Below, in pieces: positions 1 through 64,000 of a DNA stretch of 64,000 bases. This DNA comes from an uncultured Clostridia bacterium (GTDB taxonomy: Bacteria; Bacillota; Clostridia; Christensenellales; CAG-314), in the NCBI GenBank assembly GCA_944336125.1, contig CALVLA010000006.1:1-64000 (forward strand), written 5' to 3'. A program made the translations under genes and the position numbers. The notes below the pieces were generated by a model. The model saw nothing but the letters and a program-made list of their open reading frames with translations. It did no database searches and was not told the DNA's origin. Each line of letters starts with the position of its first letter. The stretch's first letter is position 1.

Positions 1-66
1 GACTGTGTTTCTTTTCGTTCGCTTATTCTCTTGTCAATCTCCGTCGCTGCCACTTCCGCGACAGCT
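1..66 (-). ncRNA. 5' leader of an rRNA operon running off the left edge
   Basis: On the minus strand the sequence after the promoter at 72-100 contains a short GTCGC/GCGAC hairpin. It is followed by an A-rich stretch of the TTGACAAG...AAGCGAACGAAAAG type that commonly precedes 16S genes in Clostridia. No ORF is present. The 16S gene itself would lie left of position 1, so this call rests on the leader style and the very strong promoter only. Confidence 0.6.
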
Positions 67-71
67 TATTT

Positions 72-100
72 ATATTACAACACACTTCGGGTATTGTCAA
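72..100 (-). promoter_or_regulatory. Strong rrn-type promoter, TTGACA-17-TAATAT
   Basis: On the minus strand a perfect -35 TTGACA (95-100) is separated by 17 bp from -10 TAATAT (72-77). The 60 bp upstream (101-160) are dominated by A and T tracts, as in an UP element. It fires leftwards, away from the secreted-protein gene, which fits an rRNA operon promoter. Confidence 0.7.
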
Positions 101-177
101 TAGTTTTTTCGACTTTTTTTATTTTTTTTACAAAAATTTTTTAGTGTTCACAAGTCCTTAAAAACGCGCTGTTTTCG

Positions 178-933
178 TCAGATAAGAAGCCCTTCAGAGG
201 TAATTTCGCTTTTACCGCCCAAAAGAGAGATGTCTGTCAAAACGTATCCCAGCAAATCGGCGTTATAAAGCCCCGTGACTCTGCGGTAAACTTTCAAATT
301 GCAAATTTCGCCGTAATGACTGTAATAAGGAAACACGGCATTTACGCCCGAAATGTTTACGTCAATAGGTTTAATTAGTTTTCCGTTTTCCTGCCAGATG
401 CTGTTTTTGTATTGTTTTTCCCTGTCCGACAAATCGATAAGATATCTTCCCCCGTCGGAGTTGGAAACCTGCGCGCGGAAACAGTCGAGATATTTTCCTT
501 CAAGCCTGTTGTTTTTGGAAAATTCCGCAAAATCGAAAAGCGTAGTCTGGACACACGCGGAAAAGTCGTAAACGTAATAATATCCGAAACCGCCGCTTCC
601 CCCCGATGAAGCCGCATAAAAAATCTGACTTGTGCCGTTGTCGGTAAAATTCTCCACGATTACGTCGGGTTCGTATCCGCCCCTTTCTTTGGGAGCTATG
701 ACACCCAACTGCTTGTCGTTTTTGTCGTAAATTTCAATCCATACGTTTGAAAAGTAAAAACTGTCCTTGTCCTTTTGACCTTTAAGCACAACCTTTTCGC
801 AACTGTTTGGCGAAACAAGGTTTCCGTAAACTTCCTTTATGACAACCGTTTCGAGAGCCCAAACGTTTTGGGAAGAAATCATGCAAAAAATGCCCATAAA
901 GAGAGCAAGCACGAAAAAAACAAATTTTTTCAT
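178..933 (-). CDS. Secreted protein of unknown function
   Basis: This gene encodes about 251 residues. It has a clear N-terminal signal peptide (MKKF then a hydrophobic run ending near VWA) and no other membrane segment. The start at 933 is chosen over an in-frame ATG at 945 because GGAG lies six bases before 933 and would fall inside the longer reading. The mature part is rich in Tyr, Gly and Asn with a GSGGFGYYYVYD stretch and looks like a beta-rich extracellular domain. I do not recognise the family. It lies about 40 bp downstream of the Ca2+-ATPase gene on the same strand and may be co-transcribed with it. No terminator was seen after it. Confidence 0.75.
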   Translation of the reverse strand: MKKFVFFVLALFMGIFCMISSQNVWALETVVIKEVYGNLVSPNSCEKVVLKGQKDKDSFYFSNVWIEIYDKNDKQLGVIAPKERGGYEPDVIVENFTDNGTSQIFYAASSGGSGGFGYYYVYDFSACVQTTLFDFAEFSKNNRLEGKYLDCFRAQVSNSDGGRYLIDLSDREKQYKNSIWQENGKLIKPIDVNISGVNAVFPYYSHYGEICNLKVYRRVTGLYNADLLGYVLTDISLLGGKSEITSEGLLI

Positions 934-973
934 AAATTTCTCCATATGGGCAGTATGCGTAAAACAAAAAAGG

Positions 974-3622
974 TTATTCGGTCAAAGAAGCCATATAAAT
1001 AGGAAGACCTTGTTTTTTGTCTTTTTTCCTCAAAATCATTTTGTAAATTTCTCCGACAGGAATAACTGCAAGCGCCGCCGCAAAAACGGTAATCCACTCC
1101 GAAGTTGTGAGGTTTGCCACACCCATAGCATATTGAAGGGCAGGCAACGCGTAAATTCCCACATTTGCGAGTATTCCGCCGATAACGGTAATCAACAGCA
1201 CTTTGTTTGAAAAGAAGTCAGAGGAAAATACCGACCTTTTTTCGCTTTTGATGTTGAAAGCGTGAAACAGTTCCGCAAAGGAAAGAGTAAAAAAGGTCAT
1301 TGTGGTAGCCACTTCGTTTCCGTAAGCGTTCAACACCCCGAAGAACACGGCAAGGGTAATCAAAGTTATTGTTACGCCGAACACCGCTATCGACGACACG
1401 GAAGAAGTGCTGAACATACTTTTTTCCGCACGTTCCGGCTTTTTGAACATAATGTCTTTTTCTGCTTTTTCGCACCCCAGCGCAAGCACGGGAAAACTGT
1501 CGGTAACGAGATTAATCCACAAAAGCTGAGCCGAAAGCAAAAAGTCGTATCTGCAAAAGAAAACCGACACCAAAAATATCGAAATAACTTCAGCCACGTT
1601 TGTCGCGAGGAAAAACTGTATCGTCTTTTTGATGTTTGCGAAAATGCGCCGCCCCTCTTTGACCGCCGACACGATTGTTGCAAAGTTGTCGTCGGCTATA
1701 ATCATATCCGATGCGTTTTTGGTAACGTCGGTTCCGCTTATGCCCATCGCAATGCCTATATCTGCGTTTTTAATGCTCGGCGCGTCGTTTATTCCGTCCC
1801 CCGTCATTGCGACCACGTTTCCCTTTGCCCTCAAAGCCGAAACTATCATAGACTTGTGTTTAGGGCTTACTCTGGCAAATACACGGCAGTTCTCAACCGC
1901 TTTTTTGAAAGCGTCCTCACTCATACCGTCTATTTCACTTCCCGTGATTACTTCGGAAGGCAAGTTTGCTATTCCTATTTTTTTGGCTATTGCAAAAGCC
2001 GTGTTTTTGTGGTCGCCCGTTATCATAACCGGAACGATACCCGCTCTTTTGCAAAGCTTCACCGCTTCAAAAACCTCATCGCGAGGCGGATCTATCATTC
2101 CCGCAAGCCCCAAAAACACAAGGCCGTCCTCTTTCTTTTCGCCGTCAGGCCTGAACGCAAAACCCAAAACTCTCAACGCTTCCGACGCCATTTTTTCGTT
2201 TTGACGCAAAACCTCGCTTTTTGCTTTCAGGTCAAGCGGAACCGTCTGGCCGTTTATCATTATGCGGCTGCAATTGTTTAAAAGCACATCCGGCGCGCCT
2301 TTGGTAAATACTTTTTTCCCGTCATCACAGCTTACGCATACGCTCATGAGTTTCCTGTTTGAGTCAAAAGGTATCTGCCATATCTCACGGCAGTCTTTTG
2401 GGTTCATTCCGCTTGCGTCGTAACAAACTCGCAATGCTATTTCAGTAGGGTCTCCGAGATAATCCCCTTTTTCTCCCCTGACAGTCGAGCAGTTTTTCAT
2501 GCACTCGAGCATGAGCGACTTTTCTGATGAAAGGTCGGCATAAAGTTTGTCGTCAAAACGTCTGTTTCCGCAAAAGAGAGAAACTACTTTCATTTTGTTT
2601 TGCGTGAGAGTTCCCGTTTTGTCGCTGCAAATAAAGTTGCAGCCACCCAACGTTTCAACTGCGTGAAGTTTTCTCACTATGGCTTTTGACCTGCTCATTT
2701 TCTGCATGCCCATAGCCATGATTATGGTAACTACCGCAGGCAGACCTTCAGGGATTGCGGCAACCGCCACCGCCACAGAAGACATAAAGTTTTCAATGAG
2801 CGGATTGTGCTTGAAAAACGCTCCCAAAGCAAAAATGACAACCGCCAGAAAAATGACGCCGTACGAAATGGCTTTGCCAAGCTTGTTTAAGCTTTTTTGC
2901 AGCGGCGTTTCAGCCTCTTCGGTAACGTCAAGCATTTCGGCAATTTTGCCTATTTCGGTATTCATTCCCGTTGCCACGACAACAGCTTCCGCGCTTCCGC
3001 CTAAAATAAAGGATGAGGAAAACAACATGTTTTTTCTGTCGCCTATTCCCGATTGTGGCAAAACTTTGGCATTTGCGTCTTTTTCCACCGCCACCGATTC
3101 GCCGGTAAGCGACGACTCGTCGCATTTCAGGTTTTTGCTTGAAATCAGCCTGCAATCGGCAGGCGTCATGTCCCCTTCTTCCAAAACAATTATGTCCCCG
3201 GGAACAAGGTCCTTGCTGTCAGTCAAAACCAGCTTTCCGTTTCGGCGTGTTTTTACACGGCACACCGACATTTGTTTCAGCTTTTCAATCGCCTTGTCCG
3301 AGCGGTATTGCTGAATAAAGCCGACAGTAGCGTTAAGCACAATAATAAATACTATTATTGCCGTATCGAACAGTTCGCGAACGTCCTGCGAAAAATAAGC
3401 TATAAGCGCCGAAATAAAAGCCGCCGCTATGAGAAGCAGCACCATAAAATCCTTAAACTGCGCCAAAAACAGCTTGAACACACTTGTCTTGTGCTGTTCG
3501 GAAAGAGCGTTTACGCCGCAGTTTTTTTGCCTCGCGGCGGCCTCAAAGTCACCAAGCCCCCTTGAAGTGCAATTGAGTTTTTTAAAAACGTCGTTAAGCG
3601 AAAGACTGTGAAAATCAGACAT
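974..3622 (-). CDS. Calcium-type P-type ATPase (P2A)
   Basis: This is an integral membrane cation pump of about 882 residues that couples ATP hydrolysis to cation export. In order it shows an N-terminal cation ATPase domain, TGES of the actuator domain (173-176), the membrane motif PEGL (291-294), the phosphorylated Asp in DKTGTLT (Asp334) and the hinge TGDGINDAP (607-615). Six C-terminal membrane helices of the SERCA/PMCA class follow. PEGL in helix M4 and the length favour Ca2+ (P2A), although Mn2+ cannot be excluded. The start at 3622 is set by AGAGG six bases upstream rather than by the upstream in-frame GTG. A terminator separates it from the DUF2344 gene, so it should have its own promoter in the short gap. 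Confidence 0.9.
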   Translation of the reverse strand: MSDFHSLSLNDVFKKLNCTSRGLGDFEAAARQKNCGVNALSEQHKTSVFKLFLAQFKDFMVLLLIAAAFISALIAYFSQDVRELFDTAIIVFIIVLNATVGFIQQYRSDKAIEKLKQMSVCRVKTRRNGKLVLTDSKDLVPGDIIVLEEGDMTPADCRLISSKNLKCDESSLTGESVAVEKDANAKVLPQSGIGDRKNMLFSSSFILGGSAEAVVVATGMNTEIGKIAEMLDVTEEAETPLQKSLNKLGKAISYGVIFLAVVIFALGAFFKHNPLIENFMSSVAVAVAAIPEGLPAVVTIIMAMGMQKMSRSKAIVRKLHAVETLGGCNFICSDKTGTLTQNKMKVVSLFCGNRRFDDKLYADLSSEKSLMLECMKNCSTVRGEKGDYLGDPTEIALRVCYDASGMNPKDCREIWQIPFDSNRKLMSVCVSCDDGKKVFTKGAPDVLLNNCSRIMINGQTVPLDLKAKSEVLRQNEKMASEALRVLGFAFRPDGEKKEDGLVFLGLAGMIDPPRDEVFEAVKLCKRAGIVPVMITGDHKNTAFAIAKKIGIANLPSEVITGSEIDGMSEDAFKKAVENCRVFARVSPKHKSMIVSALRAKGNVVAMTGDGINDAPSIKNADIGIAMGISGTDVTKNASDMIIADDNFATIVSAVKEGRRIFANIKKTIQFFLATNVAEVISIFLVSVFFCRYDFLLSAQLLWINLVTDSFPVLALGCEKAEKDIMFKKPERAEKSMFSTSSVSSIAVFGVTITLITLAVFFGVLNAYGNEVATTMTFFTLSFAELFHAFNIKSEKRSVFSSDFFSNKVLLITVIGGILANVGIYALPALQYAMGVANLTTSEWITVFAAALAVIPVGEIYKMILRKKDKKQGLPIYMASLTE

Positions 3623-3670
3623 AACACACCTCTTCACAAGTCTATTCGGACAAAGCCTAGGTTATGAAAA

Positions 3671-3703
3671 GGCAAAAGAAAAACATCGGTCAAACCGATG
3701 TTT
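3671..3703 (-). terminator. Rho-independent terminator of the maf-to-DUF2344 cluster
   Basis: Perfect 10-bp arms (3681-3690 and 3694-3703) enclose a 3-base loop and are followed on the minus strand by TTCTTTT. The stem overlaps the stop codon of the DUF2344 gene. Confidence 0.8.
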
Positions 3704-4331
3704 CCAAAAATTCGTCAACTGTTTTATCGCCGCAAAAAGCCTGGGTCTTAAGACAATCGACCTCAACGGGCGGCATGTCGAAAAACTTGAAAAAGCCCTC
3801 CAAAAACCTATCGGGACGAAGGTTATCGTTTCCGAACTTCAAAAGGGCTTTGAAAGCGTCGTCGTCTACCTTTTCGAGTGAAATTACGTAAGAGCGAAAA
3901 TCCTTCGTTTTTACCCCGTTTTTGTCCTCGTAACTAATTTCAAAAACGTCGCTTTTCAAAAGCCTATTAAAATCCGCCTTGCCTATTCCTTTTCCCCTGA
4001 AAATATATTCCGCATTTGTCACGTGTTTCGCGAGGTTTGGATTTTTTTCGGTGACGAAGTGTTTCACCGCCTTAAATCCTTCGGGCGCAAACGTATTAAA
4101 CTTTTCGCATATGTCCTTTTGTTCAGACGAGGCAATGGTCACGTATTCGCACTCGCTGTTTACCCCGACGGCATTTGCGGGAGAGCAAAAAATCAACATG
4201 TGCGGATTGAACCCTTCGGAAAATCCGACTTTCACGTCGGCACGTGCAAAAATTCTTCCCAGCGTCCTCAAAACGTCTATATGCGACACAAAAGAAGCGG
4301 TGGATTTTTTTTCGTATTTAATGGTTAACAT
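3690..4331 (-). CDS. DUF2344 (TIGR03936) radical SAM-linked protein
   Basis: This protein of 213 residues belongs to the family that normally sits next to, or is fused to, the TIGR03960 radical SAM protein. The N-terminus (KYEKKSTASFVSHIDVLRTLGRIFARA, then GFNPHM) is characteristic. It overlaps the end of the radical SAM gene by 14 bp, which indicates translational coupling. The molecular role of the pair is not established. In many Bacillota the pair lies just before rng, rplU and rpmA; here those genes are absent and the operon ends with a terminator. Confidence 0.88.
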   Translation of the reverse strand: MLTIKYEKKSTASFVSHIDVLRTLGRIFARADVKVGFSEGFNPHMLIFCSPANAVGVNSECEYVTIASSEQKDICEKFNTFAPEGFKAVKHFVTEKNPNLAKHVTNAEYIFRGKGIGKADFNRLLKSDVFEISYEDKNGVKTKDFRSYVISLEKVDDDAFKALLKFGNDNLRPDRFLEGFFKFFDMPPVEVDCLKTQAFCGDKTVDEFLETSV

Positions 4332-6099
4332 GACACAACCCCTCTTTTTGCAAGCCGCAGCCGCTGCACTTTTTGTTGCAGCCGAGTGTACACTCTCCGT
4401 TGTACGCCTTGTGACGTTCTCTCAGCAAAAACTGTTTGGTAACCCCCATGTCGAGATAGTTCCACGGCAAAATTTCATCTTCGCTCCTTTCCCTGAGGTA
4501 TGAAAGCATGTCAACTTTGCACTCTTCAAATGCTTTTTTGTAAGCTTCGTAATTGAAAAACTCTGTCCAGCCGTCAAAAAACGCGCCGTTTTTGTATGCG
4601 TGTATGAGCACGTCGCACAAATCCCTGTCTCCCCTCGCGAACACCGCTTCCATTTGTGAACAACGGTAGTCGTGGTAAGACAACGAAATATTTTTGTTTT
4701 TAAGCTTTGAACGCATGTAGTTTTGTTTTTTGGTTACGTTTTCTTCCGAATCGAAAGCTTCCCACTGAAAAGGAGTGTGCGGCTTCGGAATAAAAGTAGC
4801 TACGCTGACGTTGATTTTTATGTCTTTTTTGTTTGTCCTGTGTTTGTAAAAAAGACGTTTTATTTCATATGCAAGCTCACAGATACCGTCGATGTCCTCC
4901 ATCGTTTCGGTAGGAAGCCCCATCATAAAGTAAAGTTTTACGGTGGAAAACCCGTTTTCGAATGCGGTGGTAACGCTTGAAATTATGTCTTCCTGCGTAA
5001 TGTTTTTGTTTATGACGTTTCTGAGCCTTTGCGTACCTGCTTCGGGAGCGAAAGTCAATGAAGACAGCCTGTTGTTTTGAGCAAACTCACCCTCGAAGGT
5101 GTCCAACCTGAGGCTTGGAAGCGCAAGCTTGACGTTTTTGTCCTTAACAAGTGGCTGCAAATTTTTGATGAGCCCTTTTAGGTTTGTGTAGTCCCCCGTC
5201 GAAAGGCTGTTGAGAGACAATTCGTCGTAGCCCGTGTTTTTTATGAGGTTGGTGCAAATTTCGGTAATGCGGTCAAGGCTTCTTTCCCTTACGGGGCGAT
5301 AAATAAATCCTGCCTGACAAAAACGGCAGCCGTTGGAGCAGCCGCGGAAAAGCTCTGCAACCGCCCTGTCATGCACAAGCTCGATGTTTGAAACGATTGC
5401 TCTGTCCGGGAAAAACGCCTTGTCCATGTCCCTGACAAACACCCTTTTGACTTTGTGCGGCGCTTCAAGTTTTTTTACTACCGAGTTTTCCGTTTCGATG
5501 TTTACCAATGACGGTACATATACGCCTTCTATGTTGTCGCTTATATATTTCAAAAACTCTTTTCGCGACATTTTGCCCTTGCACTCGTCGTAAGCTTTGA
5601 CGATGTTTTTGAGCATTTCCTCCCCTTCGCCGACGTTCACCACGTCAAACAAATCGGCAACAGGCTCAACGTTGACGACGCAAGGTCCGCCTGCTATCAA
5701 AAGCGGCATGCTTTCGTCCCTGTCCTTTGCCTTGAAAGGAATTCCGGCAAGGTCAAGCATGTACAAAATGTTTGAATAGCTCAATTCATATTGAAGCGAA
5801 AAACCCAAAATGTCAAAATTTTTGAGCGGAAGTTTCGTTTCGATACTTGTCAGTTCAAGTTTGTTTTGCCTGAGGTACTCGGCATAGTCCGGCCACGGAG
5901 CAAAACACCTTTCGCACCTGACGAAAGGAAGGTCGTTCAGCATATAGTACAAAATGCGTATGCCGAGGTTTGACATACCCACTTCGTAAGTATCGGGAAA
6001 ACACATGCAAAATGTCGTTGTAGCATCGGCTTTCATTTCTGGCACGCCGTACTCGCCGCCCACGTAACGCGAAGGTTTTTGAATTTGGTTAAACAGCAT
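4318..6099 (-). CDS. TIGR03960-family B12-binding radical SAM protein
   Basis: This enzyme of 593 residues has an N-terminal B12-binding-like region and a radical SAM core. The 4Fe-4S motif is CxxxCxxC in CSNGCRFCQAG near residue 255. The C-terminus carries another cysteine cluster (CTLGCNKKCSGCGLQKEGLC), which could bind a second Fe-S cluster. The substrate is unknown for the family; tight linkage to ribosomal or RNase genes in other genomes has suggested RNA or ribosome modification. The start has AAGGAG four bases before ATG. That Shine-Dalgarno forms one arm of a small inverted repeat (6104-6120). Confidence 0.9.
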   Translation of the reverse strand: MLFNQIQKPSRYVGGEYGVPEMKADATTTFCMCFPDTYEVGMSNLGIRILYYMLNDLPFVRCERCFAPWPDYAEYLRQNKLELTSIETKLPLKNFDILGFSLQYELSYSNILYMLDLAGIPFKAKDRDESMPLLIAGGPCVVNVEPVADLFDVVNVGEGEEMLKNIVKAYDECKGKMSRKEFLKYISDNIEGVYVPSLVNIETENSVVKKLEAPHKVKRVFVRDMDKAFFPDRAIVSNIELVHDRAVAELFRGCSNGCRFCQAGFIYRPVRERSLDRITEICTNLIKNTGYDELSLNSLSTGDYTNLKGLIKNLQPLVKDKNVKLALPSLRLDTFEGEFAQNNRLSSLTFAPEAGTQRLRNVINKNITQEDIISSVTTAFENGFSTVKLYFMMGLPTETMEDIDGICELAYEIKRLFYKHRTNKKDIKINVSVATFIPKPHTPFQWEAFDSEENVTKKQNYMRSKLKNKNISLSYHDYRCSQMEAVFARGDRDLCDVLIHAYKNGAFFDGWTEFFNYEAYKKAFEECKVDMLSYLRERSEDEILPWNYLDMGVTKQFLLRERHKAYNGECTLGCNKKCSGCGLQKEGLCHVNH

Positions 6100-6103
6100 A
6101 AAT

Positions 6104-6120
6104 CTCCTTAAAACAAGGAG
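6104..6120 (-). promoter_or_regulatory. Inverted repeat covering the radical SAM ribosome binding site
   Basis: On the minus strand CTCCTT and AAGGAG flank a 5-base loop. The AAGGAG arm is the Shine-Dalgarno of the downstream gene, so folding would hide it. The stem is only 6 bp, so chance cannot be excluded. Confidence 0.4.
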
Positions 6121-6145
6121 ATTATACCAAAATGCGGCGTTTTAA

Positions 6146-7009
6146 TCAATCAAAAGGCAAGTCTTTGAGCCTTGTCGAAAGCGGAAAGGTCAACAATATG
6201 TCGTCAATTTTGTCGTAATCGAAAAAAGCCACCGCCCGAAGCTTGTCGTCCACTACCTCAACGTTAGTCAGATAATGCGCGTTTTTTGCCTTTAAAAGAG
6301 CCGACACCTTGCAGTTTTCCGAAAAAGCCACGGTTTTTACTTCCATGCCTTTCAAAAGTTTTTTAGTTTTGAGGTTGACGCCAACGGCTTTTTGAACCAT
6401 GTTTTTGTGGGACATGTCCTGCGACGACAAAAACAAAAAAATCGCAAACAGAGCAAATGTCACGTTTATTCGGTTAAAAACCGAATATACAAAAACCGCG
6501 AAAAACAAAAGCGAAAGGACAAACCCTATACCTTTAAAAACTTTTTCGGCTGTTTTTTCGTTTGTCTTTTTGTTTAACAGCGAAAAAACCACTCTGCCCC
6601 CGTCAAGCGGATAACAGGGTAACATGTTGATGAGAAAAACCCCGAGGTTTGCCTCAAAAAAAGGCTGCGTCAGAGTGTAACACGGAGGATAAATCCACCA
6701 TGCCGCAAGCGTTAAGACACTCAAAAACAAATTTGACAACGGACCTGCCAAAGCTATTTTAATTTCGTCATTGATTTCGACCCCCTCAAACTCGCCGTAA
6801 AGAACTGCGCCGAAAGCCGAAAGAAAAATTTTTTCCGTCTTGTAGCCCAGTTTTCGCGCGACAAATTCGTGGCAGAACTCGTGAATAAGCACCGCCAAAA
6901 CGTAGACGGAAAAAAAGTATGCGTTTTTTAAAAAAATCATTAAAAAGGCCAGCACAAAAAAGCTTGCGCCGACCTTAAAAACGACTTTTTGTTTTTTTAT
7001 TCGTTCCAT
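6146..7009 (-). CDS. spoIVFB: Site-2-type M50 metalloprotease, SpoIVFB-like
   Basis: This polytopic membrane zinc protease has 287 residues. The active-site motif HEFCH (HExxH) lies near residue 43 in the second membrane segment, and the third zinc ligand motif NMLPCYPLDGG lies near residue 130. In spore formers SpoIVFB cuts pro-sigma-K in the mother cell and is held by SpoIVFA. The gene overlaps the upstream SpoIVFA-like gene by 13 bp, and minD is next, matching the Bacillus minD-spoIVFA-spoIVFB order. The C-terminal part (after about residue 200) would correspond to the CBS-like region. Assignment as SpoIVFB rather than a generic M50 protease rests on this context. Confidence 0.82.
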   Translation of the reverse strand: MERIKKQKVVFKVGASFFVLAFLMIFLKNAYFFSVYVLAVLIHEFCHEFVARKLGYKTEKIFLSAFGAVLYGEFEGVEINDEIKIALAGPLSNLFLSVLTLAAWWIYPPCYTLTQPFFEANLGVFLINMLPCYPLDGGRVVFSLLNKKTNEKTAEKVFKGIGFVLSLLFFAVFVYSVFNRINVTFALFAIFLFLSSQDMSHKNMVQKAVGVNLKTKKLLKGMEVKTVAFSENCKVSALLKAKNAHYLTNVEVVDDKLRAVAFFDYDKIDDILLTFPLSTRLKDLPFD

Positions 7010-7728
7010 GTAACCGTGTAACCGTCAGCCGTGACGTCGATGACTTTGTTTCCGTCAACGATAAAATTGATGACGGCATTTTCGCCGTATTTACCGACAA
7101 CGTGATATTTTGAAATTTCGTCGCCGGCGTTTACCAAAACTTCGCTAAGATTTGAGTAAACAATGTCGAAATTGTCAGAAACACTGACGGTGACGGAAGT
7201 TTCTGAAACGTTTTTCACCTTACCGTTTTGAAGATTAAGCGCGAGTGTACCGCCCGACAAAGTGATGTCGCCGTTTTCAACGGTAACGTTTGCGTTGGAA
7301 GGCAAAGTCATTATGTTTTCGTTTTGACTTTCGCCGTTAATGTTTGAAGTAAAGGTAGTCTGCGCGTAATTGAAGACGTCGCCTACAAACCCGGTATCGA
7401 CAAATCTCATGCCTACAAGCACAAGAGCTATTACCGCGCATGCCGCAACAGGTTTCCACACTCTTTTGAAAACCGATTTTGCCCTTCCCGTTTTTTTGAC
7501 TTCGAAAGGCAAAGCGTTTTCGGAATTTTTTGACTGAGCCTTTTCCTCTTTTTTCCTTGCAAAAAGAATTTTCACTTTTGCAAAAGGATTTTTCCTTTGA
7601 ATTTTACTTTCGCGCCCCAATGCCGCCATAGCGTTTTCATCAGGTCTTTGAGCCTGCGTAAAAGTTACGTCAAGCCAGTCGTTTTCAACAGCTTCGCTCG
7701 GACACATTCCGATATCATCGTATTTCAT
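6997..7728 (-). CDS. spoIVFA: SpoIVFA-like membrane protein
   Basis: This bitopic membrane protein of about 243 residues has a basic cytoplasmic N-terminal half, one membrane helix near residues 97-117 (VAACAVIALVLVGM), then an extracytoplasmic domain. The last 70 residues (NLSEVLVNAGDEISKYHVVGKYGENAVINF) look like a LytM/M23 fold that has lost the catalytic histidines, as in SpoIVFA. The start at 7728 is supported by GGAGG five bases upstream; a longer in-frame reading to 7770 lacks this. Position between minD and the M50 protease supports the call. Sequence similarity alone would be weak. Confidence 0.72.
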   Translation of the reverse strand: MKYDDIGMCPSEAVENDWLDVTFTQAQRPDENAMAALGRESKIQRKNPFAKVKILFARKKEEKAQSKNSENALPFEVKKTGRAKSVFKRVWKPVAACAVIALVLVGMRFVDTGFVGDVFNYAQTTFTSNINGESQNENIMTLPSNANVTVENGDITLSGGTLALNLQNGKVKNVSETSVTVSVSDNFDIVYSNLSEVLVNAGDEISKYHVVGKYGENAVINFIVDGNKVIDVTADGYTVTWNE

Positions 7729-7789
7729 TTTTCCCTCCGACAACATTTTTGTACAATGTATGAGAGGCAAAAAACAAATATACTTTTTT

Positions 7790-8575
7790 TCACGCCCTGC
7801 GCTTTATTTTTCTGCGAATATTGCCGAAAAATCCGCTGTATCTTGAAACACAGTCGTACATGTCTTTTTTTCCTTCGTGCAAATTTGTGGCAATCATTTC
7901 AAACGCAGTGTCAGAAGGCGTATTCTGCGGTCTGACAGGCCCCGTAAAACTTAAAAAATCGTCCTCAGGCACGATTCCCAGCGGTTCGACGTCAAGCAGC
8001 GAAAAAATTTCGAACGCGTCCATCATGTCGCCGCTCATTACCATGTCGCCCCTCAGCCTATTCACCACTCCCTTGACGGAAATCAAGTCATAGCTTTTCA
8101 AAAGCGCAACGGTCTTTTTCGCGTCCCTGACGCTTGGTAAATTTGGCGTCATTACCACAACTGCTTCTTCGGCTGCGGAAACTGCCCTATGAAAACCGTT
8201 TCCCACCCCTGCCGGACAATCTATTAGAATATAGTCAAATATTTGACTGATTTTGTTTATTAAAACTTTGACGTTTTGACCGCTTACAACTCCTTTCGAA
8301 ACGTTTCTGCTTCCCGGCAAAAGATAAAGCGAATTGCAGTAAGGGTCCTGAACCAAGGCCTGTTTTATGCGGCATTTTCCCTCCACCGCGTCCACTATGT
8401 CAAAAATAACCTTGTTTTCCACGTCCATTATGACGTCGAGATTGTTAAGTCCCAAATCAAGGTCAATCATACATACTCTGAGACCTCTTTGTGCCAGCCT
8501 TAAACCGAGGTTGGCGGTAAAAGTGCTTTTTCCCACGCCGCCTTTTCCGCTGGTAACAACGATTTTACGTGCCAT
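7790..8575 (-). CDS. minD: Septum-site determining ATPase MinD
   Basis: This is a ParA/MinD-type ATPase of 261 residues. It starts with the deviant Walker A GKGGVGKST at residues 10-18 and has LIDCPAG as a later switch motif. It ends with a basic amphipathic helix (FFGNIRRKIKRRA) that serves as membrane-targeting sequence. MinD places the division site by recruiting MinC. No minC is present next to it, unlike the usual minCD pair, so the partner must lie elsewhere or be replaced. The start has GGAGG four bases upstream. A possible terminator and -10 element lie between this gene and the MreB-like gene. Confidence 0.93.
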   Translation of the reverse strand: MARKIVVTSGKGGVGKSTFTANLGLRLAQRGLRVCMIDLDLGLNNLDVIMDVENKVIFDIVDAVEGKCRIKQALVQDPYCNSLYLLPGSRNVSKGVVSGQNVKVLINKISQIFDYILIDCPAGVGNGFHRAVSAAEEAVVVMTPNLPSVRDAKKTVALLKSYDLISVKGVVNRLRGDMVMSGDMMDAFEIFSLLDVEPLGIVPEDDFLSFTGPVRPQNTPSDTAFEMIATNLHEGKKDMYDCVSRYSGFFGNIRRKIKRRA

Positions 8576-8598
8576 AATACCTCCGCTATCGAAAAGAC

Positions 8599-8648
8599 AT
8601 TATACAAAAAAACAAGGGCTTTTTCGGCATAAAACCAAAAAAACCCTT
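8599..8648 (-). promoter_or_regulatory. Possible terminator followed by a -10 element before minD
   Basis: On the minus strand an imperfect hairpin (AAGGG...CCCTT arms around 8614-8648) is followed by seven T, then TATAAT at 8599-8604. No convincing -35 is visible. It suggests that minD can be transcribed independently of maf and the MreB-like gene. Confidence 0.4.
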
Positions 8649-8668
8649 TTTGCGACAAAATAAGGCAA

Positions 8669-9649
8669 TTATTTAAAAATTTTTTCGTCAAGTAGCAATC
8701 TTGCACCGTATATAGTTGAATTTTGTCCGTATGCCGAAACTTTTGCGTTGAGCTCGGTGCGTTTTGAAATAAAGTCGGCAATGCCCTCGATTTTACTAAG
8801 CCCACCGCAGAGATAAATGCCGCCCAGCTTGATTTTTTCTACCATTGCAAGGTCGTCCATTTTAAGCATGCTTTTGATTATCCCGCAGTATTTACCGACG
8901 TAAAAACTTAAAACGTCATACAAAGCTCTCAGCGGAACTTCAACTTTGTCGAGGCACTTATTTTCGTAATTGGTGCCTTCCACAAAAATCTGCGCAACGT
9001 TATTTTCGTAAAGGCTGCATTGCTTTTTGATTTTTTCAGCTTCGGACAAATCAATGTACATGTTATACTGCGTTTCGATAAACTGTTTGATACCGACGTC
9101 TATTTGACGTCCGCCCAGATAAAAGCTGCAACCGTTTTTAAGCTCGCCGTCTATTACGCAGCCGAAATCGGCAATACAACTGCCCAGGTCAACGATTATA
9201 CCGCAATCGGCTTTGTACTCCTGATTAAAAATCATCGCGCATGCTTTTGGCGCTTCAACAAACACAACGGTTTTTGCTCCGAGGTCGACAAACAAAGTTT
9301 CAAGTTGCTTTTTTTCGTTGGAATTTATGCCGCACGGAACTGTGCACAAAATCCTGACACGCTGATTGTCGAAAGCTTCCTCATTTATTATCGAAAAAAG
9401 CCAGTTGAAGTAACACTCAGCCCATTCCTTGTTTTTTATGTTGCACTCGTCAATGGGACGTACAAGCCTGACTTTTTGCGGATTGTGAGTAAAAAGCTTC
9501 ACAGCACCGTTGCCGCATGCCAAAATTTCATTGCTGTCATCGTTTTTCAATGCGATGTAATTGTATTGTTTAATCAAAACGTCGCTGTTTTTTGTCAATA
9601 CGCTGACAAAATCAGACCCCAAGTCCATAGCCAAATCAAAATTAGCCAT
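8669..9649 (-). CDS. Divergent MreB/actin-like ATPase
   Basis: This protein of 326 residues shows the actin-fold signatures in order: phosphate-1 LAMDLGSDFVSV at the N-terminus, phosphate-2 IIVDLGSCIADFG near 155-167, and the adenosine motif GGIYLCGGLSKIEG near 280. It occupies the position of mreB between maf and minD. The sequence is diverged from typical MreB (the first motif lacks the usual GIDLGTAN form), and mreC and mreD are missing downstream. It may be a true shape determinant or a specialised actin homologue. It overlaps the end of maf, with GGAGG five bases before its ATG. Confidence 0.78.
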   Translation of the reverse strand: MANFDLAMDLGSDFVSVLTKNSDVLIKQYNYIALKNDDSNEILACGNGAVKLFTHNPQKVRLVRPIDECNIKNKEWAECYFNWLFSIINEEAFDNQRVRILCTVPCGINSNEKKQLETLFVDLGAKTVVFVEAPKACAMIFNQEYKADCGIIVDLGSCIADFGCVIDGELKNGCSFYLGGRQIDVGIKQFIETQYNMYIDLSEAEKIKKQCSLYENNVAQIFVEGTNYENKCLDKVEVPLRALYDVLSFYVGKYCGIIKSMLKMDDLAMVEKIKLGGIYLCGGLSKIEGIADFISKRTELNAKVSAYGQNSTIYGARLLLDEKIFK

Positions 9650-10199
9650 TTAAACCTCCGAATTGTTTAAGCACTTCGCCGAGTTTTTCGACGGGAAGTC
9701 CGACAACGTTGTCAAAGCTTCCCGAAATTTTTTCTACAAAACCGCTGTCCTGAATTCCGTAACCGCCCGCCTTGTCAAAAGCTGAACCTGTTTTTATGTA
9801 ATTTTCTATATCGGTGTCGGCAAGTTTTTTAAATGTAACGGTAGAAATTTCGGCAAAAGTAACGGTTTTTTGCTTTGACATAACCGTAACGCCGGTAATT
9901 ACCGAGTGCGACATCCCGGAAAGCTCATCAAGCATAATTTTTGCCTGTGCTTCGTCATGCGGTTTGCCCAAAATTTTGCCGTCAAGTACGACGATTGTAT
10001 CGGCGCCTATGACGATATCATTAAAAAAACGCTTGAAAACTTCCTCCGCTTTAAAAAAAGAAAGTTTTTTCGCATACTCGCTCGGCTCGTCAAAAGGTAT
10101 GTTTTCGTCAAACTCGCTCGGTATGACGGAAAAATCTTTTACTAATTTTTTAAGCAGTTCTTTTCGCCGAGGCGACGCCGACGCCAAAATCACTTTCAT
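9642..10199 (-). CDS. maf: Maf-family nucleoside triphosphate pyrophosphatase
   Basis: This cytoplasmic protein of 185 residues starts with the family signature MKVILASASPRRKELL. It also has VIGADTIV and DGKILGKP, the motifs of Maf/YhdE enzymes that hydrolyse non-canonical or modified (d)NTPs. The start at 10199 is chosen because the signature begins there. The longer ORF to 10355 would read back through a promoter and a terminator. There is no Shine-Dalgarno, and the -10 TATAAT ends only 7 bases before the ATG, so the mRNA is probably leaderless. It heads the cluster down to DUF2344. Confidence 0.92.
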   Translation of the reverse strand: MKVILASASPRRKELLKKLVKDFSVIPSEFDENIPFDEPSEYAKKLSFFKAEEVFKRFFNDIVIGADTIVVLDGKILGKPHDEAQAKIMLDELSGMSHSVITGVTVMSKQKTVTFAEISTVTFKKLADTDIENYIKTGSAFDKAGGYGIQDSGFVEKISGSFDNVVGLPVEKLGEVLKQFGGLNG

Positions 10200-10206
10200 A
10201 AAATTT

Positions 10207-10236
10207 ATTATAACACACCCAAACAATCTTTTGCAA
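10207..10236 (-). promoter_or_regulatory. maf cluster promoter, TTGCAA-18-TATAAT
   Basis: On the minus strand -35 TTGCAA (10231-10236) and -10 TATAAT (10207-10212) are 18 bp apart. The -10 is 7 bases from the maf ATG, so transcription should start at or within a base or two of the start codon. Confidence 0.7.
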
Positions 10237-10240
10237 CAAA

Positions 10241-10269
10241 CAAAAAAAACGTCGGGTAACCCCGACGTT
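10241..10269 (-). terminator. Terminator of the Ppx/GppA gene
   Basis: Nine-base-pair arms (10248-10256 and 10261-10269) enclose a 4-base loop and are followed on the minus strand by eight T. It lies directly after the stop codon at 10282 and before the maf promoter. Confidence 0.85.
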
Positions 10270-10281
10270 TTAATTTTCATA

Positions 10282-11796
10282 TCAAAGTATTTCAAGGTTC
10301 TTTTTGAAAACTCGCCTGAAATCTGCGCTTGCGCCCATAGCTTCCTTGATTTCAAGAGTGCTGTCTGCGCCGCTTGTTTCTGTTTTCATAATAACGCTGT
10401 CACCCAAAACGTCGCAGTTGATTTCAACAATGACGTTGTTCATGCTTCTGTCCAAAGCAACCGCAAGTTTCAAAATGACCGCAAGTTTTTTGCCTGCTTC
10501 GACGTCTTCTTCAGTCAAAAGTTCCTTATATTTGACCCAATCGTTCATGTTGATTTCTTCTTTATTGAACATATCGGTAACAAAGGCTGCCAAAACAAGG
10601 TCCTTGTGCGAAATGCCGTAAAGGTTTGAATTCAAAATCATGTACGCCGAGTGTTTTTGATAATTGAAAAATTTGAAGCACTTGCCGCTGTCATGCATAA
10701 GCGCCGCAACTCTCAAAACCCTGACGTAAGCGCGAGGGAATTTGTGAAGAACGCGGAGCTGTCTGAACAGCTGAACGCAAAGATTAAATACTTGTTCGCA
10801 ATGCTGTTTGTTTTCCTTCAAAAAGCCGATGTAAGTGTTGAGGCTGTGTCCCAAAATGTCGCTGATAGGCTTTTCGAGAGTTTGCGGAACGGCGTAGTTG
10901 AACATGTAGCCTTCTCTCAAACCGCAGCCGCTTGTCGTGATAATTTGAAAATCCATATAATCGACGAAAGCCTTGATTACCGACAGCGCGCAAGGAAACA
11001 CGTCCGCTCTGGCACTTGACATACCTTTGATTTTCATTTTTTTGTCAAGGTCCAAAACCTTAATCATGTCGTAGATGTTGTAAAAATCCGCGCGCGACAT
11101 CTGGTAATTGTGAACCATGTCGATAGGATATTTTTTGATTTTTCTTGAAATTTTCGATAGGCTTCTGAAAGAACCGCCTACGCCGATAAACTGAGCGTCA
11201 GGGTCGATTTCTTTAAGCCATGGGAATTCGGCAAGTTTTTCCTTGACAAACGCCTCGATTTTTGCAGCCTGTTCCTCAGGTTTTTCCTCGTTGGCAACAA
11301 ACATTTCGTTGAGAGTTACCGCGCCGAAAGGCAAAATGGTTTCTTTCAAAATGTTGCGTCTGTTGTAATAAATGAGTTTTGTACTGCCGCCGCCGATTTC
11401 CATGATGATGCCCTTAGGAATTTCCATGGAATTGATGACGCCCTGGTAAACGTAATTTGCTTCTTCCGTTTCGGAAAGAACGCGAAGTTTAATGCCTGTT
11501 GCGACAAACACGTCGTTAAGGAAAACCTTTTGACTGCGTGCCTGTCTGACCGCCGCGGTAGCAACGGCTATAATTTTGTCAACGTTGTTGACCTCGCATA
11601 TTTTTTTAAAAACTTTGAGAGTTGCAATGGCTTGTATGACACGGGAAGATTTCAAAGTTCCGTCCTTCTCCATATCGCCAAGACGGACGGCCTCTTTAGT
11701 TTCGCTTGCTACGGTATAATAACCGCCGTCCATGATGTCAATGATAACCAGCCTTGCGGTATTTGAACCCAAATCAATAAAACCAACTCTTTCCAT
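10282..11796 (-). CDS. Ppx/GppA exopolyphosphatase-family protein with HD-like domain
   Basis: This protein of about 504 residues belongs to the ASKHA superfamily. The N-terminal phosphate loop is GFIDLGSNTARL and the second is IIMEIGGGSTKLIY near 145. A C-terminal HD-like helical domain contains LMHDSGKC near 380. The family cleaves polyphosphate or pppGpp. The start at 11796 is chosen because the family signature follows within four residues and AGAGG lies nine bases upstream; the longer frame to 11901 crosses the promoter. It is monocistronic, with its own promoter and terminator. Confidence 0.9.
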   Translation of the reverse strand: MERVGFIDLGSNTARLVIIDIMDGGYYTVASETKEAVRLGDMEKDGTLKSSRVIQAIATLKVFKKICEVNNVDKIIAVATAAVRQARSQKVFLNDVFVATGIKLRVLSETEEANYVYQGVINSMEIPKGIIMEIGGGSTKLIYYNRRNILKETILPFGAVTLNEMFVANEEKPEEQAAKIEAFVKEKLAEFPWLKEIDPDAQFIGVGGSFRSLSKISRKIKKYPIDMVHNYQMSRADFYNIYDMIKVLDLDKKMKIKGMSSARADVFPCALSVIKAFVDYMDFQIITTSGCGLREGYMFNYAVPQTLEKPISDILGHSLNTYIGFLKENKQHCEQVFNLCVQLFRQLRVLHKFPRAYVRVLRVAALMHDSGKCFKFFNYQKHSAYMILNSNLYGISHKDLVLAAFVTDMFNKEEINMNDWVKYKELLTEEDVEAGKKLAVILKLAVALDRSMNNVIVEINCDVLGDSVIMKTETSGADSTLEIKEAMGASADFRRVFKKNLEIL

Positions 11797-11849
11797 GATG
11801 CAATACCTCTTTTTCGAATAAAACCGTCGTGTGAATCTCGTCCGATAAA

Positions 11850-11878
11850 ATTGTAGCACACGACAATACCTTTGTGAA
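11850..11878 (-). promoter_or_regulatory. Ppx/GppA promoter, TTCACA-17-TACAAT
   Basis: On the minus strand -35 TTCACA (11873-11878) and -10 TACAAT (11850-11855) are separated by 17 bp, about 55 bp before the ATG. Confidence 0.65.
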
Positions 11879-11920
11879 GATAGTTTGTTAAAATTTATCA
11901 AATTTTTTACTTAAGAAAGG

Positions 11921-11950
11921 CAAAAAAACAAGCCGCTTTTAGCGGCTTGT
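11921..11950 (-). terminator. Terminator of the rnf operon
   Basis: A perfect 10-bp stem (11928-11937 and 11941-11950) with a 3-base loop is followed on the minus strand by seven T. It is just after the rnfB stop. Confidence 0.9.
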
Positions 11951-11962
11951 AACGTTTAAAAA

Positions 11963-12778
11963 TCAAACGTCCCTTTCCTTAATGACCTTTCGAGGACACT
12001 TGTTCATGCAGGCTTTGCAGCCGGTGCATTTTGAATAATCAATGATAGGAACGTTGTTTACCAAATGAATTGCGCCGTACTGGCAAGCTCTTTCGCAAAG
12101 TCCGCAGGCGATACAACCCGATTTGCAAGCCGCCATAACTTCCTTGCCTTTGCACTGCGTCGAACATGCGACGTAAACTTTTGCTGATTTCGGAATACGC
12201 TTGATAAGTTTTTTAGGACAAGCAGAAATACAAAGTCCGCATGAGATACACAAATCCGGATCGACTACCGCAACCCCGTCCTTGACGCAAACCGCCATGT
12301 TAGGACAGCTGTCCACACAGCTTCCCGCACCCATACAGCCTACCGGGCAAGCTTTTCTTCCGCCCGAAAGCATTTCCTGAGTCTGGCAGTTGCCGTATCC
12401 CTGATATGTATATTTGTCTTCGCATTTTATACCGCCGCTGCAAGCAACCACGGCAACGGTTTCTTCTCCGCCGCTGAACGACTGACCGAGAATATTTGCT
12501 ATTTCGATTTTTTGTTCTTTTTTGCTTACTTTGCAGTCGTCAAGCGAAGCCGTTCCCTCAAGCAAAGCTTTTGCAAAGCCTTCGCAGCCCGGATGTCCGC
12601 ACGCACCGCAGTTTGCCTTAGGAAGATTTTCGACGATTTCATCGATACGGCTGTCCTTTTCGACGTTGAAGTAACGCGAAATAACCATTATCGCAACGCC
12701 AAGCAAAATGGCAAGAGCCGCCATAATTCCGAGAGTAATTCCTACAGTTCCCCAGTTGACAGGTTGAAACAACAACAT
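11963..12778 (-). CDS. rnfB: Rnf complex subunit RnfB, polyferredoxin
   Basis: RnfB takes electrons from ferredoxin and passes them into the membrane Rnf complex. The 271 residues comprise one N-terminal membrane helix (about 10-33) and a 4Fe-4S motif NCGACGHPGC near 56. A second cysteine-rich region (CPVGCMGAGSC) and two consecutive ferredoxin-type domains with CISCGLCISACP, CIACGLCERACQ and CTGCKACMNKCP follow. It is the last gene of rnfCDGEAB, with GAGGAGG before ATG. Confidence 0.95.
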   Translation of the reverse strand: MLLFQPVNWGTVGITLGIMAALAILLGVAIMVISRYFNVEKDSRIDEIVENLPKANCGACGHPGCEGFAKALLEGTASLDDCKVSKKEQKIEIANILGQSFSGGEETVAVVACSGGIKCEDKYTYQGYGNCQTQEMLSGGRKACPVGCMGAGSCVDSCPNMAVCVKDGVAVVDPDLCISCGLCISACPKKLIKRIPKSAKVYVACSTQCKGKEVMAACKSGCIACGLCERACQYGAIHLVNNVPIIDYSKCTGCKACMNKCPRKVIKERDV

Positions 12779-12790
12779 AATTGCACCTCC

Positions 12791-13363
12791 TCAGGCAAAC
12801 ACGGCAAAAGCCATTGCCATGAAGCACGCAGTGATAAGCGTGATAGGAAAACCTTTGAAGCATCTAGGAACGTTAACCTTGTCGAGTTTTTCCCTGATGC
12901 CGCTCATTAGGAAAATTGCGAGAGTAAAACCGATACCGCAGAACAAACCGTTGAGAATTGCCATGAAAAGGTTTGTCACCAAAGCGTCGGTAAGGTTTGC
13001 GACCGCAACACCCAAGATAGCACAGTTGGTGGTAATGAGCGGAAGGTAAACGCCCAACGAAGAGTACAAAGAAGGCGAAACCTTTTTGATAATCATTTCA
13101 AGCATCTGCACGAGTGCCGCGATGACGAAAATGAAAACGATTGTCTGCAAAAATGTTACGTTGAGAGGCAACAGCGCCCAAGTGTAAATAGCGTATGTAA
13201 ACGCACTTGCCAAAACCATTACGAAAGTAACGGCAACGCCCATACCCAAAGCGGATTCGGTCTTTTTGGAAACGCCGAGGAACGGACAGATACCTACCGT
13301 CTGAACGAGGATAAAGTTGTTTGTAAAGACGGCTGCTACAAACAAAGCGATGATACCTGACAT
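12791..13363 (-). CDS. rnfA: Rnf complex subunit RnfA
   Basis: RnfA is an integral membrane subunit of 190 residues with six predicted helices. It shows the paired family motif NNFILVQTVGICPFLGVSKK near the N-terminus and TNCAILGVA in the middle; the cysteines in these half-membrane helices hold an intramembrane Fe-S cluster in known Rnf/Nqr complexes. It is homologous to RnfE and inserted in the opposite orientation. GGAGG precedes the start, and the gene lies one base after rnfE. Confidence 0.95.
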   Translation of the reverse strand: MSGIIALFVAAVFTNNFILVQTVGICPFLGVSKKTESALGMGVAVTFVMVLASAFTYAIYTWALLPLNVTFLQTIVFIFVIAALVQMLEMIIKKVSPSLYSSLGVYLPLITTNCAILGVAVANLTDALVTNLFMAILNGLFCGIGFTLAIFLMSGIREKLDKVNVPRCFKGFPITLITACFMAMAFAVFA

Positions 13364-13364
13364 A

Positions 13365-14039
13365 TTACTTCACCTCCGCGTCTGCCGCCGCAATAGCCTG
13401 TTCGCGTTCTTTTTCGACAAGCATTTGTTTTTCGTGCTGTTTGTGTTTCATTTTGTTGCTGATTGCGTTGTTTGCCGCAACGAAAGCCGCGATAAGCAAA
13501 CCGAACACAAGAAATCCGCCTGCCGAAGTCGCGAAAACGGAAATTGAGAAGCTCATGATTTCCACACCGAAAATGCAGCCTGTGCCGATGAACTCTCTGA
13601 TAAGAGCCATAATCATAAGCGAGAAAGTGAAACCGATACCCATAAACAATCCGTCGAGAGCGGCATAACCCACTTTGTTTGACGAAGCGAAAGATTCGGC
13701 TCTCGCGAGAATCAAACAGTTAACTACGATGAGCGGAAGGAAAATACCCAGCGACGAGTACAAATCCGGCAGATATTTTTCGAACACCATAATGACAATG
13801 GTAACGAAAGTCGCGATAATCATGATAAAGCACGGAATACGCACTTTGTCAGGAATGATGTTTCGCATAAGCGAAATAAGCACGTTTGAGCATACGAGCA
13901 CGAAAAGAACCGCCGCGCCCATACCCACCGCATTTGCCAGCGAAACGCTGACAGCCAGTGTCGGGCAGGTGCCCAAAACGAGTTTAAAAACAGGGTTTTG
14001 TCTTACGACGCCGTCAAGAGCTATATCTTTTATTTTCAT
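13365..14039 (-). CDS. rnfE: Rnf complex subunit RnfE
   Basis: RnfE is an integral membrane subunit of 224 residues homologous to RnfA. It shows NPVFKLVLGTCPTLAVSVS near residue 15 and VNCLILARAE in the middle, the cysteine positions of the shared Fe-S site. The C-terminus is a charged cytoplasmic tail rich in Lys and Glu (KMKHKQHEKQMLVEKEREQ), longer than usual. It overlaps rnfG by four bases. Confidence 0.95.
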   Translation of the reverse strand: MKIKDIALDGVVRQNPVFKLVLGTCPTLAVSVSLANAVGMGAAVLFVLVCSNVLISLMRNIIPDKVRIPCFIMIIATFVTIVIMVFEKYLPDLYSSLGIFLPLIVVNCLILARAESFASSNKVGYAALDGLFMGIGFTFSLMIMALIREFIGTGCIFGVEIMSFSISVFATSAGGFLVFGLLIAAFVAANNAISNKMKHKQHEKQMLVEKEREQAIAAADAEVK

Positions 14040-14626
14040 GCTTCGGCACCCCCTTTCAAAACGTTATTATAGTAATAAACCGACATATTAGCCGCGGCGC
14101 AGATTGACGTCATTGTGTATTTTGACGAAGCGCCGGCGGAAACGTCTACTTCGCCGCTGCCTCCGGTAGGATTCATAACGAACACAAGGTCATTTGTAAC
14201 TGCCATGCCGTAATACTGAGCGAGGTATTTGTCTTTGATGGTGGTAGTTTTGTCGTCACCGCCGAAAGAGGAAACAATCATGTTGACGATTGTGTTGTCT
14301 TTGATTGCCATAACTATTTCGGACTTGCCTTTGTAGCCCATCGTACCTATTGTTTTGATGACGTAAGCGCCGTCAGCCGCCTGATAGACGTAAACGATCT
14401 CGCCGTATTCGTCTTTACTTTTGAAGTTTTCGTTAATGGTGAGCTGAGTGAAGCTTTCGCTTTGATAAACCTTGCTGAGGTCGCGAGCCGTACGTTCTTC
14501 GTCGCTGATGTAGAGAATATCGTTAAGCACCGAAAGGAGAAGTCCCGAAACGAGAGCGATTGCCAGCAAAACGATGACTGCGATTACCGAAGGATTGACT
14601 GATTTTTTTCTGTTTTCGTGAACCAT
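14036..14626 (-). CDS. rnfG: Rnf complex subunit RnfG, flavoprotein
   Basis: RnfG is about 196 residues long, with one N-terminal membrane helix (near 13-33) and an extracytoplasmic FMN-binding domain. In the family FMN is joined covalently to a Thr in an S/T-GAT-x-S/T motif. Here the corresponding stretch reads SAGASSKYTMTS, so the usual GAT is GAS, and either the Ser or a nearby Thr would have to serve. The start at 14626 follows AAGGAGG by seven bases; an upstream in-frame TTG at 14632 is less likely. No apbE flavin transferase gene is in the window. Confidence 0.92.
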   Translation of the reverse strand: MVHENRKKSVNPSVIAVIVLLAIALVSGLLLSVLNDILYISDEERTARDLSKVYQSESFTQLTINENFKSKDEYGEIVYVYQAADGAYVIKTIGTMGYKGKSEIVMAIKDNTIVNMIVSSFGGDDKTTTIKDKYLAQYYGMAVTNDLVFVMNPTGGSGEVDVSAGASSKYTMTSICAAANMSVYYYNNVLKGGAEA

Positions 14627-14628
14627 AA

Positions 14629-15633
14629 TCAAGCCTCCTTTTTAGCCTGTTTGGCTTTTTTTACGAAGCCGAAAGGTTTAGGCACAATGTATTTGTCGAA
14701 AAGCGGAACGGTAAGGTTCATAAGGAGAATCGCAAACGAAACGACTTCCGTGCCGTTGTTGTGTCTGAGTACCGCCGTAATGACGCCCAAAGCGATGAAG
14801 TAAATGACGTTGCCGAGGACGGTGTTTGGCGAAGTGACGTAGTCGGTCGCCATGAAGATGGCGCCAAGCATGAGACCGCCTGAAAAAATAGAAGGCAGGA
14901 ACCAGTTGAAGTTGAAACCGTTGAGAGCCACTGCCATAAGTCCCGTAACTACGATATAAATAAGAGGCCATCTGAAATCGAGTTCGCCGCGGCACACGAG
15001 GTAAAGACCGCCGGCGATAAGAGCCGCCGCACTTGTTTCACCTATACAGCCGGGAACGTTACCCAAAAACAGTTGAAGATTGGTTGCCCAAAAATCGCCG
15101 TCTTTAAGCATGGAACCGAGAGGCGTCGAGCCTGCGACTACCACGTCCCCCGTAGCGAAAAATCCGCTGCCGGCGTTTGTGATAGGTTCGATAAAGCCGT
15201 TTGCCGCAACGATACCAAAGCTCAAAAACACGAAGATACGTCCGGCGATTGCAGGGTTTACGATGTTTTTGCCTGTGCCGCCGAAAAGCATTTTGACAAT
15301 CATGATGGCAAAAAAGCTTGCGATGACGGGTATGTACCAGTTAGCGAGCGGAGGCATGTTCATGCCTATGAGAAGTCCCGTGACCATCGAGGTAAAATCA
15401 AACTCGTTGACAAAATCACGAGGCGACTTTTTCATAAAGCAAATTTTGTAAAGGAATTCGGCGAGAACGGCGCTTGCAACAGAAATAAGCATTACGATAA
15501 GCGCGTTTAAGCCGAAAAACACGATACCTACGATAACGGCAGGCATAAGAGCGATGCAAACGTCAATCATTATGCCTTTTGTTGTCTTAGGCGATTTTAT
15601 GTGCGGAGAGCCGCCGAAAACGAATTTAGACAT
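14629..15633 (-). CDS. rnfD: Rnf complex subunit RnfD, flavoprotein
   Basis: RnfD is a polytopic membrane subunit of 334 residues related to NqrB. The covalent FMN site is visible as AGSTPLGSML near residue 170, with a Thr in the expected place. About eight to ten membrane helices surround it. The N-terminal HIKSPKTT is typical of the family. Translation starts after AAAGGAG, and the gene directly follows rnfC with one base between. Confidence 0.95.
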   Translation of the reverse strand: MSKFVFGGSPHIKSPKTTKGIMIDVCIALMPAVIVGIVFFGLNALIVMLISVASAVLAEFLYKICFMKKSPRDFVNEFDFTSMVTGLLIGMNMPPLANWYIPVIASFFAIMIVKMLFGGTGKNIVNPAIAGRIFVFLSFGIVAANGFIEPITNAGSGFFATGDVVVAGSTPLGSMLKDGDFWATNLQLFLGNVPGCIGETSAAALIAGGLYLVCRGELDFRWPLIYIVVTGLMAVALNGFNFNWFLPSIFSGGLMLGAIFMATDYVTSPNTVLGNVIYFIALGVITAVLRHNNGTEVVSFAILLMNLTVPLFDKYIVPKPFGFVKKAKQAKKEA

Positions 15634-15634
15634 A

Positions 15635-16924
15635 TCACTTTCTCTCCTTTAACTTCTTTTTGCAAAGCCTTACGCTTTGAACGATTGCGCGTTTGGCAGG
15701 GCAGGAAAATGCGCAGCTACCGCATTCGAAACAATTGAGAGCGCCGTATTTGACAGCCGTGTCGTAGTCCCCGGCCAACGTGTAAAAGTCGATATACATA
15801 GGCATAAGGTTCATAGGACAAGCCCTTGCGCATCTGCCGCAGTTGATGCACGGGGACGGCTGCATAAGGGAAGTTTCCTTTTTGGTAAGAGCCAAAATCG
15901 AACCCGTAGTTTTCGTAGTGGAAATCGAAGTATCGATAAAGGCAAAGCCCATCATAGGTCCGCCCGAAATAAGTTTGAGCGCATCCTCGTTAAGTCCGCC
16001 GCAGAAATCGAAAATATCCTGATAGGAAGTGCCGTTTGCCACGATAAGGTTTTTAGGACTATTCACCCCTCTGCCGCTTACCGTCATAGCTCTTTCGTAA
16101 AGCGGTTTGTTAAGTTCCACCGCTTCGTAAGCCGCAAACGCAGTAGCCACGTTTTGAACGATGACGCCGACATCCATAGGAAGTCCGCCGCAAGGAACTT
16201 TTCTTCCGTTGACTGCGTAAATCAATTCTTTTTCGGCGCCTTGCGGATATTTCTTTTTAAGCACCGTAACTTTCGCGCCTTTTTGCATGAGCAACTCGGC
16301 GCAGTCAAGCTTGTTTGCCTCGACGCCGAACACTACGTTGTCAAGACCGCAGGCTTTTGCGAGATAATTGGCGCCCGCAATGACTTGGTCGGCTTTTTCC
16401 AAAAGCAGACGATAGTCGCATGTTATGTAAGGCTCGCATTCCGCCGCGTTGATGATGAGAGTGTCAACGGGTTTTGAAGGTTTGAGCTTTACGTTGGTAG
16501 GAAATCCGGCGCCGCCCATGCCGACGATACCTGCTTCGAAAATCCTTTGCAAGACGCTTTGAGCGTCGTTTTTGTCAATATCGGCAAGCGTCATGCATTC
16601 TTCGCTTTCAACGGTTTTAATGTGGATATGGTCTGAAACAGCGCCGGTAGCGCCTGCTTTTTTGACAATGGCCACAACTTCGCCGCAGACAGACGAATAA
16701 ACTTTTGACCCGAGTCCTCCGTTTGCTTCGGCGATAAGCTGTCCTTTGACGACTTTGTCGCCCGCTGCAACGACAGGAGATGACGGAGCGCCGATATGCT
16801 GGCTTACAGAAATAAAGACATCCGACGGAGCAGGCATTCTTTCAAGAGGCACGTCTTTAGACAGCTCTTTGTTGTCGTGAAAATGCACGCCGTGCGGAAA
16901 TGTCTTTTGCACAAACTTTTCCAT
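15635..16924 (-). CDS. rnfC: Rnf complex subunit RnfC, NADH-interacting
   Basis: RnfC is the peripheral subunit that reduces NAD+. The 429 residues show the N-terminal domain HGVHFHDNKELSKD and the flavin/NADH-binding loop GIVGMGGAGFPTNVKL. Two C-terminal 4Fe-4S motifs follow, CINCGRCARACPMNLMP and CFECGSCAFSCPAKR. It is the first gene of rnfCDGEAB, an arrangement usual in Clostridia. The operon couples ferredoxin oxidation to Na+ or H+ export. The start at 16924 follows AGGAG by four bases; the frame extends upstream to 16963 without a site. Confidence 0.95.
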   Translation of the reverse strand: MEKFVQKTFPHGVHFHDNKELSKDVPLERMPAPSDVFISVSQHIGAPSSPVVAAGDKVVKGQLIAEANGGLGSKVYSSVCGEVVAIVKKAGATGAVSDHIHIKTVESEECMTLADIDKNDAQSVLQRIFEAGIVGMGGAGFPTNVKLKPSKPVDTLIINAAECEPYITCDYRLLLEKADQVIAGANYLAKACGLDNVVFGVEANKLDCAELLMQKGAKVTVLKKKYPQGAEKELIYAVNGRKVPCGGLPMDVGVIVQNVATAFAAYEAVELNKPLYERAMTVSGRGVNSPKNLIVANGTSYQDIFDFCGGLNEDALKLISGGPMMGFAFIDTSISTTKTTGSILALTKKETSLMQPSPCINCGRCARACPMNLMPMYIDFYTLAGDYDTAVKYGALNCFECGSCAFSCPAKRAIVQSVRLCKKKLKERK

Positions 16925-16984
16925 AGTACTCCTCTTTGTTACACAAACATACGTTAAGGGCATAAAAGCCCATAATCATTTGAA

Positions 16985-17013
16985 ATGATACCACACAGTT
17001 TTTTAAAAGTCAA
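16985..17013 (-). promoter_or_regulatory. rnf operon promoter, TTGACT-17-TATCAT
   Basis: On the minus strand -35 TTGACT (17008-17013) and -10 TATCAT (16985-16990) are separated by 17 bp. The leader is about 55 nt and includes a small GGGC/GCCC hairpin. Confidence 0.75.
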
Positions 17014-17031
17014 AAATTCGCGTGCAATACT

Positions 17032-17406
17032 TCACTTTTTTTTGTTTTTCGACATTTGTTTTATGCTTTTGAAAATCTCAAGTCCGCCCACCGCAAAAAA
17101 GAACACGCCGAGAGAAATTTTCAGCACCTGCGGCGGAACAAGGTTCATGAAAAATGCCCCCGCAGCCGAAAACACAAGCGCGGGAATTATGACAAACCAG
17201 ACGTCCTTTGTTTTTACCAGTTTGTTTTTAAAGTGAAAGTACAAGGCAACCGCCGCCATAGGCAAAAAACCTATGAGATTTGCCGCCTGAGCGGCTTTTT
17301 GAGGAATATCGAGAAAACCCAAAAGAGGTATGAGAAAGGTTCCTCCGCCCATACCCATACCGCCCGCAATGCCGGCGATTAGCCCCATCAGTAAAACAAG
17401 CAACAT
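17032..17406 (-). CDS. TauE/SafE (TSUP) half-transporter, second half
   Basis: This membrane protein of 124 residues has four helices. It starts with the glycine-rich TSUP repeat GIAGGMGMGGGTFLIPLL and ends in a basic tail. TauE/SafE exporters (sulfite, sulfoacetate and related organic anions) are normally one chain of about 250 residues with two such repeats; here each repeat is its own gene. The start codon is one base after the stop of the upstream half-gene. The two proteins presumably form a heteromer. The substrate is unknown. Confidence 0.85.
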   Translation of the reverse strand: MLLVLLMGLIAGIAGGMGMGGGTFLIPLLGFLDIPQKAAQAANLIGFLPMAAVALYFHFKNKLVKTKDVWFVIIPALVFSAAGAFFMNLVPPQVLKISLGVFFFAVGGLEIFKSIKQMSKNKKK

Positions 17407-17407
17407 A

Positions 17408-17764
17408 TCACACCACCATCCTTACGCCTGCAAGAATCAGAACAAACCCGAAAATGAGTTTGAGAGTATCGTTGTTGAGCTTTTTTAACAAGAGTGCTCC
17501 CAAAACGCCGCCTAACGTAATTCCTATCGTCGAGTAAAGAGTAACCGTCCAGTCCACGCTTCCCGAAAAGATATAAATCACAGCCGAAACCAAACTCGTG
17601 GGAAGTATGATGAGTATTGCCGTTGCCTGCGCGTTTTTTTGCTGCAATCCCGCAACCGCCGTCAGCGCCACTACAGCAAAAACTCCGCCGCCCCCTCCCA
17701 TAAATCCGTTTACCGCTCCTACCGCCGTGCCCAATGCCGCAAGTATCCATTGCCGTTTTTGCAT
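17408..17764 (-). CDS. TauE/SafE (TSUP) half-transporter, first half
   Basis: This membrane protein of 118 residues has four helices and the N-terminal TSUP repeat GAVNGFMGGGGGVFAVVAL. It is complete in itself: it has AAGGA before its ATG, a normal stop, and is followed at once by the second half-gene. The split is therefore not a simple frameshift in a recent full-length gene, because the second ORF begins with its own well-formed N-terminal helix. The pair likely makes one exporter of small sulfur or carboxylate anions. Confidence 0.85.
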   Translation of the reverse strand: MQKRQWILAALGTAVGAVNGFMGGGGGVFAVVALTAVAGLQQKNAQATAILIILPTSLVSAVIYIFSGSVDWTVTLYSTIGITLGGVLGALLLKKLNNDTLKLIFGFVLILAGVRMVV

Positions 17765-17785
17765 ATTTCTTTTTCCTTGTGCTTT

Positions 17786-17802
17786 TTGTTTACCTTAAAC
17801 AA
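17786..17802. promoter_or_regulatory. Inverted repeat in a divergent intergenic region, possible operator
   Basis: Seven-base arms TTGTTTA and TAAACAA flank CCT. It lies between the divergent TSUP and surface-protein genes, immediately before the -35 of the latter and about 20 bp before the ATG of the former. Confidence 0.4.
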
Positions 17803-17831
17803 TTGATTTTTTTGCCGAAATGAAGTAAAAT
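17803..17831 (+). promoter_or_regulatory. Promoter of the 874-residue surface protein, TTGATT-17-TAAAAT
   Basis: The -35 TTGATT (17803-17808) and -10 TAAAAT (17826-17831) are 17 bp apart. The untranslated leader is about 95 nt. Confidence 0.6.
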
Positions 17832-17933
17832 ATTTCAGACTTTGAATTTTAGAATGTATATTAGTGATTTTTCCCAAAGCGGAGTTTATTTATCACTTCA
17901 AAGCAAAAATAATTATTTCTTAAAAGGTGGGAA

Positions 17934-20558
17934 ATGAGTAAAAAGAAAAACGAACTCTATTACGTCCCTGCGTCGGCAAAAACGGCTGCGCAAAAAGAGG
18001 AAGAGGCCAAGAAAAATCGCAAATCAAACGATTACCGCAACCTTACTGAACAGCAAAAGTCAAAACTCCTCAAAAAACGCATCTGGACTTTGTCGGTAGT
18101 TACACTGAGCCTTGTATTGGTGCTTACGCTTTCGCTTATTTTTGCGACGTATTCGCCTACTCTTTACGAGGAAAAAGGAAACACCGCTCCCGACATCGTG
18201 GCTGACGAAGGCATCATCAAAAACGAGGAATTCAGTCTTTCGAAACTTATTTACAACGGGCTGACAAGCGACAATCTTCAATATCCTTACATTCCTTCTA
18301 GCTGGACGGTATCAAGCGACAGCCACTCGATCGCAGGTATCATCAGCCGTAAAGGAGACGAAAAGGAAAAAGTTAAAAAGAGCCTTCTCGCAAACGGAGT
18401 CGCACAAAGCGACATCGACACCCTTCTCGAAGCAAGCGACCTTACTTCGGAAGACGCAAACGCCGACGTAATGCTCTTCTACAATTCGACTGCAAGCTAT
18501 TCGAGGATTTATTCCAACTCCTTCACAGTGCCTGCCAGCGGATACCTTGAAATCAAAGTACGCATAAGGTCAAGCGTAACCTCAGGCGGAGCTTTCGTAG
18601 GTTTCAAAACTTCGACATCCTCATCGGCAGACTGGGAAAAAGTTTTCACAGGTATCAACACCAACGGTGAATGGAAAGAATATTCCTTCTACATCGAAGG
18701 AAGCAAAACTTCCTCTACCACTGTTTACCTGCACGCGGGCTTTGGCACCAGCGACGAACCTGTCGCAGGCTGGGCTGAAATCGACTACGCAAAAGCCGAA
18801 AACACCAAAAAGGTTACTTACATGGACAACGCGGAACTTTCCGCCGACAACGTAAAGACAATTTCTTACGTTAAAGAATCCTCTTCGGAAAACCTTTTCG
18901 GAACTTCCTTTAATCCTTCCATGATTGACAGAAACGACGCAATCGTTTCCCCTGTCAAAGGAAGCGATTTCAACGGCGAACTTCCTTTTGCCGACAGCGA
19001 CAATATCGACATCTTTACGGTTGACAACAGCAGCAACGCCAACGCTTCAAGCAAATACATGAAGTTCGGCACTAAGTTCACCGTACAGCAATCCAGCGCT
19101 ACGCCTTACTACCGTTTCAGCTTCTGGGCAAAAACGGAACAACTGCAAAACAACACAGGCGCTTACTTCTACGCAAACGTTTACGTCAACGGCGTTCTCG
19201 ACCAGTCCAAATGCGTTTCATTCAGCCTTGTCAAAACATCCACCGCATCTGACGACGTCAACAGCGGATGGGAAGAATTCAGCTTCCTCCTCCAGCCTTC
19301 CAACAACGGCGTTTACGAAATCGAGTTTATCTTCTCGCTTGGCGACATCAAACCTTCGGCTTCGCAACCGGGTAAATACGACCCTGTGGTAAGCGATCTT
19401 AAAACAACAGGCAAACTTCACGTTACCGAGTTCGAGCTTAAGGAAATTTATCAGAGCGAATATTCTTCCGCTTCGGCAGGAGACAATATTCAAAAAGTCT
19501 CCGTTTCCTCCACAACTTCGACGGGACTTATCACAAACGGAAACTTTGACAGCCCTATCACAAACGCTTACGTAACGGGTACCGACATCCCTACAGGTCT
19601 TGACCCTAACGGTTGGAGCATCAAAGTTCCTAGGACGCTCGTCGACGGAGAATACGTTTACGCTCCTCACGGCTCAAGCGATTTGTCTTTCGGTATCGTT
19701 TCAAACAACTCTTCAAACAAAAACGAATACTTTACAGGCGGCGACACTGACAGCTACTTCAGCCACATCGGCAAAGACAACGTGCTTGGCGTGAACCTTA
19801 AAACAAACACCGCAATCGGCTTTGTTTCAAACAAATTTACTCTTGAAGCAAACAGCTACTATATCATAAGCTTCCTCGCAAAAGGAAACTGCGACAACTT
19901 TAACGCTTATCTCACAGGCGACATCGAATGCGCGTTTGACTTGACCTCCCTTACCGACGACACTTACTTCGCTTACAGAGAAACCGACGGTTCTATCGGA
20001 GAATACAGCAAATACAACATCGTAATCAAAACAGGCGACAGCAGCAAATCGGTTGCGCTTGAACTGTGGGTTGGCAAAAAAGACGCTTCATACAGCAACC
20101 AAAACGGTTGGACAGGACTTGCTCAGGCAGGCAGCTACGTAGCCTTTGACGAAGCAAAAACCGAAACTCTCACAGAAGACGAGTTTAACGAAATCGTCAA
20201 CAGCAAAAACGGCGAAGAAAACGTCTTTACCAAAACCGAAACAAAAGGTACCGAAGACGTTGAAGACGAAGAGGGCAACGTAACTCAGGAAGAAGTAATC
20301 AAAGACGTTACTTACACTACCGAAATGAAAAACGTTTGGGTAAGAGATTTGACTTATGCCGACAAATCAGACGCAATTCCTGACGACGGAACGGAAGACG
20401 AAGAAGACCCTGCTCCTGCCGCTCCGGTAGACTGGTTGCTCTTGTCATCCCTCATCTTCTCGCTTGTTGTGGTTGTGTTCGTTGTAACCATGATAGTAAA
20501 AAAATTCACGGTTAAAAAGAAACCTGATTACACCGAAACACAGCAATACAAAAAATAA
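17934..20558 (+). CDS. Large double-anchored surface protein with CBM-like modules
   Basis: This protein of 874 residues has a lysine-rich cytoplasmic N-terminus, a membrane helix near 51-72, about 760 extracellular residues, a second helix near 834-855 and a short basic cytoplasmic tail. The extracellular part seems to contain three jelly-roll modules of about 200 residues resembling carbohydrate-binding CBM4/9-type domains. The clearest begins at GLITNGNFDSP near residue 532 and includes PNGWSI. An acidic linker precedes the last helix. Third codon positions are strongly C-rich (AAC, GAC, TTC), as in the pot operon, suggesting high expression. It is monocistronic with its own promoter and terminator. 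The family was not recognised; a scaffold or wall-polymer-binding role is inference. Confidence 0.8.
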   Translation: MSKKKNELYYVPASAKTAAQKEEEAKKNRKSNDYRNLTEQQKSKLLKKRIWTLSVVTLSLVLVLTLSLIFATYSPTLYEEKGNTAPDIVADEGIIKNEEFSLSKLIYNGLTSDNLQYPYIPSSWTVSSDSHSIAGIISRKGDEKEKVKKSLLANGVAQSDIDTLLEASDLTSEDANADVMLFYNSTASYSRIYSNSFTVPASGYLEIKVRIRSSVTSGGAFVGFKTSTSSSADWEKVFTGINTNGEWKEYSFYIEGSKTSSTTVYLHAGFGTSDEPVAGWAEIDYAKAENTKKVTYMDNAELSADNVKTISYVKESSSENLFGTSFNPSMIDRNDAIVSPVKGSDFNGELPFADSDNIDIFTVDNSSNANASSKYMKFGTKFTVQQSSATPYYRFSFWAKTEQLQNNTGAYFYANVYVNGVLDQSKCVSFSLVKTSTASDDVNSGWEEFSFLLQPSNNGVYEIEFIFSLGDIKPSASQPGKYDPVVSDLKTTGKLHVTEFELKEIYQSEYSSASAGDNIQKVSVSSTTSTGLITNGNFDSPITNAYVTGTDIPTGLDPNGWSIKVPRTLVDGEYVYAPHGSSDLSFGIVSNNSSNKNEYFTGGDTDSYFSHIGKDNVLGVNLKTNTAIGFVSNKFTLEANSYYIISFLAKGNCDNFNAYLTGDIECAFDLTSLTDDTYFAYRETDGSIGEYSKYNIVIKTGDSSKSVALELWVGKKDASYSNQNGWTGLAQAGSYVAFDEAKTETLTEDEFNEIVNSKNGEENVFTKTETKGTEDVEDEEGNVTQEEVIKDVTYTTEMKNVWVRDLTYADKSDAIPDDGTEDEEDPAPAAPVDWLLLSSLIFSLVVVVFVVTMIVKKFTVKKKPDYTETQQYKK

Positions 20559-20566
20559 AACAAATT

Positions 20567-20592
20567 AAGGCGGAAAATTTTCCGCCTTTTGT
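20567..20592 (+). terminator. Terminator of the surface protein gene
   Basis: A perfect 22-bp palindrome (20567-20588) is followed by TTGTTTT. Confidence 0.85.
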
Positions 20593-20595
20593 TTT

Positions 20596-20626
20596 ACAAA
20601 AAAATCCGCCGAAACTCGGCGGATTT
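20596..20626 (-). terminator. Terminator of the acetyltransferase-like gene
   Basis: Eleven-base-pair arms (20602-20612 and 20616-20626) are followed on the minus strand by a T run. Confidence 0.85.
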
Positions 20627-20630
20627 AATT

Positions 20631-21758
20631 TTACAGTTTTTTAATTACCGTTACGCTTTCCTTGTGTTTTTCTCTTTCAAACACGTTCCACAGCGACTGC
20701 ATTTTTACGTTGGTCACAAGTTCAGGGTTTGACTCGGCAAACTTGATGCCGTCTTTCACCGCATTTTCGTGAATATACTTCAAAAGCAAAGCGGCTGCGC
20801 CCTTTTTGTCGTAACCCGGCAACGCTCCGATAATCGCGAATTCCAGCTCGGTAGGATGTTTGACTTCCTTAAGCAACCTGAAAATCGTTTTAAGCGTAAG
20901 CCTGCCTTTCGAACCTTTGAACACCTTTGCAAGATGAGGAAAAGCAAGCGCAACAGCAACAGCATCGCCCTCGGGAGTAAGTACAACCGCAACATAATTT
21001 TTGTTGATTACCAATTTAAACTGGTCTTTCAACTGCACCCTCATTTTAGGGGACATAGGCAAGGTTCCCGGAAGAACGCTGTATGCCTGGTCATACACGT
21101 CAAAAAGCTTTGTCAGATATTTTTCGATAAAAACATCGAGATTTTTTTCAACGGGAACATAAAGTCCGTATCTTTTTTCGGCAATCTCGGCAACTCTCAA
21201 AACTTTGTCAGGCAGCTTGTCAGGAATTGTCAGCCTGAATTCATCCCAGACGTTTTCTATTTCGTATCCGCATTGAAGAAGCAGAGGCAAATAGTAGTCA
21301 TAGTTGTAGTTTGTCGCAAAAGTAGCGTCTCTGTCAAAACCTTTTGTTCTGAAACCTTCGCGGTCCATATCGTTGAATCCGTAAGGTCCGTGTACGGTAT
21401 CCATACCCTTTTCGCGGGCATAGTCCTCGACAGCCTGCGTAAGCGCCCTTACTACTTCGACGTCGTTTACGAAATCAAGCCTACTCAGACGCATATTTTT
21501 TTTGTTTTCCTTTTCGTTTGAAGTATGCTGAATGATACCCGCTACTCTGCCGACGATTTTTCCGTCCTTATATGCCAAAAAGTATCTTGCCTCGCATTCG
21601 TCAAAAGCCACGTTCTTTTTAGGATTTGCCAAATTCATCTCGTCGCCGAAAAGATACGGGATATAATGCGGGCAATCTTCGTAAAGCTTGTTTACAAAAT
21701 CGACCCAAGGCTTAAACTCTCTTTTTTTCGTAGGGTCCACTACTTTAATTTCAACCAT
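20631..21758 (-). CDS. GNAT-like N-acetyltransferase-fold protein
   Basis: This cytoplasmic protein of 375 residues starts MVEIKVVDPTKKREFKPWVDFVNKLYEDCPHYIPYLF, the hallmark of a widespread uncharacterised GNAT-related family. An N-terminal acyltransferase-like half (FLAYKDGKIVGRVAGII near 80) is followed by a second half with RLLKEVKHPTELEFAIIGALPGYDKKGAAALLL. No substrate is known. It is monocistronic, with GGAGG before ATG, its own promoter and its own terminator. Confidence 0.8.
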   Translation of the reverse strand: MVEIKVVDPTKKREFKPWVDFVNKLYEDCPHYIPYLFGDEMNLANPKKNVAFDECEARYFLAYKDGKIVGRVAGIIQHTSNEKENKKNMRLSRLDFVNDVEVVRALTQAVEDYAREKGMDTVHGPYGFNDMDREGFRTKGFDRDATFATNYNYDYYLPLLLQCGYEIENVWDEFRLTIPDKLPDKVLRVAEIAEKRYGLYVPVEKNLDVFIEKYLTKLFDVYDQAYSVLPGTLPMSPKMRVQLKDQFKLVINKNYVAVVLTPEGDAVAVALAFPHLAKVFKGSKGRLTLKTIFRLLKEVKHPTELEFAIIGALPGYDKKGAAALLLKYIHENAVKDGIKFAESNPELVTNVKMQSLWNVFEREKHKESVTVIKKL

Positions 21759-21781
21759 AAAGCCTCCTTAGGTTTTTGATA

Positions 21782-21810
21782 ATTATATCTTAAAATTTTT
21801 TGACGCGCAA
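21782..21810 (-). promoter_or_regulatory. Promoter of the GNAT-like gene, TTGCGC-17-TATAAT
   Basis: On the minus strand -35 TTGCGC (21805-21810) and -10 TATAAT (21782-21787) are separated by 17 bp, about 24 bp before the ATG. Confidence 0.6.
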
Positions 21811-21897
21811 GTAATAATAAACAAATTTCATTTTTATAATAATTATAATTTTTTAACTGACCGAATAAATTGGTAACACATAAAGGAGGACAAAGTC

Positions 21898-23433
21898 ATA
21901 GGCAACATATACAAAACGGTGATAACGATAACTTTGTTTTCCACCGTTGACCAGATAGGCGGATTCGTATACACGATAATTCTTTCGCGGGCGATAGGAG
22001 CAGAAGGAATAGGTATGTATCAGGTTGCGATAAACCTGGTAAGTCTTGCCGTGGCATTGTCGGCAAGCGGACTTCCTTTCGTGCTTGGCAGACGGGTAGC
22101 CGAATTCGACGCTTTGGGAAACAGCGAAGGACAGCACGCTTCCACCACCGCCGCGCTTTTGGTAGGACTGAGTATTTCCACTGCCACCTGCGTATTTTTT
22201 TTGCTTAACAAAAATTTGCTTGTAACGGTTACCAAATCCGAACAAATTGCCACGATGTGCCTGTTTTTGCTTCCGGCGGCTTTTGCAAACTCGGCATATG
22301 CCTGCTTCAGGGGAGCGATATGGGGAAAAAAGCGTTACTTCGCGCACAGTTCCCTTGAAATAATCGATATAGTAATAAGAATAACTATCGCGCTTTTCGT
22401 CTTTCAGGGGCTTTTTACGGCTTATACGGGCGCACTTAGAGCATGTCTGGCATATTCCACTACCTGCGTAATCACGGCTTCGTTATCTTTTTTGATTTAC
22501 CGCTTTTCAGGCGGAAAATTCAAAAAACCGTCAGACCACATAAAGCCTATCATAAAAAGCGCCGTTCCCGTTTCAGGCATAAGGCTTGCCGGCAATTTGT
22601 TCAGCACGGTAATAGCCCTCCTTTTCAATTCGAGAATGACTGCCGCAGGTTACACTTTAAACGCCGCAATGGCGGAATACGGTATTCTTACAGGCATGAC
22701 GCTGCCTATGATTGCTTTCCCCGTTATTTTTACATGCGCCATTTCCACCACACTGGTTCCGGAAATTTCGGGAAACATGAAAAAACACGACGTAAATACC
22801 GTAAGACGACATCTTAAAAAAGCAATAGACTACACCATGCTTTTCGGAGGACTCGCGATAGGTGTTTACCTTTCTTTCGGAAGGCAGATATGCACACTTG
22901 TGTTTTCTAATCCCGACGCAGGATCATACGTTCAAAACGCTTGTTGGATAATGATTCCTCTCGCGGTTTCCTCACTCACCACCAGCCTGCAAAACTCATT
23001 GGGGCTGGAATACAAAAGCCTCGTCAACTATTTTGCGGGCGCGGCGTGCATGCTTTCGGCAGTGTGGTTTTTGCCTAAGTTCATAGGAGCATATTCCCTT
23101 ATCGTAGGTACGGGAATAGGCATGACCGTTACGGCGCTTCTCAACATCTTCATGATTTGCTCGCACGTAAAACTAAACGGCGGATTTTTGAAAACACTCA
23201 CTTCGATAGTAGCCTTTGCCGCCCTTTCGGCGCTGTCGGGCAAACTTGCTTACAATTTGCTTTTGCTTGCGTTAACTCCGCTGTCTGCCCTTCCTATAGG
23301 CTGTCTCGCCGCCGTAACCGTTTACCTCTTGTTGACAAGCGTATTTGACACCGCGGGAGTCAACACTCTTTGGAAAAACCTCTATTTCTGCGTTGACCCG
23401 CACTCATGCCTCAACTCTTTCCGCAAGGCGTAA
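21898..23433 (+). CDS. SpoVB/MurJ-like polysaccharide flippase (MOP superfamily), probable AUA start
   Basis: This multi-spanning lipid-linked oligosaccharide flippase has about 511 residues and resembles SpoVB. It shows QIGGFVYTIILSRAIGAEGIGMYQ at the N-terminus and about 14 helices. The only strong Shine-Dalgarno (AGGAGG, 21884-21889) is eight bases before an in-frame ATA at 21898. The first in-frame GTG, at 21919, is 29 bases away and would cut into the first helix. An ATA (AUA) start is therefore proposed, giving an N-terminus I/M-GNIYKTV. In spore formers SpoVB acts in cortex synthesis; a vegetative role is equally possible. Confidence 0.85.
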   Translation: MGNIYKTVITITLFSTVDQIGGFVYTIILSRAIGAEGIGMYQVAINLVSLAVALSASGLPFVLGRRVAEFDALGNSEGQHASTTAALLVGLSISTATCVFFLLNKNLLVTVTKSEQIATMCLFLLPAAFANSAYACFRGAIWGKKRYFAHSSLEIIDIVIRITIALFVFQGLFTAYTGALRACLAYSTTCVITASLSFLIYRFSGGKFKKPSDHIKPIIKSAVPVSGIRLAGNLFSTVIALLFNSRMTAAGYTLNAAMAEYGILTGMTLPMIAFPVIFTCAISTTLVPEISGNMKKHDVNTVRRHLKKAIDYTMLFGGLAIGVYLSFGRQICTLVFSNPDAGSYVQNACWIMIPLAVSSLTTSLQNSLGLEYKSLVNYFAGAACMLSAVWFLPKFIGAYSLIVGTGIGMTVTALLNIFMICSHVKLNGGFLKTLTSIVAFAALSALSGKLAYNLLLLALTPLSALPIGCLAAVTVYLLLTSVFDTAGVNTLWKNLYFCVDPHSCLNSFRKA

Positions 23434-23441
23434 AAGGACAT

Positions 23442-23471
23442 AAAAAAAGCCCCCTGACGGGGCATTTTTTT
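23442..23471. terminator. Bidirectional terminator between flippase and folT-like genes
   Basis: GCCCC and GGGGC arms (23449-23453 and 23459-23463) are flanked by A7 on the left and T7 on the right, so it works for both convergent genes. Confidence 0.85.
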
Positions 23472-23478
23472 ATGAACA

Positions 23479-24024
23479 TTATTTTTCGGTCTGAACGTTT
23501 TCCTGTCTGAATTTCAAAGCATTGGTAAGCGGCTTTACTTTAAGCAAAATGCCTATTACGACAAAGTTGACGGCTGCCACCAACAGCTGTGTAGGAATAC
23601 GTACGGCAAGGTACGCCCAGAAAGTTTTTCCTTTGCTGTAAGCAAGGAAAGTCGCCAAAGTGTTAAGTCCGCAGGTACAAATAATGAGACACAACACTAT
23701 CGCGATAAAAAGCTTAACGGTGTCGCTTTTAAGTTTAACGAACTTAAAAACAAGACCTGGAATACATCCCAAAAGACCCGACGCCAATCCTACGAGAATG
23801 AGATAAGGTCCCAAAGGATTTATGATTGCTCCCAGTACGTCTGCCATAAGTCCCACCGCGAAACCGCAAACGGGACCGAGGAAAATTCCCGCAAAAAAGC
23901 AAGGAATGTACACGAGAGAAAGAAAGTTTCCGCCGCCGCCCAAAGGTATTACGTAAATGTTGGCAATGGTGGCGAGAGCGGTAAACACTGCCATATAGGC
24001 AATAGTTTTTGAATTTTTTGCCAT
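23479..24024 (-). CDS. folT: Folate-family ECF transporter S component
   Basis: This membrane substrate-binding subunit has 181 residues and about six helices (MAKNSKTIAYMAVFTALATIANIYVIPLGG, then PCFFAGIFLGPVCGFAVG). It would work with a shared ECF ATPase/T module encoded elsewhere to import a folate. The specificity is inferred from the tetrahydrofolate riboswitch directly upstream and from its S-component family look. The start at 24024 follows GGGGAGG by seven T. An ORF extension to 24150 would translate the riboswitch and is rejected. Confidence 0.88.
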   Translation of the reverse strand: MAKNSKTIAYMAVFTALATIANIYVIPLGGGGNFLSLVYIPCFFAGIFLGPVCGFAVGLMADVLGAIINPLGPYLILVGLASGLLGCIPGLVFKFVKLKSDTVKLFIAIVLCLIICTCGLNTLATFLAYSKGKTFWAYLAVRIPTQLLVAAVNFVVIGILLKVKPLTNALKFRQENVQTEK

Positions 24025-24083
24025 AAAAAAACCTCCCCGAAAATAGGCAGGCCCATAACAAGCGCGGACAAAGCCGCTATTTT

Positions 24084-24173
24084 GCAACGGACGCAATTCA
24101 GCATCGCGGAAAATCCTTCGTTTGCGGGCAACGTTCCCATCCCGCAACACTTTACGCGCTGAACCTACTTTGC
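24084..24173 (-). promoter_or_regulatory. Tetrahydrofolate (THF) riboswitch aptamer
   Basis: On the minus strand the conserved order GTAGGTTC, GCGCGTAAAGTG, a perfect 7-bp P3 (TTGCGGG/CCCGCAA) enclosing ATGGGAACGTTG, then ACGAAGG, CGCGATGCTGAAT, GCGTCCG matches the class I THF riboswitch. Outer GCAA/TTGC (P1) and GTTCAGC/GCTGAAT (P2) pairings close it. It lies between a good promoter and the folT-like start. About 45 nt after P1 contain CCT-rich segments that could mask GGGGAGG, suggesting translational control. Confidence 0.9.
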
Positions 24174-24181
24174 TAAGGTTT

Positions 24182-24210
24182 ATTTTATGCCAAACCGCCT
24201 TTTATGTAAA
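24182..24210 (-). promoter_or_regulatory. folT promoter, TTTACA-17-TAAAAT
   Basis: On the minus strand -35 TTTACA (24205-24210) and -10 TAAAAT (24182-24187) are separated by 17 bp. Transcription would start just before the riboswitch P1. Confidence 0.7.
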
Positions 24211-24254
24211 GCGTTTACGCATATTAAAAACAATTAAACGCAAAATAAGGTTAT

Positions 24255-24941
24255 ATGCTTACGGTAATCATAAGGGCCTTTATAATATTCGTCATACTGC
24301 TCGTTGTCATAAGGCTCATGGGCAAAAGACAGATTGGCGAAATGGAGCCTTTCGAACTTACGATAACGCTTGTCATAGCCGACCTTGCGTGCATCCCCAT
24401 GTCGGACAAATCCATACCGCTGACATACGGCATAACATCGATACTGTGTCTGTACGTGATACACCAAATAATAGTTTTGCTTTCGAGGAAGAGCAAAAAA
24501 TTTCAAAACGTATTAAGCGGCAAGCCAGTAATCGTGATAGACAAAAAAGGCATACGCCTTGACGCGCTAAGAAAAATGAACATGCACACCAACGACTTGC
24601 TGCAAGCAATGCGTGCGGCGGGTTATTTTTCAATAGAGCAGGTAGCGTACGCCATTTTCGAAACCAACGGACAGCTTTCGGTAATTCCCAACGAAGGCAA
24701 GGAAACGGCAGAGCCCAGCCTTCCCGTCCCCTTTATCGTTGACGGTCAATGGTCGGAGGAAGACCTTACCTATTACAATTTGGACAGAAAAAAGCTTGAA
24801 AGCATGATTGAAAGTTTCGATTTAAAAACCGACAAATTGATTTTGGCGACAATCGACGACAAAGGAAAAATGCTTTTGTATCCCGAACAAGGCGAGTATT
24901 TTACTCTCAGAGTGGAAAGAAACGAGGTGTGCCGTGATTAA
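24255..24941 (+). CDS. YetF-like membrane protein (DUF421)
   Basis: This protein of 228 residues has three N-terminal membrane helices (to about residue 80) and a cytoplasmic C-terminal domain. The family signature VVIRLMGKRQIGEMEPFELTITLVIADLACIPM and the later LRKMNMHTNDLLQAMRAAGYFSIEQVAYAIFETNGQLSV are clear. The function of DUF421 proteins is not established. AAGG precedes the start by four bases. The next gene overlaps its end by eight bases, a pairing (DUF421-DUF4363) repeated in Clostridia. Confidence 0.9.
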   Translation: MLTVIIRAFIIFVILLVVIRLMGKRQIGEMEPFELTITLVIADLACIPMSDKSIPLTYGITSILCLYVIHQIIVLLSRKSKKFQNVLSGKPVIVIDKKGIRLDALRKMNMHTNDLLQAMRAAGYFSIEQVAYAIFETNGQLSVIPNEGKETAEPSLPVPFIVDGQWSEEDLTYYNLDRKKLESMIESFDLKTDKLILATIDDKGKMLLYPEQGEYFTLRVERNEVCRD

Positions 24942-25311
24942 ACAATTTTTGGCAACTCTTTTTATAATGCTTGTTCTTATAGCCGCGGGACTGACTGAAA
25001 TTTTCGTTATGCAAAACAATTTCGGACAATTCGGCGACAGACTTTCCGAGTGTTACGAAAAAGCGGTGAGCGAAACGCTGACCGAAAAAGAATTTGACGA
25101 ACTTGACAAGTATTGGATAAATCTTCGCGAAAACATCGAGTTTTTTATAAACCATCAGGATTTTACCGAAGTTGATTTGAGAATGGCGGAATGCAAAGTT
25201 TACGTCGCGGAAAAAAATTTTCAGTCGGCGGCGGTGCAGATAGGCGTGATAGTCGAAATGACAAAACATATTCCACACACTCTGTTGCCTACACCTGAGC
25301 ATATACTTTAA
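24934..25311 (+). CDS. DUF4363 family protein
   Basis: This small protein of 125 residues starts with GTG. It has one N-terminal membrane helix (FLATLFIMLVLIAAGLTEIFVMQ) and an extracytoplasmic helical part with WINLRENIEFFINHQDFTEVDLRMAECKVYV. It overlaps the DUF421 gene by eight bases, so the two are translationally coupled. No function is known; coupling suggests a membrane complex with the YetF-like protein. Confidence 0.82.
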   Translation: MIKQFLATLFIMLVLIAAGLTEIFVMQNNFGQFGDRLSECYEKAVSETLTEKEFDELDKYWINLRENIEFFINHQDFTEVDLRMAECKVYVAEKNFQSAAVQIGVIVEMTKHIPHTLLPTPEHIL

Positions 25312-25337
25312 AAAAACGGCTGTCTAGCCGTTTTTTT
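25311..25337. terminator. Bidirectional terminator between DUF4363 and MFS genes
   Basis: ACGGCT/AGCCGT arms extended by A and T tracts (25311-25321 and 25326-25336) enclose a GTCT loop. The stem overlaps the stop codon of the MFS gene. Confidence 0.85.
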
Positions 25338-26577
25338 GCTGTGGTTTTACCATAAACAATGTCGCCGCGGAAAACACCATAAACACCGCGGAATAAGGCA
25401 TCAAAACCTTCATGGTGCCAAAAACCCAGTTTGAGAACAAAAGCCCCGCAAACACGGGAGTAACCGCCTGAGCCGTCATTGTCGCCGCGTAGTAGTACCC
25501 CGTATATTTGGCAAAATTGTCCCTGTCGCAAAACCCGACTACAAGCGGATACATATTTGAAATCATGAAAGCCATACCCGCGCCGCAAATGAAAAATGCA
25601 GGAATGAGCAAATGTGAATAACAAGTAAAAAAAGCGATAAAAACGTTTGCCCCCGCCATAAGGCACGCCCCGAGCAGCATTGCGTTTCGAAAACCGTATT
25701 TGTCGGCAAACACCGCCGACGGATACAAAAACACAAATGAACCTAAAGCAAGCACTCCGAATAAAATGAGCCCCGCATTTGTGTCGTTTAAAACCTGTCC
25801 GCTGTAAAGAGACATGAAAGTTTCCACCGAATTGGTTGCCATAAAGTAAAAAAATACGGCAAGCAAAACCAAAATGAGATTTTTTTTCTGCACGCTGCCG
25901 CCGCAGTTTAACATTTCGTCCTGTCCTTCGGTGTCAATCCCATTTTTTCGGTATTCTTCAAGGTCTGCCGCAAGGTCAATAGCAAACTGTTTTTCGTCCG
26001 CTTTTGTCATAAGCACCGCAAGGCAGACAAACATGACGGCAACTACACCGATTACGATAAAACCGCTTTCGACCCCAAGGACGCCGCCTACCAGCAACAG
26101 AATATAGCCTATACCTGTGCCAATTCCCCCCATTATGTTAATGAGAGCATTCGCCTTGCTTCTCAATGGCTTTGGCGTAATGTCAGGCATAAGCGACACC
26201 GCAGGCGCGCGGTAAACGTTCATTGCCGTAAGCACGGCAAAAAGGGCAAGTATCATCAAAAATATGTTGTCTTTGGTAAAAGGCAAAATCAAAAAGGAAA
26301 TTCCCGCAAAAACAAGTCCCCAGACGATAAGTTTCATTCTGCTTCCCGTTTCCCTTTTTTGCCTGTCGGAAATCTTGCCTATCCAAGGTATCATAAAAAC
26401 GGCAAACAAATTGTCGGCGCCCATGACAAGCCCTATCAAAAATTCGTTTCCGCCAAAAACTCCCCTCAGGTAACCGTCCAGATACATCGGGACAAGCCAG
26501 TTGTATGCCTGCCACAAAACCGTTATCGAAAGAAAGGCAACGCCTATTAAAAGCGTGTTTTTTACTCGCAGTTTCAT
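25324..26577 (-). CDS. Major facilitator superfamily transporter, sugar carrier-like
   Basis: This transporter of 417 residues has 12 helices and a long middle cytoplasmic loop (near 195-225). PWIGKISDRQKRETGSRM after helix 2 matches the MFS A-motif loop. VYRAPAVSLMPDITPKPLRSKANAL resembles the SLC45/glycoside-pentoside type of sugar carrier. The substrate is unknown. The ATG directly follows a perfect 8-bp hairpin (26578-26596), and no spaced Shine-Dalgarno is visible. A TAAAAT six bases upstream suggests a leaderless transcript. Confidence 0.85.
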   Translation of the reverse strand: MKLRVKNTLLIGVAFLSITVLWQAYNWLVPMYLDGYLRGVFGGNEFLIGLVMGADNLFAVFMIPWIGKISDRQKRETGSRMKLIVWGLVFAGISFLILPFTKDNIFLMILALFAVLTAMNVYRAPAVSLMPDITPKPLRSKANALINIMGGIGTGIGYILLLVGGVLGVESGFIVIGVVAVMFVCLAVLMTKADEKQFAIDLAADLEEYRKNGIDTEGQDEMLNCGGSVQKKNLILVLLAVFFYFMATNSVETFMSLYSGQVLNDTNAGLILFGVLALGSFVFLYPSAVFADKYGFRNAMLLGACLMAGANVFIAFFTCYSHLLIPAFFICGAGMAFMISNMYPLVVGFCDRDNFAKYTGYYYAATMTAQAVTPVFAGLLFSNWVFGTMKVLMPYSAVFMVFSAATLFMVKPQQKNG

Positions 26578-26611
26578 CCTTTCATTTTATGAAAGGGACA
26601 CGCCTTTTTAG

Positions 26612-26641
26612 AATAAACAAAGGAGGCGCTTTGCCTCCTTT
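26612..26641 (-). terminator. Terminator of uvrBA
   Basis: Nine-base-pair arms (26619-26627 and 26633-26641) are followed on the minus strand by GTTTATTCT; the T run is modest. Confidence 0.7.
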
Positions 26642-26644
26642 AAA

Positions 26645-29476
26645 TCAATTTTCTTTTTTGTAATCTTCAAGCGCTTTTGCCAAAAATTTTCCGGTGTAAC
26701 TTCCTTCGACCTTGGCAACTTCCTCAGGGGTACCCTGCGCGATAATGCGTCCGCCGCCGTCGCCGCCTTCAGGTCCCAAATCGATAATGTTATCCGCCAC
26801 CCTTATCACGTCGAGATTGTGCTCGATGACTATTACCGTGTTGCCTGCCGCCACAAGCCTCTGCAAAATGGAAATGAGTTTGTCTACGTCTGCCGCATGC
26901 AAACCTGTGGTAGGTTCGTCGAGGATATAAATCGTTTTTCCCGTACTGCGTTTTGCAAGTTCCGTCGCAAGCTTTACCCTTTGAGCTTCGCCGCCCGAAA
27001 GAGTGGTTGCGCTTTGTCCCAAAGTGATATAGCCCAGTCCCACGTCGTAAAGAGTCTGAACTTTGTTTCTGACGGCGGAAATATTTTGGAAAAAGTCAAG
27101 CGCTTCCTCAACCGTCATGTTAAGCACTTCGGCGATATTTTTGCCCTTGTATTTAACCTGCAAAGTTTCCTTGTTGTACCTTTGGGAATGACATACCTCG
27201 CAAGGCACGTAAACGTCAGGCAAAAAGTTCATTTCAATCCTTATGATACCGTCGCCGTCGCAGTTGTCGCATCTGCCGCCCTTTACGTTAAAGCTGAAAC
27301 GGCCGGCCTTGTAACCTCTTTCTTTAGCGTCGAGAGTGGAAGCGAAAAGCTCGCGGATAGGAGTAAACATACCCGTATAAGTCGCAGGGTTGCTTCTAGG
27401 CGTTCTTCCGATAGGACTTTGGTCAATAGCGATAACTTTGTCGAGATATTCCAGTCCGCTTATTTCACTGTACGAAGCGGAGTTTTTTCTTCCGCGGTTG
27501 AGTTTTTCCGTCAAAATAGGAAGCAGAGTTTCGTTTATCAAACTGCTTTTTCCGCTTCCCGAAACGCCTGTTACAACGTTGAACATACCCAGCGGAATTT
27601 CCACATCGACGTTTTTGAGGTTGTTTTGGGTTGCGCCTTTAAGCACAAGTTTTCTGCCGTCGCATTGTCTGCGGCTTTTAGGAGTGGCAACGTATTTTTT
27701 GTGCGACAGATACTGTCCCGTTACGCTTGCCTCGCATTTTTTCAAGCCCTCGACATCCCCCGCATAAACAAGGTTTCCGCCGTGAATACCTGCTCCGGGA
27801 CCTATGTCAATTACGTGGTCTGCCGCAAGAATTGTGTCCTCATCGTGCTCGACCACTATGAGAGTGTTGCCGAGGTCTCTCAGGCGTTTGAGAGTTTCAA
27901 TGAGTTTTTCGTTGTCCCTTTGGTGCAAGCCGATACTAGGCTCGTCCAAAATATAAAGAACCCCCATAAGTCCGCTGCCTATCTGGGTAGCAAGCCTTAT
28001 ACGTTGTGCCTCGCCGCCCGAAAGACTTCCGCTGCTTCTCGAAAGCGTGAGGTAGTTAAGTCCCACGTCACGCAAAAATTTGAGACGCGCTTTAATTTCT
28101 TTAAGCACCACTTCGGCGATTTTCTGTTTTGTGGAGTCAAGCTTCAAATTGTCAAAAAAATCAGACAAATCGTCAATTGACATGTCGCTTATTTCGGCTA
28201 TGTTTTTGCCCCCGACTTTTACCGACAGGCTTTCGTTTTTAAGTCGTTTGCCATTGCAGGTAGTACACGGACGCGTACGCATAAACTTTTCGTATTCCTG
28301 CTTTGCGTATTCGCTGGCACAAGCCGCGTAACGCCTTGCAAGCATAGGCATGATTCCTTCCCAGCTTACAGTCATGCTTCCAGAAAATGTTTTTGAAACA
28401 TACTCCAAATCGAGAATTTCGCCGTTGTTGCCGTACATAACGATGTCGTACGCCTCTTTGCTGAGTTTTTCGACAGGAGTGTTCAACGAAAAGTGATATC
28501 TTTTTGCAAGCCCTTCGAGATATTTGTAAAGCACGCCGCCGTCAATGGAAATTCCGAAAAGTTTGATTGCGCCGTCGGCAAGACTTTTGGATTTGTCGGG
28601 AATTACGAGATCCTCGTCAAACTCCATGACAAACCCCAAGCCCTTGCAGTCGGGACAAGCTCCGAAAGGACTGTTGAAACTGAACATCCTAGGTTCAAGC
28701 TCTTCAATCGAAATGCCGCAGTCAGGACATGAGTAAGTCGCCGAATAAAGCGTCTGCTCCCCTTCCATATCAATAATTACAAGGTTGTTGGCAAGTTTTA
28801 AAGCAGTTTCCACGCTGTCGGCAAGACGCTTGTGCATATCGGGTTTTACCACAAGACGGTCGACGACCACGCTGATGTTGTGCTTTAAGTTTTTGTCCAG
28901 TTTAATTTCCTCTTCGAGGAGATAAACGTTTCCGTCAACGTTTACGCGAACGTAACCGCTTTTTCTTAAATCGGCAAACAATTTTGAGTACTCGCCCTTT
29001 CTTCCCCTAATTACAGGAGCAAGCACCAAAAACTTTTTGCCCTCCTCCGCTTCCATTACTCTGTCGCAAATTTGGTCGACTGTCTGTCTTTCGATTTTTT
29101 TGCCGCATTTAGGGCAATACGGAGTACCCGCCCTTGCGTAAAGCAAACGCAGATAGTCGTAAATTTCCGTAACAGTACCCACCGTAGAACGCGGATTTGA
29201 CGAAGTTGTCTTTTGGTCTATCGAAATAGCAGGCGAAAGTCCCTCGATGTATTCCACGTCAGGTTTTTCCATCTGCCCCAAAAACTGTCTGGCATACGCC
29301 GAAAGGCTTTCGATGTATCTTCTTTGTCCTTCGGCAAAAATGGTGTCAAATGCAAGGCTGCTTTTTCCGCTTCCCGAAATTCCGGTAAACACCACCAGCT
29401 TGTCGCGCGGAATTGAAACGTCGATGCCTTTAAGATTGTTTTCCTTAGCGTTTTTTATAAAAATGTCATTTCTCAT
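26645..29476 (-). CDS. uvrA: Excinuclease ABC subunit A
   Basis: UvrA, 943 residues, finds DNA damage and loads UvrB in nucleotide excision repair. It has two ABC ATPase modules: Walker [10 protein letters not shown] near 32 and GVSGSGKSS near 640, and signature LSGGEAQRI and LSGGEAQRV. Zinc motifs are visible as CPKCGKK, CPDCG...CPDCKG and CDNCDG...CEVCHSQRY. The start overlaps the end of uvrB by 11 bases, so translation is coupled. Length and motifs are normal. Confidence 0.97.
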
Positions 29477-31430
29477 ATTTTTTCAGTTGCTTTTCAAGTC
29501 TGTTAAGTTCGTCTCTCAAAACAATAGCCCTTTCGAAATCCAGATTGTTTGCCGCCTGCTGCATTTGTTTTCTGACGTTTTCAATCTGTTTAGGCAATTG
29601 ATTTTTGGTAAATTGTTTTTCTTCCTTTTTGGTTATTTCAAGAGTATTTTCAACGTTGTGCTTTATCGTCTGCGGAGTAATGCCGTGCTCGACGTTGAAT
29701 TTGTGCTGAAGCTCTCTCCTTCTGTTTGTCTCGTCTATGGCGCGCTTCATGCTGTCGGTAATATTGTCGGCATACATAACTACTCTGCCGTTAACGTTTC
29801 TCGCCGCGCGGCCTATCGTCTGAATAAGCGCGGAGTCGCTTCGCAAAAATCCTTCCTTGTCCGCGTCGAGAATTGCCACTGTCATTACCTGAGGCAAGTC
29901 AAGTCCTTCACGCAAAAGGTTTATTCCGACAAGAACGTCAAAAGCGCCTTTTTTGAGGTCGGTAAGTATTTCGATTCGTTCGAGAGTGTCTATGTCGCTG
30001 TGCATGTACCTTACTTTTATTCCCCTTTCAGTGAGATATTTGGTAAGGCTTTCGCTCATACGTTTTGTGAGAGTGGTCACAAGCACTCTGCCGCTCATTT
30101 TCACCACTCTGTCTATTTCGCCTATCAGGTCGTCTATCTGCCCCTCTACAGGTTTTACGACGATTTCAGGATCGAGCAGTCCCGTCGGACGTATAATCTG
30201 TTCCACCACCTGACCGCTTTGTTCCAGCTCGTACTTGTTGGGTGTCGCCGAAACGCAAATCATCTGACCTATACGTGCGTCAAATTCCTCAAATCTCAAA
30301 GGTCTGTTGTCAAATGCGCTTTGAAGCCTGAAACCGTAACTTACCAGATTTTCCTTTCTGCTCCTGTCGCCGTTGTACATACCGCGTATTTGCGGCAGCG
30401 TCATGTGGCTTTCGTCAATGAAAGTGACAAAATCTTTCGGAAAATAGTCAAGCAAAGTGTAAGGCGTTTCGCCTTTTGCCCTTCCGTCGAAGTAACGCGA
30501 ATAGTTTTCTATGCCGTTGCAGTACCCCAGCTCCGCCATCATTTCCATGTCGTAACTTGTACGCTGCAACAGCCTTTGAGCCTCGATGGCTTTGTCCTGA
30601 CTTTTCAAAGCCTCAACTTCTTCCCACATGTCGTGTTTGATTTGTTCGAGGGATTTTTCAAGAGTAACCCCTTCCACTACATAGTGAGTAGCAGGGAAAA
30701 TAATGGAATGAAGGAGCGTTGCGATTGTACTTCCCGTAATTGCCTCAATTTCGGAAATTTTTTCGATTTCGTCGCCGAAAAACTCGACGCGAATTGCCAC
30801 TTCGCTGTTGGAAGCAGGAAAAATTTCAACAATATCGCCGCGCACCCTGAAAGTTCCCCTTTTGAAATCCATGTCGTTTCGCTGGTACTGAATTTCGATA
30901 AGCTTTGAAATAAGCTGTTCCCTTGACATGTTTTGTCCGGGTCTTATCGAAAGGCTCATTTTGTAATATTCGCCCGGGGCGCCCAAACCGTAAATGCAGG
31001 ATACGGAAGCAACTACTATGGTGTCGCGTCTTTCGAATAGCGAGCAAGTTGCCGAGTGGCGAAGCTTATCTATTTCCTCGTTTATCGACATTTCCTTTTC
31101 GATGTAAAGGTCACGCGAAGGAATGTAGCTTTCAGGCATGTAATAGTCGTAATATGAAACAAAAAACTCCACCCTGTTTTCAGGGAAGAATTCTCTGAAC
31201 TCGTTGCAAAGCTGGGCGGCAAGCGTTTTGTTGTGCGAAATCACGAGAGCGGGTCTGTTGAGCTTTGCTATGACGTTTGCCATGGTAAAGGTTTTTCCGC
31301 TGCCGGTGACGCCTTTAAGTACCTGAGTACGCAAGCCGTTGTTTATGCCTTCCACCAACTTTTCGATTGCCTGAGGCTGGTCGCCGCAAGGCTTGTAAGC
31401 GGAATTTAATTTAAAGTCTTTTTGCTCCAT
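29466..31430 (-). CDS. uvrB: Excinuclease ABC subunit B
   Basis: UvrB, 654 residues, is the damage-verifying helicase-like subunit. It has Walker [10 protein letters not shown] near 41, a beta-hairpin region with [13 protein letters not shown], helicase motifs [12 protein letters not shown] and QTIGRAARN, and a C-terminal UVR domain that contacts UvrC. It heads the uvrBA operon. The Shine-Dalgarno is weak. A LexA-type box overlaps the promoter, so SOS induction is likely. uvrC is not in the window. Confidence 0.97.
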
Positions 31431-31448
31431 ACTGCTTATTTTAACCTA

Positions 31449-31485
31449 ATTATATATTTTTAGCAATTAATTGAACATTTGTTTG
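31449..31485 (-). promoter_or_regulatory. uvrB promoter with LexA-type SOS box
   Basis: TGAACATTTGTTTG (31472-31485) matches the Gram-positive LexA consensus CGAACRNRYGTTYG at 12 of 14 positions. On the minus strand a -10 TATAAT lies at 31449-31454. The position 17 bp upstream, where the -35 would be, falls inside the box. Confidence 0.65.
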
Positions 31486-31492
31486 TAAAATA

Positions 31493-31523
31493 GTCAAAAA
31501 AAACTTCCGCCAAAAGGCGGAAG
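31493..31523 (-). terminator. Terminator of the ECF/coaX operon
   Basis: CTTCCGCC/GGCGGAAG arms (31504-31511 and 31516-31523) with a 4-base loop are followed on the minus strand by eight T. Confidence 0.9.
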
Positions 31524-31528
31524 CAATT

Positions 31529-32299
31529 TTAACCTTTGTTGAGGTCGTAAATCATTTTGATACCCAAAAGCGACAGTCGTCTGTCCACCACGTCGATAAG
31601 TCCCACTTCGTCTTTTACGAGTTCGGACAAACCGCCGGTTGCAACGACCTTGATGTTTTTTTCGCCCATTTCCTTTTTCATGGTTTCAAGGATATATCTC
31701 ACCTGCCCCACCACGCCGAAGGTAACGCCTGCCTGCATGTTGGTAATGGTGTTTTTGCAAATTACTTTGCTTGGTTTGACAAGCTCGATAGTAGGAAGCT
31801 TTGCCGTAGCGTTTACCAGCGCTTCTACCGAAGTTTTTACGCCGGGGCAAATGCATCCGCCCAAAAACCTGCCGTCCTTGCTTATGGCGTTGAAGGTGGT
31901 GGCGGTGCCGAAATCGACGACGATTACAGGTCCGCCGTACTTGTTGAAAGCGCAAACCGAATTAACTATACGGTCACTGCCCACTTCCTTAGGGTTTTCA
32001 TATTGAATGTTAAGTCCTGTTTTAATGCCGGGACCTACCATGATAGGCTTCATATGCAGGTAATAATCCAACATATGCTCAATTGTGTAATTGAGCTGCG
32101 GAATAACAGACGAAACAATTGTACCTTCGATTTGCGAAGGAGTCACTCCGCCGCTGCTTAGTAACTGCATAAGAGCGATACCGTATTCGTCGGCGGTACG
32201 GACGAGGTCGGTAGCCATACGCCAGCTGTGAATCATTTCGTCATTGTCGAAAAGACCGATTTTGATGTTGGTATTACCAACGTCGAGAGCCAAAACCAT
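31529..32299 (-). CDS. coaX: Type III pantothenate kinase
   Basis: CoaX, 256 residues, phosphorylates pantothenate in the first step of coenzyme A synthesis. It has the ASKHA-fold signatures LALDVGNTNIKIGLF at the N-terminus, GSDRIVNSVCA with the catalytic Asp near 107, IVVDFGTATTFNAI near 128 and GGCICPGVKTS. AAAGGAG precedes the start. It follows the ECF S-component gene after one base, which points to a shared pantothenate supply role. Confidence 0.95.
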   Translation of the reverse strand: MVLALDVGNTNIKIGLFDNDEMIHSWRMATDLVRTADEYGIALMQLLSSGGVTPSQIEGTIVSSVIPQLNYTIEHMLDYYLHMKPIMVGPGIKTGLNIQYENPKEVGSDRIVNSVCAFNKYGGPVIVVDFGTATTFNAISKDGRFLGGCICPGVKTSVEALVNATAKLPTIELVKPSKVICKNTITNMQAGVTFGVVGQVRYILETMKKEMGEKNIKVVATGGLSELVKDEVGLIDVVDRRLSLLGIKMIYDLNKG

Positions 32300-32300
32300 A

Positions 32301-32912
32301 TTAAACTCCTTTTTTAGCGTATTTTGATATTACAGAGTAAATCGCAGGCGCAAGGATAACGTTTGCCGCGAGTTCCACAGGGAAGTTGATAATAAGTACC
32401 GAACCTGTGATAATTTGAAGCAGAGTAGTTGACTCTCCCCCCACGTTAACGACTGTGCTGCCGTAACCCAACGCAATAAAGCCCAAAACGAGAAGCGTGT
32501 TGGTAACGACAGCCACAATTGCGCTGACAACTGAAGGTAGCTGAACCCTGACGAAAGATTTTTGCGATTTGGAGCAAACCTTTTGCATACCTTTCATTGC
32601 GAAAAAGGTAGTAAAGCCCATGACAATACGCGGCAAAATCGAGATAAGCGGATTTTGGAAGCAAAATGCCATGACGCTAGGTCTGATAAACGAATTTATA
32701 AAACTTGCGATACCGAAAAAGGTCGTACAGGTAACACCTACCCAAAGACCTTCCGTCTGCACGGCAACGGTAACAATCAATATTAACAAAAATGCCGTAT
32801 CGATGACGCCGGGAATAATAGGCATAAGACCCAAAGGCGTAAATGAAAATACGGCGAGCAGTGCCAAAAACAAAGAAGTAATGGCAATTTTGCGAGAAGA
32901 GATTTTAGACAT
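32301..32912 (-). CDS. ECF transporter S component, probably pantothenate
   Basis: This membrane protein of 203 residues has about six helices and the ECF S-component N-terminal pattern SSRKIAITSLFLALLAVFSFTPLG. Specificity is inferred from immediate linkage with coaX; it is not read from binding residues. It needs the energising ECF module from elsewhere, like the folT-like protein. The start at 32912 follows GGAG by eight bases; an upstream in-frame start at 32936 has no site. Confidence 0.8.
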   Translation of the reverse strand: MSKISSRKIAITSLFLALLAVFSFTPLGLMPIIPGVIDTAFLLILIVTVAVQTEGLWVGVTCTTFFGIASFINSFIRPSVMAFCFQNPLISILPRIVMGFTTFFAMKGMQKVCSKSQKSFVRVQLPSVVSAIVAVVTNTLLVLGFIALGYGSTVVNVGGESTTLLQIITGSVLIINFPVELAANVILAPAIYSVISKYAKKGV

Positions 32913-32989
32913 AACATATACTCCGTTCTGACCCAAATAGGTGTCAGTCGTTTTTTAGTCACGTTGACAAGGTCATACGTGCCGAGGAC

Positions 32990-33018
32990 ATTATAGCATA
33001 AAAAACGCAATATGTAAC
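32990..33018 (-). promoter_or_regulatory. Promoter of the ECF/coaX operon, extended -10 TGCTATAAT
   Basis: On the minus strand TATAAT (32990-32995) is preceded by TGC, an extended -10. A weak -35 GTTACA (33013-33018) lies 17 bp upstream. The leader carries a CTGAC/GTCAG hairpin just before the ribosome binding site. Confidence 0.6.
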
Positions 33019-33103
33019 ACTTTTTAAAAAATAACCATACTGTGAAATGTAAACATATTTTTTCGAAAAGAAAAAAATGATTTCTTGCAGGAGGTAATTA
33101 CTT

Positions 33104-33298
33104 ATGTTTAACGGTTTATTCAATAATAACGGCAACGGTTGCTGCGACTGCACATGGATCATACTTTTGATTTTGTTCCTTTGCTGCTGCTGCGGAAACA
33201 ACAAAATCATCAATATGCGCATCAACCCTTGCTGCCTGATTTTGATTGCGGCATTGCTTTATTGCTGCGGCGCAGTCAACGTAAGCTCAAACTGCTAA
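33104..33298 (+). CDS. Small cysteine-rich membrane-associated protein
   Basis: This protein of 64 residues has 12 cysteines. They occur as CC, C, CCCC, CC, CC and a terminal C around two short hydrophobic stretches (WIILLILFL and LILIAALLY). The N-terminus is Asn/Gly-rich. AGGAGG stands nine bases before ATG and a perfect terminator follows, so it is a real gene. It resembles the high-cysteine proteins annotated as chorion class in some Clostridia, whose function is unknown. Metal binding or a cross-linked spore or envelope layer are possible but not shown. Confidence 0.75.
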   Translation: MFNGLFNNNGNGCCDCTWIILLILFLCCCCGNNKIINMRINPCCLILIAALLYCCGAVNVSSNC

Positions 33299-33310
33299 AA
33301 CCGTAAAAAA

Positions 33311-33341
33311 CAAAAAGTCCCGTCACGCGGGACTTTTTTTA
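33311..33341. terminator. Bidirectional terminator after the cysteine-rich gene
   Basis: AGTCCCG/CGGGACT arms (33316-33322 and 33328-33334) are flanked by A and T runs. It serves both this gene and the convergent putP. Confidence 0.9.
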
Positions 33342-33347
33342 GTATGT

Positions 33348-34865
33348 TCAAGCCGAAGCTTTTTGAGACTGTCCGTCGTCTTTTTCCTTAATTTGTCTTT
33401 TCATTTCCTCAAATTCGGCAAGCATTTCGTCTGTAGGCTTGTCGAGTTTTGAGAAGAGGAGAACGGCGATAAGCGAAAGCACGAAGCCCGGAATAATTTC
33501 GTAAATAGACCAGAAGCCACCCAGCGGCGCAAGGACGTATTTGAAAAGAATAGTTACGACGGCACCTGTGACGATACCTGCGACAGCCCCCTTTGATGTA
33601 ACGTTTTTGTTGTAAAGCGAAAGGAAGATGATAGGACCGAAGGAAGCGCCAAGTCCTGCCCAAGCGTAGGAAACGACGGTGAAGACTGTGCTGTTTTGGT
33701 CAAGAGCTATGACAAAAGCGATGACGGCAACCACGAGAACGGTAATTTTTGAAACAAACAAAACCTGTTTGTCGGAGGCATTTTTGTTAATGAGCCTTTT
33801 GTAAATATCCGTCGAGAAGGAAGTGGAAGCGACAAGCAGCTGCGAATCCGCGGTGGACATAATCGCCGCGAGAATAGCCGAAAGCATGATACCTGCCACA
33901 ATAGGAGGGAAAAGCTTTTTGACAACTTCCATAAATACCTGCTCGCTGTCGGCAAGTCCGGGTCCGAGATAAACCGAACCGCAAATACCGATTACGATAG
34001 CCGCAGCCATTGTAATGACTACCCAAACCAAAGCAATTACGGTAGCAGGTTTGATGGTACGCTTGTCCTTGCACGCCATAAATCTTACGAGAATATGAGG
34101 CATACCGCAGTAGCCGAGTCCCCATCCTAGTGCGGAAATTATACCCAGCCACCCGTAACTGAACTCATCGCCGGTCGGGAACAGTTTTAAAATACTTTCG
34201 AAAAGAAGTCCCACTTCGTCTGTCTGTCCGCCAGTGAAGTTTCCGAGCATAAACAAAGGCACGAAAACAAGGCAGAAAAACATCAAAAGTCCCTGAATGA
34301 GGTCAGTCCATGAAACCGCGAGGAAGCCGCCGAGAAAAGTGTACCCTACGATAACAACTGAGCCTATGACGAGAGCGAGGGTGTAATCGAGACCGAATAT
34401 GTTTGAAAAGAGTTTTGCGCCCGCCGAAAACATGGAAGAAGTATAAATTGTAAAGAAAAACAAAATTACGACGGCGGTGATAATGCTTATAATCCCCTTT
34501 TTGTCTTTAAACCTGTTTTCGAGGTAACTCGGAATGGTAAGCGAATTGTTTGAAATTTCGGTGTAAACGCGAAGACGTTTTGCGACAAGCAGCCAGTTGA
34601 GAACGGTACCAAGGCAAAGACCGATGGATGTCCAGATAGCCTCTTTTGCTCCGATGATGCTTGCGTAAGCAAGTCCGGGAATACCGGTAAGAAGCCAGCC
34701 GCTCATATCCGACGCTTGCGCCGACATTGCGGTTACCCAAGGATTGAGCTTTCTGTCACCCAATACGTATTCGTTGAGGTTGATTTTTTTGCGATAAAAG
34801 AAAAAACCGACCAGCAACATTGATGCGAGATACAAGATAAAGACGATAAGTATACTTGTCTGCAT
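33348..34865 (-). CDS. putP: Sodium/proline symporter
   Basis: This sodium:solute symporter (SSF) of 505 residues and about 13 helices imports proline with Na+. It has NLNEYVLGDRKLNPWVTAMSAQASDMSGWLL, with the PutP-type sodium-site serine/asparagine pattern, GFLAVSWTDLIQGLLMF near 188, and ISAILAAIMSTADSQLLVASTSFSTD near 335, where Na+-binding Ser/Thr residues lie. It is monocistronic. A 14-bp palindrome overlies its -35 region. Confidence 0.93.
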   Translation of the reverse strand: MQTSILIVFILYLASMLLVGFFFYRKKINLNEYVLGDRKLNPWVTAMSAQASDMSGWLLTGIPGLAYASIIGAKEAIWTSIGLCLGTVLNWLLVAKRLRVYTEISNNSLTIPSYLENRFKDKKGIISIITAVVILFFFTIYTSSMFSAGAKLFSNIFGLDYTLALVIGSVVIVGYTFLGGFLAVSWTDLIQGLLMFFCLVFVPLFMLGNFTGGQTDEVGLLFESILKLFPTGDEFSYGWLGIISALGWGLGYCGMPHILVRFMACKDKRTIKPATVIALVWVVITMAAAIVIGICGSVYLGPGLADSEQVFMEVVKKLFPPIVAGIMLSAILAAIMSTADSQLLVASTSFSTDIYKRLINKNASDKQVLFVSKITVLVVAVIAFVIALDQNSTVFTVVSYAWAGLGASFGPIIFLSLYNKNVTSKGAVAGIVTGAVVTILFKYVLAPLGGFWSIYEIIPGFVLSLIAVLLFSKLDKPTDEMLAEFEEMKRQIKEKDDGQSQKASA

Positions 34866-34894
34866 AACAACCCCTTAACACATAATAATTAGAT

Positions 34895-34922
34895 ATTGTA
34901 TCACAAAATGCGCATATGCGCA
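34895..34922 (-). promoter_or_regulatory. putP promoter region with perfect palindrome
   Basis: A perfect 14-bp palindrome TGCGCATATGCGCA (34909-34922) lies upstream of a -10 TACAAT (34895-34900) on the minus strand and occupies the place of the -35. It is a candidate operator. Confidence 0.5.
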
Positions 34923-34940
34923 AATTATAAAAAGGCACAA

Positions 34941-34970
34941 AAAAACAGCCGCGAAAAGCGGCTGTTTTTT
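34941..34970 (-). terminator. Terminator of the 79-residue membrane protein gene
   Basis: CAGCCGC/GCGGCTG arms (34946-34952 and 34958-34964) extended by A and T tracts are followed on the minus strand by a T run. Confidence 0.85.
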
Positions 34971-34975
34971 GTCAC

Positions 34976-35215
34976 TCAAGCGAAAACAATAGGTTTTCCT
35001 GCAAAAATCGTAGTGATAAGGTCAATCAACCAGCAGATGACGGCTCCCGGGATAATCCACAAAATGCCGAACACCAGCGTAAGCATATTCCCCTGCGATG
35101 CACCTTTGATGATACGGTAAATACCCCAAATAATGTCAAGAGCAGGTATGCAAAGGATAATTTTAACAATCCAAGGCAAATCGTCCATAACTTTTACAAA
35201 ACCGTTTTTAGCCAT
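34976..35215 (-). CDS. Small two-helix membrane protein, unknown
   Basis: This protein of 79 residues has hydrophobic stretches WIVKIILCIPALDIIWGIYRII and LVFGILWIIPGAVICWLIDLIT. GGAGG precedes the start and it has its own promoter and terminator, so expression is likely. No family could be named. It resembles small YqaE-like or hypothetical helical-hairpin membrane proteins only in general build. Confidence 0.7.
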   Translation of the reverse strand: MAKNGFVKVMDDLPWIVKIILCIPALDIIWGIYRIIKGASQGNMLTLVFGILWIIPGAVICWLIDLITTIFAGKPIVFA

Positions 35216-35273
35216 AACAACACCTCCGTAATCAGACAGCGACAGCTGTAAAAAGTCTTAACCTATTGTTATT

Positions 35274-35302
35274 ATTATAACCTTGAAGATATTTTATGTA
35301 AA
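35274..35302 (-). promoter_or_regulatory. Promoter TTTACA-17-TATAAT
   Basis: On the minus strand -35 TTTACA (35297-35302) and -10 TATAAT (35274-35279) are separated by 17 bp. The leader of about 50 nt contains an ACAGC/GCTGT hairpin before GGAGG. Confidence 0.7.
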
Positions 35303-35317
35303 TAAGCTTTGAAAAAA

Positions 35318-37690
35318 TCATGCGGATTTTTTCGACACGTTTATTTTGGAAAGAACAATTCTTCCCGCAACGATAATAATTGCGGACACTGCCACGCAAA
35401 TAGCGACTATGTACCAGCTTTCCCCAATTTGAACGTAATCCATAAAATCGGCTATCGGGCGTATAAGGAAGCACAAAACCGAAAGAACCATTGAGAAAAA
35501 CGCCACAGGGAAAGTCACTTTGGTGTAAGGGAAACACATCACCGCGAGAGCCACCGCGCCCGAAAGGGTCATAGCCATTGCCGCAAGAGTAACAAAAAGC
35601 TCGTTGCCCGTACCGCTTACCACTATGCCGTTTGCCGACGAATAAAGATAAACTATAAACACCGACATCGAAAGCGAAAATCCGCTAGGAATTGTTTTTA
35701 TCAAAGTGTTTGTGATAAACCTGCCTTTGATAAGGTCGTGGTTTGTTCGAAGCGCAAGCACAAATGACGGAATACCTATTACCAAAAACTCTATTATGTA
35801 AAGGTTTTTAGGTTCAAACGGATAAGCCTGACCCAAAATGATCATAAGCAAAGTCGTAAACACCGTCATTGTGGTTTTCATAAGGAAAAGCGATGACGAG
35901 TTTTGAATGTTGTTTACTACCTGTCTGCCTTCCCTGACTACTTTCGGCATTGACGAAAACTTGCTGTCCATAAGCACAAGGTGCGCAACGCTCCTTGCCG
36001 CCTCGCTTCCCGCCGCAATAGCCACGGCGCAGTCCGCCTCCTTCATTGCCAGTATGTCGTTGACGCCGTCCCCCGTCATGGCAACGGTGTTTCCGTCCGA
36101 TTTTATGGTTTTTATGAGCAAAGCTTTCTGATCCGGATTTACCCTGCCGAACACGGTATATTTGTTTGCCGCGTCGATAACTTCGGCATCGCTAAGCCCT
36201 TCGAGACTGATATATTTTTCCGCGTTTTCAATACCCACTTTTTTGGCTATTACCGACACGGTGAGCGGATTGTCGCCGCTTATGACTTTTACCGCAACGT
36301 CGTTTTTCTTAAACCAGTCGATAATGCTTACGGCATCGTCGCGTACTTTGTCTTCGATTACTATGAGAGCCGCTTCTGTGAGAGAAGGCATAACGTCGTT
36401 TTCAATGTATCCGTCCGAAACGCCTACAAGCAACACCCTTTTGCCCTGACGTGAATATTGCTCGATTTTTTCCGCAGTTTTTTCGCAAGGCTTCAAAACA
36501 AATCCCGGAGCGCCTACCGCTACGGTTCCTTTGCCTTTAAAGCTTACCGCCGAAAACTTTCTCGCTGACGAAAAAGCTATCCTTTCTTTTACTTCAAAGT
36601 CCTTTTTCTCTCCGAATTTTTCCGCCATGGCAAGCGACGACTGATTTTTTTCCTCGTTAGCCCCGAGATAATTCGCCATAAGACACTCGAAGTCCTTTAC
36701 GTCTCCCAGCATCTCGACGTTTTCCACAGTCATCGTGCCGTCGGTTATCGTTCCCGTCTTGTCAAGACAAAGCACGTTTACCCTTGCCAGCATTTCGATG
36801 CAGTACAAGTCCTGAACCAACGCCTTGTTTCTCGCAAGCTTAATTACCGACACCGCCAATGCAACGCTTGTCAAAAGTACCATTCCGCTAGGTATCATGC
36901 CAATCATAGAACCAGCGGCTTTCAAAAGCCCTTCGGTGACGTCATGCACGTTGTTGTACGAAACAAAAAAAGTACCTATGCCCAAAGGGAAAATGATTAT
37001 CGCCAAAACTTTGATTATGGCGTTTATCGAACGCATGAGTTCGCTTTTCGGTTTTTGGTATTTCTTTGCCCTTGCCGAGAGTTTTTCGACATAGTTTTGC
37101 TCGCCTACGTTTTGAGCGCGGGCAAGACAGCTTCCGCTGACAACAAAACTTCCCGAAAGCAGCATGTCGCCCTCTTTCTTTTTGATTGCCACGCTTTCGC
37201 CGGTAAGCAACGCCTCGTTAACTTCGACTTCGCCTTTTACCACCTGCGAATCGGCGATGATTTGTTTGCCCGTTTCAAATTTGACTATGTCGTCAAGCAC
37301 TACTTCCGACACGGCAATGCTCTTTTCCTCGCCGTCGCGTATGACAACCGCTACCGGCGCCGACAAAATGGAAAGCTTTTCAATGCTCTTTTTGGCTTTG
37401 ATTTCCTGAATAATGCCGATAAAAGTGTTTGCCAAAATTACGACGCTGAAAAACAGGTTGTCGTATGACCCCAAAGCAAACATCAAAACCATTATGAAAA
37501 GCCCAAGCATATTGAAAAAGGTGAAAATGTTGCCCAAAAAAATCGAAGCATAACTTTTACCCACTTTACGCTCCACCTTGTTTGTAAAGCCGTCGCTTTT
37601 CCTTTGCGAGACCTGCGCCGAGCTCAACCCTTGTTCAGACGACGGAAAAAATCTCTCCGCCTTTTCAAAATCGACTGTTTGTTTTGCCAT
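35318..37690 (-). CDS. P-type cation ATPase, uncharacterised CtpE-like group
   Basis: This membrane pump of 790 residues has TGES (163-166), DKTGTITD with phosphorylated Asp310 and a TGDGVND hinge near 545. The helix-4 motif is GMIPSGMVLL instead of PEGL. That and the shorter length set it apart from the Ca2+ pump at 974-3622. The pattern fits the uncharacterised group that includes mycobacterial CtpE, for which Ca2+ uptake has been proposed; this is an inference from memory of motifs. It is the last gene of a four-gene operon, two bases after the acyl-CoA ligase gene. Confidence 0.85.
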   Translation of the reverse strand: MAKQTVDFEKAERFFPSSEQGLSSAQVSQRKSDGFTNKVERKVGKSYASIFLGNIFTFFNMLGLFIMVLMFALGSYDNLFFSVVILANTFIGIIQEIKAKKSIEKLSILSAPVAVVIRDGEEKSIAVSEVVLDDIVKFETGKQIIADSQVVKGEVEVNEALLTGESVAIKKKEGDMLLSGSFVVSGSCLARAQNVGEQNYVEKLSARAKKYQKPKSELMRSINAIIKVLAIIIFPLGIGTFFVSYNNVHDVTEGLLKAAGSMIGMIPSGMVLLTSVALAVSVIKLARNKALVQDLYCIEMLARVNVLCLDKTGTITDGTMTVENVEMLGDVKDFECLMANYLGANEEKNQSSLAMAEKFGEKKDFEVKERIAFSSARKFSAVSFKGKGTVAVGAPGFVLKPCEKTAEKIEQYSRQGKRVLLVGVSDGYIENDVMPSLTEAALIVIEDKVRDDAVSIIDWFKKNDVAVKVISGDNPLTVSVIAKKVGIENAEKYISLEGLSDAEVIDAANKYTVFGRVNPDQKALLIKTIKSDGNTVAMTGDGVNDILAMKEADCAVAIAAGSEAARSVAHLVLMDSKFSSMPKVVREGRQVVNNIQNSSSLFLMKTTMTVFTTLLMIILGQAYPFEPKNLYIIEFLVIGIPSFVLALRTNHDLIKGRFITNTLIKTIPSGFSLSMSVFIVYLYSSANGIVVSGTGNELFVTLAAMAMTLSGAVALAVMCFPYTKVTFPVAFFSMVLSVLCFLIRPIADFMDYVQIGESWYIVAICVAVSAIIIVAGRIVLSKINVSKKSA

Positions 37691-37692
37691 AG

Positions 37693-39297
37693 TTACCTCA
37701 GTTTAGAATAATCTGTTTTGCCAAACTTGTTGACAGGTACTTTTTCGATAAATTGATAATATTTCGGCTGCGTCCACTTGTCCAGTTTTTCCGTGGCTGT
37801 TTTACGCAACTTTTCTTCAAGTTCTCTTTCGTTAAAGCCGTCTTCCTTCAAAACGAAAGCCTTCAAAACCTTGCCTTTTCTCTCGTCGTCCACACCTTTC
37901 ACGAAGCACGCCTTGACGCCTTCGGGTTCTGACAACACTTTTTCCGCTTCGGCAGGAAAAACGTTTACTCCCGAAACTTTTTCCACCCTTTTAAGCCGTT
38001 GCTTAAAAAATATGAAACCCTCCTCGTCCAGATAACCAAGGTCACCCGTTTTCACGAATGTTTTTCCGTCCTTTTCGAAAAGCGTGTTTTTGTCATGCCC
38101 TCTTTCGGTGAGGTACCCCTGCATAACCGAAATGGTCGAAAGGCAAATTTCGCCCACCGTATATGGCGGCAGCACGTTGCCATTTTCGTCGGTCACTATT
38201 GCGCAGCCGTCTCCCAACGGTTTTCCTACAGAGCCCTGTTTGTTGTTTTCACGCGTGTTTACCGAAAAAACACCCGCCGTTTCGGTAAGACCGTATCCTT
38301 CGTCCAAAAGACAACTTCCGCCGTTTTTTTCGACTGTCTCGTCAAAACGCTTTTTTATTTTTTCGTTAAGCGCGTCGCCCCCGCAAAAGGCAAATTTGAG
38401 TTTTTTGAGGTGTTTTCCGTCAAAACCTTTTTGGTTGACCATGCCTGCAAACATAGTAGGCACACCTGCTATCACCGCAACGTTTTTATGTCTAATTTTT
38501 TTGACAATGAGCTTTGTGGTGTATTTAGGAATCATCACGCTTTCGTAGCCGTAAGACAAAACCGTGTGAATGCAAACACCCAGCCCGAACGCGTGAAAAA
38601 GAGGCAATACGGTAAGACTTGCAAGCCCAATGCCGGGTTTTTTCTTCCACGGCAAAATTTCTATCGTTTTTTCGGCAATGTTATTTAACTGTTCGTTTGA
38701 TAAGCATACGCTTTTGGATTTTTCGGTAGTGCCGCTGCTGTGCATTATTACCGCGGTGTCATTTCCCTGCGACACGCAGGAAAGTGATTCGGGTTTAGTT
38801 TTCTGTGCGCTTTTGAAGGTATGGCACCTACCTATGTTTCTGCATTTTTTCTTACCGAAAACCGAGTAAAAAAAGGATTCGAAACCGTTGAGATAATCGT
38901 TTGCCCTGCACACGACTACATCAAATCCGTCTTTTTCAAGTTTGTCAAAATAACCGTCAAGCAAAATGTCGAAAGCAAACAAAAGCTTGCTGTTTGCTTT
39001 TGTCATGTATTCTTTCAAAACTTCATATGGCACAAGCGGATGTACCATGTTTGCCACACCGCCCAAAAGATTGACGGCATAAAAAGCCGTTACCGCGGAG
39101 GGAATATTGGGTAAAGCCAGAGTGACACAGTCCCCCTTTTTTATACCCAGTTTTTTTAAAAAAGCGGCTACCCTCTGAATTTCATCCGCCATAAAGGCAT
39201 AGGAAAAATTCCTGTGCAGAAAAGACGTCGCGCATGCGTCTTTTTTTTCCTCAAAGTTGTGCATAAGGTAGTCGTACATACCAACGTTAACAGACAT
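37693..39297 (-). CDS. AMP-forming acyl-CoA ligase-like enzyme
   Basis: This member of the ANL superfamily has 534 residues. Motifs in order are the nucleotide loop MHSSGTTEKSKSV near 195, GYGLTETAGVFSVN near 345, the hinge YLDEEGFIFFKQRLKRVEKVSGVNVFPAEAE near 450 and the C-terminal catalytic lysine in KFGKTDYS. It activates a carboxylic acid as acyl-AMP and then usually transfers it to CoA. The substrate is unknown. Genomic coupling to a membrane acyltransferase-like protein (three bases upstream) suggests supply of an acyl group for a cell-surface modification. Confidence 0.85.
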   Translation of the reverse strand: MSVNVGMYDYLMHNFEEKKDACATSFLHRNFSYAFMADEIQRVAAFLKKLGIKKGDCVTLALPNIPSAVTAFYAVNLLGGVANMVHPLVPYEVLKEYMTKANSKLLFAFDILLDGYFDKLEKDGFDVVVCRANDYLNGFESFFYSVFGKKKCRNIGRCHTFKSAQKTKPESLSCVSQGNDTAVIMHSSGTTEKSKSVCLSNEQLNNIAEKTIEILPWKKKPGIGLASLTVLPLFHAFGLGVCIHTVLSYGYESVMIPKYTTKLIVKKIRHKNVAVIAGVPTMFAGMVNQKGFDGKHLKKLKFAFCGGDALNEKIKKRFDETVEKNGGSCLLDEGYGLTETAGVFSVNTRENNKQGSVGKPLGDGCAIVTDENGNVLPPYTVGEICLSTISVMQGYLTERGHDKNTLFEKDGKTFVKTGDLGYLDEEGFIFFKQRLKRVEKVSGVNVFPAEAEKVLSEPEGVKACFVKGVDDERKGKVLKAFVLKEDGFNERELEEKLRKTATEKLDKWTQPKYYQFIEKVPVNKFGKTDYSKLR

Positions 39298-39300
39298 AAT

Positions 39301-41215
<1,915 letters not shown>

Positions 41216-41220
41216 TTATT

Positions 41221-41249
41221 ATTATCTAACATTACAACCCAAATGTCAA
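41221..41249 (-). promoter_or_regulatory. mnmA operon promoter, TTGACA-17-GATAAT
   Basis: On the minus strand -35 TTGACA (41244-41249) and -10 GATAAT (41221-41226) are separated by 17 bp, about 30 nt before ATG. Confidence 0.8.
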
Positions 41250-41256
41250 TAAAGGC

Positions 41257-41284
41257 AAAACAAAACAGTCCGCAAGGACTGTTT
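41257..41284 (-). terminator. Terminator of the GH3 gene
   Basis: AAACAGTCC/GGACTGTTT arms (41263-41271 and 41276-41284) are followed on the minus strand by TGTTTTG. Confidence 0.8.
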
Positions 41285-41291
41285 AATTTTG

Positions 41292-43739
41292 TCATATATA
41301 TTCGCCGTATTCCAACGCCGCGGCAATTATTCTTGAAGCGGCAATCCTTACGTCATTTTGGGTTATCACTCCTTTTTTTATCGCTTTCATTATCTTTCTT
41401 CTGACAAACGGAGTTCCAGGCATAACCAAATCGCAACCGCATTTGCAGCAAAGCTCGTCAAGGCTTTGGTCATGCCCTGTCGCAAACCAATCCGTCATCA
41501 CAACTCCGTCAAACCCCCACTCGCAACGCAAAACCTTTGTCAACAAGTCAAAATTGTTTGAAGCGTAAACGCCGTTTATTTTGTTGTACGACGACATGAC
41601 TCCCTTTGCTTTTCCTTCGCGAACCGCTATTTCAAAACCTTTGAGATAAATTTCCCTCAATGCCCTTTGACTGAGGTTTGACGATGACAACGTCCTGTCA
41701 CACTCCTGATTATTGCAGGCAAAATGCTTCAATACGGCAAAACGTCCCTTTACGCTTTGCACACCCTTTACGGCATAGGCGGCAATAACTCCGCTAAGCA
41801 GCGGGTCTTCGGAAAAATATTCATAGTTTCTTCCGCACAACGGATTTCGATGAATATTAAGCGCGGGCGCAAGCCAAAAAGCAACCCCAAACTCAGCCAT
41901 CTCGACTCCTACCGTTTTTCCGAAATCAAATGCGGCTTGTTTGTCCCATGTCTGTGCCAACAGGGTAGCGCAAGGCAGGGATGTGCAGTACTGAAAATAC
42001 TTTTTGCCTTTTTTGTTGTCGGCACAAGCAAGTTTTGCCAAAAAGCCGAAACTGCCGTATTTTAAAGCCTCAGGCAAAACAGGCACGGTAAACATGTTTT
42101 GACGCGGTTTTTTCGACACAGGCGTCAGGTTCAACCCCTGCGGTCCGTCTGCCATAGGCATATCTGAAATACCAAACTTATCAAGCACCGACGTAGTGCG
42201 CCCACAAGCCCCGAAACAAGTGTTTTTAACTCTGCCCACATAACTAGCGCCCACAATAAGCTTCACTAGCTTTTTCAAAGGCAGTTTTTCTACCAATTCC
42301 GCGGCTTTTTTGTTTGCAACACTTTTTATTTCTGAGTAGTCGTGAACCTTTTTTTCAAAGCTTGCCAAATCAACGTTTACAACAGGCAAATCAAAAAATT
42401 TTTCGGTAAAAGGATGAGGTAACATTTCAACGATTTTTTCTTTCGGCGGACACACGCCTTGAACTTCTTGGACAATCGTGCTTTTTTCAAGCCGCAGTTT
42501 AACGTACGGTTTCGCATTTTCGGAAGAGTTTCCGACGCAAACGACATAATCCCCTTTTTCAAGCAAAAAACAGTTTGCGTTTTCGTCAAATGACGCAAAT
42601 TTAGTCAAATCGAAGGAAAGTTCAAGCCTTTGCGACTCATTTGGCAAAAGACTTTTTGTTTTTTCAAATGCAGCCAAAGACTTTTTTTCTTTTGTAATTT
42701 TTCCGTCAGGTAGCCCAAGATAAACCTGCACAACCTCTTTCCCCGAAAAATCGCCTGTGTTTTTTACTTCGACAATTAGTTTTATTTCGTTTTTTGAGGC
42801 AACGCAATTTAACGGTGTTATTTCAAAGGTTGTGTATGACAAACCGTACCCGAAACAACACAAAGGTTTTTTGTCAAACGCCTCGAAATAACGATATCCC
42901 ACAAAAATGCCTTCACGGTAGGTTTCCTCTTTTGTGTTTCCGTCAAGATAGGAGTAGTCAAAAGCGCACGGGTAGTCGCCGTAGTTTTCCGCCCATGTTG
43001 CCGTGAGTTTTCCGCAGGGCGACACGGCACCCGTCAATACGTCAAACAAAGCGTCCCCCGATGTCATTCCGCCGTGCGACATAACGAGAACTGCCGAAAG
43101 GTCAAGGTCAAAAACTTGTTTCAGGTCAATTACTCCGCCCACGTTAAGCACAAGCACCACTTTTGAATAAAGCTTTTTCAGCTGTTTAAGGTGCATGAGT
43201 TCGCCGTCGGTAAGGTAATAGTCACCCTTTTCAAGCTTGTGATCTGCTCCTTCCGCTGTTTGCCTTGTCAAAATGTAAACGGCAGTGTCTGTTTTGGAAT
43301 TTTTGGCGTCCTCAAAAGTAATTTCCCTTCCTTCGGGCGGCACAAAAACGTGAGAAGCGGCATAGTCCATTTGCTTCATGGGCGAAAGTTTTTTCATTCC
43401 TTGTCGCATTTGCTCTTCCCAATTTAGGAAATGACTTTTGTATGAAGCATCAAAATCGTCGAGCCAGTTTTGAGTAGAGACCTCAAATCCGTTTTTCAAA
43501 AAGCCCTCTTCGACGCAGACGTTGTGCCGAGGTCTTGTTTCGCCGCTTCCTCCCCCTCCGAAACAGGTGTGCCTGACACCGTAGCCGTAAAGAGCCGCAA
43601 CCTTGCCTTTTAATGGAAGTGCGCCGTCGTTTTTGATGAGAACCATACCTTCAGCCGCAATTTGTCGCGCTGTTTTAATGTGAGCTGTTTCACGAGCAGA
43701 AATTTCGTCTGTCGTGGCCGCTCTGATTATCCTTTTCAT
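41292..43739 (-). CDS. GH3 beta-glucosidase-like enzyme with permuted domain order
   Basis: This glycoside hydrolase of about 815 residues has an unusual domain order. The alpha/beta-sandwich (GH3 C-domain: AAEGMVLIKNDGALPLKG, GYGLSYTTFE) comes first. The FnIII-like domain is in the middle (VVQVYLGLPDGKI). The TIM-barrel (GH3 N-domain) is last, with NIHRNPLCGRNYEYFSEDP, KHFACNNQE and the nucleophile Asp in GVVMTDWFATG. There is no signal peptide, so it acts on imported oligosaccharides. The start at 43739 is chosen over 43781 because a -10 TATAAT ends six bases before it; no Shine-Dalgarno is seen, so the mRNA is probably leaderless. Confidence 0.92.
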   Translation of the reverse strand: MKRIIRAATTDEISARETAHIKTARQIAAEGMVLIKNDGALPLKGKVAALYGYGVRHTCFGGGGSGETRPRHNVCVEEGFLKNGFEVSTQNWLDDFDASYKSHFLNWEEQMRQGMKKLSPMKQMDYAASHVFVPPEGREITFEDAKNSKTDTAVYILTRQTAEGADHKLEKGDYYLTDGELMHLKQLKKLYSKVVLVLNVGGVIDLKQVFDLDLSAVLVMSHGGMTSGDALFDVLTGAVSPCGKLTATWAENYGDYPCAFDYSYLDGNTKEETYREGIFVGYRYFEAFDKKPLCCFGYGLSYTTFEITPLNCVASKNEIKLIVEVKNTGDFSGKEVVQVYLGLPDGKITKEKKSLAAFEKTKSLLPNESQRLELSFDLTKFASFDENANCFLLEKGDYVVCVGNSSENAKPYVKLRLEKSTIVQEVQGVCPPKEKIVEMLPHPFTEKFFDLPVVNVDLASFEKKVHDYSEIKSVANKKAAELVEKLPLKKLVKLIVGASYVGRVKNTCFGACGRTTSVLDKFGISDMPMADGPQGLNLTPVSKKPRQNMFTVPVLPEALKYGSFGFLAKLACADNKKGKKYFQYCTSLPCATLLAQTWDKQAAFDFGKTVGVEMAEFGVAFWLAPALNIHRNPLCGRNYEYFSEDPLLSGVIAAYAVKGVQSVKGRFAVLKHFACNNQECDRTLSSSNLSQRALREIYLKGFEIAVREGKAKGVMSSYNKINGVYASNNFDLLTKVLRCEWGFDGVVMTDWFATGHDQSLDELCCKCGCDLVMPGTPFVRRKIMKAIKKGVITQNDVRIAASRIIAAALEYGEYI

Positions 43740-43745
43740 GATTTT

Positions 43746-43774
43746 ATTATAACTTAAAAACCTTTCGTCAACAA
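43746..43774 (-). promoter_or_regulatory. GH3 promoter, TTGTTG-17-TATAAT, leaderless spacing
   Basis: On the minus strand -35 TTGTTG (43769-43774) and -10 TATAAT (43746-43751) are separated by 17 bp. The start codon is six bases after the -10. Confidence 0.6.
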
Positions 43775-43801
43775 TAGGCAAGCGGAATCAAAAATGCGGC
43801 A

Positions 43802-43830
43802 TTGACTTGCCGAAAATTTTTTGCTATGCT
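43802..43830 (+). promoter_or_regulatory. PH-domain gene promoter, TTGACT-17-TATGCT
   Basis: The -35 TTGACT (43802-43807) and -10 TATGCT (43825-43830) are 17 bp apart, about 25 bp before the ATG. Confidence 0.65.
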
Positions 43831-43855
43831 GAAGTTGCAAAATAAGGAGAACATT

Positions 43856-44503
43856 ATGGCAAAATTCAACGAAAAAAATTTCGGACCGCCGCCCGAAAAA
43901 GCATACGACATAAAAAAACTGGTTTCTGAAAGCGAACAAATTTTGTGGCAAGGCCACCCCAACCGCAAGGCATTCATTTTGTCAAAAATTTTGAAAATGA
44001 TGCCTATCGCCCTGATATGGCTTGCCTTTGACCTGACATTTATACTCCTGATGGTATCGACGGGAGCATTTGAACAGATGCCGGTCGGACTTTTGATTTT
44101 CATAATAGTGTTTTTCGCTTTACACCTCATTCCTGTGTGGATTTGGGTAGGAAACATAGTAACCGCAAGTATCCAGCATAAAAATATTGAATACGTTTTT
44201 ACCAACACAAGGATTATCATCAAAAGCGGTGTTATAGGCATTGACGTAAAAAACATATATTACGCGGACATCAACAGCGTAAACCTTAAAGTAGGTTTAA
44301 TTGACAAACTTTGCAGAGTAGGCGACATTTATATTTCGAGTGCAAGCAAGGCACAGGTTTTGTGGGACATAGATAATCCGTACGAAATAACCACCAAGCT
44401 TCAAAAAATAGTAAACGACATAAAAACCGACACCTACTACCCTAACGAACTGCGTCCTGACCTAAACCGCGGATACACAACAAAATATGACCCTAAAAAG
44501 TAA
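43856..44503 (+). CDS. Membrane-anchored bacterial PH domain (YdbS/bPH2-like) protein
   Basis: This protein of about 215 residues has two membrane helices (near 47-70 and 80-105) followed by a PH-like domain, NIEYVFTNTRIIIKSGVIGIDVKNIYYADINSVNLKVG. The pattern ILWQGHPNRKAF before the helices is typical of the family. Function is unknown. AAGGAG stands six bases before the chosen ATG; the longer frame from 43802 runs through the promoter. It is monocistronic with its own terminator. Confidence 0.88.
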   Translation: MAKFNEKNFGPPPEKAYDIKKLVSESEQILWQGHPNRKAFILSKILKMMPIALIWLAFDLTFILLMVSTGAFEQMPVGLLIFIIVFFALHLIPVWIWVGNIVTASIQHKNIEYVFTNTRIIIKSGVIGIDVKNIYYADINSVNLKVGLIDKLCRVGDIYISSASKAQVLWDIDNPYEITTKLQKIVNDIKTDTYYPNELRPDLNRGYTTKYDPKK

Positions 44504-44508
44504 ACCAA

Positions 44509-44540
44509 AGCCCTTCGGTTTTCCGAAGGGCTATTTTTGT
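44509..44540 (+). terminator. Terminator of the PH-domain gene
   Basis: Ten-base-pair arms (44509-44518 and 44523-44532) with a TTTT loop are followed by ATTTTTGTT. Confidence 0.88.
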
Positions 44541-44544
44541 TATA

Positions 44545-45075
44545 TTATCCAGTTTTTTTCATCGTTTCAGACAAACTGATAATTTCTTTTTGTGTTTTTA
44601 AACTCATTATTTCGTCTATATTGTTACTTTTAATAAGATCTTTATATTTTCTTAAATTAATTTTAGGTCGCTCGCAATTGGAATTATTAGCACCCCGCTT
44701 AAATAATTTTTCCATTTCTAATGGATCATACTCGACAGAATCCTTTTCATTTTCAATTATTTCTTTAAAATATTTAATAGGACAAGAAATCATTTTTACA
44801 TTAGTCACCCAAAAAATAATTAACTCTGATATTTTTTCCGCTATCACTTCTTCAACCCATAAAAATTCTGGTTTTATTACTAAACGGTCAGTTTTATAAG
44901 ATTGATGTACCATTTCGTGTGAAAAATTATATATAAACCCAAGACTGCCTTCTTCATGAAAAACATATATGTCTCCGTTGTCACAACATCTTGGACCGAC
45001 ACCAAATATTATATTATTTGGATGTGGCGTATTAGGGAAAAATTTATAAACATCATCTCTTGTATATACTCTCAT
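44545..45075 (-). CDS. AT-rich gene for a putative gluzincin-type metallopeptidase
   Basis: This protein of 176 residues has the zinc motif HEMVH near residue 53, and about 18 residues later WVEEVIAE, a good position for a glutamate third ligand. There is no signal peptide. The rest is a charged helical C-terminus. Base use differs from neighbours: it is far richer in A and T, with many AAA, ATT and TTA codons. It has no clear Shine-Dalgarno and sits 38 bp after the 3' end of tRNA-Arg. It is likely an acquired gene. The family was not recognised, and the ATG at 45090 cannot be excluded. Confidence 0.6.
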   Translation of the reverse strand: MRVYTRDDVYKFFPNTPHPNNIIFGVGPRCCDNGDIYVFHEEGSLGFIYNFSHEMVHQSYKTDRLVIKPEFLWVEEVIAEKISELIIFWVTNVKMISCPIKYFKEIIENEKDSVEYDPLEMEKLFKRGANNSNCERPKINLRKYKDLIKSNNIDEIMSLKTQKEIISLSETMKKTG

Positions 45076-45112
45076 AACTATCGTGCACAATTTTAAAAAA
45101 TGTTAAATATTA

Positions 45113-45189
45113 TGGTGCACCCGGCGGGAATCGAACCCACAGCCTTCGCCGTCGGAGGGCGACGCTCTATCCAATTGCGCTACGGGTGC
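45113..45189 (-). tRNA. tRNA-Arg (anticodon CCG)
   Basis: This is a full cloverleaf on the minus strand: acceptor GCACCCG/CGGGTGC, anticodon stem TCGCC/GGCGA with loop CTCCGAC (anticodon CCG, reading CGG), T arm GTGGG-TTCGATT-CCCGC, and encoded CCA. The D stem GCGC/GAGC has a G12-A23 mismatch. The gene is followed by an AT-rich foreign-looking gene. Confidence 0.95.
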
Positions 45190-45192
45190 AAA

Positions 45193-45220
45193 AGTCTGTC
45201 AAAAAGACAGACTGATTATA
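45193..45220 (-). promoter_or_regulatory. tRNA-Arg -10 element and leader hairpin
   Basis: On the minus strand TATAAT (45215-45220) is followed at the expected start point by an 8-bp hairpin AGTCTGTC/GACAGACT (45193-45213) ending in TTTT, three bases before the tRNA. The -35 is poor. The hairpin may guide 5' processing or lower read-through. Confidence 0.5.
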
Positions 45221-45231
45221 CCGCAAAACAA

Positions 45232-45258
45232 CAAAAAAAACAAACCCTTTCGGGTTTG
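45232..45258 (-). terminator. Terminator of gap
   Basis: CAAACCC/GGGTTTG arms (45241-45247 and 45252-45258) with a 4-base loop are followed on the minus strand by eight T. Confidence 0.9.
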
Positions 45259-45267
45259 CTTTTTTTG

Positions 45268-46299
<1,032 letters not shown>

Positions 46300-46322
46300 T
46301 TAATAACAAAACACTTTAATAT

Positions 46323-47441
46323 TTATTTTAAATTTTCAGGGTTAAGACCTTTCAGTTCGTCTATTACGAACCTGCCGTCTTTTCTGACAAGCCTGTCGTC
46401 GAAGTAAATTTCGCCGCCGCCGTATTCCGGAGTTTGAATAAGAACCAAATCCCAATGCACTGATGAGCGGTTGCCGTTGTCGGCATCCTCGTAGGCGTTG
46501 CCCGGAGTAAAGTGAATACTTCCCGCAATTTTCTCGTCAAAAAGGATGTCGCATATTGCCTTGTTGATATAAGGGTTTACGCCTATTGCGAATTCACCCA
46601 CGTACCTAGCACCCTCGTCGCTGTCGAAAATTTCGTTAAGCTGTTTGTCGAGTCCGTTCGAGCATGTTGCTTTGACGATTTTGCCGTCCTTGAAGGTCAG
46701 CGAAATGTTTTCGAAACGAAGCCCCCTGTTTACGGTAGGCGTGTTGTAGGTAATTACGCCGTTTACGCTGTTTTTGACAGGCGCAGTATAAAACTCGCCG
46801 TCAGGAATGTTCATGTTGCCGGCGCACTTTATGCCGGGGATTCCCTTAACCGAAAAAGTCAAATCGGTATTGGGCGATACTATGCGTACCTTGTCGGTTT
46901 TTGCAAGATATTCTTTGAGAGGGTCCATTGCCCTGTCCATTTTTGCGTAATCAAGATTGCAAACGTCAAAGTAAAAATCCTCAAATTTTTCCGTGGACAT
47001 TTGCGCAAGCTGCGCCATAGACGGATTAGGATACCTCAAAATAACCCACTTTTTTTTGAGGCGTATGTCAAGGTGAACTTTGTCCTGATAAAATTTGCCG
47101 TATTGCTTAATGTTTTCCGACGATACGTCGCTGTTTTCAAAAGCGTTGTCGCCACCTCTTATGCCGATGTAAGCGTGCATGCCCTGCATACGGTAAGCGT
47201 CGAAGTCTGCCCAACGTTTGAGATGCTCCTCACTAGTTCCCAAAAGCAGCTGCCTGTTGATTTTCTGATCGTTAATCTGAACGAAAGGATAACCACCTGC
47301 CGCATAAACGGCTTTCACCAGTTCGGAAGTCATTTGACTGTCCACGCCGTAAACGTCAATCAAAACGTTTTCGCCCTTTTGAACGGCACAACTGTAATTA
47401 ACAAGGTTTTGCGCGAGTTTAGTCATTCTGTTGTCAATCAT
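46323..47441 (-). CDS. M29-family aminopeptidase
   Basis: This metal-dependent cytoplasmic exo-aminopeptidase has 372 residues. Family motifs seen include VQKGENVLIDVYG near the N-terminus, RYPNPSMAQLAQMS, GIPGIKCAGNMNIPDGEFYTAP and the metal-site region IGVNPYINKAICDILFDEKIAGSIHFTPGNAYEDADNGNRSSVHWDLV. The start at 47441 follows GAAGG by six bases; the frame extends to 47483 without a site. It has a good promoter and may be co-transcribed with gap. Confidence 0.93.
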   Translation of the reverse strand: MIDNRMTKLAQNLVNYSCAVQKGENVLIDVYGVDSQMTSELVKAVYAAGGYPFVQINDQKINRQLLLGTSEEHLKRWADFDAYRMQGMHAYIGIRGGDNAFENSDVSSENIKQYGKFYQDKVHLDIRLKKKWVILRYPNPSMAQLAQMSTEKFEDFYFDVCNLDYAKMDRAMDPLKEYLAKTDKVRIVSPNTDLTFSVKGIPGIKCAGNMNIPDGEFYTAPVKNSVNGVITYNTPTVNRGLRFENISLTFKDGKIVKATCSNGLDKQLNEIFDSDEGARYVGEFAIGVNPYINKAICDILFDEKIAGSIHFTPGNAYEDADNGNRSSVHWDLVLIQTPEYGGGEIYFDDRLVRKDGRFVIDELKGLNPENLK

Positions 47442-47488
47442 AAAAAACCTTCTTCGTCCGCCATATACGGCAGACTTTTTCAATAATC

Positions 47489-47517
47489 ATTATATCAAAC
47501 AAATGGTATATTTACAA
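47489..47517 (-). promoter_or_regulatory. M29 promoter, TTGTAA-17-TATAAT
   Basis: On the minus strand -35 TTGTAA (47512-47517) and -10 TATAAT (47489-47494) are separated by 17 bp. Confidence 0.75.
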
Positions 47518-47560
47518 TACCGTTTTTTGCCAAAAAAGTGTAAAAAATACGCAAAAAATA

Positions 47561-47590
47561 AAAAAAGAGAGGACGGAAATCCGTCCTCTC
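47561..47590 (-). terminator. Terminator of the thioredoxin-fold lipoprotein gene
   Basis: GAGAGGACGG/CCGTCCTCTC arms (47567-47576 and 47581-47590) are followed on the minus strand by seven T. It is about 115 bp after the stop codon. Confidence 0.9.
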
Positions 47591-47707
47591 GATATATGTC
47601 AGTCGGTGTCCTTTTGACAAAAGGTAAATCATCAATTAAGGAAGACAATTTACACATGAGCAGTATGAATGTCATTGAACACAAACAAGACATCGGGCAT
47701 TAGCCAA

Positions 47708-49549
47708 TTAGCAACCGCCTGCATCTGCAGCCGGAGCAGATGGAGCTGCTGCCGAACCGCCTGTGCTGCCGCCTGCTGCTGCGCTGTCGTCAGCTTCAGG
47801 AGCGTCAGGGATTGGGTTGTAAACGTGATATGGGTTAGCTTTGAAGATTTCTTCGATTGCAGCGTTCCATTCAACGTTTTCAGCAGTACCTTCTTCGGAT
47901 ACGTTACCCCAAGTGTATTCAGCTTCAGCAAGACCTACCAAAGCAGCTTTGCCTTCGCCTTCACCATTGAACATCATCATGTTAGGTACGCACATCTTGG
48001 TGTATTTTTTACCGTTGATAGTGAATTCTACGCCATAGTTCCATTCAGATTTATAAGTGGAGAGATATCCATCCAAGAACTTAGCATAAGCGCTTGCATA
48101 GTTGTATACAGAATTAGTGTAGCTGTTTTTAGCAGCTGCTTTAACAGCGTCTGTCATTTCTGTGCCGTATGCAGCGACAAGTGCATCTACACTTACTTTA
48201 TCTGTACTAATTTGAGCATTTTCTGCTTTGCCTTTGTTGTACTCTGCAATTACAAGATTTGCAATTTTAACTGCAGAAAGTTTTTCCCATTCTGATTTAG
48301 TGTAAGTTGCCTTGATTTTGTTTTCAATAGCCTTACTTGAATCGATTTCGGAAGCTTTTGCAATTATAGCGGCATCGATAACTGCTTGAATGTCTGCGTC
48401 AGAATATTTTCTCGCATATTCGTCAGCATAGCCAGCTTCAGAAGTTTTGACCATGATGTTTTTAGCATAAGCAGTTGTTTTTGCCAATTCGGATTGAGCC
48501 GCCCATTGTGCTTCAGCATCGTTATTTCTGCTGTTCAAAGAAGAAGCAAGGTAAGCACTGTTTTCAACTACGCTGTAAGTAGTTTTGCCAGCATCGTCTT
48601 TGGAAGAGCTTACTGCATCTACTTTAGTACCGTCGTCAAGACGTGGATCGAAGAAGTAAATCTTAGCAATGCCGTAATCTTTAGCGAGGTCGTTTGTAGC
48701 TTTTGCGATAGCCTGAGTGTTAGGGCACCAAGTACCGCCGAAGAATACTGCAAAGTAACCATCGTTGTTGTCCATCAAGTGAGCAAACTGAGCATATGTA
48801 GCAACTGTTACGTATACGTCTGTTTTTTCATCAGTCAAAGCATCAGTACCGTCTTCGTTGTACATGTGGAGTCTGTTGTCACCGAAAAGGTTCATAGTGT
48901 TGATGCTGCTTGTGTTGTAAGCTGCAGGAACAATAACATTGCCGTTTTCAGCATATTGAGCGTAGCTTGGTTTTCTTGTTGCGATAGCAGCGATAGCTTC
49001 AGCACCTTTGTCGTAGTTTACGGCTTTGCTGATTTTGCCGTTGTAAACCAAATTGCCGCTTGCGCTTGCGCTGCTTTCAGCACCGGAAATAGCCAACAAG
49101 CTGTGGTCAGCAATTTCAGTTGCGTCTACTTTAGAAATCGCACTGAGAGTGTTTTGAACAGTAGCGATACCGCCGGCGTTTACGGAAGCAGGAAGTTCTT
49201 TAATGATGTTAGCGCTAACAGTTGTGTCATAGCCGCCTGTCAAATCAGGGTTGAAGTGATAGATGGTTACGTCCCAATTCTGAGCAAGTTTGTTGATTGC
49301 CTGGAATCTGGATGCTGCGCCTTCGCCTTCGCTGTCAACGTAAAGCAAGAATTTACCAGCAGTTGTAAACATCTTGTATACGCCTTGGAAAGTAGCGGCT
49401 TCGATTTTCACGTCGCCGTCCAACGAATACTTGGTGCCGTAATAGTTGTATTCACTGTCCGGGTTTACTTTATCCCCGCATGCTGCGAGGCTGAAAACGC
49501 CGAAGACCATGACAACTGCCAACAGCACTGTCAAAAGTTTCTTTTTCAT
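47708..49549 (-). CDS. Lipoprotein with thioredoxin-like domains and a C-terminal cysteine tail
   Basis: This extracytoplasmic lipoprotein has 613 residues. The lipobox is LAAC with Cys24. The segment KFLLYVDSEGEGAASRFQAINKLAQNWDVTIYHFN (near 66-100) looks like a thioredoxin fold without its cysteines. A second (near 264-300) is YFAVFFGGTWCPNTQ with WCPN at the place of the active site but only one cysteine. A helical region (near 380-520) follows. The end is a Gly/Ala/Ser/Pro-rich tail finishing in GGC. The promoter is perfect consensus and lies under three operators. A redox or thiol-linked surface role is inference. Confidence 0.8.
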   Translation of the reverse strand: MKKKLLTVLLAVVMVFGVFSLAACGDKVNPDSEYNYYGTKYSLDGDVKIEAATFQGVYKMFTTAGKFLLYVDSEGEGAASRFQAINKLAQNWDVTIYHFNPDLTGGYDTTVSANIIKELPASVNAGGIATVQNTLSAISKVDATEIADHSLLAISGAESSASASGNLVYNGKISKAVNYDKGAEAIAAIATRKPSYAQYAENGNVIVPAAYNTSSINTMNLFGDNRLHMYNEDGTDALTDEKTDVYVTVATYAQFAHLMDNNDGYFAVFFGGTWCPNTQAIAKATNDLAKDYGIAKIYFFDPRLDDGTKVDAVSSSKDDAGKTTYSVVENSAYLASSLNSRNNDAEAQWAAQSELAKTTAYAKNIMVKTSEAGYADEYARKYSDADIQAVIDAAIIAKASEIDSSKAIENKIKATYTKSEWEKLSAVKIANLVIAEYNKGKAENAQISTDKVSVDALVAAYGTEMTDAVKAAAKNSYTNSVYNYASAYAKFLDGYLSTYKSEWNYGVEFTINGKKYTKMCVPNMMMFNGEGEGKAALVGLAEAEYTWGNVSEEGTAENVEWNAAIEEIFKANPYHVYNPIPDAPEADDSAAAGGSTGGSAAAPSAPAADAGGC

Positions 49550-49558
49550 ATTATCCTC

Positions 49559-49708
49559 CTATAAAACTTGGTTGCAAAGCAACCCCTGCATAAAGCATTC
49601 GGCCAACTTCGGTTTAAAAAACCTACGACTGCTCACCACGTTGGCATTTGGGGTGATAATTTTTGCGCACATCACTAACGCGCCAAAAAGCAACATTTTG
49701 TTGCTCAT
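49559..49708 (-). CDS. 49-codon leader ORF upstream of the lipoprotein gene (putative)
   Basis: This ORF fills the lipoprotein mRNA leader. Its ATG lies five bases after the -10 TATAAT, at the predicted transcription start, so it would be translated as a leaderless message. Its TAG overlaps the lipoprotein Shine-Dalgarno. The peptide starts MSNKMLLFGALVMCAKII, with a hydrophobic N-terminus, and continues with a basic part RRFFKPK. It contains three cysteines. It could be a regulatory leader peptide, a small secreted or membrane peptide, or chance coding in a structured leader (a GGTTGC/GCAACC hairpin is near its end). Expression is unproven. Confidence 0.4.
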   Translation of the reverse strand: MSNKMLLFGALVMCAKIITPNANVVSSRRFFKPKLAECFMQGLLCNQVL

Positions 49709-49765
49709 TTAGGATTATAGTCAATATTTTATTGCTTGTCAAGACATAAAATCAACATTTTATTA
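49691..49765. promoter_or_regulatory. Three operators spaced 31 bp, for the divergent XRE regulator
   Basis: The 13-bp near-palindrome CAAYATTTTRTTR occurs at 49691-49703 (CAACATTTTGTTG), 49722-49734 (CAATATTTTATTG) and 49753-49765 (CAACATTTTATTA). Starts are exactly 31 bp apart, three helical turns. Site 2 lies in the lipoprotein promoter spacer, site 1 just after its start point, and site 3 upstream of its -35 and next to the regulator start. Confidence 0.75.
49714..49742 (-). promoter_or_regulatory. Lipoprotein promoter, perfect TTGACA-17-TATAAT
   Basis: On the minus strand -35 TTGACA (49737-49742) and -10 TATAAT (49714-49719) match the consensus fully with a 17-bp spacer. It should be very strong when not repressed. 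Confidence 0.85.
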
Positions 49766-49791
49766 CTTTATATTTGCGAGGATGGATTTTT

Positions 49792-50112
49792 ATGTTCAGA
49801 CTTAAAGAAATACGTGAAGAGAAAGGAATATTGCAAAAAGATTTGGCGGCGGCGTTAAATCGCACAAGAGCCTGCATCTCCTCTTGGGAACAGGGAAAAA
49901 CAGAGCCGGCCATAGAAGATCTCATAAAACTAGCCGACTTTTTTGAAGTTTCTATAGATGTTTTGCTGGGACACAATCAGCCGGGCGAAAATGTTTCTGC
50001 CGACGCCGTTGACGAACTTGTGTTTCAAATCATGAAAAAACTGCCCGAAAAAGATAAAAGTCGCGCATTGGGATACGTTCAGGCATTGGCTCAGCAAGAT
50101 TATCCTTATTAA
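49792..50112 (+). CDS. XRE-family transcriptional regulator
   Basis: This DNA-binding protein of 106 residues has an N-terminal helix-turn-helix, RLKEIREEKGILQKDLAAALNRTRACISSWEQGKTEPAIEDLIKLADFFEVSIDVLLG. Its short helical C-terminus is LVFQIMKKLPEKDKSRALGYVQAL, probably for dimerisation. It is divergent from the lipoprotein gene, and the three operators lie between them. It is likely the repressor of the lipoprotein gene and of itself (site 3 is 27 bp before its ATG). The ATG at 49792 has GAGG ten bases upstream; an in-frame TTG at 49774 is less likely. Confidence 0.88.
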   Translation: MFRLKEIREEKGILQKDLAAALNRTRACISSWEQGKTEPAIEDLIKLADFFEVSIDVLLGHNQPGENVSADAVDELVFQIMKKLPEKDKSRALGYVQALAQQDYPY

Positions 50113-50207
50113 ATATAATAAAGTGAAATTTCGGATCGCGGAAAAATTTTACCCAAAGGCAACCAAAAATTTACAATTACCCCCTTTTAATTTAAGCCGC
50201 GTTATTA

Positions 50208-50213
50208 TATAAT
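50208..50213 (+). promoter_or_regulatory. fba -10 element TATAAT
   Basis: A TATAAT lies 30 bp before the fba ATG. The -35 (TTTTAA, 17 bp upstream) is weak. Confidence 0.5.
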
Positions 50214-50243
50214 GAAGCTATAAGAGTTTTGGAGGTGGTTTTT

Positions 50244-51167
50244 ATGCCATTGGTTACTACAACCGAAATGTTCAAAAAAGCTTACAAAGGCGGTTATGCC
50301 ATAGGCGCTTTTAACATCAACAACATGGAGACTATCCAAGGAATAGTCGAAGCGGGAGCCGAAACAAGATCCCCGCTCATTTTGCAGGTATCGAAGGGAG
50401 CAAGACAATACGCAAACACTACATACCTCAAAAAGCTGATGGAAGCTGCCGTTATCGAAAGCGATTTGCCTATTGCCTTTCACCTTGACCACGGCGATTC
50501 GTTTGAGCTTTGCAAGGATTGCGTAGACAACGGATTTACTTCGGTCATGATTGACGCAAGCCACATGTCGTTTGAGGAAAACATTGCAATTACCAAAAAA
50601 GTTGTCGAATATGCGCACGACCACGGAGTTGTAGTGGAAGCCGAGCTCGGAAAACTTGCCGGCATCGAGGAGCATGTCGTAAGCGATTCACATCAATACA
50701 CCGACCCTGATCAGGTTCAGGAATTCGTATCAAAGACAGGCGTCGACAGCCTTGCCATTGCTATCGGCACATCTCACGGCGCGTACAAATTTAAAGGAAA
50801 AGCAGAACTCAGGTTTGATATTTTGGAAAAAATCGAAAAACTTTTGCCTGACTTCCCTATCGTACTTCACGGAGCATCCAGCGTACCGCAAAAATTTGTT
50901 GACCTCATCGACAAATACGGCGGAAACGTAAAAGGCGCGCAAGGCGTACCTGAAGAATTGCTCAGAAAAGCCGCTTCTATGGCAGTTTGCAAAATAAATA
51001 TTGACAGCGATATCAGACTTGCCATCACCGCTTGCATAAGACAGCACTTTGCGGAACATCCTGAACATTTTGATCCTAGACAGTACCTGTCCCCTGCGAG
51101 AACCGCAATAAAAGAAATGGTTAAGCACAAAATCATAAACGTTTTGGGTTCAGACAACAAAATTTAA
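50244..51167 (+). CDS. fba: Fructose-bisphosphate aldolase, class II
   Basis: This zinc-dependent aldolase of glycolysis has 307 residues. It shows YAIGAFNINNMETIQGI near the N-terminus and AFHLDHGDSFELCKDCVDNGFTSVMIDASH with zinc-ligand His, VEAELGKLAGIEEH, and IGTSHGAYKF and VLHGASSVP with phosphate and metal ligands. The start at 50244 follows GGAGG by eight bases. It is monocistronic with a strong terminator. Confidence 0.96.
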   Translation: MPLVTTTEMFKKAYKGGYAIGAFNINNMETIQGIVEAGAETRSPLILQVSKGARQYANTTYLKKLMEAAVIESDLPIAFHLDHGDSFELCKDCVDNGFTSVMIDASHMSFEENIAITKKVVEYAHDHGVVVEAELGKLAGIEEHVVSDSHQYTDPDQVQEFVSKTGVDSLAIAIGTSHGAYKFKGKAELRFDILEKIEKLLPDFPIVLHGASSVPQKFVDLIDKYGGNVKGAQGVPEELLRKAASMAVCKINIDSDIRLAITACIRQHFAEHPEHFDPRQYLSPARTAIKEMVKHKIINVLGSDNKI

Positions 51168-51178
51168 TTAAAAACGAA

Positions 51179-51206
51179 AAAGGCGGCCGCACGGCCGCCT
51201 TTAGTT
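51179..51206 (+). terminator. Terminator of fba
   Basis: Eleven-base-pair GC-rich arms (51179-51189 and 51192-51202) are followed by AGTTTTAG. Confidence 0.85.
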
Positions 51207-51213
51207 TTAGATA

Positions 51214-51240
51214 CAAAAAAAGACGGCTCACGCCGTCTTT
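51214..51240 (-). terminator. Terminator of cyuA
   Basis: AAGACGGC/GCCGTCTT arms (51220-51227 and 51232-51239) are followed on the minus strand by a T run. Confidence 0.85.
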
Positions 51241-51256
51241 TTGATTTTTAGTTAAA

Positions 51257-52573
51257 TTAGTCGTCGCAGAAGCTTTTGCCCGTATCTTCTTCAAGCATGA
51301 TGTCGAGAATTTCGATATCGGTAGTACGCATACCTTCGGCAGCCATCCTTCCGACTGACTTAATGGTGTCGTCAAGCGATTTTTTAATGATACCGGTATC
51401 AGCTTCATACTGTTTTGTTTGCATTGCAAGCTGGTGAGCAAGGAAGCCGGAGTCAAGGGAAGTAGCGATTTTTGCGGCACAGCTTACTTTCGCACCGTCG
51501 CATACAATACCTGCGGCATTAGCCAAAGAGTTTTGAACAGCCATGCTGACCTGACAATCTGTGCCCCCTCTCATAAAGGTAAGAGCCGCAGCAACCGAAG
51601 TAGCGCTGGAAACAGCCGCACAGAAAGCCGACATACGTCCGATCTGAGCTTTTTGATAAATAGTCATGAGGTTTGAAAGCACGAGAGATCTGTAAAGAGT
51701 ATCGTCGTCAATACCTTCTTCCTCAGCAAAAACAACGAGCGGAATACTTGAAGTAATGCCTTGGTTGCCGCTGCCGCTGTTTGTGATAACCGGCAAAATG
51801 CAACCGCCCATACGAGCTTCGCTGCCTGCTGCGGTGCGGGCTTTCATTTTTGTGAAGATGGAGTCGCAGTTGCAAGCCAAAATAGTAGGTCCGATCGCAA
51901 CGCCGTAATTTCCTGTCATGCCCTCTTTTGAGATAGCCGAGTTGTATTTAATCTGACGGCTGATGAGTTCGCGAACGTCGTCAATGTTTACCTGTTGAGC
52001 AAACTCGAGAATGTCGCCGAAATTCAAAACGCTTCTGTCAGTCATGACGCCGTAGTATTTTCCGCGTGCGTCGGATTCGCTTTGTTGAATTTGAATGACC
52101 TTTCCGTTTTTCTCGATGCAGACGATGTTGTTGTGAAGGTCGCGGATTTCGACCATACTGCTGTCTTTACCTTTGAAGCAATGCATTTTTATGTGAAGCG
52201 TGTGAGTCGTGTGAAGAAGTTTTACTTCGCAGTAATCGGTGTTTACCAATTTTTTAGTTCTTTTGATAGCTTCTGGCGGTACGTCGTGCAAAACTTCGAG
52301 CGCCATGTCGGCATCTCCGCCCAATGCGCCGACGATAGCCGCCGCGTTGATACCGATGAGGTTGCCGGAATTCGGAACAATTACACCTTTTACGTTTTTG
52401 ACTATATTGCCGCTGCATTCAGCAACGATTTTTTCAGGTTCGGCTCCCAAAACCTGTCTGGCCTTGGCGGCAGCATACGCCAACGCAATAGGCTCCGTGC
52501 AGCCCAACGCCGGAACAAGTTCTTCCTTAAGAATGTTCACGTAATTTTGATAAACTTCCTTACTCAATGCCAT
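51257..52573 (-). CDS. cyuA: CyuA/YhaM-family L-cysteine desulfidase
   Basis: This protein of 438 residues belongs to the serine dehydratase alpha-like family. CyuA breaks L-cysteine into pyruvate, ammonia and sulfide using a 4Fe-4S cluster. It has EELVPALGCTEPIALAYAAAKAR at the N-terminus, NSGNLIGINAAAIVGALGGD, then LACNCDSIFTKMKARTAAGSEARMGGCILPVITNSGSGNQGI and GTDCQVSMAVQNSLANAAGIVCDGAKVSCA. The conserved cysteines for the cluster are present. Serine as substrate cannot be excluded. It has its own promoter. Confidence 0.9.
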   Translation of the reverse strand: MALSKEVYQNYVNILKEELVPALGCTEPIALAYAAAKARQVLGAEPEKIVAECSGNIVKNVKGVIVPNSGNLIGINAAAIVGALGGDADMALEVLHDVPPEAIKRTKKLVNTDYCEVKLLHTTHTLHIKMHCFKGKDSSMVEIRDLHNNIVCIEKNGKVIQIQQSESDARGKYYGVMTDRSVLNFGDILEFAQQVNIDDVRELISRQIKYNSAISKEGMTGNYGVAIGPTILACNCDSIFTKMKARTAAGSEARMGGCILPVITNSGSGNQGITSSIPLVVFAEEEGIDDDTLYRSLVLSNLMTIYQKAQIGRMSAFCAAVSSATSVAAALTFMRGGTDCQVSMAVQNSLANAAGIVCDGAKVSCAAKIATSLDSGFLAHQLAMQTKQYEADTGIIKKSLDDTIKSVGRMAAEGMRTTDIEILDIMLEEDTGKSFCDD

Positions 52574-52656
52574 AATTTCGCCTCTTAAATTAAATTTGTC
52601 TGTGGATACTTAACAAGCTGTCGTCACACTATTTTCCACTGTACATACTTTTTTAT

Positions 52657-52685
52657 ATATTAACTGTTTTTATGATATTTTGCAA
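52657..52685 (-). promoter_or_regulatory. cyuA promoter, TTGCAA-17-TAATAT
   Basis: On the minus strand -35 TTGCAA (52680-52685) and -10 TAATAT (52657-52662) are separated by 17 bp. The leader is about 75 nt. The remaining bases of the 324-bp gap hold the divergent pot promoter and operators. Confidence 0.65.
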
Positions 52686-52773
52686 GTACTTTGTTAAAAA
52701 TTTTGGCACCTTAAAATTTCGGCTCCGACCATAAAAAATTTTGTCGTTTTTTGTGATTTTTACATCAAAACAG

Positions 52774-52801
52774 TTGACAAAAAAGCCCCCCTACATATAA
52801 T
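52774..52801 (+). promoter_or_regulatory. pot operon promoter, TTGACA-16-TATAAT
   Basis: The -35 TTGACA (52774-52779) and -10 TATAAT (52796-52801) are both perfect, with a 16-bp spacer. The leader is about 90 nt and contains the direct repeats at 52830-52879. Confidence 0.8.
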
Positions 52802-52829
52802 GTTCTTGTTCAGTTAAATTAAACTTAAA

Positions 52830-52879
52830 GTTCACTAATACAAAACCTGTTAAACTTTGGGTTTAGTAATACAAAACCT
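52830..52879 (+). promoter_or_regulatory. Direct repeats in the pot leader, probable operators
   Basis: Two 19-bp copies of GTTYASTAATACAAAACCT at 52830-52848 and 52861-52879 are 17/19 identical and start 31 bp apart. They lie between the transcription start and the gene of the XRE-cupin regulator, so binding would block elongation or initiation. Confidence 0.65.
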
Positions 52880-52897
52880 TTTCAAAAGAGGCGAAAA

Positions 52898-53431
52898 ATG
52901 CAAATCGGTGAAAAAATAAGGATGTTAAGGCTGAAGCGAAATCTTACGCAGGAGGAGCTTGCCGACAGGTGCGAGTTGTCGAAAAGTTTTATTTCGCAGC
53001 TTGAAAACGACTATACCAGCCCCTCCATCGAAACGCTTGAAGACATCGTCACGGCACTCGGAACGACTCTCAAGTGGTTTTTTTCCGACGACAAGGAGGA
53101 AAAAACCGTTTTCAACTCGGAAGATTTTTTTGAAAAACGTTATGACGACTCGGTGTGGACGTGGCTTGTTCCCAACAGTCAGAAAAACGAAATGGAGCCT
53201 ATTCTCGTGGAACTGTTTCCCGGCGGAGAAGCCGACAGCGACATGCCACACGAAGGAGAGGAATTCGGCTACGTATTAAAAGGAGAAATCACACTGACGC
53301 TTGGCGAAAAAAAGTTTGTGGTAAGCCAAGGCGACAGTTTTTACTACGCGGCAGACAAAACGCACACAATAAAAAACGAGTCGGAAAGTCCGGCAAAATT
53401 TATTTGGGTTTCCAGCCCGCCAAATTTTTGA
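52898..53431 (+). CDS. XRE-cupin transcriptional regulator of the pot operon
   Basis: This protein of 177 residues has a helix-turn-helix (MLRLKRNLTQEELADRCELSKSFISQLENDYTSPSIETLEDI, residues 10-55) and a cupin domain near 105-175 (EEFGYVLKGEITLTLGEKKFVVSQGDSFYYAADKTHTIKNESE). It is similar in build to PuuR-type regulators that sense polyamines. It is the first gene of the pot operon, 20 bp before potA, and is likely autoregulating through the leader repeats. Confidence 0.9.
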   Translation: MQIGEKIRMLRLKRNLTQEELADRCELSKSFISQLENDYTSPSIETLEDIVTALGTTLKWFFSDDKEEKTVFNSEDFFEKRYDDSVWTWLVPNSQKNEMEPILVELFPGGEADSDMPHEGEEFGYVLKGEITLTLGEKKFVVSQGDSFYYAADKTHTIKNESESPAKFIWVSSPPNF

Positions 53432-53451
53432 TTTTTTAAGGAGTTGTACAA

Positions 53452-54960
53452 ATGAGCGCGAAAAGCAAAAAAATCATTGAACTCATCAACATCGGAAAAG
53501 AGTACGACGAAACGGTTGCGGTTGAAAACTTCAACTTTTACGTCAAAAAAGGCGAATTCGTTACTTTTCTCGGACCTTCGGGCTGCGGAAAAACCACGAC
53601 TCTTCGTATGATCGCGGGATTTGAAATGCCTACTTCCGGCAAAATTCTTTTGAACGGCGAAGACATCACCAACCTGCCGCCTCACAAAAGACCGGTAAAC
53701 ACCGTATTTCAGCGTTATGCCCTTTTCCCTCACCTTGACGTTTACGACAACGTGGCTTTCGGTCTCAAACTCAAAAAAGTCCGCGTAGTCATGGAAGACG
53801 AAAACGGAAACAGATTTGAGCGTTTTGAAAAACTCACGCGTGACGAAATTGACGAAAAAGTTAAAAATGCACTCAAAATCGTCGATCTCGAAGGTTTCGA
53901 GGACAGAAACATAAACACTTTGAGCGGCGGTCAGCAACAGCGTATCGCAATTGCGAGGGCAATAGTCAACGAGCCTGAAATTTTGCTTTTGGACGAGCCT
54001 CTCGGCGCGCTTGACCTCAAAATGCGTAAAGAAATGCAAATCGAGCTCAAAGAAATGCACAGAAAGCTGGGCATCACATTTATATACGTAACCCACGACC
54101 AGGAAGAAGCGCTCACCATGAGCGACACCATCGTGGTCATGAAAGACGGCATGATTCAGCAGATAGGCACGCCTATGGATATTTACAACGAGCCTAAAAA
54201 TGCCTTCGTTGCCGACTTTATCGGCGAAAGCAACATTTTGTCGGGTATCATGACCGACAAGTTTAAAGTAAAAATCGCGGGACAGATTTTCGATTGCGTC
54301 GATGACTTTGCCAAAAACGAACGCGTCGACGTGGTTATCCGCCCTGAAGATATCGAAATGGTCGAGCCTGAAGAAGGCACTCTCGTCGGCAAAGTGATAA
54401 GCACCGTATTCAAAGGCATTCACTATGAAATGACGGTGAAAGTAGGCAAAAACGAAATTATCATTCAAAACACCGACGAAAGACAGCCGGGTCAGACAAT
54501 CGGACTTAAAGTAGCTCCTCAAAACATTCACATAATGGCAAAAGAGTTTACTACAAACCTTTTCGACGGCTACGTTACCAAAAAGAACACCGTGGTTTTC
54601 GGCGACGGCGAATACGAGGCAGACCTCACTCAGCTTTATCCTAATTCCACAATAGACGAGGAAGGTTACATCGTAACTCAGTCTGGTGAAAAAATCGACC
54701 TTACCGACGTTGACGTTACCGTCGAAGTGGGAATTAAGGACATCGAAATCGACGACAACCAAGAAGAAGCAAACGCCGTGGGACAAATCGTTTCCATCAT
54801 TTACAAAGGCGACCACTATCAGGTCATGGTAAGGACGGAAAACGAGGAAGACTACGTAGTCGACACCGAGTACCTCTGGAACGAATTCGATACAGTCGGC
54901 GTAAAAATCAAACCTTCCAAAATCAAACTCAAACTTAAACAGGAGGCAGATAAAAAATGA
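53452..54960 (+). CDS. potA: Spermidine/putrescine ABC transporter ATPase, extended
   Basis: This ATPase of 502 residues energises polyamine import. It has Walker [10 protein letters not shown] (41-49), signature LSGGQ (157-161), Walker B LLLDEP (178-183) and a TOBE region after 265. It is longer than usual PotA (about 360-380) for two reasons: an insert of about 18 charged residues near 111-129 ([18 protein letters not shown]), and a C-terminal extension (about 380-500) that looks like a second TOBE-like half ([29 protein letters not shown]). It overlaps potB by four bases. Confidence 0.93.
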
Positions 54961-55760
54961 CGCTTCGTTTTTCGCGTAAGCAACTGATTATCCCTTACTC
55001 GCTGTTTATGGTTTTGTTTGTGGTTATTCCGTTGCTGTTTATCGTTTACTACGCTTTTACCGACGGCTCGACGGGCGGCTTCACCTTCGGAAACTTTTTG
55101 AAGTTTTTTTCAAACTCGACGTCGCTGTCCACTTTGATAATAAGCATAGGCATTGCAATTCTCACAACGGTAGTTTGTCTTTTGATCGCATACCCTATCG
55201 CTTATATACTTGCGAGAAGCAACTTTAAAAAGAAAAACGTCCTCCTTATGCTTTTCGTTTTGCCGATGTGGATAAACTTCGTTTTGAGAATAAACGCTTT
55301 AAGGGAGTTTTTGGATCTTATCGGACTACTCAACAAAGCGCATTTGTTCAATACCGTGCTCGGCATGGTTTACGACTTTTTGCCGTTTATGATTTTGCCG
55401 CTTTACACGACGCTTATCAAAATGGACAAAAGCCTGATCGAAGCTTCGGCTGACCTCGGAGGAAACGCTTTCACCACTTTCACGAAAGTCACCCTTCCTC
55501 TTTCGCTGCCGGGTATCGTATCCGGAATTACCATGGTATTTATGCCAACTATGACAAACTACGTAATAAGCGACACATTGGGTTTGGGACACATCACCAT
55601 TATAGGTAAGCTTATCGAGGACTGCTTCGGTTCAAGAAACGACTGGTATCTCGGTTCGGCTATAGCGCTGGTATTACTTTTTATTATATTCATATCGATG
55701 TTGTTTACCGGCGGATTTAAAGATGAAGAAAACGGTGCGAGAGGTGCAGGAATATGGTAA
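54957..55760 (+). CDS. potB: Polyamine ABC transporter permease PotB
   Basis: This permease of 267 residues has six helices. The binding-protein-dependent transport motif that contacts PotA is visible as [26 protein letters not shown] near 160-185. It overlaps potA by four and potC by seven bases, so the operon is translationally coupled. Confidence 0.93.
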
Positions 55761-56554
55761 AAAAAGCAATTAAATACGCAATTCTCGCTTTCGGATTGCT
55801 GTTCATATACACCCCTATTTTTCTGCTCGTGGTGTTTTCCTTCACACCGGCGATAACACTGGGCTCATGGGAAGGATTTTCCTTTGATTTGTACGTTCAG
55901 CTTTTCAACAACGCCAAAATCATGGGAATTGTAAAGGACACCGTTCTTCTCGCATTGTTCGCAAGCGTGATTTCGACGATACTGGGAACGATAGGCGCAA
56001 TCGGCATTTTTTACTCCAAAAAGAAAGCCGCTGCCGCCGCCAACGTAATGACGCGTATTCCTGTCATTAACGCCGAAATCGTGACCGCAATTTCCCTCGC
56101 GCTTATTTTCGCGGCAGTTGCCCTTCAAAGGACTTACTTCTCTCTGCTTATCGGACACGTGGTCATCACTTTGCCTTTCGTCGTGCTTTCGGTAATACCT
56201 AAGCTCAAACAAATGGACGGAAACCTTTACGAAGCGGCACTCGACCTCGGCGCCACACCTTCGAGAGCATTGTTCAAGGTTGTGCTTCCTGAAATTTTGC
56301 CCGGCATTATGGCAGGATTCATGCTTGCCGTCACCCTTTCGCTTGACGACTATATCGTAACAGCCTTCACCAAACCTACCGGCTTCGATACGATAAGCAC
56401 TTACGTCTACAACTCAATCAAAGTTCCTCAGCACTCGGCATTGCCGCAGCTTAGAGCTTTGTCGGCGATTATCTTCCTCATCATCGTGGTTGTGGTAATC
56501 GTACTCAATACAGTCAACAAAAAACAAAAAAAATTCAAGGAGATAAACGATTAA
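55754..56554 (+). CDS. potC: Polyamine ABC transporter permease PotC
   Basis: This permease of 266 residues has six helices. The coupling motif is EAALDLGATPSRALFKVVLPEILPGIMAG near 158-186, and LDDYIVTAFT follows. It forms the channel with PotB. The stop overlaps the potD start by one base. Confidence 0.93.
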   Translation: MVKKAIKYAILAFGLLFIYTPIFLLVVFSFTPAITLGSWEGFSFDLYVQLFNNAKIMGIVKDTVLLALFASVISTILGTIGAIGIFYSKKKAAAAANVMTRIPVINAEIVTAISLALIFAAVALQRTYFSLLIGHVVITLPFVVLSVIPKLKQMDGNLYEAALDLGATPSRALFKVVLPEILPGIMAGFMLAVTLSLDDYIVTAFTKPTGFDTISTYVYNSIKVPQHSALPQLRALSAIIFLIIVVVVIVLNTVNKKQKKFKEIND

Positions 56555-58053
56555 TGAAAAAACTACTTTCCGCTTTCCTGACGATTGCGCTTTCGGTTAT
56601 GCTTTTCGTTCCTACCTTCGCTTATGCCGCCGAAGACAACGTCCTCAGAATTTACAACTGGGAAGACTACATCGCGGCTGACGACGAAACAGGCGAAAAC
56701 CTCGCAGACGAGTTTCAGACTTGGTACAACGAGACTTACAACGCCAACATCACCGTAGAGTATTCCACTTTCGGCACAAACGAAATCATGTACAACGAGC
56801 TTAAAATCGCTCCGGGTTCATACGACCTCGTGTGCCCTTCCGACTACATGATTCAAAAAATGATAAACGAAAACATGGTTGAGGAGTTCAGCGCAGAATT
56901 TCTCGACGCCTCAAACGAAACATCCTATTACTCAAAATACGTTTCCTCCTACATCAAAAATCTCTTCGGCAAATACGAAGTCAACGGCGGCAAAAGCTGG
57001 AACAATTACGCTGCCGCTTACATGTGGGGAACAATGGGTTACGTATTCAATCCTGCAAACGTTTCGTCAAGCGACATGAAAAGCTGGGGAGCTATTTGGA
57101 ACATTATGTATGACAACCAAAGCACCCTCAAAGACAGCGTAAGGGACACCTTCTTTATCGGTCTTGCTTTCGTTTACCGTGACGAGCTTAATACCCTCGC
57201 GGCCGACTACCAAAACGCCGTTTTGCAGTACAACAACGGTATCATCGACGAAGCTCAGTTTAACGCAAAAGCAAAACAATACAACGACGCTATTTCGGTA
57301 ATTCTCAACAGAACAGACGACGAAACGCTCGCAAAGGTCGAAGCCGCTCTCAATGCCGCAAAACAAAACATCTTCGGTTTTGAAGTTGACAGCGGCAAAA
57401 ACGATATGATCACCGGAAAAATCAACATCAACCTCGCTTGGAGCGGCGACGCGGTATTCGCAATGGATCAGGCAGACGAAAACGGTGTGGAACTTTACTA
57501 CACAGTACCTGACGAAGGCAGCAACATCTGGTTTGACGGCTGGGTAATGCCAAAAGGCGCAAACACCAAACTTGCCGAAGCATTTATCAACTACATCTCA
57601 ATGCCTGAAAAAGCATGCGAAAACATGGACTACATCGGTTACACAAGCGCAATCGCAGGTGACGCCGTATTTGACAGAATGGTCGAGTACTACGAGCTTT
57701 CAACCGAAGAAGGCGAAGGCCTCACCGCAGTTGACCTCGGATACTTCTTTACCGACCTTACCGAAGGAAGAAGTGCCGTTGTTTACACCGACACGGTAGG
57801 CAGACAGTTCTCCGCGCAGTACCCAGACAAAGACACTGTAAACCGCTGCGCAATCATGAGCTATTTCCCTGACGACGTAAACGAAAAAGTCAACCTCATG
57901 TGGGAAAACGTAAAAGGAACTCAGTTCCCTGTTTGGGTTATCTTTGTAATTATCGGTGCCATTGCCATAGGTGTTGCGGTATATTTCATCGTAAAATCCA
58001 ACAAAGGCAGAAGACGTCCTAAAAAAGGATACAAAGTAATAAGCAAAGGTTAA
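56554..58053 (+). CDS. potD: Polyamine-binding protein PotD with C-terminal membrane anchor
   Basis: This substrate-binding protein of 499 residues has a signal peptide (1-25, ending AYA) and the PotD features LRIYNWEDYIA, YDLVCPSDYMIQKM and WSGDAVFAM. Two differences from the usual roughly 350-residue form stand out. An insert of about 40-50 mostly helical residues lies near 225-275 (YQNAVLQYNNGIIDEAQFNAKAKQYNDAI). A C-terminal membrane helix (461-481) with a basic tail replaces the usual lipid anchor; no lipobox is present. Codons are C-rich, suggesting high expression. Confidence 0.93.
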   Translation: MKKLLSAFLTIALSVMLFVPTFAYAAEDNVLRIYNWEDYIAADDETGENLADEFQTWYNETYNANITVEYSTFGTNEIMYNELKIAPGSYDLVCPSDYMIQKMINENMVEEFSAEFLDASNETSYYSKYVSSYIKNLFGKYEVNGGKSWNNYAAAYMWGTMGYVFNPANVSSSDMKSWGAIWNIMYDNQSTLKDSVRDTFFIGLAFVYRDELNTLAADYQNAVLQYNNGIIDEAQFNAKAKQYNDAISVILNRTDDETLAKVEAALNAAKQNIFGFEVDSGKNDMITGKININLAWSGDAVFAMDQADENGVELYYTVPDEGSNIWFDGWVMPKGANTKLAEAFINYISMPEKACENMDYIGYTSAIAGDAVFDRMVEYYELSTEEGEGLTAVDLGYFFTDLTEGRSAVVYTDTVGRQFSAQYPDKDTVNRCAIMSYFPDDVNEKVNLMWENVKGTQFPVWVIFVIIGAIAIGVAVYFIVKSNKGRRRPKKGYKVISKG

Positions 58054-58064
58054 AAAACAAAAAC

Positions 58065-58091
58065 AAAAGGCGGCATTAAGCCGCCTTTTTT
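58065..58091. terminator. Bidirectional terminator between potD and rho
   Basis: AAAAGGCGGC/GCCGCCTTTT arms (58065-58074 and 58080-58089) enclose an ATTAA loop. Confidence 0.9.
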
Positions 58092-58096
58092 CATAT

Positions 58097-59617
58097 TTAT
58101 TTTTTAAGAGCTTCCGCCATTTTGTCCAAAAATTCCGAGTTGCTTTTTGTTTTTGTGAGCAAATCCAAAAACTTTTCGGTACTCTCGATACCGCCTATTT
58201 TGGAAATCATGTTTCTGACCGCCCACATAACCACTCTTTCCTTGTCGTCGTAAAGCAGGTCTTCCCTTCTCGTTCCTGACCTTTCTATGTCGATGGCAGG
58301 GAAAATGCGCCTTTCGCTAAGCTTGCGGTCAAGATGAATTTCCATGTTGCCGGTGCCTTTAAACTCCTCGTAAATCACGTCGTCCATACGGCTTCCCGTG
58401 TCTATGAGAGCGGTAGCTATTATCGTGAGGCTGCCGGCTTCGGCCGTGTTTCTAGCGGCGCCGAAAAACTTTTTAGGCTCGTACACCGCCGCCACGTCAA
58501 GTCCGCCGGTAAGAGTACGTCCGGATGAAGCCACAACCTGATTGTATGCCCTAGCGAGCCTCGTTATGCTATCCATAAGTATAACAACGTCTTTTCCCGT
58601 TTCGACAAGGCGTTTTGCCCTTTCGAGAGCAAGTTCCGCAACGCGTACCTGATGATTGTGGTTTTGGTCAAAGGTAGAGGAAATGATTTCGCAGTTTTTG
58701 AGGTCATATTCCATGTCCGACACTTCCTCAGGCCTTTCGTCGATGAGAAGTACCATAAGGTGCACGTCGGGATGATTTTTGATTATCGACTGCGCCATGC
58801 TTTTGAGAAGCACGGTTTTTCCCGCTTTAGGAGGAGATACGATTAATCCCCTTTGCCCAAGCCCCACCGGCGACACAAGGTCAATTGCCCTTAAAGCAAA
58901 ATTCAAAGGGTTGTCCGTTTCCAGCCTGAGCCTCTTTTTAGGGAAAATAGCTTTCAAGTCGTCAAAGTTGGCTTTTCTTCTGAACGAAGGAGTCGGAATA
59001 TAATTTATTTCCTTGATAAAGGTAAGCACAAAGGATTTGTGTCCGTCGTATTTTTTAGCGTCGCCCTTTATCCAATCGCCGTCTTTAAGGCGGTATTTTT
59101 GAATATGCTCCTTTTTGACGTAAACGTCTGTTCCGTCGCATATGCAGTAATTTTTTAGTCTCAAAAATCCGAAGCCGCCCTCCACTGTTTCAAGTACGCC
59201 CTCTACGGTAGAGGAAACAGCGTTTGCTTCAACTTGTTTACTTTCGTTTTCGCAAACCTCGTCGTCAATGACAAGCTCCGTTTCTGCCTGACTGAGAACA
59301 GTTTGGTCAGTTACCGCCAATGCCTTTTGCTTTGCCATAAGCAAAAGATTTTTAACGGTGCCTTCCACGTCGGTAAGGGATCCTCTTCCCCTGTTGTTGT
59401 AAACAGGCGCGAGATTGCCGCGTATTACTTCCATGATATTTTTTATGTTGTCCGCCTTGCCGGTACTTGTAGGTTGCGGACAGCCGAGTACGTAAGCGAA
59501 ATTTCTCACGTTGTGAACGTTAAGACAAAGAAAATCCTCTTCCGAAAGATTTTTGAGTGATTTAATTTGTTCTTCCGTCATGATAGGTGTCGTTTCTTTT
59601 TTTATAGCGTCGCTCAT
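58097..59617 (-). CDS. rho: Transcription termination factor Rho
   Basis: Rho is an RNA-dependent hexameric helicase that ends transcription. The 506 residues have an N-terminal helix bundle ([25 protein letters not shown]) and a linker of about 90 residues, partly low in complexity (60-150). An RNA-binding cold-shock-like domain ([28 protein letters not shown]) and the ATPase domain follow, the latter with Walker [20 protein letters not shown]-loop [20 protein letters not shown] and R-loop GTGNMEI. The start at 59617 follows AAGGAGG and overlaps the stop of the DUF1934 gene. Confidence 0.96.
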
Positions 59618-60021
59618 AAGTCCTCCTTGAAAAGACACGAAATAGACAAGCTGCAACATGTGACAGCGTCACCGAAAATTGTGGAATATCTGAGTTTTAC
59701 CGAAATACCGTCGTCAGCGCATGAAACGTCCAAAAAAGAAGTATCGATAGAAACGTCTACTCTGCCTATGAGGGTGGTGAGAAACCCCTCTTTAGTCTGT
59801 CCCGGACAAAACAAAAAGCTTGCGGGAAAAGCGCCGAAGCGGTTTAACGTAACGATACCGTCGGAAATACCAATTTTGCTTGTAGTTGATGTGTAATCGT
59901 CGGGATTTTCGGTATAAGAAATAAAGACTGAACCGTTTTGAATTTCGACCTGAGCTTGGGTGATATACTCCACCGTTTCTCCGTCGCCGAACGAAGATTT
60001 TAAAATAAGTTTAGCTTTCAT
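59614..60021 (-). CDS. DUF1934 (YwiB-like) beta-barrel protein
   Basis: This cytoplasmic protein of 135 residues resembles calycin-like DUF1934 proteins. It has ETVEYITQAQVEIQNGSVFISYTEN at the start, LNRFGAFPASFLFCPGQTKEGFLTTLIGRVDVSI in the middle and IFGDAVTCCSLSISC at the end. Function is unknown. It overlaps rho by four bases. No Shine-Dalgarno is visible before ATG 60021 or before the in-frame TTG at 60033. A roughly 80-nt structured leader precedes it. Confidence 0.8.
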   Translation of the reverse strand: MKAKLILKSSFGDGETVEYITQAQVEIQNGSVFISYTENPDDYTSTTSKIGISDGIVTLNRFGAFPASFLFCPGQTKEGFLTTLIGRVDVSIDTSFLDVSCADDGISVKLRYSTIFGDAVTCCSLSISCLFKEDL

Positions 60022-60100
60022 AATTTTATTCAATGCGGAAAAAAATAATCACCGCGGAAACAAAAACAAAAAACTCCGCAACCGCATTTTGTCGAATAAT
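60022..60100 (-). promoter_or_regulatory. Structured leader of DUF1934-rho
   Basis: On the minus strand two GCGG segments (in AATGCGG and TTGCGGAG) can pair alternatively with two CCGC segments (TTCCGCGG and TCCGCATT); the outer AATGCGG/CCGCATT pairing is 7 bp. Upstream 60101-60130 is very AT-rich with TATAAT-like elements, a probable promoter. Confidence 0.35.
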
Positions 60101-60139
60101 ATACAATTTTATATAATTATATCACAAAATAAAAATTTG

Positions 60140-60168
60140 TAAAACAAAAGCGCCGTCGGCGCTTTTGT
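60140..60168 (-). terminator. Terminator of sleB-ypeB
   Basis: ACAAAAGCGCC/GGCGCTTTTGT arms (60144-60154 and 60158-60168) are followed on the minus strand by TTTAC. It overlaps the ypeB stop. Confidence 0.85.
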
Positions 60169-61505
60169 TACATTACGGTATAACCCTCGGTACCTTTTAT
60201 TACTTTAAAGATATCTTCCTCGGCAAAAGTGTCTGCGTTGAGGAAAACAAAATACTGACTTCCGTTGTATTCGCAGTCATATTCGAAACACAAAATCTCT
60301 TTGTTGTTTTTAGGGATAAGCACTGTGTTTACGTTGTTGACGACAAGTCCCTCGGCAAGATACTGCTTACCTTCTTCGGAATTTCTCCTCATCTTGTCGA
60401 ACTTGCGGATTTTGTGGTTTGCCAGATAATTGAAGCTTTCAAAACCGCAAATACCGTTTTGGTCAAGCGAAACTTTCACAAGGTCAGGGTATATAATTAC
60501 GTCGCCGACCACAGGCGCGAGATTGACGTAAATGCACCCTTCACCCGATTTTGATACCCAAACAGGTTTGACGTCGTATCCCAAAGCACGTGCGAATTCT
60601 TCAGCCTTTTTTTGCGCCTCCTCGCTGTCAGAAGTTTTTGCGTTTTCGCTGATGCCCGACGTAGTAATCATGGACAAATAACCGCCGTTTTTGGTAGCCT
60701 GAATATACACGTCCCTGCCGTTGGCATCGGTAGCCGAAAAGCCGTAAACTTCAAGTTTGTTGTCGGCTTCGTTAACAAATTCAAAATTTTTAAGTCCGAA
60801 TGAGGACAACTGTTTTTCCACTTTTGCAAGCACGTCCTCTTTTGTCATTGCGGGCGCGTCAATTTCAATATCCTTTTGCTTAGCGTCGGAAAAAGGTCCG
60901 TCGTAAATAAGTTCTGGATAGGCAAAGGAATTTTCGTTGAGCTCGTCAAAGCCGTCGGAAATACCTTCGAGCCTGCCGTTGTTTTTAAGGCAGTCGGTAA
61001 ACTTGCAGTCTCCGTTTTCGCTCATGGTTTGAAGCGCATCGTTAAGCGCCGCCGAAGTTTCGGCAAGCCCTTCGATGTTGCTCCTGTCGGTTGCCGTGAT
61101 GTTTCCGCCCGAAATGATTTTTTTCTGAAGCGACTTGCAGTAATCGGAAACTTTGTTTGTAAAAGTAAGCGATTTAACAAGCGTTTCGTTTTCCAGCGGC
61201 AAGGACGACAAGTCGCTTTTTGCCGTGTCAGCTTGACCTACGATATCGCTTAAAAGCGTCTGCTGAGTAACCTTGTCGTTTGCGACGGTAAGCTTGTTAA
61301 GCGACGCATCAAGGTTTTTAACGCTGTCGATAAGCTCGTAATATGCTTTTTGATACATATTTTCAAGCTCTGTTTCATAGCAGCGCATACCTCCGTTTTC
61401 CTGCGAAAGCTTTTGATTGTCTGAGGCGAGTTTAATGATTACGGCGACGCATACAACGGTAACTACGGAAAGAATAATCGCCAAAACTTTACTTAATTTG
61501 TTCAT
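60168..61505 (-). CDS. ypeB: Germination protein YpeB
   Basis: This protein of 445 residues has one N-terminal membrane helix (about 6-28), an extracytoplasmic helical region (about 40-215) and C-terminal PepSY-like domains (KEDVLAKVEKQLSSFGLKNFEFVNEADNKLEVYGFSA and KAEEFARALGYDVKPVW). YpeB holds and stabilises the cortex-lytic enzyme SleB in the spore. It follows sleB after eight bases, the conserved spore-former arrangement. Confidence 0.92.
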   Translation of the reverse strand: MNKLSKVLAIILSVVTVVCVAVIIKLASDNQKLSQENGGMRCYETELENMYQKAYYELIDSVKNLDASLNKLTVANDKVTQQTLLSDIVGQADTAKSDLSSLPLENETLVKSLTFTNKVSDYCKSLQKKIISGGNITATDRSNIEGLAETSAALNDALQTMSENGDCKFTDCLKNNGRLEGISDGFDELNENSFAYPELIYDGPFSDAKQKDIEIDAPAMTKEDVLAKVEKQLSSFGLKNFEFVNEADNKLEVYGFSATDANGRDVYIQATKNGGYLSMITTSGISENAKTSDSEEAQKKAEEFARALGYDVKPVWVSKSGEGCIYVNLAPVVGDVIIYPDLVKVSLDQNGICGFESFNYLANHKIRKFDKMRRNSEEGKQYLAEGLVVNNVNTVLIPKNNKEILCFEYDCEYNGSQYFVFLNADTFAEEDIFKVIKGTEGYTVM

Positions 61506-61513
61506 AACTTACC

Positions 61514-62194
61514 TCACTTGCAAAACACGTGGTTGCCTATGGTGACAACTACCGGACGAGACCAAATCCACGCGCTGGTGGCGGTTTTAGGGTTGTAGTA
61601 GTAAATACAGCCGTAGGTAGGATCCCATCCGTTCAGAGCATCCTGACAGGCTTTAATGCACTCCTCGTTAGTACCCAGGTTTATCTGACCGTCATGAACG
61701 GCGGTAAACGCCCACGGCTGATAAATCACGCCTGAAACTGTGGACGGAAAGTCCTTGTGTTTTACTCTGTTGAGTATTATCGCGGCAACCGCCACTTTTC
61801 CCGTGTAAGGTTCTCCCCTCGCCTCACCGTAAACCGCCCTCGCCATAAGATACAAATCGCTGTTGTAGTTTGACGACGACGAGGAAGAGGACGAAGACGA
61901 AAGCTGAATGCCCATGGCGGCGGCTGTTTTTGCGCCTACTATGCCGTCCTGAGTCAAACCGTTTTTCTTTTGGAAGTAAATTACCGCGGTACGTGTTTTG
62001 GAGCCGAAAACGCCGTCCACGCCTCCAGTGTAATACCCCCAATTTTTAAGTTTGGTCTGAATCGTAGTGACTATTGCCCCTCGCGAACCTTGTTTTACTA
62101 CCGCCGCGTCAACTTCGGCGGAGTGCGCGAAAAACAAAGTTCCGCAAAAAATCAATGCCAACACGATAAAAACCGCTTTTGTCCTTTTTGACAT
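61514..62194 (-). CDS. sleB: Spore cortex-lytic enzyme SleB
   Basis: SleB, 226 residues, is a lytic transglycosylase of germination. It has a signal peptide (VFIVLALIFCGTLFFAHSAEVDAA) and a peptidoglycan-binding domain (VKQGSRGAIVTTIQTKLKNWGYYTGGVDGVFGSKT). A poly-Ser linker of ten residues and the hydrolase domain (ARAVYGEARGEPYTGKVAVAAIILNRV, catalytic Glu in YGEARGE) follow. The start at 62194 follows GGAGG by eight bases; the frame extends to 62215. Confidence 0.95.
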   Translation of the reverse strand: MSKRTKAVFIVLALIFCGTLFFAHSAEVDAAVVKQGSRGAIVTTIQTKLKNWGYYTGGVDGVFGSKTRTAVIYFQKKNGLTQDGIVGAKTAAAMGIQLSSSSSSSSSSNYNSDLYLMARAVYGEARGEPYTGKVAVAAIILNRVKHKDFPSTVSGVIYQPWAFTAVHDGQINLGTNEECIKACQDALNGWDPTYGCIYYYNPKTATSAWIWSRPVVVTIGNHVFCK

Positions 62195-62243
62195 CTGATT
62201 TCCCTCCATAGGCATAGTTTGGGGAGAAAAGAGTTTTTTATGT

Positions 62244-62267
62244 AAAAAGTCCGCCTTAACGGCGGAC
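62244..62267 (-). terminator. Terminator of spoIIR
   Basis: GTCCGCC/GGCGGAC arms (62249-62255 and 62261-62267) are followed on the minus strand by TTTTTAC. Confidence 0.85.
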
Positions 62268-62269
62268 AG

Positions 62270-62800
62270 TCATTTTCCGAAAAAGGAGTTTATTATTTCC
62301 ATAATTTTTGATTTGTACGTTATCGAACCGCCTTCCTGCAGTTCTCCTCCCACGAAACACAAAGGAGGATACACGACGCACCACCAGTTGTTACCCTCAC
62401 CCGTACCGAGGTTTAGTATCAATGACTCATATTCTCCCGCCTCAAGAGTAAACCCAAGATAGCTACGGGTAGGAAAAACTTCCTTTGTGACATGAGCCTC
62501 CGACGAATAGGAAAAACCATTGCGACGGAGGACGTTGTCGGCGATTTTTTCTATGTCGGACTTGTGGCTCAGCACAATGCTTTTTGCTTTTTCTTTTGTA
62601 TGAGCCTCGGCAAGCAGCGGAGTGAGATATTCGACCACTTGGTCTTTGACGAGATATTTTACCTTTTGGTCTATGTCGTCGTTGGAGTTGGCTCTGATAT
62701 GTATTCTCAAATAATTGTCGTTGTCCCACGAAGGCGAGCATGCGGCGAAAGCGAAAAGAATAAGCAGTAAAATAAAAACAACCGCGAAAAGTTTTTTCAT
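62270..62800 (-). CDS. spoIIR: Stage II sporulation protein R
   Basis: SpoIIR, 176 residues, is the secreted forespore signal that activates SpoIIGA and so sigma-E in the mother cell. It has the family motif LRIHIRANSNDDIDQKVKYLVKDQVVEYL at 31-59, SYSSEAHVTKEVFPTRSYLGFTLEAGEYESL and NWWCVVYPPLC. The N-terminus is a signal peptide with a lipobox-like FAAC, so it may be lipid-anchored. GAGG precedes ATG, and an upstream terminator isolates it from ispE. Confidence 0.95.
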   Translation of the reverse strand: MKKLFAVVFILLLILFAFAACSPSWDNDNYLRIHIRANSNDDIDQKVKYLVKDQVVEYLTPLLAEAHTKEKAKSIVLSHKSDIEKIADNVLRRNGFSYSSEAHVTKEVFPTRSYLGFTLEAGEYESLILNLGTGEGNNWWCVVYPPLCFVGGELQEGGSITYKSKIMEIINSFFGK

Positions 62801-62810
62801 AATTACCTCA

Positions 62811-62841
62811 CAAAAAAAAGCGTGCTTAATTTATGCACACT
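62811..62841 (-). terminator. Terminator of ispE
   Basis: Seven-base-pair arms with one G-U pair (62819-62825 and 62835-62841) are followed on the minus strand by eight T. Confidence 0.75.
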
Positions 62842-62865
62842 TTTTTGAAAGGTTAAACTTGAAAA

Positions 62866-63708
62866 TCAGATATATTCTATACCGTAATTTTTGCTTTCGA
62901 CACAAAACGCTTTAATTTTCTCTTTTTCGAGCTGTTTTAAAAGAAAACCGCTTTCGAACTTGTCGGCACAAACGAAAAACATCGAGCTGCCGCTTCCCGA
63001 CATTGAAACGAATCCGAATTTTTTCAGTTTGTCGAAAAATTTTTTAAGCCTGTCGTCCACCGAAAAAGCAGCCTGCTGCAAACCGTTGTAAAGATTGAGT
63101 TTCACCGCGGCTACGTCCTCGTTTAAAACCGCCTGTATGAGTTTGTCGTTATCGGTTTTGGTAAAGTCAGGGCTAAAATCAAACTGTTGAAAAACCCTTT
63201 GCGTACTCATTCCGAAAGGAGGCGTCGCGATTACGAAATAAAGTACCGAGTCGCACTCCACGCTTTGAACTTTTTCCCCTCTTCCTCCGACACGAGCAAG
63301 TCCCCCCGTCATCATGTATTTGACGTCGCTTCCCACGTCGTCGGCGATTTTACCTGCTTCGTCAAGGCTTATGCCGTTTAGTTTCGAAAGCGCGGCAAGC
63401 ACTCCCGCGGCGTCCGCCGAGCTTCCCCCAAGTCCTCCCGCCATAGGTATGCCTTTTTCGAGATAAATGTCGTAACCGTTTGTGTCAAATGTCTTTACAA
63501 AGCGGTTGGCGGCGGTAAGCGCGGTGTTTATGACTCCTATGTCCTTGTCGCAAAAAACCTTGCACAGCTTGTCGGCGCGCGGCATAACAGTCACCGTGTC
63601 ATACATGCTTATGCTTTGGTTTACCGCGTCAAGCATGTGGTAACCCTCCTGCTCGAGAGTCAAAACATTGAGTGACAAATTGATTTTCGCAAAAACTTTA
63701 AATTTCAT
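62866..63708 (-). CDS. ispE: 4-diphosphocytidyl-2-C-methyl-D-erythritol kinase
   Basis: IspE, 280 residues, is the fourth MEP-pathway enzyme for isoprenoid precursors. It is a GHMP kinase with KVFAKINLSLNVL at the N-terminus, the ATP loop PMAGGLGGSSADAAGVL near 90-106 and the C-terminal SMSGSGSSMFFV. Length is normal. It lies upstream of spoIIR as a separate transcript. Confidence 0.95.
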   Translation of the reverse strand: MKFKVFAKINLSLNVLTLEQEGYHMLDAVNQSISMYDTVTVMPRADKLCKVFCDKDIGVINTALTAANRFVKTFDTNGYDIYLEKGIPMAGGLGGSSADAAGVLAALSKLNGISLDEAGKIADDVGSDVKYMMTGGLARVGGRGEKVQSVECDSVLYFVIATPPFGMSTQRVFQQFDFSPDFTKTDNDKLIQAVLNEDVAAVKLNLYNGLQQAAFSVDDRLKKFFDKLKKFGFVSMSGSGSSMFFVCADKFESGFLLKQLEKEKIKAFCVESKNYGIEYI

Positions 63709-63724
63709 AATTTCACCGCTAACC

Positions 63725-63759
63725 GAAAAAACGGGGTATCCTTGAAAACAGGATACCCC
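63725..63759 (-). terminator. Terminator of the gene at the right edge
   Basis: GGGGTATCC/GGATACCCC arms (63733-63741 and 63751-63759) are followed on the minus strand by GTTTTTTC. Confidence 0.85.
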
Positions 63760-63786
63760 ATAAAAATTACTTTTGCAATAGGTTGG

Positions 63787-64000
63787 TCAGTTTTTGATTT
63801 GTCTGTAAATCAAAATTTTGCGGTCCTTTTCGAGAGGGAAACTCAAACCCTCGTTGCATGAGAGAATTTCGCTTTCAGGCGCAGACAAAAACTTTTGCAA
63901 ATCCCACGAAGACATACCTTTTTTGCCTGTGACCACTTCGATTGCGCAGCCGCAGTTTTGTTTTTCGTCAAGCATAACGACGTCGCTTACGGCACACACG
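63787..64000 (-). CDS. 3' end of an unidentified gene (truncated by window edge)
   Basis: The last 70 or so codons of a minus-strand gene are seen. The visible peptide includes CAVSDVVMLDEKQNCGCAIEVVTGKKG and LEKDRKILIYRQIKN, and it ends 28 bp before a perfect terminator. The frame is open to the window edge, so the start is outside. No family was recognised. Confidence 0.6.
   Translation of the reverse strand, partial: VCAVSDVVMLDEKQNCGCAIEVVTGKKGMSSWDLQKFLSAPESEILSCNEGLSFPLEKDRKILIYRQIKN

Follow-up and report, generated by a model that had tools for sequence, protein, structure and literature searches.

In the 64,000-nucleotide stretch analysed here (the window; contig CALVLA010000006.1 of an uncultured Clostridia bacterium of the Christensenellales), the gene of a SpoVB-like flippase is very probably translated from an AUA codon at position 21898. 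The comparison of its orthologues gives a wider result, namely that starts at AUA, AUC or AUU (collectively AUH, where H is A, C or U) appear to recur in this one sporulation-type flippase and to alternate with apparently leaderless starts. AUH starts as such are already known, from infC and ccpN for example, but for their recurrence within one gene, in exchange with leaderless starts, no apparent report was found in the literature on AUA and other near-cognate starts, leaderless mRNAs and spoVB. Such codons usually count as curiosities, known from infC and a handful of other genes, and a gene caller limited to ATG, GTG and TTG would misplace the start of this flippase.

The start site in the window and in the genus

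The product of the gene is matched by PF01943 (Polysacc_synt, MOP superfamily) with 57.5 bits, above the gathering cut-off of 28.2. It is like SpoVB in that the equivalog model TIGR02900 is its best NCBIfam match, over nearly the full length, but the score of 183.5 bits is under the curated cut-off of 372.3, and the protein therefore counts as SpoVB-like and not as certified SpoVB. The genome has a second paralogue with a better score, 250.1 bits, which is again below the cut-off. No relatives of the flippase were found in the PDB by sequence. The gene is followed at 23479-24150, on the minus strand, by that of a folate-family ECF transporter S component (TIGR04518, 88.9 bits, cut-off 60); the divergent neighbour on its other side is included in Table 1.

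Table 1. Features at and around the flippase start, in window coordinates
Feature	Position	Strand	Basis or remark
Divergent neighbour, weak GNAT match	20631..21758	-	PF00583 20.2 bits, cut-off 20.7
ATA, candidate -35 core	21845..21847	+	16 bases 5' of the -10 box, spacing as in C. difficile spoIIID
AATAAATTG, candidate -10 box of a sigma-E-like promoter	21864..21872	+	score 9.4 against 95% null 10.2
Shine-Dalgarno (SD) site AAAGGAGG	21882..21889	+	8 bases 5' of the ATA; duplex with anti-SD -10.9 kcal/mol
AAG, aligned with the GTG start of G001 and G003 (ACG in G002)	21883..21885	+	alignment
SD half of a predicted 12-bp hairpin	21885..21896	+	partner 21931-21942; -14.8 kcal/mol, z -1.95
ATA, proposed start codon (read as fMet)	21898..21900	+	ATA also in G002; ATG start column of many orthologues
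SpoVB-like MOP flippase gene	21898..23433	+	511 codons plus stop; PF01943 and TIGR02900 scores
GTG, earliest in-frame canonical codon, not accepted as start	21919..21921	+	29 bases past the SD site; GTC in G002

The first-pass annotation, made from the letters alone, had placed AGGAGG (21884-21889) eight bases ahead of an in-frame ATA, and this is read directly in the sequence, with 21890-21897 as the spacer. It had also named GTG 21919, 29 bases from the SD site, as the next possible start, which is borne out. The stop-to-stop frame (21877-23433) is open for 518 codons, with TAA directly 5' of it at 21874-21876, and ATG, GTG and TTG are absent from it ahead of that GTG, the codons there being CAC ATA AAG GAG GAC AAA GTC ATA GGC AAC ATA TAC AAA ACG. 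The further remark that a start at the GTG would remove part of the first helix holds in so far as the loss touches the edge of the helix, while only seven residues would go.

The pairing of an SD site with ATA is no evidence by itself, since the pattern GGAGG-N5-10-ATA was counted 81 times (41 + 40) in the genome of the window, fewer than the 124 matches (60 + 64) of the reversed pattern, and the case rests on the gene context and on relatives. A start screen covered 342 predicted genes in 464 kb of this genome (G000) and 306 genes in 400 kb of the related genome G002; five genes in the former, apart from the flippase, and eight in the latter had GGAGG before a non-canonical codon and no good canonical start. 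By inspection, only infC and the flippase, in both genomes, combined AUH and GGAGG with the lack of a nearby, equally good canonical start; in the remaining rows the codon is AAA, TTT, GAG or the like, or there is an ATG or GTG next to it or a little further on. Among the G000 genes screened, the flippase alone had the full 8-letter SD at the start position with no canonical start.

The comparison within the genus covers four species, the window genome and its congeners G001, G002 and G003. The closest relative of the flippase, with 68% identity, is encoded by G002, where the start region reads GCT ACG GAG GAT AAC GGC ATA ACA AAC ATA TAC. The arrangement there is GGAGG-ATAACGGC-ATA, with an eight-base spacer and with the ATA in the same column as in the window; the window GTG 21919 corresponds to GTC, and the first canonical codon of G002 comes at +48, inside the first helix. 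A small upstream frame overlaps the start in G002 only and is absent from the window.

Two of the four congeners count against the AUA reading: the frame of G001 and G003 contains a GTG five codons upstream, right behind a promoter-like box and with no SD site. A start upstream of ATA 21898, at AAG 21883 or at ATA 21880, with hardly any leader on the mRNA, would agree with this GTG, which is aligned with the AAG and stands just behind the same promoter; moreover, where this gene has GAG GAC within the SD stretch, the aligned positions of G001 and G003 are coding. To our knowledge, neither AAG nor ACG is a workable bacterial start. ATA 21880, for its part, has no SD site, the SD that is present would be wasted, and the DNA upstream of it shows an indel of 5 bases when G000 is aligned with G002, which fits a leader and not a coding sequence. 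We regard an upstream start as highly improbable. Given initiation at AUA 21898, the grouping of G002 with G001 and G003 in the protein tree (support 87) means that the AUA start is possibly the more ancient one in the genus.

Start codons, SD sites and promoters across the order

A flippase match at E 1e-40 or better was present in 215 of the 396 genomes of the order. The 163 orthologues examined for their starts comprise the best 150 of these 215 minus three (G107 and G251, cut at contig ends, and G152, with the N-terminus missing), plus 16 that were added: G003; G038, G041, G044, G052 and G054; and ten from a family search. The other genera of family f1, to which the window genome belongs, gave only weak matches to the flippase, though sigma-E-like factors are present in them. 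The start was taken to be the nearest ATG from -60 to +15 of the ATA column, otherwise GTG or TTG, otherwise AUH within three codons, and SD strength played no role in these calls. ATG was assigned to 121 orthologues, GTG to 16, TTG to 15 and AUH to 11 (ATA 5, ATC 4, ATT 2); none of the 163 was left over, and no other codon class occurred among those lacking a canonical start.

These starts converge on the ATA column of the window. The ATG lies exactly there in 59 of the 121 cases and at most three codons away in 108; AUH lies exactly there in 9 of 11 and one codon before in the other two. The N-termini of the orthologues, M-x-x-I/L-F/I/Y-K, resemble [ATA]-G-N-I-Y-K of the window. Initiation at GTG 21919, with the ATA-SD pair a coincidence, could appeal to its being the first canonical codon in frame and to the frequency of bare GGAGG-N-ATA pairs by chance; yet it has no SD site near (29 bases off), it is replaced by GTC in G002, whose first canonical codon falls inside the helix, and the orthologue starts sit at the ATA column. 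It is, in our judgement, very unlikely. The comparison of orthologue N-termini, proposed at first pass as a check, thus came out for the AUA: their starts are not at the equivalent of the GTG, and the commonest one is ATG exactly at the ATA column. Together with the ATA and equal SD spacing in the closest relative, this supports the probable AUA start.

An error of sequencing or assembly, or a decayed gene, has on its side only the fragmentation of the assembly into 20 contigs, and we consider it extremely unlikely. A base error in ATA 21898 would have to be reconciled with the same codon at the same SD spacing in the separate assembly of a separate species and with ATA, ATC or ATT at this place in nine further species, and decay with an open frame of 518 codons that shares 68% identity with G002.

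The AUH members belong to five families: G000 and G002 (f1), G054, G081, G137 and G120 (f19), G299, G387 and G128 (f3), G359 (f15) and G087 (f29). In genus g29, G054 and G137 have ATA and G081 has ATC, so that the codon letter was swapped and AUH kept. On the best tree of 88 full-length proteins (all 11 AUH members and 77 of the 152 others) AUH requires nine changes, and at least six are forced by well-supported branches. The clustering of AUH on the tree is at most weak (37 of 500 shuffles were as low), which counts against our reading, as does the promoter score of the window, just under the null threshold (see below).

AUH starts are otherwise scarce in these genomes. In a background sample of 213 genes from 20 genomes of the order, there were 17 in which no canonical start lay close to where coding was estimated to begin; one of these is the G137 flippase and the other 16 are, by inspection, apparently misplaced gene calls, so that no convincing AUH start beyond the flippase was found in this sample, and among the 648 genes of G000 and G002 infC alone had one. 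The contrast between 11 of 163 flippase orthologues and 0 of 856 background genes (p 1e-9) is a rough one, as it merges two different procedures, infC and the flippase being excluded from the background.

An SD site, counted as present where the duplex energy with the anti-SD was -5 kcal/mol or lower, accompanies the start codons of the 163 orthologues very unevenly: ATG in 22 of 121, GTG in 3 of 16, TTG in 14 of 15 and AUH in 11 of 11, all of the latter at -6.2 kcal/mol or lower (the weakest, G120, at -6.2). The ATG orthologues are unusually SD-poor, because 113 of the 172 ATG genes in the background sample (213 genes, 20 genomes) have an SD site (Fisher p 3e-16, with the orthologues not independent of each other). 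A weak start (AUH or TTG) and an SD site shifted jointly in about seven of nine supported independent pairs and never in opposite directions (median p 0.016).

In the SD-less ATG and GTG orthologues, a TATAAT-like hexamer ends 4-9 (mostly 5-6) bases 5' of the start in 88 of 112, against 19 of 112 when the position was shifted by 10 bases, 11 of 112 at 15 and 48 at 20, where the -35 element lies. The hexamer is found just before the start in 0 of 14 TTG and 0 of 11 AUH genes (for one of the 163 the upstream sequence was too short). After refinement the motif reads ATA, about 16 bases, CATAnAATA, 4-5 bases, ATG, in which the -35 was read from columns aligned on the -10 box, as only a diffuse signal came from a motif search aimed at a second element upstream. 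This motif is like the mapped sigma-E promoter of C. difficile spoIIID, ATA-N16-CATATATA, including the ATA-N16 spacing (PMC3789822, from the available part of that paper), and the window genome encodes a sigma-E (354.1 bits, cut-off 348.6).

With the sigma-E-like -10 box ending 4-7 bases ahead of their ATG or GTG, most SD-less orthologues (among L148-L286) look leaderless, which suggests that leaderless mRNAs of this flippase are conserved across the order. The window gene differs from them in its predicted leader of about 20 bases with an SD site. At the matching place in the genus, the promoter score is 13.0 in G002, 11.6 in G003 and 10.1 in G001. Among the AUH genes, the motif stands 20 bases upstream in G002 (13.0), 22 in G054 (13.0) and 25 in the window (9.4, slightly short of the 95% null of 10.2). 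Only G359 of the remaining eight passes the null, at 38 bases, within the up to 118 bases examined. In SD-bearing ATG and GTG orthologues the motif exceeds the null in 17 of 25, mostly 13-17 bases upstream.

Known AUH starts and the possible meaning of weak initiation

The gene that invites comparison is infC, which starts with ATT in G000, G002 and G003 and with ATC in G001, GGAGG lying 8-9 bases ahead in all four genomes of the genus. In the order, infC had an AUH start in 20 of the 21 loci where the N-terminus was located (by eye; nine of 30 were not located). By this established precedent the cells of the group should manage initiation at AUH behind an SD site. The flippase is like infC in the strong SD, the 8-9-base distance and the AUH start in the same genomes, the sites in G002 being GGAGGACAGACTCATT (infC) and GGAGGATAACGGCATA (flippase). 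It differs in that infC encodes IF3 itself, whereas no connection of the flippase with initiation is known, and in that its AUH start recurs without being fixed. Autoregulation of infC by IF3 is known from E. coli. Two peculiarities of the translation machinery were also considered: a missing IF3 was rejected, infC being present in 4/4 congeners, and there was no sign of an odd tRNA set in the 20 of 30 tRNA loci scanned (three CAT-anticodon tRNAs, the rest ordinary).

In the explanation that we propose, the strong SD eight bases upstream would place initiation on AUA 21898 and the initiator tRNA would read it as fMet, inefficiently, so that little flippase would be made per mRNA. That initiation takes place at this AUA in cells, and that it is weak, we infer from the genome comparison. 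The repeated weak start codons in relatives suggest that production of the flippase is held low on purpose, and the comparative pattern fits the idea, already voiced at first pass, of low or IF3-dependent expression. The SD found in 22 of the 121 ATG orthologues means, for its part, that weak initiation is not universal.

Measured examples come from Staphylococcus aureus, where, according to the available part of one study, AUA and AUU sites yield about 10% of the AUG output, reaching as much as 30% in the case of ccpN in rich medium; ccpN and cvfC1 have an extended SD, and ccpN is conserved with B. subtilis (PMC13009471). The flippase shares the rare AUH start with ccpN, cvfC1 and citZ (AUA or AUU starts, reduced output), but these are unrelated genes in which initiation was measured and not inferred, and the same part of the study reports no leaderless alternation (PMC13009471). 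Another comparison is sigG of Bacillus subtilis, a sporulation gene with a non-AUG start, whose translation is damped by that start together with a hairpin covering the RBS, as described in the accessible part of PMC5942855; it differs in being another gene, in starting with GUG/UUG rather than AUH, and in that the hairpin predicted for the flippase (Table 1) is not conserved. An SD-covering hairpin as a conserved mechanism was dropped, as it is not formed in G002 and accessibility was not clearly different between the start classes.

The order-wide pattern would be one in which the flippase alternates between a leaderless AUG or GUG behind a sigma-E-like promoter and an SD site combined with UUG or AUH. 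Since the gene would thus switch between two weak modes, weak initiation may be maintained by selection. By analogy with infC, IF3 would oppose initiation at the flippase AUA, and the maintained weak initiation is perhaps IF3-sensitive. As far as the available part of a review goes, IF3 discriminates against AUU, AUC and AUA, not against AUG, GUG and UUG, and antagonises leaderless mRNAs (PMC4611024). The same part of the review holds that on leaderless mRNAs GUG is no substitute for AUG, a statement hard to square with the apparently leaderless GTG orthologues, and, with UUG escaping discrimination, IF3 sensitivity would leave out the 15 TTG orthologues (PMC4611024). The boldest reading, with which the pattern is compatible, is that the flippase is under negative IF3 control throughout the order, exerted through leaderless AUG/GUG or through SD plus AUH, with lineages moving between the two and retaining the control; with the TTG class and the 22 SD-bearing ATG orthologues against it, we think it unlikely. 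If this were true, the flippase and infC would form a small regulon reading the IF3-to-ribosome ratio in spore formation.

The AUA start could also be real and have no regulatory meaning: the need for the protein would be low, start strength would drift, and an existing SD would tolerate AUH. This is a serious possibility, although not the one to which we incline. A sporulation-type gene is probably low-expressed, all kinds of start codons occur among the orthologues, and a suboptimal start is known to go together with a stronger SD site, according to the part of PMC5622118 at hand. Against drift, the same part of that work records AUG-to-AUH switches as extremely rare, with one to AUU among 61,358 ancestral AUG starts (PMC5622118), compared with at least about six changes here, and the genes surveyed in G000, G002 and the 20 background genomes gave AUH beyond the flippase in infC only. 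Selection is favoured by this rarity elsewhere, by the about six changes in the flippase and by the exchange of one AUH codon for another in g29 with no return to AUG. The repeated adoption of AUH with an SD alongside offers a natural series in which to ask whether selection favours weak initiation, and makes testable the idea that leaderless AUG and SD-AUH are interchangeable means to low or IF3-sensitive initiation.

A related arrangement is seen in the f3 genus g72 (L202, L203, L206, L211, L216, L221 and L241), where TTG is preceded by a GAGG SD, with a promoter-like box about 16 bases upstream; this is a leadered weak start as in the AUH genes, with UUG replacing AUH.
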